Assembly (NCBI RefSeq): GCF_032854445.1
Contig: NC_088306.1
Location: forward strand, 27,251,764-27,315,763
Source of the DNA: Liolophura sinensis
Lineage: Eukaryota > Mollusca > Polyplacophora > Chitonida > Chitonidae
Reading direction: 5' to 3'
DNA: 64,000 bases
The notes under the pieces were generated by a model. That model ran no database searches, had not been told where the DNA came from, and worked only from the letters and a program-made list of their open reading frames with translations. Below, piece after piece: positions 1 to 64,000 of this stretch. Made by a program: the position numbers and the translations under genes. The number at the start of each line of letters is the position of its first letter. Within the stretch, counting starts at the first letter, position 1.

Positions 1-112
1 GGGACGATTTTCCACTGGAAAATTCTGAGCACCAAAAATAATATCTTATGACATTTATTTGCCTCTAAAAAGGCACTTTTGTTGGCAAAATTTTAGGTCA
101 TTTAGGGAAATT
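1..112 (-). mobile_element. MITE family A copy, cut by the window edge
   Basis: Read on the minus strand it starts CCCTAAATGACCTAAAATTT. It then matches the copy at 4925-5155 through the phrases TTTTTAGAGGCAAATAAAT and TTTTGGTGCT. See the family finding. Confidence 0.6.
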
Positions 113-2577
113 ATTTGTGACTCTGCAAATGTCAACAGAAGTATTGTTGACTGCCATTTGTTTGTCTTACATAAACTAAAAAAAGTGAACACAGGTGAAT
201 GGGTGCATACAAATGGTTAATATTACCCAGTATGGGTAAAGTACAGTAACACAAGGGGGATCTTCCAGCTGAGATATTAACTACGCCAAACTGCAAAATC
301 CATGAGGTTTTTATGACACCTGGTCTGCTCTTTTCAGCCAATATTCATGTAACAGTAGCAGGAATACTGAGTTTCTTTTTTCTCACAAGGTTTGACTATC
401 CGATGAACAAAATACATGTACTCATATCTTTACTTTTCCAAAAAGCTGGTAAAGAAATGCAATAATCTGCTTTTAGCACCACTAATTTACTCCCCCAAGA
501 TAAGAAGGATTAGGGTGGTGACCTTATGCACTGGAATCAAGGCCTTACACACTGTTACAGTGGGAAAATCTAGACATTCCCTATCCAAGGTCGAGACTGA
601 AACCACAACTTTTAGGACAACCCCCGAATTCTGTGAAAGGAATAAAGATTCAATTATTTATTTATTTGATTGGTGTTTATGGTGAGAGGAAAGAGGAGGT
701 GCTTTGTCGTTAACTTTTAGAAAAAGTGGTTAACAATGTATGTAGAACATAAGCTACACCTGTACTTTGTACAAGCGAGCTACAAATCCAAGCCTAAGTT
801 AACAACCCATATAAACAGTTTAAGTCAGTTTAAATCAATGATTTATGTCTCACTCTGTTTTACATTAGTTTTAAGTCGAAGATCTTTTATTGATGAAGGT
901 AAAAAAAATCTCCTACTGCACCATGTGACCAGTCAGAAATGTTAGGCAACTGTTTTTGATTAGTAATACAGCGAAGCCTCGCTATAGTGCAATCGGATAT
1001 AACATGACCCAAATGTTGTCCCCAAAAGATCTGTGGCATACTTTCATGTGAGAACAGCTAAACTGCAAACGGATATTTTTTTTATCTACATATATACATA
1101 AATAATGCTACAACATTTGCTTTGTTCTCTACTGTTGGTGATTGACCCATTTGATATTTTAGGCTTAAGCTTTTGTTTTATTTGATATTTTAGGCTTCAG
1201 CTTTTGAATATTATGTGAGTATAAGCAAAAAGAAATGGATTTTTCTATGAATAATGGAAAAAGTTGTAACTGGTCAAATTTTTCTTTGTGAGCAAGTTTG
1301 ATTCCAAACGCACATGTGACGTTGTAAATAAAGGAATAAATACTTACATACTTTCAGTACATGCTGATAATTTTAATCAGATTACTGAATGGCTATGATG
1401 TGAGGTGTGAAACTGTAGGAGTGAGATTTGCCTTACTGGCATGCTGACATGTGAGAGTTGAGATAAACTCACTCAAACGTTTGAGAATGGCTTATTCATT
1501 TTTTTCCCCCGTTTCATGAGTATGCATTCAAACATGATGGTTGGAGTTGGAATTTATCAAGTTTCCACTGTAGTTTTATGCTTATGTGGGTTTACTAGTG
1601 ATGACACATGACAACACCTACCTGGAATTGATAGCTGAGATGACTGTGACTACAGACAGACAAATTATTTGGTGCCCTGCAGTAGTACACTGAAGCCAGT
1701 AAGGGAAGTACATAGGTGTTAAAGGTAAGCTTATGGATCAAGACAGGGCTGTGATAATATACATACTCTCAGCCCTACAGAGCTAGGGAAAAAATCACTT
1801 TTTTCCACTTCGCTTGCGACCAGTACGGCCTAGTTGTACAAAATAACGTCACGAAAGTTCTGCACAAATACTCATAATATATTGAAAGCTGAAAATTATA
1901 CAAATCCAATGGATACAGCGATTCAAAAATAGGCATTTTCCTAGGCAATAACATTAGGAGGACTGTTTTCTTCACCGATGCCGTTTGTTACTAAGGAGGT
2001 CACCTTGTTTCTAAGCTTCCCATCTGTCTTACAGATCAGTGTAGCCCTATAAATGACATTTGCATTTCGGGACATGTCACTACACAACAGAGCAGCCGTG
2101 ATCAAATAAGCACCCATTCACGGACAGTGGCCTTTGAAATTTCTGATTTTCATGGCAAATAAAAGGGCAATTTTTCAAAGTAACACTTTTACTTGGTGTT
2201 TTCAGTATCTCAATTGTTTTTACTATAAGTTACCATGAATGGGAATATGATTCCAATGCAGAGTGTCAATGAAACATATATTTAATGTAGCACATATGCT
2301 GCCGCTTGGTTAAAACATAGGCTGTTGAGTGAAAATTGGCACTGAGCTCCAGTGTAATGCGAGATCCCGTGACATTTCTGTTAAAAAAATGGCAGTCTTC
2401 TGAAATGCGAAAGTGACATATATACTGGATGCCAAGATCATTTCATTTTAGCGCGAAGTAGTCTATAACACACTCAGGAACCTGTCCCCAATGGGGCGCA
2501 CTATTGTTAGACTACACTGTAGTATAATATGGGCCTCTGAAAAAAAGTTTCACCACATGTTTTGTGGACTACTGTTC

Positions 2578-2780
2578 AACCTTTTCCCACATTTGCATGG
2601 TGTTTATTCAAGCATATTTTGAAGGCATTATTCTGCACAGGCTGACACAATTATACTTTTCATAAAGTCTTGAAGTTGGCCAACCCAGCCCCTGTAGTTT
2701 TGTCTCCAGAATCAAATTGAGAAGATGTATAAATTGCACTACAAGTTGCACTTTCATACTGAAAAGGTTGAGAGATCACA
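2578..2780 (+). repeat. Interspersed repeat family B, copy 1
   Basis: The segment with phrases GTGTTTATTCAAGCATATTT, GCATTATTCTG and AGTTTTGTCTCCAGAATCAA recurs at 12745-12880 and 41846-42145 with substitutions. It has no coding capacity. The nature of the element is unknown. Confidence 0.55.
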
Positions 2781-3292
2781 GTAATCTTGTAGACAATTGA
2801 GAAACTGGAATTTTGTGAACTCAAGAAGTTAGTGAAAGAAAGAGGTGCCATTTATGCATTCAGAACACAGTCTGGCATACTACTATCGACAAATTACTAT
2901 CAACGACACTCGCCCCAAAATTCTTCATGTTATACAGTAGGTCTCTTTCTGCCTTTACTAATGAAAGAGCTCACACTCAAAATTCTCCTCTTGCTTTTAC
3001 AGTTTTGTAGGTTGCTTTGAAAGAATATAACCCACCTACAGTACTTTTATTCATGTGCTGAAATACTTACTCATTACCAAAATGAAGACAATGCCTTTTC
3101 TCAGGAGTTACTTTCTTGCTCATTTTGTTTAGAAACCAGTCGGAGGATATTCTGGATGGTTTAAGCTAAGATTTCATACACCCAGTAGCAGTGTACAGAA
3201 CAAGGTATGTCATATCGAATTTCAATATGTTTAAAAAAAACCAAACAAACAAAGGATAGAGATAGGAAGAGAAGACAATTGTAGGAACTTAC

Positions 3293-3330
3293 CTTTCAGT
3301 TTTGCGATTGTACTTTCTTGCTTTTTAGAG
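3293..3330 (-). CDS. ICE1-like exon 7 (last visible)
   Basis: A 38-nt exon with acceptor tttttcgcag and donor AAG|GTAAGT. It enters in phase 2 and leaves in phase 1, encoding SKKQESTIAKLK. No further exon could be placed between here and the left edge, so the rest of the protein should lie to the left. Confidence 0.65.
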
Positions 3331-6300
3331 CTGCGAAAAACAAACACCATGAGTAATAAGTCTCAAGCTCAAGCAGACTAGGATACATGTACGTGTGTAT
3401 GGCTTAGAGACACTGACTGTTTCACTCACACTCTGTGTGGAAAAATTCAACGAACAGATTTTAGTGAAAGAAACTTGATTCACTTAGAGGGAAAAAACAG
3501 AAGTGATTCAACAGTCTGTTTCCATGGCAACAATAAAGTGTTATATGGATTAAAGATGCCATTTCATTCAGACTTTCAGTGTAAGAAAAAATTACCACAA
3601 TATTATTGTAAAAGAAACTTGATTTGCTATAGGGAGATACACAAAACTGCTTGGACTGTGGTAATGTGGCCATATTGATAGGTGACAAAGAAAATGAGAC
3701 ATGTTGACAGAAATCTGATCTGAGTTTGAGTTTTGTTTGCTATCCTTAAGGTTGTCATATTTTTCACACCACTGGGCATTTATTCAGCTCTTGAATCTTA
3801 CAATATCCAAGTGGTCTGGGGCTACAGGGTGTAGTATAGCAATAATCCTGAGGACTTCAAAATTGTTGCTATCAAAGGAGTTATCTCCCTTTACCTGATC
3901 TCCAGATTATGAAGTTTCTTTTTACTTTCCTCTGTCTTCTGTTCACACGCTTTCTTGTGTTTGTCGGATTCCAGAGTAAACTGTTGATACTGCTTCTGTA
4001 ATTGCTGGAAAACAGAAATTTCCAACATTTGTATGCATTATTATAAGTTTCTCTGGAGTCATTTTTATGGAACTGCGCAAGAAAGTTTCTCTTCAAATCT
4101 TAACAGATGGCGTCAGAAAATTGTGTGATCAGTAATTTTACCAGTCAGCATCATCACCAATTATTTTACCAGTCACCATCATCACCAGTAATTTTACCAG
4201 TCAGCATCATCACCAGTAATTTTGCCAGTCAGCATCATCACCAGTAATTTTACCAGTCAGCATCATCACCAGTAATTTTACCAGTCAGCATCATCACCAG
4301 TAATTTTACCAGTCAGCATCATCACCAATTATTTTACCAGTCAGCATAATCACCAGTAATTTTACCAGTCAGCATCATCACCAATTATTTTACCAGTCAG
4401 CATCATCACCAATTATTTTACCAGTCAGCATCATCACCAGTAATTTTGCCAGTCAGCATCATCACCAGTAATTTTACCAGTCGGCATCATCACCAATTAT
4501 TTTACCAGTCAGCATCATCACCAGTAATTTTACCAGTCAGCATCATCACCAATTATTTTACCAGTCAGCATCATCACCAATTATTTTACCAGTCAGCATC
4601 ATCACCAGTAATTTTACCAGTCAGCATCATCACCAGTAATTTTGCCAGTCAGTCTCATCACCTGTAATTTTTCCAGTCAGCCTCATCACCAGTAATTTTG
4701 CCAGTCAGTCTTTACTGACTGAAAAAACTTTAATCTGTTATCATCATGTGATCATACCATGACCTTTCTATTGCTCAACCTAATCTTTACATTCAATGTC
4801 TGAGAACTTATAGACTTTTCTGAACTGTCAATCTTTCTGTGATGTCAAACAATCAATTTTATCATTAAAGGGTTCGCCGTACATCTGGTGTATGGGATCC
4901 ATCAGACGAAGACTGACATTTCATGCTGCATTGTACTCTAAATGACCTAAAAATTTGATTACAAAAGAGCATTTTTAGAGGCAAATAAATATCATGGGAT
5001 ATCACTTTTGGTGCTAAAACTGACATCTTCCCCTCTGGACATCATCCTACCTTCCAAACACCTTTCAAAGCATCATTCTAAAATCTGCAGAACTCCCAGA
5101 ATGTGGAAAAACAAGCCACTTAGTCAAGGGTGAAATTTTAGGTTATTTAAGGTATATATATATGCTAAAGCTGCCTGCAGGCAGGCTTTTCTATTCATAT
5201 ACTGCCTGTTTACAAGTACATATACACAAAAACTCTCCAAAATGACTTTACTATTGCCATGGAAACATAAGCATATATTTATACCTCTGCTGCCTGAAGT
5301 TTATCGTTAAGAATGGCCACCTGCTGACCCTGTCTGCTCTTCTCTTTGGCAAGTGTAGCATTAGCCTGTAACAAAACAGTTGTTTCTTTACTTGATTGAT
5401 TTGTATGTCGTGTATACATCATTTAGACATGATCGGTAAATTTTAGGGGTGGAGGAAACAACTGCCCCTGGGATAGGCACTTGACACCTATTACCTAAAA
5501 CCATAATGTTGGCTGCCATTGTAAAAAGTGAAATATTGTTCAGTACAGCGTACAACACCAATGAAATAAATAAATAAAACTGGCACATCGGATCGAAAAA
5601 TTGCATTTCATTATTCCACAGGATAGAATGAAGCAACACTCATTCACTATGAATAAATCATTATTTATTTATAAAAATTAGATGACTGGTCACAAGTAGC
5701 ACAGAAAATTTCAAACTGTTTATGTTCCATGCAGAAGATCATTTGGGCTCTTTTCCTAGGATCTTCCCCACCAGGGTTCTACAGGTTTTGTAAACGTACT
5801 TATTACACATGGCTTAAAAGTAACCGAAATGTTGTGAATGAACTCACTAAAATGTTCAATGATGACAATATTAGCCTTCCAAACACCACAGTTATCTCCC
5901 TTTGAATGTTCTCACGGTTTCTTGGACGATAAAATGTGCCAATGACCTCTGAACATGAAGATAAGGGGCAAAGAAAAAAAAAAAACACTTCTTGAACAGC
6001 TCATTGCACAATTTATGATAAGGAGTCCACACAGTGGCTGTAAAGCAGTTTTAACTATTCATTCCTTTAGTGTTTAAAAGTCATAATCAGGAATTTTTTT
6101 AAAAATTTTATGATGGCAATTAAGTTTGTGAAGGTAGTAAATGTTAATGCCAGGCATGAAACCATGCTCTTTTGAGAGGTAATTACACCAACAAGCGATA
6201 GATTAAAGTCTGCAACCTCATTGGTTACAGATAGATTGGCTACACCAAGAATAATGCTTTAGACAACTGATCCAGGTAGGGCTAGCAGTGTCAGTTCATC

Positions 6301-9300
6301 CTGTATCTCTTCAATGTCAAGGGACCGGACCCAATAGCTCAGTTTGTAGAGTGTCCGCTTTGAGGGTGATACATCCAGGTTCAATCCTGGGTAAGACCTT
6401 AAAAGAGGAAGTTGAAACTTCCTCGCTTGGTGTTCAGCATGAATGGGATAGTGCAACGACTGGTTGACCTGTATTGTATAATGGCTTGGGCAGGGTGCCT
6501 TACTCGACTTTGGTAAGTCATCTCAGTGAAGCAGCACTAGACAAAAGAGCGCTGGAAATCTGTCCTACAACAAGGAGGCACATGACATGCACTCTAAGAA
6601 CTCCTTCGTCGTTATATGACTGAAAAATTGCTAAGTATGACATTAAACCCCAAGCACTCAGGGCCTCTGTGGATGAGGTGGCACAATGATAAAGGATCTT
6701 CTCACCAATGCCGACGTTGTGAGTTCAAGTCTGGCTTATGCCGGTTTCCTCTCCAGCCGTATGTGGGAAGGTCTGCCAGAAACCAGCGGATGGTTGCTGG
6801 TTTTCCCCAGGCTCTGCCCAGTTTCCTCCCACCTTAATGTTGGCCCCCATTGTATAAGTGAAATATTCTTGAGTACGGCATAAAAATACCAATCAAATAA
6901 ATAAATCAATGTCAAAGGGGAACTCGTAAAAGTCCTTCCCGCCTGTAGCAAGACATCCAAAAGCTAACTCATTCTTCATTTCCTTAGGTACGCCACAATC
7001 AATGGTGTATGCATGATCATAAAACAGCCAGCTACTATAAATCTTTTTTTTTTTTCAGTGGGATTAATGCATAAAATTATTAAGAAAATACCAAAAATGA
7101 TTTGCTTGTGTCACAAAATATGTAAGCTTTGTAAAACTGTGCAAATTATTTCCCTACCCTCCAAAGCCCTTTCAAAATACTGGCCGCACAGGCCATTGAA
7201 AAGGTTGAAGAATTATTGTGGTATGCGAGCAATACAACGTCACACAAGAAAGCTATGTGTTCTACTGTGATTTGGATCATTTTGTTTAGCACAACCAAGA
7301 GACTTTCATTCCACGTAACAGGAAGATGTTACCTTTTTCAACGGTTCAAGCTGTTCCAGTGCAACCTTCATTTGCTGTTCCAATGTCTGACAATCTCTGC
7401 AGAAGTAAGAAAGAAATGAACTACATAATGTTAGTAAAATCAAATCATCCCACTTCAAAACTCAGTTAATTCAACTAAAAATTTTACAAGAATTAGTGTA
7501 TTATTAAAAAGAGACCTTTGATAAGATGTAACACTGACCATAACATATCTGTAAGTCTAGATATACAGTGGTTCCATGTCGATGGATCAAAATACTAACT
7601 GTAAAAATCTCAGGATTTTTCAGTTTTGATGAAGTGTGATGGATGTTCAGTGTTGAGTTCAGCAGCACCAATGTCTCAGAATCACTGACAAAGGCAACCT
7701 GCAGTCTTCCACCACTAGTCATCCAAACAAAAAAAAAGTGGCTGTCTTCATGAGAGTTCAAGGGTGGCCATCATTTGATTTATTACGCAATGCCATTTTT
7801 TTAAATATTTTATATTCTACGAGTCAGTCGATACTAAAAAGGCCAAACTTCACCCTTCTAGTTTGTTTGATCAAAATAAATTTCGTGAATGTGCCTGTTT
7901 TTCAAGGCTTTCAAATGGTTAACATGAACAATTTCTACAAGCCCTCATTTTTCACATGATTGAGATGGAAGATGATTTCTCAGTTGTCTTATTTTAACAA
8001 CATGGTCCGACATTAAAAAAAAGAAGATTCACTCTGCCCATCACTAAAATTTAAGTCATTAAACAATGGGAAGACACACAGGCCCATGTATCATCTTATG
8101 AATCTCTTGCTACCTTAACCTCCTTAATCTCTCTTTAAAGTAAATCACATTACTTACCTTTGTGACTTCTCCAGTTTTTTCGTGGTGTCCTCCAGCTTTT
8201 TGGTCTGGCTGTCATATTGTGAATTGTGTTAAGAAAACAGTAACATAACTGGCGAATAATGAGCACTACATATGTGAAAGTTAGTAAAACTATCTTCAGC
8301 ACATGTTCATATATCAGAAGGGAATTCCGACAGGTATCACAAAGCTTCTACTGTCTGTTATCGCTATGAGTTCAAGTCCAGTCCATGCTGATTTTTTTCT
8401 CCAGTCATACAAGAGATGGTTTGCCAGCAACCTGAGGATGGTCATTGGTTTTCCCCCGGGCCCTGGCCAGTTTCCACACACCATAAATTGATAATGCTGG
8501 CTACTGATATGGAAGTGAAATATTCTTGAGTATGACATAAACCACTGATGAAATAAATAACAGTACGCTCACAGTTGTCTTATAAAAAGACTAACTGGAA
8601 CAATTCTTTTCATTATTGACACGAAACCAAAACCACCAAGCTGTCATATTAAAGATGAAAATGTCAAAAAGATGTAACCTTTATATAATAGATCATCAGT
8701 AAATGTGGTTTTCAGGATTTTTGTTCACTTCTCCACAACTTTTTTGTGTAATGAGAGCCCAACACAATTATGCATTATTATGCTGTAAATGGGGATGTGA
8801 TCCCTGTGTAATAGATTTAATTAAATGTATATTTTCTGTTTATATACCAGTACTCACATGTGTAAAGTCCTCATTATGACACCATTCATATATGTACTAA
8901 AAATACAAATATAATTAAAATTCTGGTTTAAGACATTCAAGACACAGACTTTATATATACACAGTTTGCATCATTGGGTTTCGTTTTCTCCTCCTTTGAT
9001 CTGTACATCACATCAGACTATCCCACATCTGACAACCACTTACATGTCCATGTACCTGTACACCTCAATGCTACTGCATTTTAGCTCAAGCCTACACACT
9101 TACACAGACACCACAAACAGCACCGCCCAGACACCCACCACTTCCAAACAATACTTAACCTTGCAAAACTGAAAAGGAATAGAGACTGAATTTTTTTTCC
9201 ACCAAAAATTATCAATTTTTTTTTTCTAATACATGTACATAAAAAAAGGATATTGTCACACTTTGTCTTGAATTTCTTGATCAGCAAACTGAAAACAGAC

Positions 9301-12300
9301 GAAAACAATGTACTTTTGTGCTGACTAAAAGGCACATCATGCCACTTTGCGGCCATGGCAACACATTCTTTTATACTTCCTCTAACTCACTTTTACCACA
9401 TTTTATACCCTGAAATCCTCAACAAATCCAATCAGCGAAGTACAACTTTAACTGCAATGTGAAAATGAAATTCACTGGGTTTTGAAGAGTGAAATGTGTT
9501 GCTCACATAGGGGAACAGACATGTATGAACTTCACAGAAATGATATAATCTGTCCAGATCAGGTAACACACCTGTATTATGCACGAACATGCACTGTATC
9601 TGTGGAGGATTTATGGTAATGAGTGGCAGAGGGATAACCAATAACAGTAAAGCTTACTACAAGCCAACCATCTGTTATCACAATGCTCTTACTTCCTGAC
9701 CAAACATACCTGCACGTTGTAGAGCAGAAAAAAAAACACTGCTTCTGACAAAACAATTCAGAAAAGACATGTAATTCTCTGCAACTTGGGTATAACACTG
9801 TCTGACAAAACTTTCTGAGAACAAGCTTCCTACTCAAGGAAAGTAAACAAGATCACAACATCTAATAAACAGATGAAAAATTTCAGCATAAACTGAGATG
9901 CTGGTTTTGTGTTGAACTTTGGCAAAACGAAATCAGGAAGAAAGAATATTCACATAAATACTACATGTATGACATTAATGTATCATTAAAATACATCTGA
10001 TATTTACTGTTCTCGTTAGCAGACGACTTTATGACAATCCCTCACAAATTCAGACAATTTTAGGTACAGTGCATTACATCAGCCTCTAAAGATTGATCCT
10101 GCACCTCTTTAACACAGCATAAAATGACAGTTTGAGTTTATATTATATTATACCCGACCCAATACAGAAAATACTTACTCCGTAGAGATGATTTTCTGTT
10201 TGAGGGTGGTATAGTTGGAGGCGTGGTCTTCCTGGGACTTGGCCAATTGCTACATGCAAAAAAAAACTCATGCATTAGTATATGTACAGCAATTTTAAAT
10301 CAGTAAATGAGCTTTCTCTATACATATACATATATTATATATAAAATGTAAACATGCAAAGCTAATGGTAAATAGAACGGACAAGGTTCTGAATGTGTAT
10401 CATGCTCACACTTGCAGGTCTAAAAATTTGCTTTCTCATCATATGGTTTCAACTAGTGTGGTGGCCCTTTGAAAAATGAGTGAAATTAAAGTTCAAAGAA
10501 GGTCAAAGTTGAGAAAAGTTGACCTTGGAGCTTACGCTTACAATGGGATTCACAAGTGTCTGGTGTTCAGTTTCATTCCCACAAAACACGGGCCAGGTGA
10601 TTTCCTTCAGGGACAAGTCCGTCATATGGTTAGGCAATATTCAAGGAAGCTAATTATGTCCCCAGATTATATTTACTTTATGTAAGGCAAACATGATGGT
10701 TCAGCCTGACACACGTTCACAGCCTTTTAGCTGATATTATATTTCACTTCACTTTGATTTCCTTTGCTGCCATAATTCAGTCTTATTTCACCAAATCATA
10801 CAATGGCAATCCCTTCCACTTATAATCACACGTAATTCTATGAGAAACTGGTCAGGAAAAGGGCCCACAAACTATTAACTTTCATACCTACGGCATTTAT
10901 AAACTCATATATCATCCATTTGACCGAACCATCACAACCGATCAACCAACCAATCAATCACTCGATTACTAAAATACATGTAACCTACCATACCAAAAAT
11001 TACCCTCATGGAACTACTTGCTAGTTTTTTTGGTATGTAGATCCGAAAAACTCCTTCTAGCACTTTTATTTAGTGTATTTAATTTATCTGATTGGTGTTT
11101 TACTCCACACTCAAGAAAGTTTCACTTATATGACGATGGCCGGCATCACAACCGATCAACAAACCAATCAATCACTCGATTACTAAAATACATGTAGCCT
11201 GCCGTACCAAAAATTACCCTCATGGAACTACTTGCTAGTTTTTTAGTATGTACATGTAGATCCCAAAACTCCTACTAGTACTTTTATTTAGTGTATTTAA
11301 TTTATTTGATTGGTGTTTATTTGATGGCCGGCATTATGGTGGAAGGAAACTGGGCAGAGCCCGGGGGGAAACCCATGACCATCCACAGGTTGCTGTAGAA
11401 CTTCTCACATTTGGTGGAAGAGGATAGTACTTTTAAAGTGAAAGACAGCACCTGACTAATGTTACTGTCCACTGAAAGACTACCCTTTAAAGTGTCTTAA
11501 ACCAGCATTAAATTCAAGCTCTAGCTCTCTAACGTCAAACGTACAAGTATTTTCTATACAATATTCTAAGCAGTAGGCTATGGCTGATAAAAAGTTGTGA
11601 ACTTTTCGATGAAGGCCCAAGTGACGAATATATTTTCTCGGACAGTGGTCATACTGGAAGAATATTTCTTCCACTGCTTGAACTGTTGATACAGTAGGCC
11701 TAATATATCATTTACAAGGAACTCCAGTGACCCTGTTTAAATAGCCTAGCTGCAGGTGCAGCCTACGGATGGGTTATACTTGTGATTTACAAAATTACAT
11801 TACGATTGTTATACAACTGGATTCATGCTCAATTCTGAAACAACTTGAAATAAATCTAAGCACTTATTAGGCTGGTCCAGGCATTCAACTGTGTCTGGAT
11901 TTTATGCCTCAGTTTTGTAAGATGAAAGCAGTTCTAACCTAGTTATTGCTGACATCAGAGAAAGCAGCTTGGCTTGAACAACACCTTTCAATAATTTTAC
12001 TGCATTTTATATAAGAAAACAGAAAAATGCATCCCTTGTATGCAAGAAAGACAACGGAGCAAGATTTAAATTCTTCAGCTGTAAGAAGTTAGAAAAAAAA
12101 ATGATAAAATAAAATTTAATTTATGTTATGTGTTGTCTGGTGAGACGCCGTCTTCGCATTCCCATAACCCTTTGGCACCCTAATGAATTTTGCACTGATT
12201 CTGATATTTGTTACTGAGAAACTGTTCACTAAAAAAAAAATGTTAAAAAAAACAAAATGTTAAAAAAAAAAAAATATGGTTTGTTTGGAAGGTAGGAGGA

Positions 12301-12479
12301 CATAATAGTAATTCAGAATCAAAAATAATATATTATGACACTTATGCCTCTAAAAATGCAATTCTTCAGTGTAAATGTGGGGCCATTTACAGTACCTGCT
12401 TCAGTACTTGGCATTCCTCGCAACTCCAGTCCAAGTTGACCAGGCCCAGATCTGGCTCGTCCATTTCACCAGAAGACAT
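3293..12479 (-). CDS. Coiled-coil protein, N-terminal part (ICE1/KIAA0947-like), seven exons
   Basis: Seven exons on the minus strand chain without a phase conflict: 12479-12396, 10249-10179, 8208-8158, 7396-7333, 5365-5285, 4004-3895 and 3330-3293. Each has an AG acceptor and a GT donor. The joined product is about 166 residues and continues past the left edge, since the last exon ends in phase 1 with no stop. After a short acidic N-terminus comes a C-x2-C motif (WSCEECQVLKQ), then TLKQKIIST, then a long charged Gln/Lys/Glu-rich coiled coil. From memory, human ICE1 begins with a C-x2-C-x2-L motif followed by an almost identical LKQKIINTD segment and a coiled coil. ICE1 scaffolds the little elongation complex, which drives RNA polymerase II transcription of snRNA genes, and its N-terminal region binds ELL. 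The gene structure is seen directly; the ICE1 identity is inference from a short anchor and could be another coiled-coil family. Confidence 0.72.
3895..4004 (-). CDS. ICE1-like exon 6
   Basis: A 110-nt exon with acceptor ctgttttccag and donor CAG|GTAAAG, phase 0 to 2. It encodes a Gln/Lys/Glu-rich helix (QLQKQYQQFTLESDKHKKAC, then more Lys-rich residues). Confidence 0.72.
4127..4713 (+). repeat. 28-bp minisatellite, about 20 copies
   Basis: The unit is TAATTTTACCAGTCAGCATC plus ATCACCAG. Two alternating variants occur, ending in CCAG|TAAT or CCAA|TTAT. The last units are more diverged. It lies in the intron between coiled-coil exons 5 and 6. The open frame over it is an artefact of the repeat. 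Confidence 0.95.
4925..5155 (+). mobile_element. MITE family A copy, near full length
   Basis: It begins TACTCTAAATGACCTAAAAA and ends in the inverted form GAAATTTTAGGTTATTTAAGGTA. The inverted termini are about 22 bp, the length about 230 bp, and there is no coding frame. Confidence 0.6.
5285..5365 (-). CDS. ICE1-like exon 5
   Basis: An 81-nt exon, phase 0 to 0, acceptor tttgttacag, donor GAG|GTATAA (weak at +4 to +6). It encodes ANATLAKEKSRQGQQVAIL and continues as coiled coil. Confidence 0.68.
5440..5585 (+). mobile_element. SINE-2 family 3' fragment
   Basis: It matches the core and 3' end of the other SINE-2 copies: GTTGGCTGCCATTGTA, GTGAAATATTGTTCAGTACA, then ACACCAATGAAATAAATAAA with an A/T-rich tail. 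Confidence 0.6.
6312..6656 (+). mobile_element. SINE-1, near full length, tRNA-derived
   Basis: The tRNA-like head has a box A (TAGCTCAGTTTGTAGAG) and a box B (GGTTCAATCCTGG). A conserved core follows, ending in TCGTTATATGACTGAAAAAT and TATGACATTAAACCCCAAGC. Two further copies of the same element lie at 13365-13722 and 42256-42566. It is a SINE and not a working tRNA, because no cloverleaf closes. Confidence 0.8.
6657..6905 (+). mobile_element. SINE-2, near full length, directly after SINE-1
   Basis: The tRNA-like start GGGCCTCTGTGGATGAGG leads to box B GTTGTGAGTTCAAGTCTGG. The family core follows (GTGGGAAGGTCTGCCAG, TCTGCCCAGTTTCCTCCCAC) and then the 3' end GTGAAATATTCTTGAGTACGG with an AAATAAATAAAT tail. 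It is head-to-tail with the SINE-1 before it. Confidence 0.8.
7140..7215 (+). repeat. Fragment of an interspersed repeat (MITE-like)
   Basis: The phrase AATTATTTCCCTACCCTCCA plus AAGCCCTTTCAAAATACTGG has a relative at 24186-24255. A weaker resemblance is to the middle of MITE family A. Confidence 0.35.
7333..7396 (-). CDS. ICE1-like exon 4
   Basis: A 64-nt exon with acceptor ttctgcag and donor AAG|GTAACA, entering in phase 2 and leaving in phase 0. It encodes DCQTLEQQMKVALEQLEPLKK-type coiled coil. The closing PLKK recalls the PLQK found at the same place in ICE1. Confidence 0.72.
8158..8208 (-). CDS. ICE1-like exon 3
   Basis: A 51-nt exon between acceptor tatgacag and donor AAG|GTAAGT, phase 2 to phase 2. 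It encodes QTKKLEDTTKKLEKSQ, an obvious coiled coil. Confidence 0.72.
8330..8560 (+). mobile_element. SINE-2, 5'-truncated
   Basis: It carries TCGCTATGAGTTCAAGTCCA (box B), CCAGCAACCTGAGGATGGTC, GGCCAGTTTCCACACACC and GTGAAATATTCTTGAGTATG, with an ATGAAATAAATAA tail. Confidence 0.75.
10179..10249 (-). CDS. ICE1-like exon 2
   Basis: The acceptor is a T-run followed by gcatgtag, and the donor is GGA|GTAAGT. It enters in phase 0 and leaves in phase 2. It encodes a helical segment containing TLKQKIIST, the best anchor to ICE1. Confidence 0.75.
10934..11340 (-). repeat. About 215-bp tandem duplication including the end of a SINE-2
   Basis: Two copies (10934-11146 and 11147-11340) share CAATCAATCACTCGATTACT, TACCCTCATGGAACTACTTG and CACTTTTATTTAGTGTATTT, ending in TGATTGGTGTTT-ACTC of a minus-strand SINE-2. 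The second continues into SINE sequence to about 11400. Confidence 0.75.
11286..11400 (-). mobile_element. SINE-2 fragment, minus orientation
   Basis: It reads TTTATTTGATTGGTGTTTAT, GGCCGGCATTATGGTGG and GGGCAGAGCCCGGGGGGAAA in inverted SINE-2 order. Confidence 0.7.
12280..12400 (-). mobile_element. Degenerate MITE family A fragment next to coiled-coil exon 1
   Basis: It shares CAAAAATAATATATTATGAC and GCCTCTAAAAATGCA with the copy at 1-112. It overlaps the start of intron 1 and reaches the donor of exon 1. Confidence 0.4.
12396..12479 (-). CDS. ICE1-like exon 1 with start codon
   Basis: ATG at 12479-12477 with A at -3 and an in-frame TGA 12 nt upstream. It encodes 28 residues starting MSSGEMDEPDLG and containing CEEC. 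The donor is CAG|GTACTG, phase 0. The start is well supported because upstream is closed and downstream phases match. Confidence 0.75.
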
Positions 12480-12744
12480 CTTCAGCCTTCACAATCCTCA
12501 AGTTTCCTCTTGTTGTCCTGTTCACGGTGCCTTAGGTATCGTCTCCATTTCTTTCACCATAGCATTGCACAAGGCCTGTCATGAGTAATGCTGTAGACAA
12601 CATATCAAGTGCTCCAGTGCTGATTCAAATTATGATGCTGTAAAATAAAACATACATACACATGAGCTAGCTCTTTATGTTACTGGTACGCATCGGCCAT
12701 GGCAAATGTCCTCAGGTAATGTGATTCTTCAAACTTTGGGTATG

Positions 12745-12880
12745 CTTGCAAGGTGTTTATTCAAGTATATTTTGACGGCATTAATTTGTGTAGACCGATA
12801 AATTCTTACATTTTGTAAAACTCTGACATTGGCCCATGTGACCAACGCAGTTTTGTCTCCAGAATCAAATTCCTGTGGGG
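12745..12880 (+). repeat. Interspersed repeat family B, copy 2
   Basis: It carries GGTGTTTATTCAAGTATATT, GACGGCATTAATTTGTGTAG and GTTTTGTCTCCAGAATCAAA, as in the copies at 2578 and 41846. Confidence 0.55.
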
Positions 12881-13106
12881 CATGAATTTCAATGTGGGGT
12901 ATACACCTATATGGCGCATATTGAAGATGACCTATTTAGTGGAGTAAACATTTCTGGCTATTATCAAACCAGAAAATCTTTAATGTACATGTACTGGCAA
13001 TATCACGTTACAGCACCCCACATATTTGTCCTTGATCAGTCAGGCCGGCGTATGGCATCTGCCCGTCACTGAAACCCCCATACTGCAGTAAGCCACACCA
13101 TGCAGT

Positions 13107-14070
13107 ATAGACCAATATCACGACAAATATATACCAGGTGATTCTATCTCAACGACGCGCAAACATTTACCAAAAGTGACGTTTTGGGGGCTATTATCGA
13201 GAAAAAACAGGGCATGGTTACTTTTTGGGGGAATTATACAAAACAAATGTGCAGTCTGTGTTGGGGGAGGGGGAGGGGGGGGGGGGGCTATATCACGACT
13301 AATATATAGTAGGTGATTAAGTCTTAATTAAGTTTAAGCACTCTGGAAAAGGGACTTCTTTTGCGGGAGCACCGGCCCCAACAGTACAGTTGGTAGAACA
13401 TACTCATCAGGAATGGTCGATCCAGGGTCAATCCTTGGTCGAGTCACACTTAAGAGCTTAGAAAAGGAAGTTGTAACTTCCTCACTTGACATTCAGCATG
13501 AAGAGGATAGTGCAACGACTGGTTGACCCGTATCAGTATAATGGCTCAGGCGGTACGGCTTACTTGCCTTCGGTAGGGCATCTCAGTGAAGCACCACTAG
13601 ATAAAGAGCGATGGAAATCCGTCCTGCAACAAAGAGGCACAATACATGCACTCTAAGGATTCCTTCGTCGTCATATGACTGAAAAATTGTTAAGACATTA
13701 AACCCCAACCACTCACTCACTCTTTTGCAGGCTATTGTGGACCAAAAAAAGGGCATGGTTACTGTTCGGTGGTATATACAAAAGAAATGCAAAATCTGTG
13801 GGGGACTATATCACAACAACTATATAGTCGGTGATTCCATCACAACAACGTGCATTCATACAAAAGAGATGCACAGTCTGTGTGTTGGGGGGGAGGGGGG
13901 GGGGGGGGGGGTGCTATATCACGACTAATATGTAGTCGGTGATTCCATCTCAATGATGTGCAAACATTCATCAAAACGCACTGTTTTAGGGGCTATTGTC
14001 AAGAGAAAAATAGTTACTTTTTGGGGGTATATACAAAAGAAATGCACAGTCTCTAGGGGGCTATATCTCT
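13107..14070 (+). repeat. About 155-bp satellite-like repeat, 3-4 copies, split by a SINE
   Basis: Units repeat the order CTATATCACGACTAATATAT, GGTGATT, ACGCGCAAACATT, GGGGGCTATTATCGAG, GGGCATGGTTACTTTTTGGG, ACAAAAGAAATGCACAGTCT, then a G run. Copies start near 13107, 13723 (partial), 13805 and 13912. The G runs at 13261-13287 and 13886-13911 vary in length. Confidence 0.75.
13365..13722 (+). mobile_element. SINE-1 inserted in the satellite-like repeat, with target-site duplication
   Basis: The tRNA-like head (CCGGCCCCAACAGTACAGTTGG, shortened here in meaning to its box A region) and box B (CCAGGGTCAATCCTTGG) are followed by the SINE-1 core and the tail CATTAAACCCCAACCACTCA. Flanks are TCTTTTGCGG at 13357-13366 and TCTTTTGCAGG at 13721-13731, a target-site duplication. 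Confidence 0.8.
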
Positions 14071-15158
14071 TAAATGGCATCTCTTAAATGACTGGCATCC
14101 CTCAAACGATTGACATCTCCTAAATGATTGACCACCCTTAAATGACTGGAATCTGGATCTAGATTGTTAACGTATAAGAAAATGGCTACCCGGAATTGCT
14201 GCCAATTTTTCAAACACTTTTGACCACAATATGGTTTCACTGCTGCAGTCTTTCATGGTTGTCCACATTTCGAAAATATGTTTATACCTTACGCTAACTT
14301 TGAGCGTGCAATAAAAGGCTGTTTATGCAATTTTGTGTTTGTTTCTTTAGTCACCCAATGCATTAACCTGATTCTGCGCATGCCTTTCTTGTATATCAGT
14401 GCACCACCAGTAGTTCCGATGACAGCATATATTGGCTGGCATGTATTCTGAGTTAGTCATGAGGTGTTATTTGGCGAGTAATACTAGTTACACGCTCTTA
14501 TCTTAATCGTGTTATAGCCCCCCAGATTGGGTTTTTACTCCCATAAATTGTATCTCGAGATGGATTTGGGTTGATATTTCACGACTAATGTATAACAGTG
14601 TAGATGCTCATTTTTCCTTGGGCTAGCGGGAAGGTGTACACAATCTTCACCATACACACAAGGTGGCCATTCATGGGCTTACACGGGTATCCTCCTGTTA
14701 CTTAGGATGCCATACAATACACAACACCAGGTAGAACTAGTCGATAAAAAAAAGGTGGGATTCCACAACACGATATTGCCCATGTACGACTGACTTCATA
14801 TTACACGTTACATGTTTAGAGTAGGTGAATTTGGTGTCCATAATACATGGTGGAATGGATCTGTGGGTTGGGACAATATGATTGATTATGTGTGAGTTCA
14901 TACATTCACCAGTATTTATCAATAATTTACATGTATTTGCAGTTTTTGACTGTCTTTTGATGTCAGGCTTATACGCAGCGCAAAAGATTTGTGGGTGGAG
15001 AGAACAGACAGACAAGATACAACTGCATCCTAAATTGGGCCACAGTAATGGGGTACGGCTGCACTAGAATAAGAATGATAACCATTATTTCTCTGACTGG
15101 GAAAGGTAAAAATAGAAGCAGAAACATTGGAAAAGCCCACTCCCTAATTACATTATTC

Positions 15159-15405
15159 CCACATCGCTAAGGTAACTCACTGGGAAAGAAATATCTTCCA
15201 CTTGCTAATCTGAACAGGTCACTTGCAACCATGTTATCATCATCATCACAATTAACGAATCACCAAATTCCGTGCCATAGCAGTGAACGGTGCAGAAAGT
15301 TCATTTCTGCAAGTGACAACATGGTGGCTAGTGACCACCTGTTCAGGTGAGTGAGTGGGGGATATCTCCTTACCTGTGAGTTACACAGGCGATGTGGGGA
15401 AATGT
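15159..15405. repeat. Foldback element with about 80-bp imperfect inverted arms
   Basis: The left arm starts CCCACATCGCTAAGGTAACT and includes TGAACAGGTCACTTGCAACC. The right arm, read inverted, gives CCCACATCGCCTGTGTAACT and TGAACAGGTGGTCACTAGCC. The centre is roughly 70 bp. It is followed by a short direct duplication of GCGATGTGGGGAAATGT. No coding frame. Confidence 0.7.
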
Positions 15406-17534
15406 GCGATGTGGGGAAATGTGCGTAGTCAGGCCCAGCTTTAACTGAAAGGTGTGCAGAGGAACTGCCAAGTTTAAATCTGGTAACATTTACAACGATT
15501 GCGCATGTGTTAGCTTAGTAACCATCGGAGCAGTTTCAGCTAGAAAGAGAACCTGCTTCTTTCAACAGACACCAAATATGACAAACCATAACATTATGAC
15601 TTCATATACTACTGTGGAAACATTCTTTCCACAGCCCATGAAGCAAATCTCTGCTCCCAAAAAATGACATCTGCCTACAGACAAGCCGTCAGCGTTAACC
15701 AACTAAGAGTTGAAACCCGAAACTACATACCAAATAATAAGGAAGCGTTGTTGTTGTAGCTGATAAACAATTGGGAGACGCCTACGGTTTAAAACCCATC
15801 TATCTCCTCTTTGTCAATTAACTGTCTGCGATCTCATTACACCGTCCTGAACAAATCGCATACACGACATTTAATCATAAATCTTCCACCCACATTACTC
15901 CAAAATCGATGAAAAAAATTATATCTTACATCTTTAAGTCGTCATTTCTTTTCAGGGACCATTTGTACCGCAAGGAAAAAAGAATTGCCGGTTAAGGGAG
16001 ATAACCTTTTTAGGGTTAAGACCGCTAGTAATGTAGGTGCAGACGACTTTGCATCTTCGTCGTAAGAAATTACTGGTTATTGCTGTTGACATCGTCATAT
16101 CTAATCTGGGATTAAGAGACGTCGCATGATCACAGATCCAACCAACACAGCATATAAAATGCTATATTTTATCACTTTTCACATTTACGGGTATTTATAA
16201 ACAAAATGCGAAAAATTAGAACATGTATTGTAGTTCATAGTCTGTGTTGGACTACTGTACGTTACATCTTCAAGTTGAATGTTTTTTTACGAGGAAATCT
16301 GAATTGAAACACGCATGTGTGCTATTTGCACATTTTTTCAGTTCATTTTAAAACATCAACCTGAAGAAAAAAAACTTATGTTGTCATATCCTTGATAAAG
16401 GCACCGAGAATCTCACAATGTTTCAAGACCAGGATGGCTGTGACTTTTCTTCACGTATAGAGATCGTTCTCTGTGAAAACTCAGCACGCTCAGTTGATGA
16501 ACTTTATATTTGCAGTATACCCAATCGCTCTTTTCGTGGCAGCCTATTAGGCCTCTACTGATATGGTAAGATTGCCTAAGTTGTGAATTAGGCCTGCATA
16601 TATTATTTAAAGCATGATTAATAATATTTAAACAACGGTTGCAACTGAAACCTCTATTGAAATAATGCTGTTTCAATAAGGGCTTTGTTTTACATTTATG
16701 ACCCTTATTGAAATAAGTCAACTAGACACATTCAAAGGAGTTTGTGCATAAAGTGATAAGTATTTTATACGAATTCTTTTGAAGCAGAAAATTAGTACAA
16801 AGTTGTGCTGTGTAACAGAGATGTCCACATACATGTGGTACCATTTTAAATACTTTTTATGTGGTATTTTTGTTTCTTGGATCTCATTTGTTTCTGCCTT
16901 TTTAAAGGGCAAACCACTGAGGGATATGTGATCAGTGAACAAATTCAATATTCGCCCTCCCATCATCTGCTCCTTAGCATAGAGTAATTTCCATTTTAAT
17001 ATCCAATGGCTTCTAATACCCATTGAATGACTTGAGGTGGACCTTTTGCTTTCCAAAGACTTTCACTGCAAATATGGCGCTCGTCAGATTCGATTATGTT
17101 TTTATCTATTGCATTCTGTGTAAATAACTGTTCTTCATTGTTGATAAGGCGAATCTCTTTAATGATATCTTCTAATTTGTGAACATCATTAGTCCTGACT
17201 GTTTATTTGTGCCAGTTAAAGGTGACTTGATAGCAGGAAGACTATACGAACGGTGCAAATCCTGTGTACTTCATTGTTTAAGTATAAATGAGCATGAGGT
17301 TGAAAAAGGCTGAGAGGTCAATGAAGGCATGTAGTCAATAGGGCTAAGAAATTCAGTTTCCTTAATTCGCTTTATTTGTTGTCTCAATAAAGTATGCCGT
17401 TTAACATGAAACTTACTGTCAGTTGTATTGACTTGACTAAAGCTGGTTTCGTTGGTTGATTGATCGTTTGGTTCATACGGGTTTAGTACAGTTCAGGCTA
17501 CAAATGTTGACGCTTAACATAAAATGTCCTTTAA

Positions 17535-18475
17535 TCATATTTATTTATTTAATTATTTGATTGGTGTTCCACGCTGTACTCACTTATATATTGGGTGGGC
17601 ATAAAAAATGGGCCGTACTTTGACACTCAATATCCCCGAAACCATGTTACGTCAGCTTCTAAAATTTTACACTTAAAAGCCATTGTGTCCTAACAGAAAT
17701 CTATTAACCTTAATAGACTTCTGGTCCTAAGTATACAGACCAAATTTCAATTTCATCCTTCAAGATTTCTGTTCATGGGACCAAAATCAAAACAGAGTCA
17801 AAACGCATGTTCCGGACATTTCAAAATGATGTTCTACCTTGTTTTACTCGAAAAATTGATCAATTCCTTGTCCGCTGCAGAGAAAACCATCTTGACTCAG
17901 CAAGACTTGTGCCTATCTGGCAGAAGGGTTTCTCTGACACTAGAACCAGACAATTTTTCCAGAGGACACTTGATTGACACGTGTCACAAAGGTTCAACGC
18001 GCGCTCTACTCATGACACCTGACAGGTGATGCAATGTGGGTCACGAGGCGTGCGTTTTTGAGGCTATGTTTTCATTTTAACCCTATGTACAGACTACTCA
18101 AGCTATGACCTTGGAAATTAGTCAGTATATTACAACAATCATGCCATTTGAATGTCTAAAGTTTGAAAGGGTTTGAGCAAAGGGTAATGGAACAATGCAG
18201 CATCAAAGTATAGCCCATTTTTTTGTGCCCACCCGATATATATTATTTCACTTATACGACGGCGGCCATTATTAGTGTCGGGGGAAACCGGACAGCGCCT
18301 GGGGGAAACCCACGACCTTCCGACAACCGGAAAGAAAGCCAACGTGAGTTGGAGTTGAACTCACGATCGCACTGGTCAGAAGGCTCTTGAATCAGAATTA
18401 TTAGACCCCCACAGTTTCTGATATTTTGAATACGTGATATTCTATCCATTAGAGAGATAATGCCTTTGAAACTAT
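17535..18475 (-). mobile_element. SINE-2, minus orientation, split by a MITE
   Basis: The left part (17535-17592) is the A/T tail with TTATTTGATTGGTGTTCCAC. The right part (from 18235) resumes with TATTTCACTTATACGACGGC, GGGGAAACCCACGACCTTCC and the tRNA-like end near 18345-18475. The two parts are one element interrupted at 17593-18234. Confidence 0.75.
17593..18234. mobile_element. MITE of about 642 bp with terminal inverted repeats, nested in a SINE
   Basis: The left end is GGGTGGGCATAAAAAATGGG. The right end, inverted, is GGGTGGGCACAAAAAAATGGGC (one indel, few substitutions, about 30 bp in all). The flanks carry TATATATT at 17585-17592 and 18237-18244. An 8-bp duplication would fit a hAT-type or similar cut-and-paste source, but the exact ends are ambiguous by two bases. 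No transposase is encoded. The 84-codon frame inside it is not recognisable. Confidence 0.72.
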
Positions 18476-18559
18476 AATATTACAAAGGTGTAAAATATTT
18501 CAAATGGCGAGTAGAATATGCGCAAGAGTGTCTCATTAAAATAAATCTTCTTTACTTCA

Positions 18560-18720
18560 AGGGGTCTCCGTGGCTCAGTTGGTTAGCGCGCTAGCGCGGC
18601 GTAATGACCCAGGAGTCACCAATGCGGTCGCTATGAGTTCAAGTCCAGCTAATGCTGGCTTCCTCACCGACTGTACGTGGGAAGGTCTGCCAGCAACCTG
18701 CGGATGGTCGTGGGTCCTCC
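18560..18720 (+). mobile_element. SINE-2 head, cleanest tRNA-like region in the window
   Basis: GGGGTCTCCGTGGCTCAGTT starts a tRNA-like head with box A (TGGCTCAGTTGGTTAGCG) and box B (GCTATGAGTTCAAGTCCAG). The family core runs to GCGGATGGTCGTGGGT, and the 3' half is missing. Confidence 0.8.
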
Positions 18721-18845
18721 TTCAATAGGAGTTGCCGTCTCAACCCCTACTGAAAAAATATTTCAATAGGGGTTACGACTGTATTTGTTTCAGTTGGGGT
18801 AACTTATTTAAATAGGGGTTGCGACAACGGCTGTACAAACATTGT
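18715..18845. repeat. Short hairpin-rich element after the SINE head
   Basis: Alternating AACCCCTACTGAAA and TTTCAATAGGGGTT motifs form nested inverted repeats between the truncated SINE and the next unique DNA. It probably is a foldback insertion that removed the SINE 3' half. Confidence 0.5.
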
Positions 18846-18871
18846 GTTTATTACATCAACATGCATACAAC

Positions 18872-19081
18872 ATACCCTAAAATTTGACCACAAAAGAGCA
18901 TTTTGGAAGCAAGAAAATGTCGTGAGATAGTACATTTTCTGGTTCTAAACTTTATATTTTCCACTTAGGATATCACCATACCTTCCAAACACCTCTCTTT
19001 TCGAAAATCCACATTAGTCCCTAGAATCTGGAATAATTATCCACTTTGTCATGGTCGAAATTTTAGGTCATTTAGGGTACC
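18872..19081 (+). mobile_element. MITE family A copy
   Basis: It begins ACCCTAAAATTTGACCACAA, passes through CATACCTTCCAAACACCTCT and ends GAAATTTTAGGTCATTTAGGGTA, the inverted form of its start. Confidence 0.65.
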
Positions 19082-19393
19082 TTTATTTCCTGTGAGGTAT
19101 TATTCGCGGAAATTTGAGATGCATGTCTTCCCACCAATTTCAATACTGTGGACTGCTTCTCTTATTTGATCAGTGTTTTACACCATATAGTTGAAGACTA
19201 CGTCACTTGTACACACCACTAGCATTATGGCACATGGAAACCCAGGCTCTTACAGGTATGTATTATTTACATAGTATGTCTGGCACATTCCTGTGGAAAC
19301 TGGTCTTTTCACATACAAAAACCAATGCTGACTGGAGCCCTTAAAGTGGAGATAGGATTCCCTGGGATAAATTTGCAGCCTTGGTCACACTCG

Positions 19394-21740
19394 CATTTCA
19401 TTTCATTTCATTTTTTATTCACCACAAACCTTAAATTAAATACATAAGTATGATACATAAGCGATACATTTGGCGAGAATAAAGCTCACAAGGGCTTGTT
19501 CTATCCCATGAGAAGTAGAATGTTATATAAAAGAGTATATACATAGATTGATGGTAATGATATTACAGTGACATATATAACCTTACATAGTAACGAACAA
19601 ATGTTCGCAATCAGGCGGCATAAAAGATATTGGAAACTTTAGGCAGAGGAACTTCAGGGAACTAAAAAGAAATGTGGAATTTATAATACGAAGAGTGGTG
19701 AGTAGTTTATTCCATTCTCGAGGGCAAATTGTTCTTAACGAGAAGTACGATATGTTTGTTCTGTACATAGGTCTATTATAATCCAATCGAGTTACTCTAG
19801 TCACATAGTGATGGGTAGCAGATTGTTTTAACAGATAAGTTTTGAAGCTGGGAGGAATAAGTTTGGGGTGAAAACTTGTCTGCTAAGAGTGATACAAATA
19901 GAATGTTCATCTCTCGCAGTGGTAAGATGGATAGTTGACGGAACAGAGGGGATGTGTGATCATTTCTCTTTGAATGGGTGCTAGTTCGAATGACGCGTTT
20001 CTGCAGGTTCTGTAAGGGTGTGAAATGAGTTCGATATGTATTGCCCCATATAATGTATCCGTATGAAAGGTAAGGATATATAAGAGAAAAATACAGAATA
20101 AATAATGTTTTGTTCTTCACAGAATACTTTATGTGGCTTATCAACCCGAGATTTCTAGACACCTTTGTACTAATATAGTCGATATGAGAAGTCCAGTTAA
20201 GTCTGGAATTGAAGACCATTCCAAGAAATTTAAATTTATGTAATCTTTCTATTTCATTGTTACATTTTTTTAAAAGGGGCGGTGAGCTTACTTTCTTTTT
20301 AGTGAGAGAGGTTATGAGAAGATATTTTGTCTTGGTAATGTTCAGGGACAGGCGGTTGCAGCAGAACCAAGTACATGTATGAAGTTTTTCAAGTTCAATG
20401 GACATAGTATTACAGAGATCATTGTGCTGGTATCATCTATAAACAAAAATGAAGAAGGCTAGATACATGAGAGATATCGTTGATATAAAGAAGGAACAAA
20501 AAAGGTCCTAAAACAGAGCCTTGCGGAACTCCACATTATACAGATTCAGTTGATGATAAAGTGTCAGAAAACGATACACACTGAATTCTATTATATAAAT
20601 AACTTCTGAACTAAGAGTTACTTATACCTCTTAAACCATAGTATTGAAGTTTACGCAAAAGTATGGCATGATTTACTGTATCGAATGCCTTTGAAAGGTC
20701 GAGAAATGTGACTATACTGTACAGTTTGTTGTCCTTGGCAGTCACTAATTTATCATACAATGAACAAGCAGCCAGAGATGTTGAGTGATTTGCTCTGAAG
20801 CCATACCGGTTTTTATCAATCATACCGTTAGTTTCTGCATGGCTAAATACTGCATTTGAAGTTATTTTCTCAAGTATTTTACTGAAACAGGAAAGTACGT
20901 ATATAGGTCGGTAGTTTTCCAGTAGGTTAGCCTCCCCTGTTTTGTATACAGGCGACACTTTATCAATTTTCATACAGTTGGGAACTTTGCCTAATACGTA
21001 AGACAAGTTGATAATTTATGACAGAGGGGCAGAAATGTGATCGGAGACAAGTTCAACGACTGACATTCGAATTCCATCAATACCGCAGAGGCTGGGGATT
21101 TCAGGTCCGAGATAACAGAAGTAACATCACTTCTGGTGTTACATGTGGAAAGGAAAAATTTTTGGCCAATGGTTCGCTTAAGTAATCTGTAAACTGTTCA
21201 TTTACTGCGGGAATTTCTGCGTCGGAACTACTGGCTACAGAATTAAAGTATTAAAGCTGTTCGCTATCGTAGCAGTGTCAGTTATATCAGTACCATTTAT
21301 ATTGAAGGACAACGGCAGTTCTCGAGACTTCGTGCTATTCATTAATTCATTTAAAAGTTTCCAGGCACCTTTAATATCATTGTTTACCTTATCTGTCCTA
21401 AAAGTAGAGTTTTCTTGCAAAGCAAATACTATTGTTTAGCTTGTTCCTGAAGGATCTGTACTTTTTTTCAGATTGTTCGTCTGTATATTTAAGTTATAGT
21501 CAATATAATCTGGTTTTTCTGTTTTCATTCAAAGATAGATGTCAGAAGGCCGCCCGTTACCCACGGTTTTAATGATCTTTTCATGAAATTTGAGTTGAGT
21601 AACGGGAAAACAGCGGTTATAGATAGAACATTCAACTAAAGGCATGATTTACATCATGCCGAGTTTAGAACAGAGTTCCAGTTTGTACTTTCTACTTCAT
21701 CGATAAAACTTTGCTTCTCAGATGCACTGTATTTCCGGTA
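19394..21740 (-). pseudogene. 5'-truncated, broken LINE (jockey/CR1-group reverse transcriptase)
   Basis: On the minus strand, reading 21.7 to 19.4 kb, the fragments follow non-LTR retrotransposon order. A pre-RT spacer comes first, then RT blocks with [19 protein letters not shown] at about 20.9 kb, [15 protein letters not shown] at about 20.7 kb, VPQGSVLGPFLFLLYIND at about 20.5 kb, the catalytic box as FIDDT at about 20.44 kb, and a thumb region with HKFKFLGMVFNSRLNWTSHI at about 20.2 kb. Reading-frame breaks occur at least at 20.4-20.6 and 21.0-21.2 kb. The usual F/Y-A-D-D is FIDD here and lies out of frame with its neighbours. The 3' end is an AAATG-type repeat (19394-19412). No endonuclease domain is present. 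It is a dead copy. Confidence 0.85.
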
Positions 21741-22450
21741 CTGCAATTTTTCTGTATTTTATACATAAATGTACCATACCTAAACTTCAACATAGCTATC
21801 CCTCACACCAGGAAATCAGAATCGATTCTGCATCCCCTTTGAACGTTGTTATGATATAGATTTTGTTGTCTTGGAAAACCTCCATTGCGGGATTTAGAAA
21901 TGGTATATCAATTCACAGAGTTCGCACTTAGTTTGTGTATAAGTTATTAGACTGCAGAGGACCTACATGTTGTACAGAAATCTGATGGACTCCTTTAACG
22001 TTCAGGAATACATGGAGTATATAGCTGTATACCAAGGGAAGGAAAAAATCTCTCTGGGATCGATCTTGTAAACCAGTTTGTAATCTGAGGTTTTCTGTCT
22101 GTTTAATTTCGTACATACCTTTGTCTTTGGGAGTTTGTGGCATACGATTGTCGGACAGGTTTAGAACAGGGCGCGAGTTTTACTGGGTTTCATGAACGTG
22201 GCCAAGCACTGTAGGCATTCAAAATGGATCATTGCATAAGGAACCAACCCAACAAGCACAACTACATAAATGAAGACAGGGTTTCCAATCGGATATCTAA
22301 TATATAGGACTTCTACATTCTAGATATTCGAATTCCTACAGTGAGAAGCAATTAACATAGTGGTTCAACAAACCGACGAATGTCTCAATCGTGCCTCGAT
22401 ACAGGCGAATCGCCAAGGACTACGACAGCAGTTAACTAAGTGCTCAGATT

Positions 22451-22465
22451 GAAATTTCTTTCGGG
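22451..22465 (-). promoter_or_regulatory. Histone downstream element
   Basis: The minus strand reads CCCGAAAGAAATTTC, starting about 10 nt after the stem-loop. It contains the GAAAGA core that pairs with U7 snRNA for 3' cleavage. Confidence 0.8.
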
Positions 22466-22474
22466 AGATTTGTT

Positions 22475-22490
22475 GGCCCTGAAAAGGGCC
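22475..22490 (-). terminator. Histone mRNA 3' stem-loop
   Basis: The minus strand reads GGCCCTTTTCAGGGCC, a perfect 6-bp stem with a 4-nt loop, matching the SLBP-binding consensus of replication-dependent histone mRNAs. Confidence 0.95.
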
Positions 22491-22525
22491 GTTGGAATGG
22501 GTTAAGGAAGCCTGGTAGTTGATAT

Positions 22526-22984
<459 letters not shown>

Positions 22985-23006
22985 TCAGTTGAACTCCGCG
23001 CCTTGC

Positions 23007-23013
23007 TTTTATA
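23007..23013 (-). promoter_or_regulatory. TATA box of histone H3
   Basis: TATAAAA on the minus strand, 71 nt before the ATG. Confidence 0.85.
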
Positions 23014-23045
23014 CACAGCTTGCCTTTGTTCTCCGACGGCGGTTC

Positions 23046-23128
23046 ATTGGTCAGCAAATTTCCGCGCTACCATTTCATTGGCTCTAATTTCTCATCACCG
23101 ATTGGTTAATTTCCTCTACGCTGATTGG
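23046..23128 (-). promoter_or_regulatory. Four CCAAT boxes of the histone H3 promoter
   Basis: ATTGG on the plus strand (CCAAT on minus) occurs at 23046-23050, 23077-23081, 23101-23105 and 23124-23128, all within 125 nt upstream of the TATA box. Clustered CCAAT boxes bound by NF-Y are typical of histone promoters. Confidence 0.8.
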
Positions 23129-23754
23129 TCGGAAAAGGCGCACTATTCAACTTCACCCAAAATTTACAATCCTCGAAGCTCAGTGAACTTAAATCTGCAC
23201 ATATATTCAAACACTCGGTCTTTTGTTGATGTTGATTAACCGGTTTACAGAAATTTCTGACGAAGTGGAGCGTACGCCTTAAAGCAAACTCAACAGCTGA
23301 ATATATTGTTACATACATAGACATATATGTTCATGTAGCCGAAAGCTTACATTTGTTTACAATTGTGTTCACTAATGACTGGTTACGGTTATATCCAGTA
23401 TTCAGTTGCAAACAGTTGAATACATGTATCCTTGTAGCGTTATACTTTGTTGTGTTTTATTAGAAGCTTGGCCTTGGTTAACAGTGTTTCAAACATACAG
23501 TTACTATTTAGATTTTTTAAACATATTCTAGCACACACTGTAATTGATGCATTGGTGTTTCTTCAAAGATGCATGAATGGCGTTTTTCCCTGGCACCTTT
23601 GCAGAGTGGATACCATGCTGTATCATGCTGACCATGCCTTCAGCCTTGGACAGCACGGATTCTGACCTGGTTAATTTTTGCGCTTTTTCCATGTGCCACC
23701 TGTCACTGCAGCCTGGCTGCCCCTTTGTGATAGGCAGTGAACGGTGGTTTGGGA

Positions 23755-23845
23755 AGGGGTCGGTGGGGGTGGGGTTGAGTGTGTATGGGCGGGGGGTCGG
23801 GGGAGTGAGCATGGAGATGTGAGCGTCGGGGGTGGGAGGTATAGG
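23755..23845 (+). repeat. G-rich tract with quadruplex potential
   Basis: Runs of four to six G recur on the plus strand (GGGGTCGGTGGGGGTGGGG, GGGCGGGGGGTCGGGGG), enough for several alternative quadruplexes. Confidence 0.6.
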
Positions 23846-24959
23846 TCGTGTGCAAAAGGAAGCCATTTTTGGCGTAAGATTGAGTATTGCCCACTGGGTG
23901 TCTATTGTTAGCGGTGTCAAAAGCTGGCCAGAGGCCCTTGACTGGTAAGGGCATACACTGCGCAATATACACACTTACCTCAAAGATGGCTACCACTGCA
24001 AACCGTCTATTGTGGCGGTAGGGTTGGAGGGGTTATTAGTTTATATATCATGGGTAGTGGACTTTCTCTATGATATGCAGTACTCAGAGATACAATAACA
24101 TCACTGTATAAAGCACTTTACAATTACTACGTAAATTGTCGTTAGCTTGTGTCGTTAAAGATGAAAGCTTCATAAAGCTATGCCAATTATTTCCCTACAC
24201 CCCATAGTTCTAGTAGAATGTTTCAAAATATTGGCTTTAACAGCAGTTGGAAAAGTCGAAAAATGCATTATGCAGTTAGCTCAGCTCACACAGACATTAG
24301 GCTAATAACACTTGATTCCTTGTTTCCAGTGTTAATATTGGTGTGGGCGGTGGAACAATTGTTATTTTTCATTATCATTATTTTGGCAGTCTTTTGTGAG
24401 AATGTCTGGCAAGAAATGAAATGATGAGTTCAGATGAGAAGGGGCTCAGGGTGAGGGGATAAAATGGCAAGCACGTGATACAGTAAATTAGGAGTCTGTT
24501 GTGATTGCCCTTATACATTGCTAGAGATATTTATTTAAAAATCCTGACTCTTCCACCAGAACTTCCTGTGTCAGATGTGGTAATTATCATGCTGGAGACA
24601 ATAAAAAGAGATAAAAATTTTACCTATCAATGATTCGTCAAATGAATTTGTAAATGTACTAACATAGCGCGATGCTTAGGGAGAAGGAAAATCATGACTT
24701 TCACCATAATTTTGAAAATTCTTTGGTGTGTTTTATGATGTCAGTTTCTTTGATGAAGCTCGTAATCATAAGAATGTTCTAAAATATTCTCACAGCAAGG
24801 TATGCATGGGCAGCATTTCAGGCACTGGTCACTCTGGAAAAGCTTGACCAGGTTTTGTTCACTTTTGTTGTAATTAATAAATTTCGTACTTTTTGTGTAT
24901 CTCGTATCTCGTTTATGTTGTTATAAAGTGATATCCCTCAGTAGGACTATTCACATAGC

Positions 24960-25065
24960 TCCCCCTCCGAGCCTGCCCAATTCTTCCCACCATGATGCTG
25001 GCTGCTGTTGTATAAATGAAATATTCTTGAGTATGGCATAAACACCACTCAAGTAAATTGAAAAT
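24960..25065 (+). mobile_element. SINE-2 3' fragment
   Basis: It carries CATGATGCTGGCTGCTGTTG and GAAATATTCTTGAGTATGGC followed by ACACCACTCAAGTAAATTG. Confidence 0.65.
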
Positions 25066-25147
25066 TGAAAGACCTCAGGCCTAAGACCTGCAGAAGTAGC
25101 ATAACATGAATATGAAAGTAGCAAGATCATTACTGTGTATACTGGTG

Positions 25148-25149
<2 letters not shown>

Positions 25150-25193
<44 letters not shown>
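25150..25193. repeat. TA/AT microsatellite
   Basis: About 22 uninterrupted AT dinucleotides. Confidence 0.95.
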
Positions 25194-25197
<4 letters not shown>

Positions 25198-26829
25198 TGT
25201 GTGTGTGCAATATTATATATTAACCAGTAGGCACATCTTTAGTGCACAAAAATAAAAATGTTAAAATTTTGTAACAAATTTGTGTTTAAACTCAATCGGT
25301 AAATAAATTCAGAATTGTGCTGGGCATAGGCCCATGAAAAACGCAGACAAAAGACATTCATAAATTCCATAATTTTACCTTTTAATCATGATTTCTCTCC
25401 ATTCAGATACTGTACAATGTAGAAACATAAAAAAACACCATTATAAAAGTATATCATATGATGTGTCACAGGTGGCATTAATAAATACTGACAGTGCATA
25501 GCTAACAAATTTTTACACAACAGAGTTATCCCCCTTAATTCAGTTACTTTCCCACCCAAATTTTATTTCTTTAAAATCGTACTGTTAGTATTACACATGT
25601 CCATTGAAGTCATCTGGAATAACTGAATACTATAGCATGAAATTACAGATTGTTTGCATATCCCAGTAACGTTAGTACAATGGTAATAAAGCACTTTGTC
25701 ATGCATCCACGCATAACGAGAATTTAAAATCAAAGCCCTTCAGATAAGGCCCCTATTGCATAGCCTGTCTTGCACCTCCAACTGCCTCCTTAACTTGGTA
25801 TGCACTTGCAACCTCCAGGAGGTGCCTCTGTTTCAACCTGTAATCTTACTTTCGAACACTTTTACCACTAGGAAACATTATTCAGAGTTTTATTTATTAG
25901 ATGTTTTACACATGGCAGGAATTTGCCATGTGAACCACTATTAATCCATGTGGGATATGGTAAATTTTCCTCTTTAAACTGATGATTTTCAAATGTTAAA
26001 ATTTTCAAGATGAACTTTAAGAAAATTGTTATAACTGAAAATAAAGTGCATAATTATTTGTCCAAATTTCATGAAAAAAAATCCCACATTAGTCATGCTA
26101 TGAGAACACACTTTGTTTTCTTTCGTTGTGTGATATTTCTGGTCTTGGACATCACAAGTATATGGAATATTACAAAATAAATTAGGTTCTAAAGACCTAT
26201 AAAAGTGCTTGTAAATGTAGACATGACACATAAAGGGCCAAGTTACTAAATGTTGTACAAAAAATAACTTATTTTGCCAAGATGTGAAGAGATGTTTCGA
26301 TGAGGAATACATACCCATAAAACTAAATGTATACTGATCTTGGCAAAATTTCAGTCCAAATGTTTTGTGTGTTTTATAAAGGCTGGCTGGACAAAAATGG
26401 TTGAAACACTATGCAAAGTGTTAAGATTACACTGGCTAGCAGCAGAGTACATGAAGATTTGGCCAAGAAAGAAATCATGTTTTCCTGTTAACACAGTTCA
26501 GTTTCAGCATTATTTTCTCTCTTTCTTCATCAACTGACTTATAAGTAATTATACTGTATCTTTATTTCTTCTTGGTACTTTCCAAACAGAGTTAATTCCG
26601 ACTATAAACAACATAATTTTTCAACTGATGAACTCGCAGGATAGCATGTGCCCCTTAGTTCTTCTGATTCACTTAATAAATTGTAAATATCATTAAACTG
26701 TTATTAAGTTTATCCCTGAATTATTGTTTTATGCAGCTATGTTCAGTTAAACAGCCACACACACATTTCAAATAATTTATGTGCCTATTATCTTTAATAT
26801 GAACAGCATTTGATTGAAAGGCAACAAAA

Positions 26830-26900
26830 TATAAAGTTGCCATAAGGTGGGAGTGAACTCACAATCTGCTCAGCTGCGAAGTTTGGTCAGTGCAATATTT
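26830..26900 (-). mobile_element. Possible tRNA-like SINE head
   Basis: The minus strand has a box B-like GTGAGTTCACTCC with a preceding tRNA-like stretch. There is no recognisable core. Confidence 0.3.
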
Positions 26901-27221
26901 AACTGCCACTTCGGGTATGTTTACCAATGAGTACGTTCCATGGGTTTCATGAACAGGGTATATCGAATATCGACTCATGAAATAAATTCTTAAATTAACA
27001 CAATTTCATTTTTCCACATATAAATATATTCACAGCTCAAATGATCCCAGCTTCGTCACAATGGCTTCTATGTAACATGCCATGTTGATGGTCGTATTTA
27101 CCCTGGTATACAACCAGTAAGATACATATAAAATGAGAAGACTTGGCCGGTAAAATAAAATAGCTAAAAACATAAAACAAACATGTGAATTTATCAATGT
27201 ACATGTATAGCTGCAAACACT

Positions 27222-27227
27222 TTTATT
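27222..27227 (-). promoter_or_regulatory. Possible polyadenylation signal of the RhoGEF gene
   Basis: The first AATAAA I found on the minus strand after the stop at 28448, giving a 3' UTR of about 1.2 kb. There is no other support. Confidence 0.3.
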
Positions 27228-28447
27228 CTTTTTGAACCAAAAAGATCTACAACTAACACCGGCATGATAAAGACACTCCCGTAACATACCTCTTAATGCT
27301 TCATCAATCCTATACATACATATGTAAATGTAGATTTACATAAATAGCACCAGATTCTGCTGAAGTTGCCTCCCTTTGTCAAAGTCTTCAGAGGACATAT
27401 ACAATGATGATAAGAACATATGGGTCTTTACATCAAAGATTCAGCTAAAAATATGATAAAACTAAATTATGATTAAAATGAAACAAAAAACGGGTGTGGC
27501 CAGTCACATTGGTCCAAAACATAAGCAGCATGCTTTTGACTGGAAATCACATTTTAAAAATGTTTCTCTCTTGATAGCACAATTAAAAACAAAGTAGCTA
27601 TTCGAAACCCTCCATATACATTCAAGCTCACACATATGTAGATGTGCCATTCACAGTCATGTGTCACTGGTCAGATGTTACACATAGTATTAAACACATT
27701 CTGACTATTCGTAACAGTTTCAAATTGTCACCCATGTTGCTTGTTTGTAATTTATCATATCTCTGATTTTTGTCCTGATTCCAAATGCCATCACCAATTT
27801 CTTGACATATCAACAAGTGGGCCTGTCTACAAACACGAGAGCACCTCATAAAGCACCTTTTAAGTTTCAAGAGCGTTTTTGCACCGTCCCAGTTTTCAAT
27901 GTCGAACATGCACCTTTCAAGTTCGACATTTCATGGTTGGTGCAGTCAGATTTTGTCTTGAGCACTTCTCAAAATAACAGGGACAATCCAGCTGCACATG
28001 GACATGTTGAGCACCACATGATCTAAGAAGATGCCACAGATTTTACCTCCCTAATGTCCCTCTGTCAAAAAGGAAGTGGCTGGTATCTCCTTGTCATGAA
28101 CAAGACTGGAACTCCCAATTGACAATAGGCTCCATTAGCTCACAAAACTTGCCTCCTGCAAAAGCCGTTCTTTTCTGCAGAAAGCCTTCTGGAACTTGCA
28201 GGGTGACTTGAGTGGTATCCACATGTGGTAAAAGCCATCGATGGTTGAACTTCCGCACATGATGAAAGCCATACACATCAGCTATCCAATTTTGGACACC
28301 ATCCATACTGCGGATGGAACCTATGTACGCTATCACCATCTATCCTCCACGCGTCCTTCACAGCTGTACAGGAACCTATCCACACGTATCAGATCCTACA
28401 ATCTTGGTCGAAAGATGAACTTGCAAACATGAGGACTGGATGTGAGT

Positions 28448-28599
28448 TCACGTCTTCGTCTTCTTGCCCATGAAGTTGAACCAGCTCTTCTTCTTCGTGT
28501 GGAAATGTCTCATGTTCCTCGGAAGTGTTGCAGGGAGATTTCTAAGCATGTCCTTCTGATAATACCCAGCCGTAGACATCCGTCTTCCCACGGGTTTAC
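28448..28599 (-). CDS. RhoGEF last exon, basic C-terminus
   Basis: Acceptor ctttctctgtccacag, entering in phase 1. It encodes [20 protein letters not shown], then a short basic tail [15 protein letters not shown], and stops at TGA 28450-28448. The tail resembles the FW-x-LTPFKK ending of vertebrate members. Confidence 0.85.
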
Positions 28600-31500
28600 C
28601 TGTGGACAGAGAAAGCCAGCAGAATTAGAATTCATGTCAAACAATAGATGTACTTGCTTATACCAAGAGAAACAAAATACCCTAAGTGTTCAACTGTTTC
28701 AACCACCTCTGCAACCAATATTCTGAAATATAGAATAATGTGTTGCAGAGAAATAATCTACACAGTATTATGAAGCGTGCATCTTAAATAACATGAACAA
28801 ACCATTTAGGACATCATCAGTAATTGTATGCATAAATTCCGCTGAAAAAACTGCTTTAGTTGTTAAACAGGTTGAAGATTTACAGTAGCTGATTTTCAGG
28901 ACCAAATTTAAAATATGTTGCTCAGACTACTTATCTGATAGATGTGATATGCTGTACACAAAAAACTTCCCTGATATGGCTGCAGTGAGCTGGTGGATAC
29001 TAAGTGGGCGAAGGAAACTGATTAGCAGGTGAGAGCAGGTGAGGAAACCAAATAGCAGGTGAGGAAACTGAGTAGCAGAGAGGAAACTGACTAAGACTCT
29101 GAGAAGAACCCACACGTAACCTCTCGCACACACCCACAAAGCCACTTTAAACCATGCCCTCTCACTGGTTCAGACCTTATGGACTCCAGCAAATAGCCAA
29201 CCACTTAGCCAACAAATAATTATTACACCAACTGAGGTGACCTAATAAAGGTAATACACTTGGGCCAAAGCTTTCAACAACATAAATGCTTTTTAGCCAT
29301 AGACACACAGCTCTACACTCGATTCAAAGTTTGACACTGGAAAGTCAGGGTGTGATTGTGGTATTCAAGCCACTTTAGAGGGAGATAATACGTATTAGAC
29401 ACTAAGGACTGTCAAGTTATCAAGAAATCTGATTAGAAGATGCTATAATGCAAGAAAAAGTTCTAGGGCAACGTGCAGTTTAGAGAATAATTGTGCTTTC
29501 GTTGCACATCTGCATTCATTTCAAAAGATTGCGAATATATTAAGTAAGTAAATCCATCATGAGAGATTAGATAATAATTTTGAGTTAATAATAAAAGTAT
29601 AAGTAAGGATGAGGTGCATACTAGTAAAATGAATAACTGTGTATGGAATAGCACAAAAATATGAAGTGCGTTCTGAATTAATTTTGGATATCAAGACTGT
29701 TTTGATGTTTGTAACATCAATTACTTGTACAGGTATTTTCAAAGAAAAAGAATTGGCTACTTTCACTACAGCTGACCATGCAGGATCGAGGGCCATACCA
29801 ATTTTTTGGAATGAATGACTATTACAAAATTCAGAATACATGTATCTTTGGTCATGCTTTCAAACATATGCCACACATCACAGAATCTGGGATAAAAATA
29901 AAGTTCAATAACTACCTCAAAAGGTTTGATATGAAGTTCATCAATATAGGTAATATGGGTTTCCAGAGTGCAAAGCAGTAGGAGATCTATGCATAAATTT
30001 ACTCAGAGCAAAAGAATTCATCAAAAACTGATCAATAAGATTGGCTAGCATCATGCGTCTCATGCATAACTTACACAGAAGGCCACATTAGCATTATCGT
30101 TCCACAATCCGATTTAATAGCACTAGAAGACCTGTGGAAGGTGAAGTGGGATTTGGAAATTTCATGTCATCTTAAATGTAGGCTATGTGCATTTTTCATT
30201 GTCACCTTTTGGCAGTATGTCTAAAGTCTAAAGCAAATAACAAAACCCTTAGCGTGAAATTATGCTAATACATACTTTTATAATAATGGCTAAAATGGTG
30301 GTGTGCTGAATAAAATCAAATCCACTAATATTTCAGAAATGAACATTCAAATCAGTGAAATTCAGTGGTACAATACAAGAACTGATAAATATGAATACTT
30401 GTGCTAAAGTGACACAAAAAAGTGATATTTTCTGAATCCTCCGAAAAGAGTACATTGTAACTCAGACATAGAAAATATCAATATCGCCGATATCTTACCT
30501 TTTGGTTTCTCTAACTGAGCCCTGGATTTCAACACTGCTGTCTGGACTTGTCTTGGAATGGTAAATTCTGTCAGAAATGAAAAAGAAAACAGTTTAATGT
30601 ACAAGACACAAACAGAAGTATTCATTTTACTAGTGGTAGTGCTGAATTAAAGAATTAGTGCTATTACCAGACAAAGGCTAATGCTACACTTAAATTGTTT
30701 ACCCAATAAAATGGAAAGACACACATATTTTACACACGGCTGTGCGATATTTTTACTTTTTAACTCAGCTGAACATAAACTATACAGCTAGATGATCATT
30801 CAGATAATCCTGGCGTAATGTATATAATGCTGGGAAAAGTTTTGAATGTTTTAGTTTAGTTTCCGCGGCTGCACTCACCATTTTCTTGTCCTCTTTGACC
30901 TGCTGTCTTTCCTGAGAGAATGCCCGAATCCACTTTTTCTCTCTCTGCGGGAGTCTTAGAGGAGAACAGGAACCACTTGTCCTGAGATTTGTCATGTAGT
31001 TTCCAGCCGTTCTTCACATTCACATTGTACTGGAGATCTGCATGAAAAAAAATAGTCATGTTACAGAAATAATACATTGTGATGTCAGAATCAAAATATA
31101 ATCTGCATGAATATATGTTCCACGGGTGCTTCATTGAAAAAGACTTCAACACAGGCTAATTGTAGGACTAAAACAATTTTCACCTGATCAGTCACCTAGC
31201 CTTTACACCTATCATGTACTTGTATGTAGAAACAGTTTAAATGCAATTTAAGTAAATTACTATTTTCAGCTGAATAAATCTTTGGGGTGAATTGCAAGGA
31301 TTAAAAAGGATTAAGGTGGTTATCTTAGAACTACATATTTGGCTCCGGAAAAGGCCAATCAATGCATTTAAACTTTCCAAGCCTTAAAAACCTGCATCAA
31401 CCGTACACACACCAGAAATGTACACAAACATTTAGTGAAGATTAAATATCATTCAGGAGAATGACTTACCTTTTCCATCAGGAAGCATGATAAGATCACA

Positions 31501-34500
31501 ATGGTCCAGTAAAACTCTTCCCTTGTAACAAAATCCATTCCGTCTAAGTAAATCCTAGAAAATACGTAAGACAAGTAGCATTTAGAAAAAAAGTACAAAC
31601 ATGCAAAGTTAGATCAGTGTTGCAAGGAAAATTATTAAATGTAAATTTTCCATTATTCTATTTGTCATCACTGTACGAGATGTTACACTCCTGGAGATTA
31701 GGAGTCTATTGGCCAGAGTGGTGGTGTATGGAGGTCCTTCCAATATGGCCGCACTTTCATGACTGAACGTACCATGCTTGGCAACAATACACTAAAGATT
31801 AACATGTGGATATTTCTTGGACATAGCAAGTTTCCATTATACAAACTTAATACTACATCCAGCTCGGCTTGTTGATTAGGAAACAAATCAGGTTGCATGA
31901 CACTCTGGCTTGTAAACACTGCTTGGCTTCACGAAGTCAGCAAAAAAAACACCAAACACAAAAGAGGTATGGAAATCACATTCAAAGCTGATCTGACACG
32001 CGAGATGAGATTTGAACATCAGGATTTTGGCAAGTGTTTATAAACCAAGGTGTTAAGACACATGTGTACTAACAATGTGAGTGTGTGTGTGGGGGGGGGG
32101 GGGGGGGGTAGGAAGAGGGGGGGGTGCAGAGAGGGGTGGGCATTGTGTCTAGCTCCAAACAATCCTCAGCTAATTAGAGGTTTCAATTTTGTCAAACCAC
32201 TGCACAAATTCACATGCACAATTTATCAAGATTTCTAAATAATCACATTTTATAAAATCTTTAAAGTATGTACACTGACACGAATACCATACGAGTAAAC
32301 TGATTTTTGTGACTTACCTTTTTGCAGTAGATGAGCTGATGGTCAAACAAAAACAAAGTCCTTTCTTGAGATCGTCCACTGCGGTTAATCTTATGAGCTT
32401 CACCCGACGTTATTAATTCTGAACTCAACTCGAGTAAATCTGAGCCCTTTGAAAACAAGAAAAACATATGAAATGTGTGAGATACACTTACAATTGGCAA
32501 AAGGGTGGGATGTTTGTACATTAGTTTCCAAGAGAAAACAAAAGAACATCTTATCTCTTATCATGGGAGTAATCAACTGACTGAAAATTTAATGCAAAAC
32601 TGGATGGTTTCTTAAATTCTAAGGAAAAAGCCACAGTCCAGAGTTTAGACTAAAGTGCAGACTCTGAGAATTGCATTGTGTTTGAAAACCTTGTAAATCT
32701 TACCTCCCAATCTTCCACACTTTGTTGCCATGCCGATATTTTGGCAATGCTTTCCATTTTGCGTTTGCGCTCATTGATAAGGCATGCAATCCTCTTCATT
32801 GCGTCCAGCGCCTGGCAAACGTTGTCATAATCACTGTGATCGGGATCCGTAAATTTGAGCAGTTCCGACAACTGCAGAGGATATTTGCAGATTTTCTGAA
32901 CAGGCGTGAGAAGAAATCCTTCCAACGGGATCTGGATCATTTCTTGAAGAAGTCTGCAAGCCTGAAATTTTGTTTACTGGCCATTAATACAAGCGTGGAA
33001 AAGAAGTAAAAATGAAAACACATAAGAACATAAATATATTTTCTTACTCACGACAAATTCACCTGTATTGTATATGAACTATGTTTATAAACTGAAAGGA
33101 GAGAAAATGTTTTCAAAACAGATTTTAGGGCATTTCCTCTGATTTACACAAACCTACAACTTCACATATCTGCCTAAATATAAAATAGTGCACAAAAAAA
33201 ATTGTTTTACATCAAAATCGCATCCTACCTCAAAGAAATGTCGATATCGTTTATTCCTGTAAAGCTCCTGTAGTTCCTTGCAGGCATCAGGGTGGTTGTT
33301 GCAGTAGTCGGAGTAAATCTCGAAATCTTTTTTCTGAAAACATGCAAATTATTCAATTATTCATAAGACTCCTGAAATTTCCTTTTTTTCTTCTTGATAA
33401 AAAAGATGATAAATACAGTTATTGCCCTTGTTCCAGCAGGTTTGAGCAGCTCTAAGTATAAAAAAATCAAGAAGTAAGAATATGTTATTCAAAACACAAA
33501 TGTGCCTTTAGAAAACAGCTTTGCATGAAAATTTTGATCTCCTTGAATTATTATTCTTATATTTGCATAAAAAGTCAAATGAGGACTTACACTGTTCAAG
33601 AAACACTGGCCAACTTCTGTCAAGTGAGGTAAACCTGAGTTATAGCTTTTCTCCAGGTCTGTCACAAACTGCTTCGAAACATTGTAAATGTCTTCCAGGT
33701 TCCCAAACAAGATTCGTATCCTGTTTTCACTGAACATGGCGGGATGGCGTCTGGCCTGATGGATGTATCCCTGTGGGTGAAAAACATAAATAATTAATTT
33801 TAAATCTCGACAAGTTCAGAAGATTGGCATTTGAATGTATAAACTTTGCTAGTTGATATACACATAAAAATCTCTCATTTATAAAGCCCTGAAGAGATTA
33901 AACACAACTGGGACCAAAACTACCATTTTCAAAAAAAAAAAAAAAAAATTTAATTCATAACAGCAACAAAATCAAGGCATGTCAATCTTACCTCAATAAC
34001 ATCATGTAAATGCTTGACATAATCTTTCTCGGCCTGCAGGATTTCGTTAATAACATTTGTTCGTGCCTGTTCACGACTGACTCCCCCCGTGGATGTGAGG
34101 CGCCGTGATGGTTCGGGACTCGGGAACGCCGTGTGCATGGATTCTATCGGCTGAGCCAGCACCTCCTCTTCTTCTAGCTGACCCTGGTTGGCTCGCAACT
34201 GAAATCCAATCAGAATTGAACCTTATTAGATTGCACTGAAGTGACCAAACAATGAAGAGCTGTGCATTTTTATTGAGTTGGAAAAATTGTTTTACACAGT
34301 ATAAAATAAAAAACTGCTGGCATGGAAAGCATAAAAAAGCACAAATTCCTAATATCTGCCTCAGCTGCAGGATGGGGCTTCACATCGTCTCGCACTAAAT
34401 CCCATGTTAATAGATAGGAGGCCTCTTTGTAAAAACATTTTTTCTGACCAACAAAACACCTAAATCTAGCCTAAAACTGAATTAAATCAGAATAACTTTA

Positions 34501-37500
34501 CTGCTAACTTTAGATTTCAATGTTTCTCCGCATGAACTGATTTAACGGACGAACATGGAATTTGAACATCAAGCAAGTTTCTTACCCTGACAAAAGCAGC
34601 TGGAAACCATCCTTCTCGATCATCGACGGCGCCCCACCACCAGTCTTTGTCTGCGGTGTCTGTGACCTCAATCACATCACCGGCGCGAAAGCCAAGCTCC
34701 TCGGGATCCATGGTCACATGGTCCCACAATGCTTCAGCGTACGTCAAACACTCTTCGTATGGTTTCTGAAAACAGTAGAAAGTAAGAATTTTAAAAACTC
34801 TGTCCTATGGTAATGAACAAGGCCTGTGAAGCTACAAATATTACCATGTGTCAATAATAGGTAGTATTACTTCAGAAATCTTAAATTTAAAGGTAATTCC
34901 TTTAGGAAATTCAACTCAAATCTTTAACCGTCAATCAACTGATGTGCGAAAGACTGGTGACTAAAATAATAGTAAGAACATAGATTACATATGCAAATAA
35001 ATCCGAACTTTACCAAAAACCAATCTAGTCCATTATCTGATGCGGCTAACTTCTTGGAATCGATATCAAATCCATAATTGGTCAGAAGTGTAACTCTGAT
35101 CTTGGTATAAATATCATCAGCTTTGCTCAATCCAGCTAAATCCAGGGAATTCATTCTGCTAGAATAGTTAATGGCTTCTTCTGGCAAAATGTACTAGAAT
35201 CCTACACAGTTTTGGGGTAACTTGGACAGCTCACACTTTATGCAATACTTATATAGACTTGCTGGGCTGTAGAGCATTTTGATTGGCCAGCCAGTTTTCA
35301 ACATTATGCTAATTTCAGGTGAGCCAAGACCAAGCTATTCAGTTTTAATCAACAGTTAGCTTATGACACAGGTGCAGAGTGATAGCTTGCATAGACACTC
35401 ACTTGTCACCTGTACAGGTAGAGGTAACTCTTAAGTAACCCCTGCTGTGATTGTGTATTTCTAGTGTTCACAGGTAGGCATTGTTTTCTAATCACACCTG
35501 GACAAAGCCTAACAGACTTAAGACCTTCAGATCTAACTCTGGTTTCTGTCACTTGTTTGGCTTGTGTTTATAATAATTAATATTTTACTAATTTAGACAG
35601 CCTTCTGGTCATTAAAATACTTAATAGGTCAAGGTTTTTTAAAACATGACCCCTGCAGGTAACCTGCTGAGAAACAAGCAACCAATTACTGTATGGTCAA
35701 CTGCAATTGTCTTGTCAAAGCAACACAAACATATTGTTGTATTTTATTTTCTTTCATTCATTAACATGTGAAATAAAACAATGCTAAGTCATTGTGAATG
35801 TAGCGTAAGAGTAAAGTAGTTGAGATAAAAGAAATGATTTTCAAACATAATTTTTTTTTCATTTTCACCTAAATAGAATCACTACAGATTTTTTGGTGAT
35901 ATTTAATTAATTCCTTATCAGAAAAAGTGAAAGGTTAGCATCAAATCCACCATTTTAAGACCATTTTGTGCTCCAAAAGTGCATTTTACACACCAAATTT
36001 TAGGTGAAATAAGCAGTAGTTAAATTTGTAAATCTGTTCCTTACAGTATTTGCATGTTGTTGGTCATACTATAAAACAATGAAGTTATCTGAGCACACAG
36101 CATTTGTTTCACAAGGTCTGCTAGGGCACTGAATCAATGGCATTGTTAGGGGCACAGTCAAAAACTAAACATGAAGGTCTTGCATTTGCACAAAATTCAC
36201 AGGAAATGACAGTATCCACTTACACCTGGCCACAACTCTGATTTTGTCATGAAGTAAATGTATGATGTATATGTTTGAATGCAGTGTATACAGGAAGTCA
36301 ATAGTCCCGCTTATCTACTCAATACATTTTTTATCATTTCCTTAGATTAAATCCCAAGCAACTTATCATGTGCTCATTTGTAAACAGCATTTAAATATCT
36401 CAGGTACATAAGGTACTCATCAAAATACAACATCATATTACATGTTACATGAAAATGATTTCATAATTTCCTTGTTCCTGTATGTTCTTAGTGAGCTCAC
36501 TTGTTTTGTCACTAAATTTCACTATAAATATTAATTTATACTTAAGGAATATTTCATCACAACAATTTCAAACACATAGCAGAATTAAGATCCAAGGCAA
36601 AGAGTATTACATTATTTATTTCATATTTTTTTTACTGATTACTTTTTTTCAGGGTTAACTGACATAATATCATCAAGAGAAAACAACTACAAGACTTAAA
36701 ACTTTTGCAACGAGGATAACCTTCTGTTCTTCAACAACAACAAAATTAAGGTGTACTTCTGAGTGTTTGCCAACACTCTTTAATCCTTTTGCTTGCATGT
36801 GTAATTATGCATCAACAAAGCCAGACAACCTCAGTATCAATAGCAGATCAATAAGTGATCTGTGAGTCACTCACACAGGGGGGTCTCTAAGAATCAGATT
36901 TGTTGAGTGACCACCATCACTCAATGGCACAATGACTTCTCCTTCCATTATTCCACTAATTTGTGTAACAGTTCACTCACAAAAAGCCCTTATATAATTC
37001 GCATCAAGTTTGATAGATGCATGAGAGGATTTCATTCTCCTCAAAACCAAGCTAAATGTGAGATCACATATGCCACATCAACATCTTAGAAGTCTTGTTT
37101 AACCTGAATTTAGAACAGCACATTAACACTTATAGCGTACATCTGTAAATTCCACGTAAGATCATTCCCTAAGGTAAAGCACTCCATGTATATGTGACTT
37201 TCTTACAAACTGTTAAAGTCCCTGTTTTTCCCCTAGCTGCCACCCTCCTCCCCGTTCCTGGCGAGACAACATCTCAAAAGTTACTTTATTTGACCAAACA
37301 ATTTGCCTTCACATGTGCCTTTATAAAAAACAACTAGGTCATAAAATATTACTTTAAAGCTACGAAACTCACAGTTTTCCAGTAGGATATTGTCCTATCT
37401 CCCAAACCAACTTCAAAATACCTTTTTAAGGTCAATGGAACTCTCAGAGCCAAGCAAAATAACTAATTTAGCCATAGCCAGAATTGTAGGTAATTTCAGT

Positions 37501-40500
37501 GTTTGCCCCCCACAGCAATACTGTAGTTTTCATGACTTTAGACATTTCATGTATCTTACAGTCTGGTGACCATCTCTCCACGACATCTTGGATACCTTAC
37601 CTCTGTAATACTGGTGAGTGCGACATGTGAAGCCCTAGTACTGTGACACTTGTCTTTAACACCGATCTCCATGGAGTTCTCTGATTCGTCTGACGAATCA
37701 TCTGAGTAATGATCCGGAGAGCAATAGTTTCCTGATTCGTCAAAACCTGCAAAATACAGCAATAACTCCAGCATATACAAACTTGAGTAGATTCAATTAT
37801 ATACTAGTATTTGACTGATGAAAATGAAAACACCATACTTTAACAGGTTTCTTTTCTGTGATGGATGTCGTGTTTAAAAATGAATGAAACCCGATGGAAG
37901 CAAAAGGAAACCAGCATACCAGACCACAGCACATCTCAAACCTCCTGACATAAAGCTGCAGCCAATCAGGCACGACGTTGTTCCTGACATAAAGCCGCAG
38001 CCAATCACGATGTTGTTCCTGACATAAAGCCGCAGCCAATCAGGCACGACATTTTTCCTGACATAAAGCCGCAGCCAATCAGGCACGACTTTGTTCCTGA
38101 CATAAAACTGTAGCCAATCAGGCACGACGTTGTTCCTGACATAAAGCCGTAGCCAATCAGGCACGACCTTGTTCCTGACATAAAGCCGCAGCCAATCAGG
38201 CATGGCGTTGTTCCTGACATAATTTATTTAGTTATTTATTTGACTGGTGCTTTACACCATACTCAAGAATATTTCACTTATATGACAGCGATCCGCATTA
38301 TGGTTGGTGAAAACCGAGCAGAGCCCGGGGGGGAAACCCACGACCTTCCACAGGTTGCTGACAGATCTTCCCACGTACGACCGGAGATGAAGTTCCTGAC
38401 ATAAAACCTCAGTGGTCAAAGGTCAGCATTCTGAGCAATTGGAGGAAAACCCACTTACAGCCTATCTCGACTTAACTTTGTCAAAGATTCAAACTTATAA
38501 CATGTACATGGAGTCCAATTCTTCAACCTTTTCAATAGCCTATGAAGCCAACATTTTGAAGAACTCACATGTATTGTATGTCACATGAAAGAATTATACG
38601 GTGTAAAGAAATAATTTGCACAGTTTGATGAAGCTTGCATCTGCAGTGACACAAACAAATTTAGTGTCATTTTCCTAATAAATGTATGCATAAATACCAC
38701 TGAAAAAAGGGATTTAGTGGTTGAAGAGGTGTTTGGTAAATGTACTGACATTGCAAATACACATGCCACACATACAGTGTCATCCATGAAACAAAGCAGT
38801 CTTACTTACATTCATAATTTACAGAGCTTTTCGGAGAAATACAGCAGGGTAACCTAAACATGCTCAAATCTACATAGAGAATTCGCGAATGCAGTAAAAG
38901 TGCTGCCTCCAGGAGTCAGTTTCCATCGTTACATGTTTTCTTCACCATCATTTTGCTACAAAAACACCTAACGATCCTAACTGAATTAGGTTGTTATCAC
39001 AGCTTGACAGCGTTATTCACTCAGTCTGCCATGTCTCCTGTATAACTGTTGATAACATCCACCTACATTTACAGCCCAAACAAACAAAGCTTCTCAGCTG
39101 ATAACTTATTACCAAACCACTGATGCATACAACAGGCAGTGTTTGAAAATTTATCTGTTGTTAGCCGTCAAGAAAGCGAAAGAAAATTTGAGAGGTGCTG
39201 TAGTGTTTAAGGCCATCATGACTGCTAATATTTGAACCATCAAAGAAAAACTTATCCGTATTGGTAGTTACTTACTGTATGCCCAAAGCCCCTTCTGTTG
39301 GGTGGGATCAATTGGCAAAATAATGTAAACTAAACAATTTTTATGACTGGCCTCATGCTTTGCACACATGCACTTCTGTACACAATGGTCTAACACAGGG
39401 TCCTTCAATCCCCCTCTGAGTGGCTCACTCATTACAAGGGGTCACTTACTTATGAGCGGGAACTAGAGCATCAACTCAATGTACACATCAGGCATTATGC
39501 AGTAGGAGGTGCAGCCGTGACTGTACTTGTAAATTTATGTGTGCATCAACAGTGGATCTGTTGTGTCAAACATCGCTACATGTGACTCGCAGGAAGAAAT
39601 GAATAATACCCTAATTGTCTTCAGTTATAGTTTTAGCTGAAAGCATTTCCTTGTATCACTGAAAAAGGGAATCTTCTCAAATTAAGCTCAATACTGCATG
39701 ATATTTTTACCTGATGACTTCATAATAACAATAATAATAAAATGGTTATACATGTAATAATGACTAATGACAAAGATATCTGGCAAATTATACGTGGGTA
39801 TGCGGGCTACGGCACTGAATACGAGTAAATATGTTTGAAATCAGTAATTAGCATACATGTTTTGGTTCATACATTTACACAGTGGATTGTTAAGAGCTAT
39901 TTTGAGATTTGCAGACTGTTTCGACCCATGAAAATGCAGATTTGGACAATCTGAACAAGGTGACAGAGATAATGGCATACATAAGACTTCAGTTTAAACA
40001 CTAAAAATTATACTTAATTAGCAGTTGCCTTGTGAATGGAATTGGCTCGCCAAGAATAATGATACTTTATAAAACATGCTCGGTTGCATTATTACCTTGT
40101 ATGCATTATTTCCCTGTATGCATTATTATCCTGTATGCATTATTACCCTGTATGCATTGTTATCCTGTATGCATTATTACCCTGTATGCATTATTACCCT
40201 GTATGCATTATTTCCCTGTATGCATTATTACCTTGTATGCATTATTTCCCTGTATGCATTATTACCCTGTATGCATTATTACCCTGTATGCATTATTACC
40301 ATGTATGCATTATTACCCTGTATGCATTATTACCTTGTATGCATTATTTCCCTGTATCAATTATTACCATGTATGCATTATTACCCTGTATGCATTATTT
40401 CCCTGTATGCATTATTACCCTGTATGCATTATTTCCCTGTATGCATTATTACCCTGTATGCATTATTACCCTGTATCAATTATTACCCTGTATGCATTAT

Positions 40501-43500
40501 TACCCTGTATGCATTATTACCCTGTATGCATTATTACCTTGTATGCATTATTTCCCTGTATCAATTATTACCATGTATGCATTATTACCCTGTATGCATT
40601 ATTTCCCTGTATGCATTATTACCTTGTATGCATTATTTCCCTGTATGCATTATTACCCTGTATGCATTATTACCCTGTATGCATTATTACCCTGTATGCA
40701 TTCTACACTGTAACAGTTCTAAAACTGGCTTAATTTCATCCAACAGTGCTGAAATTCCAAAATCACACAGAACATCTAACCAAACAATTTTTGTTTTTAT
40801 CTTAGTCCTATACTAACTGACCCCCAACCTCCTTCTCCAGTTTTTATTTATTTCCTTATTTGATGCCATACTCAAGAAAATATTTTACTTATACGATAAC
40901 AACCAGCATTATGGTGGGAGGACACCCAGAGCCCAGGAGAAACCCATGACCATCCACACGTTGCTGACAGGCCGTCCCAGGTATGGCCAGGGAGGAAGTC
41001 AGCATGACTTGAACTCCTCGTGACTGGATTACAGAGAGGCTCATTGCGCCGTGCTGGCGAGATACAAGCCCACAGAGTCCTCCTTAAAGCTTTTATTACT
41101 ACCTTTCCGGAACACAGTACTTGTACATACATTACAATGTATATAAATATTCCAGGACTAATATATAACAAGCTCCAAACTTTGTTAATGTTGTCCATAC
41201 CAAAAAAGCTGGTGATACGCTTCCGCCGCCTCAATTTGTCCAGGTTGACCGGCATGCTGAGTGACCGGTGCAGGGTGGCCTTCTTAGCCGTGTCGGGCCG
41301 AGGCTTTTCTTGCCGACTCTTGATAGGATGTGGAGTGGACATCTGCAACAAAATCAAATTTTAAAAAATATGTGTATCAAAATCATTAATGACCACAAAA
41401 ATATATATAGGTATCATAGTTACCCGAAAGAAAGCAACTAATGAACATGGAATAACAAAATTATTTAAACGAATACGAAAAACTGAAAAAAAAAATTCTT
41501 AATTAAAATTATTATCAATTATTATAACATATTCATGTCTTCTGGTTTCTGGAAACCAAGCAACCAATAAACAATTGCAAAAAATATAATGAATACAAAA
41601 GACTGGGAAAACTTGTAATCACAAATAAAATCACCATGTTTGACATGATAGGATTTTTATCTTTATGATAATCGCTGATCTTTGATAATCACTGGATTAT
41701 CCCTGGATCAGTGGTCTATCAGTGTATTTTGTTGGAGATCCTTGACCCACAAGGTCATGTATTAATTTGTTGCAAACTAAGATGTCCGCGAGTCTTTTTC
41801 AGACGCACATGCCGTACTACTGTAATTCTTCGACATATTCTCATGTTTTCATGGTGTCTATTCAAGCATATTCTGACCGCATTATTCTGTGTAGACTGAG
41901 AACACTATGCTTTTCGTGAAGCCCTGAAATTGGTCAATCCAACCAATCTATAAATAAAGGTGCATAAATTGCAATAAAAGTTGCCCTTTCATACACGAAA
42001 AGGTTGAGGAACTAGGGTAGGTCATTATTCTGTGTATACTGATAATATAATATATTTTGTGAAACCATGAAACTGAACAACCGTATGAATACAGTTTTGT
42101 CTCAAATCAAACGTGTGAAAATACTGAGGAATTAGATTCAGTTTCCAGCACCATTAATCCTAACCATGTCACAGAAATAAAATCCTCCATAAAATGTAAA
42201 ACATGTCACCAATCCAAATATATATTTATTTGACTGGGGTTTACTGCATTTCTCACCGGCCCCGCTAGCAAAGTTGGTAGAGCATCCGCTTTGCGAGCGG
42301 CAGATCCAGGATCAATCCTGGGTCAAGTCACACCAAAGACCTTAAAAATCGTTAGGCGTTCAGCATGAAGGGGATAGTGCAACAACTGCTTGACTCCTAT
42401 CAGTATAATGACTCGGGCGGCTTACTTGCCTTCGGTAAGTCGTCTCAGTGAATCACCAATACATAAAAGAGCGATGGAAGAGCGATTACATGCACTCTAA
42501 AGATTCCTTCGTCGTCATATAACTGAAAAATTGCTAAGTATGACATTAAACCCCAAGCACTCACAGACTCACTACTCCATTTCTCAATAATATTGTACAC
42601 AGGCAGGTTTACTGGTGTAAGAGAGAGAGTTAAGTGTATATGGGTATACAACCATCCCCCTTTGGTCATGTCGGCAGATACTTTGTGCATGGTTAGAGCT
42701 AACACAAACAAAATCACTATGCCATCATTATTCTTACTTCCAACACAGTTATTCCTACCTTTGGTTTTGTTTGGAGAAAATAGAACAAAAATAAATCTTT
42801 CTCACAAATCATATGTAACGTAACAATTTTGTCTACCTGTCGGAACCACCGTTTCACTGGTGTCAGGAAATGAACGTGCAAAGGTACACTGGTTTCTGAC
42901 ATCGTGAACACGGTACACTCCTTCATTGCGAACTTCTGTCACTTAAAAATCTTTCAGAGTTGAGTCCAACACTCGCTGTAGATATTTCAGCAAGCTGAGG
43001 TTAAACTGGGTAGTCACTGATCCTCTCTAATCCACACAAGGACTCAGCCCTGTATTATAGCAAAGCATTTCCCGTTCCCTCACTGAAATGGTGTCACAAG
43101 TCAGCTGTGCTTAACACTTCTCTAATGTCCTTTTTAATTCAGGTCATCATCATTTCCATTAAATAACCATGCATGTGAAACCTTCTGAGGTACACGTATA
43201 TGTACTTGGCACATGTCCAAGGAACACAACATATGATTGTTCTCTGTTCACAACATTAAAACTCCTGCAAAGCTCAAAAGCCTCGCACAAATATGCGTTC
43301 ATTTAACTCTTTATGAAGCATATTTGTCTGCTTTCTCACAGGATTCAATTTGTGCAAAGCAGTAAGAACGGTCTAACATCAGATCCTGGTACGTGTAGCA
43401 GTTAAGAAGAGATACTTTTTGGCCGCACATGTAATTTCCCAAGTCTCGCCACACGAGTGCATTTCGCTGTTTCTCCAAATATCACCACTGCACAATTCCG

Positions 43501-46500
43501 TATTGCTCCTGATCCCTGATACAGTAAAATCAGCGGTTGTCGTGACAACTGTCGTGGTGCGGAATTCAAACTCAAACTGACATGATTACAACCTGCCACA
43601 GAACTCTTTTTGTTCTCTCCACTCCTTCAGTTCAAATTGTAACTGTAAATGTGCAGTTTTGTTTGTATTGTCAGGTTACCCACTATTTCTAACAACTGAT
43701 GAAAAATAAACACACTGACAGATAGAACTTATTGAAATCTTGAAAACTCCTTCATTCCAGCTTGCTACTCTTTGTGTAGTGTGTACGTTGTAGCGTCAAG
43801 TTCTGAACTCTTTTGTACAACTCCACGATGAAGAATGAATGTATTCAAACAACTTAACAAAACCTTTGAAAACTCCTTCATATGTTGAAATTTATATGTC
43901 AGTCGTCATCCATAGCATGCAGCTAATGGCCTCTTCACAGTATTTTGCGAATAAAAGGCTTCATAAATGCTTTTCTGTATCCTGCTCCCAATTTATAATT
44001 CCACCAAGGGTCTCCTCAACATCCTGAACAGGGTAATGAAAACTGTGACAGTGGGTGACAAAACTAAAACCGCAACTCACACAACCTTTTCCACGGGAAC
44101 AATCCAAAGGTTAACCAAAGGGCAGTCACGCAATGACACCGCATTCCACAGGTTTTGACATTTACAACATCCTTGGGTGCAGCCAATTGATTTTAAGCCA
44201 GTTACACAACTGTTAGTTGTTATGTCAGGATACCTCTGGACAAATCTACCAAACTAAACAGTCTGATACAGCCTACAACTAGACAGAGGTAAAGTCCTTT
44301 GAAATGGCTGTTAGAGGTGAACCAGTCACTTCGGCTTAAAACACAGACTCTATTGCTTGATACAGAACTCATTCAGGTTTTTTCTTTCTTCTCACCTGTT
44401 GGTATTGCGCAATCAGCAGGTAAACTTCCAGGTAGTATACATGTATGTTGGGGGTTATTACAACACGTGAGCTGCTCAACCTTCACCCGAGTTATTAATA
44501 GACTTGACTCTAACAATCGTTCCACCTGCCTTCAAGTACATATGTACATCTATGAAAATAACAGGAACCATCAGAATGTACTGCCTATCTGAGAAAAAAA
44601 AATTATACTATCTGATCCATTCCATTTCTCTTTCAACTTGGTCTCCACAACACTGCTAACAGGAAAACTTAATGTTTTGGTAAATTCCCAGGTATATCCA
44701 AGGTATTACAGCTTCCAAATCCAGCTTTACAGTCACATGCGGACTTTAGCTTCTCAAATTTTCTCTGAGCATTCAGCTTTTTGTGTACAGGACAGCCAAT
44801 TCTCCTGTGGCATCTTGAAATCAAAAACCAGGAAGAGACTGTTAAAATGCAGAAAGTTCTTCAAGGTTTTTTGCTTTTTACAAAACGTATGTTTGATACA
44901 TGTTCACTATTCTTCCTTTCCTGTTACAAAAACAAACAACAAATAAACAGTTCTCGCGAAGTCAAGAACACAAATATTCTCCACAAATTCTTGTTGAACC
45001 CTCATTTGAAATGTGTAAAATCCATGGCATCCATTCCCACACTATCTGGAGAAGACTTATCTTTGGACAAAACTCTGAAGCAAGAGCTGGTATGATGACA
45101 AGAACAAGCTTTCCATGGGCCTATGTGTTCATGGGTCGTCTTCACTGCAACTGCATGTCCAGAGAGGAACAGCTTTCATACAGGTAACCAACTACCCCAC
45201 ACAACTACCCCACACCGTTTTCTGAGTACCCAAGCGGAAAGCTGTGACATGTCAGACTGCTGACAAGTTGTCTGGGTTTCACTTTGTGTGTATATCTACA
45301 CTCAGAGTACAGTTCACCAATGAGAACAATAAGTGTACCAGTCTCAGCAGTCTGCATGTACTCACTCATACATTGTCACAGACATGCACAAAACCTCTCA
45401 TTCAGGGGGCAAACATTTACAGATAAGAATAACCACCAATTGAAAATACCAGTAGCACCATTTCACTTGCACTGAACAAGCTTGTTAAACACTAGTTTAA
45501 TCTCCTTAGAGAAAGTTATTTTAAAGATCTGAGTTTTCCTCCAGTGATCTTAATAATAATATGTCTAGCTAACCCAAGGGGGTGAGGTTTTAGTATGAGT
45601 TGATTTTAAACATGGTCGGGTGCTTGTCTGTTATTGTGTCTGCTGAGCATATTTACACAAGTACATGTACATATACATGGTCCAGGGCGCTGTCAGATTG
45701 TAATGATAAGCATGCACGGTACAGGGACCCATTAGATGTAACTGGTTTCTTCAATTCCCCTCAGTGTATAAATGTCGTACAAGTTTGAAAAGGAAATTAC
45801 AGCAAACTAAATGTGGTTTGTGACTATAAACTGTGCGATATAATTATGTCAATTATTCCTCTTCAGACATTAGCAATGGTAGCAGAATGTGTAATAAACA
45901 GTACATTAGGAAAACTTTGAATTCTCGATCTTATTTTAGCAATAGAAGTTTCAAGGATGAATATGCACATGTATAGCTTGTTACAGTGTATTTGGCTGGA
46001 ATTCCTCATAAAAATATACAGACGGGTCATTATAATACCATTGCATTAGCAGGCAAAAAGGAGGGCATGATACAGTGTACAAAGCCATTCACCTGGTGTT
46101 CTCAATGGTCACAGGCTGGTCAAGAGCCTAAAGGTCACTCACACGACCGGCTGAAAGTATGTGGCCCGAGGGCAATGCACTTGAAAACTTTTGATCAAAC
46201 ATCAATAGTCATATTTCCATTGTTAACATCTCACAACAGAAGTATAATAAACCTTGTGGCAATAAGCTCTGGTGAATGGCATGTACAAGACCTCGAATTA
46301 TCTCAACATCTCAGAGAAGAATGCAATTTCAAAACAAAGTGCTTTATACTTGCCTAAATCTGTCCATAACAAATTGCTCTATTCAACAACAACAATCCCA
46401 GTTTCAATCATAAAAGCACTCAGGTAGAGTCTGAATTTCCAATTTTTCCAAACACTGGCTCTCAAAAGGCCCGACACAATGAGGGTAAAAGCATAAACAC

Positions 46501-49500
46501 AGCCTCACAACACTAGAGGTATTCAGTGCTTTCCATTAAAATACAAAAAAGGCGTGTGGCAGAGAGGTAAGCTCTATCCACCACTCTTCCTCCGTATTTT
46601 TTAACTAAGAAACAAAATGCAGTTTACATGTATACACTTCTCACAACCATAACCACACAATAATAAAAGTAAAATGTGATGCAGGTGATTTTCATGTTAT
46701 ATGCAACTTAAGAACTTTCTGAAAAAAAAAAAAAAAATACCAGGGCATGAAGCAATCTTAAAGTGGCGTCAAAATTTCAATCATTAACTTTGGTATGTTC
46801 CTTTCTGCTATTTTAGCTCAAATTTGTTTTACAATAGTTTACTGGAAATTTATTTAGTCAGGCAATATATTGAACTTGTTATGTAAGAAATAACAATTTT
46901 ACAAAGACTTAAAATTTTGGCTGAAGCCTAAGATGGCTTCATGATCCTGGGCCAGTACATTATGTAGCCAGTACATTACTTAATCATGCAGCTAGTACAT
47001 TATGTAATCATGCAGCTTACCCGTCTTGACTTGCCTCCACATTCCCCATCTATAAACTTTTTCCTTCGAATGTTCTTCATGGATAAACTATGAGGCATCT
47101 TCGTTAACTGATTGAACTGCTGCACAGCCATTGTTAGCGTTGTCAAATCACCTGTAAATAAATGAAAAAACGTCCATGCGTGTTTAACATTGTCCCAATA
47201 AACAGCGTAATTACCTGTAATCCCTAAATATCCAGATTTTGAGTTATCTCTTTTGTCCTTTAGATAAGACAAGAAGAACACACACACTTCCATGAAGAAG
47301 GGAAGTCACACTAAAGGAAATATCGGGCAGGAAAGAAAGATTTTGCGGAATAAATCTAACAACGTTTTGATGTTTAATTTCCATTTGTTTGTATCTTATT
47401 TCCATGATTATGTTTTATAAGGAGAATACAGTAGCACAGGTGTCTCTTAGATATGTGCCTAGCTAAAACTGTTGTTATTTCCTATTTTCTTGAAAAGGTT
47501 AAGCTCATCAAAATGACAATGCTAAAAGCGTAACAAATATCATGGTGATCCTTTGTAACAGTGAATAACCTAAAATTTTGTAAAAAAAAAAAAAAAAAAA
47601 AAAATAAACGCACCTTTAAATATCCTAAAACATTACTTTTGGTGCTAAAACTTACTTTTTCAGCAGTTTATTATCCTACCTTTCAATAAACCTCTACAAT
47701 AGCTTTCTAAGAGCAACAGAAGTCCTTGAATTGAGGAAAACGAGTAAAATAATCATGGGCAAAATTTTGGGTCATTTACTGTAAGTTTGATAAAGTATGA
47801 TAGAGGAAATAGACACCGAATAGACAGCTACTCGTACGTCTACACCCTTATAATATGTCATGTATGTGAGGACTGCTGTCACTGCTTCTTCTGGAGATGC
47901 TTGCTTGAGGGCCACAAAAAAAAAACAAAGACATTCTTCAAACACAAAATACAATTACCTTACTTCTTAATGAGCTGGATTAAGATGAAGAAGTTTTTAA
48001 GCCCTGCTGTAGCTGACCCCCCAAAAAGCTATACTGCACGTTAACACGAATCCACACTAAAGTGTAGCCGTTAAATGCCTTGTGGAAAGATTTATATCTA
48101 AAACCATTTCACTACAAAGCCGATAATGAACACTAGCTTTTAAGCAAGTAAAATCTGTCATGATGAACACAACTGAACTGTATGCCAGTAAATCTTCCTC
48201 GGGGGGAACATTATTTGATATTTCCTGATTTTTTACGTCTGATGAAGTATTAATTATCATCATGAAACAAAGCCGGAGGGGTGGAGTGGGGGTACTTTAA
48301 ACTAAGGCAGGGTTTGAATGTCTTCCCGGATAGAAACACACAGTGGACTGACTGACCTACATGTAAGCATGTAAGCTTATACAAACTACAGTGTATGTGA
48401 AAATGTTAAGACGTGGGACCTTGGATACACACAGAACATATTTGTGTGTAAAACAGGTGACTTAATCTAACAAAATTATACTATGTGATGAAAAACTGTT
48501 CTATATTCAAAATCAAGGTGTAGATGTACACTACATGTCAATAAAATAACACGAAAAATATAGAATTTGTGATTTACATATTTCATGTTCAAATAACATG
48601 TTTATCATGTACAGACATAACAATTAATAGAGGATATTGAACAGTGAAGTTTTAATATCGTAAATATTTTTCGAGTGAGAGGTGAAAATGATAACGTGTT
48701 AAGTGAGTTATCATTTCCACCTTTCACAAGAAAAATATTTACGATATTCAACCTTCATTGTTCAATATTCTGTTTAGTATTTATATTTTGACAATATCGT
48801 GATTTTGTGAACAAGCTTAAAGCATCATTTTTATCTCAAGGACTTCACGGACTTGTTCATGTAGCTTGCGGTCAAACATTACATCTTGTATCACGTCGCG
48901 TCTTATTGTGTGACGTAAGAAATGTTAAAGTTGAAAGAACCTGTATTATGATGTCATTGCACTGAGCTTGGGTTGGAACGCCATAAAACAAAACGTTTCT
49001 TTGTGATGTCAAGGCATTGGGGTGCGCAATAACAAAAGTGATATCTAACTCTAGCCAGTGAGATATCACTTATATCAGTGAAAGAAATCCTGACATTTCG
49101 CTTTCATATAAATGATACAAAAAGGTCTTAATTCTGTTGAGTTGTATAAAGTGGTATTGTTACAAGCTATAAAATAATGGTTCTCGTTATCTGTAAAGAC
49201 TGAGAAAAATTATACATTATCAAGGTAATTACTGGTAATCTAATAACCTGAATTCCTGAGAGCACATAACACAGCATGTAGAGTATGTACCCAGTGTACA
49301 CACGTAAGCTGTCTGAGTACCGACAAAACAATTCATACATACATGTACCTCTGTGGCCAGATGCGAATACAGGAAGTCAGTCATTCTCTTATCTTCCTAA
49401 CCACACTGACGTTCATGCACATCAGAAATAACAGTGATCTACATTCATGGTGGAGTGTTTGTTCTGCCTGACAAAATCTGACTAAAAGTGCAAATATTTG

Positions 49501-49624
49501 GGGGATTATTTCTCAAATCACTTAGTGTATAATGTACATGTATGTCTATATGAACACAGGAGAACATGAGGATCGGGGTCAAGTCTGTTGTGTTATATGG
49601 ACACACAATATACATGTAATTGTC

Positions 49625-49655
<31 letters not shown>

Positions 49656-52600
49656 TATATATATGAATGATCTCATCTCACTCCCAACAGTGCGTTCCCA
49701 AAGGCTTTTAGTCATAAAACATTTCTTTGTTACTGAAACTTACATTTTGTCAGTAGATTACCTTTCTACCTTCCAAATCTTTCTCAATACAACTAAGGTC
49801 AATAGATCTCTCAGAATGAGGTAAAATGTAGGATTTTCTCTTGGATGAAACTTCAGGTAATTCACCTAATACCTGTATACACATTCATGTATATACAGCT
49901 CAGAAGGACTCACCCAGATCAGAATTGGTTCTTTCTGTTCTTGGGCGCCGTGGGCGGAGCTGTCGGCTGTCAAGCCCGTCCTCCTCAGCAGAGGTGTCCA
50001 GGTTATGCGCCCATCTCACGCTGCAGTCAGACTTGGGGCGCTCATGGTGGCGCCGGGACATTTCTCGCCGTATGACTTGCTGACCCTAGTTAGCAAATGA
50101 AAGATGATAGTGTTGGTTTTTATGCATGTATGAAAATATAATTGCATATAAATTATTAATTAAGGAGTTACACCACTGCCAAAACCTCTGCATCTTAAAT
50201 TAAAAACCAGGGTAAAATGACAAGGTCAACATAGTCACAGTTGGTTCCCTAAATTGTACAAAACTGGCATTGTATAAAAACTTCTGTTGTAAGATTCAGA
50301 GCATCCTACAGAAACAAAAAGTTTTTGGTGGCTTCCACTTTTACATGGCATCATTGTTCATGTACAGCCACAAATCAAATGTTACTATGCTTTAATCCAA
50401 ATGCTGTTAAAGCCATTCTAACATAAGTGTAGGGTCCTGGCAACTGCACGGCGCAGCAGGACTGATTCCACCACCACAAATCAAATGTTACTATGCTTTA
50501 ATCCAAATGCTGTTAAAGCCATTCTAACATAAGTGTAGGGTCCCGGCAACTGCACGGCGCAGCAGGACTGATTCCATTTTACTGATGTCAACCACATCAG
50601 TAAACATCACAGACATTGCCCTACAATCAATTTGTGACGTAAAAATGGCTCAAGGTTCTGCATCACACTATAGCTTACAATAGCTTACACCTGACAGGAG
50701 TAAAAAACGAGCCACCTCCCTACTCTGCACCTGTATCCCTTCTCCCTTACTTCACCTGACATCTGCTGGATACAGTGTACTGCAACAAATCACGTTTGTC
50801 TAACTGGTACAATGGCTTACACCTGACAGGAGTAAAAAACGAGCCACCTCCCTACTCTGCACCTGTATCCCTTCTCCCTTACTTCACCTGACATCTGCTG
50901 GATACAGTGTACTGCAACAAATCACGTTTGTCTAACTGGTACAATGGCTTACACCTGACAGGAGTAAAAAACGAGCCACCTCCCTACTCTGCACCTGTAT
51001 CCCTTCTCCCTTACTTCACCTGACATCTGCTGGATACAGTGTACTGCAACAAATCACGTTTGTCTAACTGGTACAATAGCTTACACCTGACAGGAGTAAA
51101 AAACGAGCCACCTCCCTACTCTGCACCTGTATCCCTACTCCCTTACTTCACCTGACATCTGCTGGATACAGTGTACTACAACAAATCACGTTTGTCTAAC
51201 TGGTACAATAGCTTACACCTGACAGGAGTAAAAAACGAGCCACCTCCCTACTCTGCACCTGTATCCCTACTCCCTTACTTCACCTGACATCGGCTGGATA
51301 CAGTGTACTGCAACAAATCACGTTTGTCTAACTGGTCTTTGTATTTATTTATTTATTTTTTTGATTGGTGTTTTACCACATACTCAAGAACATTTCACAT
51401 AACACACCACAGCAGCCGGGTATTATGGTGGGAGGGTAACCCCACGACCATCTGCAGGTTGCTGAAAAACCTTCCCACGTACAGCCGGAGAGGAAGCCAT
51501 CATAAGCTGAACTTGAACTCACAGCAACAGCATCAGTGCAAGGCTCCCAAGTCACTGTGCCGTGCTGACGCTCTAATTACTTGGGCCACTACCCCTACTG
51601 GTCATTCTATTTATTTATTTATTTATTTGATTAGTGTTTTACGCCGTACTCAAGAATATTTCACTTATACGACGGCGGCCAGCATTATGGTGGGTGGAAA
51701 CCGGGGACACAGCCCGGGGGAAGCCCACGACCATCCGCAGGTTGCTGAAAGACCTTCCCGCAAACGGCCGGAGAGGAAGCCCCCATTACATCACCCATTA
51801 CACAAGTAGTGTAACTCCGAAAAACGAAAGCTTCATTTTGACTCAATATTTCAGCATTTTATGATGATACACTTGTGTATTACGTGAAACATATCAGTGG
51901 ATCTACTGTATTACGTGAAACTTATCAGTGGATCTACTGTATGACATGAAACTTATCAGTGGATCTACTGTATGATGTGAAACTTATCAGTGGATTTACT
52001 GTATGATGTGAAACTTATCAGTGGATTTAATGTATGATGTGAAACTTATCAGTGGATCTACTGTATGACGTGAAACTTATCAGTGGATCTACTGTAAGAT
52101 GTGAAACTTACCAGTGGATCTACTGTATGACGTGAAACTTATCAGTGGATCTACTGTAAGATGTGAAACTTATCAGTGGATTTACTGGATTACGTATAAC
52201 TTATCAGTGGATCTACTGGATTAGGTGAAACTTATCAGTGGCTCTACTGTATGACGTGAAACATATCAGTGGATCTTCTGCATTGTGTGAAACTTATCAG
52301 TGGATTTACTGGATTCTGGTTACTCAGATACACGTTTACATGTTGACAGCGTAGCAAGAAGAAATCTAAAAGCCAACAGAGTTATCCTCTACATCTATTG
52401 TAATGTATTGTGTAGATTTACCCCTAAACAGTTATTCAAATTATGAACCTACTTGCATAGTGTAAGACTTAAAAGAGAACTTTGTAAACGCCATTTAAAC
52501 CCTAACCCTAATTATTCAACCTTTTCTCGTCTGAAAGAGCAACTTTCAGTGCAATTTATGCACATATTTAATTGGAATTTGGAGACAAAAATAATTTTAA

Positions 52601-55600
52601 GGCTTCACAAAATGTGCAATTTTATCTTTACGTGAATAAACACCTTGCAAACATAGGAAAGCATGGGGGAATTGCAGTAAATGTACAGGTACATGCTGTA
52701 GGCATACCCACCTCTACCTGGAGGTCCACAATACACGTATGTACATATCCAACAAGACCATGGAAGACTGTGAAAGTAGTATAAACATTCTGCCCAGACG
52801 TTCCTTGCACCTTCAGCTAATCCAATACCACACCTGTCTGACTTTAATCCATGTAAGTATAATACCTACATGTACACTACAGTTTGGTAAACAGCAGACC
52901 ACCACAGAAGATTTGTGTTTCACAAAGGTAAGTTATACCTGGCACATCACTCAGGCTTAGGAATAAAGTGGATAAGATTTACAGCTGTCATATGACTGGT
53001 CAAGCATGTCCACTCTAATATAATACCTCCCCCCTCCCCCTCCCAACTTCCTTGGTCACTACCCTAATTGTACAGTCTGAGGGTGAACATCAGTGTAAAC
53101 TATATTAGCAAGCCCCCCTCCCCCCCTCTCCCAGCAAACACCTGGCTTAGAAGCCTGGTCTTACCCATCTTATTACACACCCTCTCTCTTCAAACATGCA
53201 CACTGTACTTCATCACAAATTTCCTCTATCATTAGTAATCTCAATATGAGGAAATCCTGTCAAGGCAATCTTTGAACATTTCTTTGCTGGACGTAACCTG
53301 ACCCAATCAAAATAGATGAGGTACCCGTATCTCGCTAAAAGAATTTTTTTTTTCTCCAATTAATAAACAAAGCCACGTTAAAGAAATTAATATTTGATGA
53401 AAAAACAACTTTCTTCTGGAATCTAAATGAAAGGATAGCACTTTTCTGAGGTCAGTAAACTTACTCACAACAAACACATTCTTAACGATGGCCCTTCATT
53501 ATACATTTAAGTACTTCCTTCTATACCTATTACCCAGCCTAATCTTCATTAATCTTCTTTTAGAACATTGTACATTAATTATATCTCTTCCTAATACCTC
53601 CTTTTTTTGTGAAAATCGTTCTCTGATGCATACTGAAGGCTGTCAAAACACTACGGTTCACTTGCTCTAGATCTGACAGGAAAAAAGTCTACGTTAACTG
53701 AGCAGTAAGGGTCCCACCAGTAGAAGCCTACCTGGATTTCCCAGCCAGAGATGAAGGGAGATAACCATGTATGGCATTTTGATTTTAGTCAAATGATGTA
53801 CCACCCACACTCCTTGATGCCTACTTCCAAACAATATTTTGCTAAAATATTTGCCAACAGCATTTCAACAGTATACGTGTATCATCCACAAATGTCATGA
53901 GCTTACTTGTTGGGACAAACCTGACAGCGAGTTTGTTACGGGCCACATATCCGGGGAACCCGTAAAATTGATCACCGTCATCAAAGTGACATATTCTTGA
54001 GTATGATCCAAAACAAAAATTAATCCTGCGTAAATTCATACTTAGAAGGATATCTCACAAAAAGCTGATGTCCTTCCATGTACATGTAGGTCTGTTGTTC
54101 AGGGAATGGTTCATGTTACTGAATGACAGGAAGTCAAATGTGTGAATCACTGTGCAACCGAACAATGCCAGACTTGAGGACGAGCTACACACAAGGTCCA
54201 AACTTATGTTATATGTTTTCTGAACACACGTACACCGATAATTGTGACATACTAAAGGAAAGAACAAACTGGTTCATAGCTGTCTTGATACAGGCGGGAA
54301 GAAATTTTACGAGTTCTCAGTTGAACAGAGAGACAGAACAACTTATCATAGAACTGCTTTTCAAACTTAATAATACATGATAATCACTAAAACATTTATC
54401 TGAAATACAGATTATAGTATCCAACTTGCCTTGAGTGACTCGTTGCTGGAGTGAGTGCTGGAATCGTTCTGAATGCCACTGTCGTTGCTGTTGCTAGAGG
54501 TAACATCCCTGTGTAGGAAATGATTCCGTAGTGGATCCATGGGTACACATTCCCCACTAGAGGGCGGTTTGTCACTATCTGAGTATTCCTCCGTGTGGGA
54601 CTGGTCCGTAAAATGCACTGAAAAAGAGCTGCTCCGAGAGTAAGGCTTTTGCCGAGAGGGCAGAGGTGGGCATGGCGTTGGACTGTGAATAGGTGACGCG
54701 TTTAAGGACTGAATACTGATGCTGTCGTTTTCATTGTCATTGTCGTCATCTGAGCACATGAACGTATTGTATTTTACAGGAATCTGGTCCACAAGCGACG
54801 CGCGCTTTTCACCTCGGAAACCAGTCAATTCACCAGCTGTTAAACTGCGCCTGAGGCGTCGGCTTGATGCGTAAGGAGATCCAGGTACTGATTCGATGTC
54901 GCTGTCTCGCTGGAACTTCGCTAACGGTGCTTGTTCCACATTGTTTTGATCATTATGGACACTTTCGTTGTCTTTCTGAGTTTCAGCAAGTTTTATGAGA
55001 TCTTTACTTCCACGTCGCAGAATGGATTTCAATGCTGGGAACTTGAAAAATGATTGGTCCTTGGACCCGCTGGTGTTTCCCACGTCTTTCCTGTCTTTGT
55101 CACGATCGTTGAACGATCGATGTCGCCTAAGCATACGCTTGATTATACCAGGGCTTTTGGCTTCTCTCGTTTTCTCGAAACTTCGGTCACTGCTTCCTGA
55201 GCTCGTGAACACCTCATCATCGTAACTGCTCTGCTCTTCCCAAATGGGGGAGGAAACATGCGAAGCAGCTGAAACCGCCAATGGAATGGCTTTCTTTTGA
55301 GCAGCGTAAAAGCTGGGATTGCGCTGCAATCTGGGACACTCTGCCATAAGGCTTGTCTGACAACGACCAATTGTATGATATTTCAGGGCCTCTTGATCGT
55401 CATCTATGTATTCCTCTGGACAATTAAACGGGATGTCTACCATGCTCTGTTGCCGTGGCAACACAATATGATGGACGGGCCCTGTGAAAGGTGACCATGG
55501 ATCCTCGCCTGGAGAGAGGAGAGCCGTTGCCATGGCATTCTGGTACGAAGATGGCCGTGCCGGAGTGAAGAAGCCTTCATTTTGTGAAGCGGCGTTCAAA

Positions 55601-58600
55601 TTTCGCCTTTTTTGCACGCTCGATGAATCAGGCGACCATTCAGGGGTTGCAAAAGGGGTGTGACCCATGTCAGGTTCGCACAAGTCATCGTCATCATCGT
55701 CGCCCTCATTCGCATTAACAATGATTCTCGGAGAACGAGATCCTAACCCATTCACATAAGCTTCGTTGTCTTGCGTAAAGTCCGCAGTTGGCAAACTAGC
55801 ACTTCTACGTAACCGTGTTCGAGGAGATTCAAATCCTGGTTCAGCACGACTGGCTGATGGGGTGTAAAATGGTGAACTGGAGTTCTCGCTGGTTGCGATC
55901 AAGGTCGTATCATTTTCATCTTCTTCACCTTGGTCAAATGACAGCTCTGCCAGTGCCTGAAAAGATAAAACACAAAACATGTAGATTTCATTTACATGTA
56001 AGTATCTTAAATATACATACTTTATATTAATTATCTACTCAAATTAACAAAACACACCTGGCTCGTGGAAGCTGCTTTTAAATGCAATGCAGCAAGATTA
56101 CAAACCTCAGCAAGGTACAAGACATGACTTGTACATTTCTAAAGAATGTGAAATGCACTTCTAAGAAAATATATGCACAGTCAAAACAAACAGTCAACCC
56201 AGTAGTAAAGCATGACAAAAATCAATCTAGCACTACACATTAATCTGTATCAACCTGAAATTTCCCTGCATGTGTCAGCAAGTACATATACATAGCCACG
56301 AGAACACGAATGTAAAGGGAGATAACCCACGCCATGCTGTGTTCCACACTAGACTGTAGCTGAAGAACAGATCAATGGAATTAATGTGAGCAGAAATATC
56401 TGTATATGTGAATTAAATGTTTAATGTCCACTTTTAGACTAAAACATTTTTTTGACCCTGATTTTCCACTTTTTAATTATCTCCAAACTAGGAGAAAGGG
56501 GAGTTTGAAGCGTATTTAACACTAAACAGTATTCTTTGTCACTCATCAACTAGATCAATACTGACTTTCCATTTCATCAGTATACATGTATGTAAAAGAC
56601 TCTACATAGTAACAATTTCATCATGAGAAACTGTCATCCGACGCAGGCTCTGTTTCACACACTGCTTGTAGCATTACAGGATTAAAATACTACAGCAACC
56701 AAATGACAGTGCTACACTATAGTTACACACGCTAGCACTGTAACCACTACTTCACAAAAACAGTTTCACTTATCAGCAAGCTTGTTTGAAATCTTGATAC
56801 TGCAGATATAAATATGCATGGATATGTAGGCTACAAATATGAATTTCACTCTGCTAGAATATTAAACAGTGACACCATACAGGTGCACAAGTTAATATTG
56901 AGCCAATTTTAATACACATACATTTTCCTGTTTGGTGACAAACACAGATATTACTGTGTAAAATCTAATTTGCTGATCTCAAAACTAAATTGGTGATATG
57001 TTTGTATCAACTAAATGTTATGTTACGCAGCATGCAGGTTCGTTTTCCGATATAGTAACACTGTGTATAGATGTGTATATTTCTGAAGGTAAATAGCACA
57101 GTGAATACACACATTGCGCTATTATTTCACATCAAGATAAAACAATGTGCAACTATTTCACATCAAGATAAAACAATGTGCTACTAATTTACATCAAGAT
57201 AAAACAACGTGCAACAATTTTACACCAATCTACACAGAAAGGCTTCATTTTCAGATTAGCAGAATGACATAGCTGGGTTTTCTTTTAATATATTGCAACA
57301 TGCACAAAAATGTAACAAGTCTGAGGTTACTTGATCAAAGTTTATGATGATTTATGACAATCTGTACTAGCTTGGTACCTTCTAGATGAAAGCTCTATCT
57401 ACATAATACAGTAGGTTCAGACTAGTATAGAGATTTAAGCTTGACTAATGTGTAGCTTGACTAATACGTAGCTTGACTAATATGTAGCTTGACTTATATG
57501 TAGCTTGACTAATGTGTAGCTTGACTTATACGTAGCTTGACTAATGTGTAGCTTGACTTATACGTAGCTTGACTAATGTGTAGCTTGACTTATACGTAGC
57601 TTGACTAATGTGTATACACTACTGAAAAAGTGAAGAACTGGGATCTCTGTGTTAAGTACTTGTACACCATAAATGTTGCCACGCGTTCTGAATGGATTAA
57701 CAGAAACTCAAACTGCTGCCAAAATTTGTGTACACCTTTACCTAAGCCATACGACCATTCAAGACAATACACATGGGAACAACTGGCTACAACAACCGAC
57801 GATGAGGTGAAAGATAAAAATGGACAACAATGGATGATATTCTGAGAAACATGCTTGAAAACAACCGAAAATCAAAATATTATTTTCTTGTGCCCTTTTT
57901 ATTTTTATATCATTAATTTCCTCATTATTCAGACTGTAGATGCTTTCACCTTTGTGTCTATGCTAGTAAAGCCAGTGTAGGCACGAGTTAAATGGCCAGT
58001 ACCCAGCTACTCTTCAGTTCTTGACTTGGTAACATAAAACTGATACTCCTCAGAGCAGCATTAACAGATTGTTGATCATGCATACAGCTATGTAAATATA
58101 ACCATACCCCCATAATAGTCCGTAAGTGGTCACTGGGTCCCATCCCCTATGGTTAGAGCCGTACTATCCAGTGTCCGTGTAAATTATGTACGCATGTTTG
58201 AACATCTACTTATTTTCCCCCGTCTTTGGACACACCTGTAGCTCATTACGGAGGTCACTCACGAAATAGCACACCTAAGTTCGACCTCTGTCTGGACATA
58301 CCCGTATACTATAGCTGGTCAAGAAACCCTGGTTAAGGTTGACACCTAAAAATAAACTCCCCATTGTCTACGATTTGCTGCCATAAAATTGCAATTAGTT
58401 CAAAGCTTGATCTTTTACCTTCATGATCACATGGGATGTGCCTCTGTTTGTTTAATTTCACCTGACAGAAGAGCTCTTTGTCAAGTCACTCCATGGAGGG
58501 GATTGACCCTGTGGAAGTTGCCCACTTCATCCCACCCACCTCATGTCCATTATCTATGAGCATAGCCATTGTCAATAAGTCGTTTTTGACACCCGAGAAC

Positions 58601-59404
58601 TGTTATCTTCCAAAATCTCATCAGAGGTTGCTTTGATCTTACAGCACCGGGGTTGTTATCAGGTAATTACATACACTGGTCCAAAAAAAGTGTATTTAAG
58701 TAAACTATCAACAATTATTTACAGTTAATAATTACATGTACATGCATCTAAATTAACGTTAATTCACAGGAAACTCCCAAGAGTCACATGTGAGGAATGT
58801 ACATGTGTGCAATAGTCTTGTTTTGTGGTTAATACAGGGACTGATTTAAACTCAGACAAATTCTCAAAGCACAACATTATATTAAGTACCATAACACCAC
58901 ATGCAGTGTCCTGCAAAGTGACGCCTTTTTCACTTCTAAAATTCACTTCAAGCACACAAGGTAATAAAACGTCATGTCCCTCCGTGTATGATACTGCTAC
59001 TAATATATACATGTGAACATGTCAATGTTTTGTTTTTATTCATGTACATGTATTTGCATTAATATCAAAATGTATAAAAATACCTGAATATTTTTACCCA
59101 TAAAAAACAAGTGTTTACTAAGTATGTCAAAATAAAAAGTCTTATTATATACCCTGCTTGCTGGTCAAACCAATCAGAAGATCTGCCTAACCTACTTCTA
59201 AACTATATTGTAATTAATGTTCCCCTGTGTTTAGCAGCTTGATGGTTTTTTATACACAGGTGATTTTAATAATTGCATGTGAAATGTGGATCTAAACTGC
59301 AACAACCTGACATGAATTCATGTCTTACCTGAAAGCCTTTACAAAGACGCGTCATGAATTCATTATAAATTTCTCCCTGAGAAAATTGGTGACTAGTGTC
59401 ACAC
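28448..59404 (-). CDS. Rho guanine-nucleotide exchange factor, SH3-DH-PH (ASEF/SPATA13/collybistin group)
   Basis: Sixteen constitutive exons between 59404 and 28448 join in consistent phase. They give about 1,237 visible residues, and an earlier 5' exon is missing because 59404 enters in phase 2. The order is a disordered Ser-rich N-terminus of about 730 residues, an SH3 domain ([20 protein letters not shown], then [18 protein letters not shown]), a DH domain ([17 protein letters not shown] to DWE), a PH domain (from [13 protein letters not shown]) and a basic tail ending [15 protein letters not shown]. This layout and these motifs match vertebrate ARHGEF4, SPATA13 and ARHGEF9. Those proteins load GTP onto Rac1/Cdc42 at membranes and adhesion or synaptic sites, with autoinhibition by SH3. 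The long N-terminus suggests ASEF/SPATA13 rather than collybistin for the long form. An internal promoter could give a 554-residue short form. The last PH helix is out of frame in the sequence as given (see findings). Confidence 0.93.
28700..28880 (+). repeat. Interspersed repeat family C, copy 1
   Basis: It shares ATTATGAAGCGTGCATCTTA-like, ATGTATGCATAAAT and CCGCTGAAAAAA phrases with 38556-38740. Confidence 0.5.
30499..30567 (-). CDS. RhoGEF exon after PH
   Basis: Acceptor tcatttctgacag, donor AAAG|GTAAGA, phase 1 to 1, 69 nt. It encodes [20 protein letters not shown] and KPKG, aligned with the collybistin segment after PH. Confidence 0.85.
30879..31037 (-). CDS. RhoGEF PH exon 3 (internal frame shift pair)
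   Basis: Acceptor tttttcatgcag, donor ATG|GTGAGT, 159 nt, phase 1 to 1. It starts [17 protein letters not shown] and reaches TPAEREK in frame. The expected PH C-terminal helix ([18 protein letters not shown]) is then read one base off, because of an A5 run at 30938-30934. Exon length still gives the right exit phase for the next exon, so a second opposite 1-base change must lie near the donor. Literal translation gives [18 protein letters not shown] instead. Confidence 0.9.
31470..31554 (-). CDS. RhoGEF PH exon 2
   Basis: Acceptor gtattttctag, donor AAAG|GTAAGT, phase 0 to 1. It encodes [20 protein letters not shown] and the following strand. Confidence 0.93.
32085..32135 (+). repeat. Poly-G tract
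   Basis: GTGTGTGTGTGGGGG runs into about 18 G, then AGGAAGAGGGGGGGG. It lies in the intron between PH exons 1 and 2 and is quadruplex-prone. Confidence 0.7.
32318..32446 (-). CDS. RhoGEF PH exon 1
   Basis: Acceptor ttgttttcaaag, donor AAG|GTAAGT, phase 0, 43 codons. It encodes [17 protein letters not shown] and [15 protein letters not shown], the first PH strands. Confidence 0.96.
32704..32961 (-). CDS. RhoGEF DH exon 4 (CR3)
   Basis: Acceptor caaaatttcag, donor GAG|GTAAGA, phase 0, 86 codons. It contains [20 protein letters not shown], the DH CR3 helix that contacts the GTPase, and ends with the DH-PH linker WQQSVEDWE. Confidence 0.97.
33229..33333 (-). CDS. RhoGEF DH exon 3
   Basis: Acceptor gcatgttttcag, donor GAG|GTAGGA, phase 0, 35 codons. 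It contains [18 protein letters not shown], the conserved YSEYCNNH region. Confidence 0.96.
33591..33770 (-). CDS. RhoGEF DH exon 2
   Basis: Acceptor tttttcacccacag, donor AGT|GTAAGT, phase 0, 60 codons. It includes [17 protein letters not shown] and [20 protein letters not shown], matching the collybistin family. Confidence 0.96.
33992..34198 (-). CDS. RhoGEF exon: SH3-DH linker and DH start
   Basis: Acceptor gatttcag, donor GAG|GTAAGA, phase 0 to 0, 69 codons. It opens [12 protein letters not shown], the same junction as vertebrate collybistin. It closes with DH helix CR1 ([19 protein letters not shown]). Confidence 0.95.
34586..34765 (-). CDS. RhoGEF SH3-domain exon
   Basis: Acceptor ctactgttttcag, donor AGG|GTAAGA, phase 0 to 0, 60 codons. 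It contains the whole SH3 domain: the ALWDHV ligand-binding strand, the acidic RT loop, WWWG after the n-Src loop and the closing GWFPAAFVR. Confidence 0.96.
35014..35154 (-). CDS. RhoGEF alternative first exon 3 (short isoform)
   Basis: ATG at 35154-35152, 47 codons ([20 protein letters not shown] to DWFL), donor TTG|GTAAAG, phase 0, joining the SH3 exon. The resulting protein has 554 residues, similar in layout to collybistin. A TATA box and a CCAAT box precede it at suitable distances. Confidence 0.75.
35249..35255 (-). promoter_or_regulatory. TATA box of the internal RhoGEF promoter
   Basis: TATATAA on the minus strand, about 95 nt before the ATG at 35154. Confidence 0.6.
35282..35286 (-). 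promoter_or_regulatory. CCAAT box of the internal RhoGEF promoter
   Basis: GGCCAATC on the minus strand, about 30 nt upstream of the TATA box. Confidence 0.5.
37310..37500 (+). mobile_element. Divergent MITE family A copy
   Basis: It shares AGTAGGATATTGTCCTATCT, CCAACTTCAAAATACC and AATTGTAGGTAATTT in the family order. Confidence 0.4.
37601..37746 (-). CDS. RhoGEF exon, acidic Ser-rich linker before SH3
   Basis: Acceptor tgtattttgcag, donor GAG|GTAAGG, phase 1 to 0. It encodes [20 protein letters not shown], then an acidic stretch ending TSITE, joined to the SH3 exon. Confidence 0.9.
37940..38222 (-). repeat. 39-bp minisatellite, about 7 copies
   Basis: The unit is CCTGACATAAAGCCGCAGCC plus AATCAGGCACGACGTTGTT. 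Because 39 is a multiple of three, the minus strand stays open in two frames ([13 protein letters not shown]-type repeats). It lies in the intron between RhoGEF exons 41201 and 37746, with no splice support for coding use. Confidence 0.95.
38223..38393 (-). mobile_element. SINE-2 inserted in the 39-bp array
   Basis: Inverted SINE-2 (TTATTTGACTGGTGCTTTAC, TATTTCACTTATATGACAGC, GAGCCCGGGGGGGAAACCCA, GTTGCTGACAGATCTTCCCA). Its tRNA head is missing. Both flanks read TTCCTGACATAA. Confidence 0.85.
38556..38740 (+). repeat. Interspersed repeat family C, copy 2
   Basis: It carries CAGTTTGATGAAGCTTGCAT, ATGTATGCATAAATACCACT and GTGGTTGAAGAGGTG, matching 28700-28880. Confidence 0.5.
40087..40708 (+). 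repeat. 17-bp minisatellite, about 36 copies
   Basis: The unit is CTGTATGCATTATTACC, with variants (TTTCC for TTACC, ATCAATT for ATGCATT, TTGT for CTGT). It lies in the RhoGEF intron between 41201 and 37746. None of the three plus frames contains a stop, so three overlapping 209-246 residue frames appear; they are repeat artefacts. Confidence 0.97.
40840..41068 (-). mobile_element. SINE-2, near full length, minus orientation
   Basis: It carries ATTTGATGCCATACTCAAGA, CCAGCATTATGGTGGGAGGA, CCCATGACCATCCACACGTT, AGGAAGTCAGCATGACTTGA and the tRNA-like end to about 41068. It sits 130 nt downstream of the donor of RhoGEF exon 41342-41201. Confidence 0.8.
41201..41342 (-). CDS. RhoGEF exon with RSLSMP motif
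   Basis: Acceptor gatttgttgcag, donor TTTG|GTATGG, phase 0 to 1, 47 codons and one base. It encodes [17 protein letters not shown], then HRSLSMP (14-3-3 mode-1 type, 41267-41250) and [12 protein letters not shown]. Confidence 0.9.
41846..42145 (+). repeat. Interspersed repeat family B, copy 3 (longest, partly duplicated)
   Basis: TCATGGTGTCTATTCAAGCA, GACCGCATTATTCTGTGTAG and AAGCCCTGAAATTGGTCAAT occur. A second inner copy of CATTATTCTGTGTATACTGA and GTTTTGTCTCAAATCAAA follows at 42028-42130. Confidence 0.55.
42256..42566 (+). mobile_element. SINE-1, near full length
   Basis: The tRNA-like head has a box A region (TAGCAAAGTTGGTAGAGCAT) and box B (GGATCAATCCTGG). The core follows, with the tail TATGACATTAAACCCCAAGC and ACTCACAGACTCAC. 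Confidence 0.82.
42837..42926 (-). CDS. RhoGEF alternative first exon 2 (or optional internal exon)
   Basis: ATG at 42926-42924 with G at -3, donor CAG|GTAGAC, phase 0, 30 residues ([20 protein letters not shown] and so on). An AG at 42936 and the open frame from 42935 also allow use as an internal phase 0-0 exon of 33 codons. As a first exon it would give a protein of about 633 residues. Confidence 0.6.
43000..47020. other. Long RhoGEF intron, nothing recognised
   Basis: The plus strand between 43.8 and 45.5 kb is poor in stops, giving several overlapping 60-104 codon frames. None has family motifs, splice partners or codon structure. It lies upstream of alternative first exon 2, so a promoter may be in the right part near 43 kb. 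Confidence 0.4.
47021..47151 (-). CDS. RhoGEF exon, linker with basic cluster
   Basis: Acceptor aaatttatttacag, donor CGG|GTAAGC, phase 1 to 0. It encodes [20 protein letters not shown], then [14 protein letters not shown] short duplication touches its donor (see findings). Confidence 0.88.
47568..47782 (+). mobile_element. MITE family A copy with poly-A
   Basis: CCTAAAATTTTG begins it, followed by a 22-A run, CATTACTTTTGGTGCTAAAA, CTACCTTTCAATAAACCTCT and an end of CAAAATTTTGGGTCATTTACTGTA. Confidence 0.6.
48634..48768. repeat. Near-perfect palindrome: 62-bp arms, 11-bp loop
   Basis: The left arm 48634-48695 and right arm 48707-48768 pair with no gaps and about 7 mismatches. Arm phrases are ATATTGAACAGTGAAG, TAATATCGTAAATATTTTTC and GGTGAAAATGATAAC. 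It lies in the RhoGEF intron between exons 49914 and 47151. Either a foldback element or a transcribed hairpin. Confidence 0.9.
49629..49664. repeat. TA microsatellite, interrupted
   Basis: Two AT runs separated by ACAC. Confidence 0.9.
49690..49862 (+). mobile_element. Divergent MITE family A copy next to a RhoGEF exon
   Basis: GTTACTGAAACTTACATTTT, CTACCTTCCAAATCTTTCTC and AAAATGTAGGATTTTC follow the family order. It ends about 50 nt from the donor of exon 50079-49914. Confidence 0.45.
49914..50079 (-). CDS. RhoGEF exon, basic linker
   Basis: Acceptor ctagggtcag, donor CTGG|GTGAGT, phase 0 to 1. It encodes an Arg-rich stretch ([17 protein letters not shown], later [15 protein letters not shown]). 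Confidence 0.88.
50370..50577 (+). repeat. 103-bp tandem duplication
   Basis: Two almost identical copies run from CCACAAATCAAATGTTACTA to GCAGCAGGACTGATTCCA, differing at one visible base (TCCTGG/TCCCGG). Confidence 0.95.
50679..51333 (+). repeat. 132-bp tandem array, about 5 copies
   Basis: Units begin AATRGCTTACACCTGACAGG at 50679, 50811, 50943, 51075 and 51207, an exact 132-bp period. They end in CAAATCACGTTTGTCTAACT. Copies are almost identical, with a few shared substitutions (GGC/AGC, CTTCTC/CTACTC) that mark the duplication order. Confidence 0.97.
51340..51600 (-). mobile_element. SINE-2, near full length, minus orientation
   Basis: A TTTATTTATTTATTT tail precedes TGATTGGTGTTTTACCACAT, GGGTATTATGGTGGGAGGGT, CCGGAGAGGAAGCCATCATA and the tRNA-like head to about 51600. 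It starts right at the end of the 132-bp array. Confidence 0.82.
51607..51795 (-). mobile_element. SINE-2, second copy, 5'-truncated
   Basis: TTATTTATTTATTTGATTAG, ACGCCGTACTCAAGAATATT, GGCGGCCAGCATTATGGTGG and CGGCCGGAGAGGAAGCCCCC match the family closely, so this copy is younger than most. The tRNA head is missing. Confidence 0.85.
51875..52320 (+). repeat. 31-bp minisatellite, about 14 copies
   Basis: The unit is TATCAGTGGATCTACTGTAT plus TACGTGAAACT. Variants alternate (GACGTG, GATGTG, TTAGGTG). It follows the two SINEs directly. Confidence 0.95.
52330..54429. other. RhoGEF intron downstream of the GC donor
   Basis: Unique A/T-rich sequence with a C-rich stretch at 53028-53125. A scrap of SINE-2 tail may lie at 53940-54000 (GTGACATATTCTTGAGTATG). 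No other feature. Confidence 0.45.
54430..55956 (-). CDS. RhoGEF large exon, disordered N-terminal region (509 codons)
   Basis: Acceptor ttttatcttttcag, phase 0 to 0. The product is rich in Ser, Asp, Arg and Pro, with no folded domain visible. It contains a 14-3-3 mode-1 type motif RSASLP (55806-55789) and other basophilic kinase sites (RHRSF, RRSLT). The donor is AAG|GCAAGT, a GC donor with otherwise perfect consensus. Reading through gives only ASWIL and a stop. Confidence 0.93.
57111..57225 (+). repeat. 31-bp repeat, 3-4 copies
   Basis: ATTTCACATCAAGATAAAAC plus AATGTGCAACT recurs at 31-bp spacing, with a last diverged unit. Confidence 0.85.
57441..57612 (+). repeat. 16-bp minisatellite with 32-bp higher order, about 11 units
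   Basis: Units alternate AGCTTGACTAATGTGT and AGCTTGACTTATACGT, so the later part is a 32-bp dimer repeat. Confidence 0.93.
59329..59404 (-). CDS. RhoGEF exon, first visible (upstream of the large exon)
   Basis: 76 nt between acceptor tgttatacag and donor CAG|GTAAGA, entering in phase 2 and leaving in phase 0. It encodes [20 protein letters not shown] and then CKGFQ, which runs directly into ALAELSFDQ of the next exon. The exon before it was not found in the window. Confidence 0.7.
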
Positions 59405-59928
59405 CTGTATAACAGCACACACAGCAAAACATTTATTTTCTTAATTGGATTGGATTTGTCTTATGTATTATAATTCACGGCAAAGTCTCCACTGGTCATT
59501 GTCCAGCTCAAGTGAGGCTGTTATAAGAGCACTAGATCAGTAACAGCCAAAGATACTTGGAGCTCTCACAGAATAAGAAGCATGAATATGACTACTTGAT
59601 AAGAAGACAGAAATGCGATTTGCTGCTACGTTTCAGCTAAAAACACACGCATTTGAAATAGACAGTGAAGACATCTATCACGCATGACAAGTTTCTGATG
59701 GACTATAGAAGACAACTTTTGTACAAACTCTTACCAAAACACGAATGTCATGGAAACTTTAATTAAGACTTTAGAGAAGGATTTCAGAACTGAAAAATCG
59801 ACAACTGAATGAAGTGTTGTTTGTCATAATAGACAGGCATTATTGGGTTGAATGGTCAGTGTACCACAGTAACAAATTCCAGACATTGGTAAGCATAAAG
59901 CAGTTCTGCAGTAATGGGCTGTCATGCA

Positions 59929-60207
59929 TGGAACAGTTTAGAATGTCTAATCAAAACAACACCATCACTTTCTGCTTTTAAGTCACAGTAAGTTAAAAAT
60001 TACTTCAACCAGAAATTTATATAAGCCGATATATGCAGTGATGTTTATTGACTGTTTTTGTGTTTTTTAAAAAAAGAAATTGTATATACTGTTAGTACTT
60101 GTTAAATATTCATGTATTGTTATAGGGGGCCTCTGGGAAGAGCAAATTGTTCAATCTGACTGAACTACCCTCTTTAAATAAAGCATTCATTCATTCATTC
60201 ATTCATT
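59929..60207 (+). pseudogene. 3' end of a decayed LINE with (ATTC)n tail
   Basis: The frame WNSLECLIKTTPSLSAFK at 59929-59982 is the typical end of a non-LTR retrotransposon ORF2. A 3' UTR follows (TATAGGGGGCCTCTGGGAAG, GAACTACCCTCTTTAAATAA) and then the tail ATTCATTCATTC at 60184-60207. Only the extreme 3' end is left. It is of a different family or orientation from the LINE at 19.4 kb. Confidence 0.75.
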
Positions 60208-60301
60208 TGCACCAATATGCAGTCTACACTTCACATAGCTACATGTACCCCCCACATACACAAAAAAGTTTCTAATCAGATACTCCTAGTTATTTATTTC
60301 T

Positions 60302-60306
<5 letters not shown>

Positions 60307-60360
<54 letters not shown>
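60307..60360. repeat. TA microsatellite
   Basis: About 27 uninterrupted AT dinucleotides, 40 nt downstream of the donor of possible alternative exon 1. Confidence 0.95.
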
Positions 60361-60364
<4 letters not shown>

Positions 60365-60400
60365 AGCCATACTTTTTATCCCTGTGTGCTCTGTACTTAC

Positions 60401-60493
60401 CAGGGGTGGGGGTGAGGTTATGGTGGGGCTGGAGGGGCAGGGAAAACTCCCACCCCGCCACATGTCTGCCTTACACATCTCAGATGGGGTCAT
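60401..60493 (-). CDS. Possible RhoGEF alternative first exon 1
   Basis: ATG at 60493-60491 with A at -3, 31 codons (MTPSEMCKADMWRGG, then SFPCPSSPTITSPPPL), donor CTG|GTAAGT, phase 0. All three frames upstream are closed, and an acceptor-like CCCCTTTCCCCAG lies just before. It could splice to 55956 (phase 0) but not to 59404 (phase 2). No expression evidence. Confidence 0.35.
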
Positions 60494-60959
60494 ACTGAAG
60501 CATCCTCCAAATCACTGGGGAAAGGGGATAAACCCTAAACCACTTAACTCCTTAATCCTCTGTATTGTGATGCCCTAAGAGTGAAACCCAGTAATATACT
60601 GGGCTTACACTAACACATCCTAGTCAAATACATGTAGCTCAGCATACCACACACTTCTTTATGACCTTTAGGGTCACAGAACTCTTCAAGGCCTTGAGAG
60701 TTGTGGTCTGTATAGATATGTATCTACACGAACATGTACTTCCATCAATTACAAGTATGTATAGTCTTCAATGCCCTTTCTTGTTCCACTTATATTCTTC
60801 AGTTGTCATGTCAATTTCGAGAGACATCCAAAATTCAAACACATTGAACATATGCTGAAAGAAATATTTGAAAGTATTAGACATCCCTGAAAAAGTAAAT
60901 TCAGTGGCATTCACACCTGCTTTCTGAATACTTCACAAGTTACTCCAGAAATACTGGCA

Positions 60960-61220
60960 AGTACTAGAGTTAAATCCACAGGTGAATCCAGTGATATTAA
61001 AAAGTACTTTGAGCTAACCCAGATGTGAATCCAGTGATATTCAAAAGTACTTATATTTTAATCCCCGTTTGAATCTGGTGATATTCAAAAGTACTCTGAG
61101 GTAATTCGGATATAAATACAGGGATGTTCACACTGACTTGAGTATAATCCACAGGTGAATCCCAGTGACATCAACAAGTACTTAAACTTTCATCCACAGG
61201 TGAATTCACAAGTACTTCAT
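60960..61220 (+). repeat. Imperfect repeat of about 55 bp, 4-5 diverged copies
   Basis: GTGAATCCAGTGATATTCAA and AAGTACTT recur, separated by variable sequence (CTGAGGTAATT, CACAGGTGAATCC). Confidence 0.65.
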
Positions 61221-64000
61221 CAGGTACTAAATTTGTATGCACAACAGGTGTGGAGCAACAGTCATATTCGCTGGACCTACAACCAAGATGTCCCCAGGAT
61301 TCTTTAAGCATGGAGCATTACCCTAACTGTGAAAAGGAGAACATGTCAAGTCATATCCAGGAGATTTCTCATGTATGACGGTAAGCTGTTCCAGTCAAAC
61401 CAATCAGCGGACCAAAACTGAACGCTTTTCTACTCACACATGCTACACTTGATGCTCCTAGGATAGCTGATGAAGCAACAGGTGCTGCAGATGTCCAGCA
61501 TGTAGAGCTACAATTAAACTGCTATGTTAAAATGTCCATGCGTAATCCAGGGAAGAGAAGGAGTAATTCCAGTGACAAAGCTTGGCACACTTTAGAATCT
61601 GTCCCAGACAAGGAATCCGTACATTTCTCATCGGCCTAATAATCACAGCAGTGACAGTAAAACAAGAATCAACATGTAAATGCGGGCACTGGCAGCACAA
61701 GAGGATGTACAATTACCCACTCACATGCACAAACAAGTCTCCAGCATCCTGCTGCTTTTTTTAAAAATCCTCACAAAATGCCCATGAAATAAAACAGCAC
61801 TTAGCAGTAACGGTCTAATTCTACCTTAAATGCCATTCAACCACTTCAGACATTTAAACATTTTAAAAAAAAGCCCATCAGAACAGGCCTATTAAGCCAG
61901 AACGCATGCCAGTAACACCCTGTAGCAATAGGCTGCCCTATTTTCAAGGTCACAGTCTGGGAGGGAGAGGTGGATCTGACACCCGCCCCATCTCACAGAT
62001 GTTCTCCAGACACTGGGCACACTGGCACTGTCTGCGACCACGTCAAACTTCAGCAGGGAAATAATTACACCAAACTGCTGGGGGAAAATGACTCATCTAG
62101 AAGCTCTGTGCATAATACATTGCGATTATGGCATCAGACTTTAAAATTTTAAACTTAACAGTGAGCTCCATCCATCCATCCATCCATTTCCCGCCTCCGA
62201 AGAATCCCCTCAGCCACCGATGTCCCTGAAGGGAGCACCGTGGAATACTGGGAGCACCATTTGGATATTGGAAACTCTGGTTTCAGGCTCTTCACCAGGA
62301 TTAATGCTTGCTGGTGGTTGTGTTTAATTTGGAAGAAAAAATATGCGCAGACACACACAAAAAAAGTGTGGATGAAGGCGATTTTTTTTTTTTTTTTAGT
62401 AGAGGGCAGGACTTAAGGAAGGAAATTTGAATAAAGCTGTAGGTCCACAAGCGCAATGACTATGAAATATGAACTGATGCAAGGCTGGAGCCTCATGTAT
62501 GAAGGATGCCAATGAGAACTAATGCCAAGTAAATGTTTCACATAGACTGGATCATACATAAGCAGAACTGTCCAACAGTGGTTGTTTCAAACAGCCATTT
62601 AAATTGGAGATAATGTAAAGTCCTACTGAACTCTTCAATAATTGGTATAAATTGCAAACTAATCAGAGAAATGAAATGGCTCAAATACACACTGTGTTCT
62701 CAAGACACTTATCAGAAGTCCACTTATGATGATTGTCTACCACCAAATTCAGAAGGAACTCAGAAAACAATTTGCCACAAAATTTCTCCCAAAAGGTAAA
62801 AAAAATATATCACATGTGATCAAGGCCAATTACTAATGCCAAATTTACACAAGATAGAAACTGAAATGTACATGTATTGCTGCATATAACATACGATTTG
62901 TGAGAAGGGGTTAAAGGGCAATGTCTCCAGCAACAAGCTGATGAAGAGTTCCCAAACCCTGTCCTGCAGAGCTCTGTAGTGTTATGTGAATAGAGATAAC
63001 CTGAAAGGTTATAAACACAACCAGTCCCGGTTCTGCTTATCCAATCTGGCAATGTTTCTATAACAGTTCCCATACAGTTATTGTACCAGACAAATCCCCT
63101 GACTGGGACTGATGTTTACACTTTGCCTTCAACACTAGGGTATGTGGCTTGTATCCTGTACAAGCAACATTGCACAGCACAAGGTTTATGAGCTGTTCTA
63201 CCACAGATTCATGTCATACCAGGATAGAGGAAGTCGAAATCCAAACTTAGAAATTTCAGGGATGCTACACACTGCAAGTCAGCGGAATGCTGTTTCAAAC
63301 CCAGAAGGAAAACAACTGCATGTGGGATCTAGCAACAGTTGTAGCAAACGTGCTGCTGGTAACTCTCGAGTCACATGAAGCGTGGTATTCTGAGAGATTG
63401 GGTAAAGCATTAGATATCAATATGTGCATTCTTATATGCTGCAAATGTAAGAGATGCAGCTCCTGTTTTCACAAAAATACCCACAATGTTGTGCAAGGGT
63501 TACATTACTCTAACAAAAAAACATATCCAATTAGGCTGTAACTTTTGCAAGCGCTTCTCGATCTGGGAAACGCCGTTCTGATTTACCAGATGGTAGAATT
63601 AACTCCCTTTCCAGAATGTCATATCCGTTAGTGAACTGATGTAGAGGTAGACATTAGAATCCTGAACATGTACACACAGAATCCAAGGCATTTATGTCCA
63701 GAGTGCTAAAGTGCCTGTTTACATACATAAAGCTGTACACTAAATCTCCCAATGCACAGGAATCTCTTGTTTTTTCTTGGTAAATCCACAAAGGAACAAG
63801 CACTTGGCAGCTCCTTCATTGCAAAAAAATCAAATCAAACACAAAAAAATATGCCCTGTCCGACTATTGCAGCAAAAAAGAAAATGGTGAAAAGCGAATC
63901 CACATGATCATTTCAAAAGTTCTCCTTGGACCACGTAATAGAGCGGTTGGCACCCCATGATCAGCTGTTGTCGTTCATGCCCACACCCGGGCAGGTAATA

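Follow-up and report, generated by a model that had tools for sequence, protein, structure and literature searches.

The C-terminal helix of the PH domain in a RhoGEF gene, located on the minus strand of the 64-kb stretch of DNA analysed here (the window), is encoded out of frame. Within exon 31037-30879, the literal frame matches the protein family up to approximately TPAEREK, whereas the helix, followed by KKM, is encoded in the +1 frame only, starting at position 30932. Phase is preserved in spite of this, and the literal end of the exon joins the next two exons in frame up to the TGA at 28450-28448. Both features had been described in the first-pass annotation, which read the helix in the +1 frame after TPAEREK and regarded the exon length as leaving the phase needed downstream, and both were confirmed by the comparisons reported below. 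The most likely cause of this arrangement, as a matter of judgement and not of computation, is a pair of nearby consensus indel errors, one adding and the other removing a base.

The SH3-DH-PH half of the RhoGEF gene spans positions 34765 to 28448 and was assembled from ten exons placed by eye using GT donors and AG acceptors (Table 1). The 1,522 nt obtained by joining these exons represent a single open frame of 507 codons without a stop, followed by TGA. Pfam models matched the joined exons in the order SH3_2 (1.6e-11), RhoGEF (6.3e-48) and SOS1_NGEF_PH within one protein, and SH3, DH and PH in sequence is the domain order of the Asef/collybistin family, including Asef itself. The best PDB sequences were five chains of ARHGEF4 and ARHGEF9/collybistin (E-values between 1.2e-91 and 3.7e-89, with the +1 helix in the query), the next family being P-Rex2 (9.7e-54) among the matches listed; among these structures, the DH-PH part is nearest to Asef and collybistin, ahead of the other Dbl proteins. 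As judged from its sequence, the gene is an ordinary Asef/collybistin-type SH3-DH-PH RhoGEF. No relatives were found at an E-value of 1e-3 among 287 pattern-matched stretches of prokaryote and virus contig collections; some of the patterns in two of these scans cross exon junctions and may miss DNA, the others being single-exon patterns. In Asef, an APC-binding region precedes the SH3 domain. An open frame of 540 residues on the minus strand (54412-56034), Ser- and acidic-rich by eye and with no Pfam match at E 0.01, may belong to the RhoGEF gene as one of its 5' exons.

Table 1. Coordinates of the RhoGEF exons and of the features within and next to the exon carrying the out-of-frame helix.
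Feature	Positions	Strand	Basis
SH3 exon	34586-34765	minus	splice sites; Pfam SH3_2 1.6e-11 on the joined translation
Exon with linker and start of the DH (RhoGEF) domain	33992-34198	minus	splice sites, joined frame, Pfam
DH exon	33591-33770	minus	splice sites, joined frame, Pfam
DH exon	33229-33333	minus	splice sites, PDB comparison
DH exon; identity 66% (collybistin), 69% (Asef)	32704-32961	minus	splice sites, protein comparison
PH domain exon	32318-32446	minus	splice sites, PDB comparison
PH domain exon, phase 1 at end	31470-31554	minus	splice sites, joined frame
PH exon, 159 nt, phase 1 in and phase 1 out, containing the out-of-frame block	30879-31037	minus	
Interval with one base more than the homologous frame, CCCGCAGAGAGAGAAAAA; the A5 run is one candidate	30934-30951	minus	breakpoint scan
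18 codons of the +1 frame, C-terminal PH domain helix	30879-30932	minus	PDB comparison, word scan
Interval with one base fewer than the homologous frame, GACAAGAAAATG ahead of the donor	30879-30890	minus	breakpoint scan
Donor GTGAGT, best near the exon end, score 5.5	30873-30878	minus	donor matrix
Next exon, in the phase set by the literal exon 31037-30879	30499-30567	minus	splice sites, joined frame
Final coding exon, ending in the stop TGA (28450-28448)	28448-28599	minus	splice sites, joined frame

Several other features were observed in the window. An intact histone H3 open frame of 136 codons is located on the minus strand at 22526-22936 (Pfam Histone, 3.2e-48), and reverse transcriptase fragments occupy 19797-21015 on the same strand, with an RVT_1 match (2.3e-16) on 20614-21015; the part at 19800-20432 gave no Pfam match and resembles, by eye, the 3' portion of that element, which would be of the non-LTR type. 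A 17-bp tandem array of 36 copies (40085-40702) leaves three forward frames open (242, 216 and 247 codons) and represents a trap for ORF callers. Two adjoining tandem arrays of long period, at 50368-50576 (106 bp, 2 copies) and 50676-51336 (132 bp, 5 copies), match at 98-99% and contain no slipped block.

Exon 31037-30879 (minus strand, 159 nt) is bounded as cag/ATCTCC...AAGAAAATG/gtgagt, and the opening D of its literal frame is split over the junction. Compared with the PDB chains, the 18-codon word of the +1 frame scored 53 against Asef (8/18 identical) and 63 against collybistin (10/18), whereas the literal word reached only -2 (3/18) and -11 (1/18), respectively. The two strands of the window contain 127,892 words of 18 codons (mean score -42, s.d. 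16), among which the +1 word ranked first with a summed score of 116, the runner-up achieving 38, while approximately 5,600 words lay above the literal word (-13). The +1 helix match far exceeds chance. Furthermore, the +1 block retains 7/7 of the columns common to Asef, collybistin and this gene (W, A, F, E, R, V and D), which were picked by construction as the columns where all three proteins agree. Only one set of exon matches was obtained, and neither these nor the six-frame word scan revealed a second copy of the exon or of the helix in the window.

Codon usage points in the same direction. The +1 block scored 8.7 bits. True-frame reference windows, which were scored by a codon model trained on themselves with the helix block held out, averaged 6.5 (s.d. 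3.7), and shifted windows -2.4 (s.d. 4.2); the literal block, with -2.2 bits, looks like a shifted frame. The corresponding values for a larger training set, which contains the 540-codon open frame of putative coding status, were 6.1 for the +1 block, 5.1 for true-frame windows, -3.0 for shifted windows and -1.2 for the literal block. Because its codon usage looks coding and the shared residues are kept, the +1 helix frame is still selected, or was until recently. In an out-of-frame scan allowing one block to be read in another frame, the score of exon 31037-30879 rose from 115 to 248, as against a gain of 12 when the other shifted frame was used. For the neighbouring DH-PH sequence, scanned as segments of 141 and 47 codons, the gain was at most 14 and 24, the higher value stemming from a 3-codon block, and no comparable out-of-frame block was found in these 188 codons. 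The scan covered exon 31037-30879 and these two segments; the exons for SH3, the linker, the early part of DH and the tail are all open in frame.

The PH fold has been described as a beta sandwich with a C-terminal helix as its cap (PMC4704004). Going by sequence profiles only, the +1 reading would give the complete fold including this helix, and the literal one would not. With the literal residues in place of the +1 helix, the SOS1_NGEF_PH match scored 57.0 instead of 68.6 bits and ended 8 residues sooner, and the general PH model gave 21.6 instead of 35.1, which is under its cut-off of 25.1. Likewise, the PH part reached 111 instead of 143 bits against collybistin (4mt7) and 116 instead of 141 bits against Asef (2pz1).

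The exon aligns with both vertebrate proteins over 53 gapless columns; therefore, its length is as expected and the two shifts cancel. The twelve best pairs of breakpoints scored between 243 and 248. Their first breakpoints extend from the CCC codon at 30951 through the AAAAA run (codons 29 to 35 of the exon peptide), and their second breakpoints from the codon following GAC (CAA, 30888) to the junction, with best scores of 246 after GAC, 244 at the last exon codon and 248 at the junction codon. Both breakpoints are intervals, not points, and the spacing of the shifts amounts to approximately 45-70 bases, corresponding to an out-of-frame block of 15 to 25 codons. The literal tail QEN-E-FTI aligns with QET-G-FSI of Asef; this literal QENE and the shifted KKM fit similarly well, so any position from approximately 30890 to the donor is a candidate for the missing base. 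The first-pass annotation had placed the two shifts precisely, namely at an A5 run (30938-30934) to be shortened to A4 and at the G run of the donor (ATGG reduced to ATG). Because the intervals are broad, these sites are two options among several: the A5 run is one candidate within approximately 30951-30934, and the donor G run gives way to the whole interval from approximately 30890 to the donor.

Alternative splice sites were scored using splice matrices built from the eight other donors and the ten acceptors of the RhoGEF gene only. The standard donor (30878-30873) is the weakest of the nine in the gene, the other eight scoring between 6.2 and 12.6, each left out of its own matrix. In total, 43 out of 625 donor/acceptor pairs past the helix start link the helix frame to the frame of the next exon without a stop, as would be required if a single indel had occurred and the second shift were mended by splicing through a non-standard donor or acceptor. 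However, the best of these pairs, which uses a GC donor at 30815 and adds intron-coded residues, totals 7.1, far under the 16.3 of the standard pair; donor 30875 with the standard acceptor (1.1) and the standard donor with acceptor 30541 (3.1) are also in phase. Moreover, none of the 43 in-phase, stop-free pairs undoes the first shift, for which an indel would still be required, and this explanation is regarded as the least probable of those weighed here. Two opposite shifts of one base each are still the simplest reading. A mini-intron inside the exon (GTGGATT...CTCAG, 22 nt), noticed by eye, was dropped, as it deletes the conserved WIRAFSQ and is very short. On the minus strand, the helix frame remains open for 32 codons beyond the donor (30783-30878) and then reaches a stop; therefore, a retained intron would end the protein there. 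Programmed ribosomal frameshifting would need two opposite shifts in one exon, and we know of no such case.

Two errors of the consensus probably account for the pair of shifts. The assembled sequence would carry one extra base within approximately 30951-30934 and one missing base within approximately 30890-30879 of the same exon, and the animal itself would have the standard PH helix in its true sequence. The +1 helix, the unchanged length of the exon and the undisturbed phase downstream were observed directly, whereas placing the cause in the consensus rather than in the animal is an inference. Errors are favoured because the helix segment is better conserved than the remainder of the exon (8 and 10 of 18 residues identical versus 8 and 13 of 35), because the old frame of this segment shows no damage, and because the placed gene is otherwise intact. 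Several observations speak against errors. No general excess of indels was seen in the window, and the coding sequence checked, namely the histone H3 frame and the other placed RhoGEF exons, is open. Long homopolymers (16-23 bases) have survived, while the runs that are candidates for the shifts do not exceed A5. Furthermore, of nine tandem arrays found, seven were checked, and six of these seven (2,680 bp) contain no slipped block at a fixed offset, whereas the array at 37943-38222 does; these arrays are a weak control, because their copies may be homogenised in nature or in the assembly. Under a low uniform error rate, two errors so close to each other would be unusual.

The sequence might instead be correct, and the two indels a real compensating pair of one base each, present as a segregating allele or as a young, species-specific change; this is the main alternative, which we consider unlikely. 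Such a pair would rewrite at least 15 residues of the PH helix, leave the remaining protein in frame and probably deprive the PH domain of its capping helix. The open frame, the exactly restored phase and the lack of a comparable frame break in the neighbouring coding sequence are in agreement with it, and events of this kind have been documented at spacings of 7-99 nt (PMC8935012, Table 2) as well as reported among mouse cDNAs after confirmation by the genome (PMC1449882). However, a real pair would strike a conserved structural helix, whereas the pairs surveyed in PMC8935012 are described as favouring weakly conserved regions, and it would have to be a young event. After a shift, the helix decays fast, because the third codon positions of the literal frame are the second positions of the helix codons: in a rough simulation, beginning with the present helix and permitting literal-synonymous changes only, the chance of keeping 7/7 shared residues was 0.53 at 0.1, 18% at 0.3 and 0.06 at 0.5 substitutions per site. 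The resulting bound on age is loose and, by itself, compatible with a fixed change at the species level. Replacement of the PH capping helix by a real young pair, in an otherwise conserved exchange factor of the Asef/collybistin type, is rated slightly lower still; if true, the species or allele would make a GEF with altered or lost PH function and an intact catalytic DH domain. It is very improbable that the locus represents a diverging or decaying duplicate of an intact copy elsewhere in the genome. The other placed exons and splice sites are intact, no stop codon occurs, and a second copy is absent within the window. Of the causes offered in the first-pass annotation, errors and a real allele stay the main options, while a diverging copy found no support inside the window.

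If the consensus is in error, a gene caller would yield a full-length, plausible protein with a wrong helix, and net-neutral pairs of indels of this kind evade checks that look for stops or broken frames only. If the pair is real, it would represent a rare case of compensating frameshifts in a conserved structural helix.

Among known proteins, Asef (ARHGEF4; PDB 2pz1 and 2dx1) is the best PDB match, with 56% identity over DH-PH when the helix is taken in the +1 frame (E 1.2e-91). Asef shares the SH3-DH-PH order with this gene, shows no gap in the 53 aligned columns of exon 31037-30879 and possesses the PH helix WLKAFAREREQVQ, which the literal reading of this gene lacks. Collybistin (ARHGEF9; PDB 2dfk, 4mt6 and 4mt7) likewise shows 56% identity over DH-PH, and its helix WLRAFREERKMVQED matches the +1 frame (10/18 over the block), the literal reading again being without it. 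Compensatory frameshift pairs were surveyed by Biba et al. 2022 (PMC8935012), whose account gives 624 genes with candidate compensating indel pairs among 36,491 vertebrate and insect genes; in 27 of the 624 the pair was present in several species, and 6 passed all filters, the unconfirmed candidates not being demonstrated, in that account, to be errors. Like those pairs, the one described here consists of opposite 1-base indels less than 100 nt apart with an open frame between them, and it agrees, relative to the vertebrate proteins only, with the definition of nearby indels of at most 2 bases that restore the frame. The surveyed pairs are reported to tend toward poorly conserved regions, a tendency rather than a strict criterion; the segment studied here, known from one assembled sequence, is well conserved (8 and 10/18 versus 8 and 13/35). 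According to Table 2 of the same paper, two of the six pairs comprise a 1-base deletion followed by a 1-base insertion, and the order here, an extra base and then a missing one, is the reverse. A real compensating pair would belong to this known class of event.
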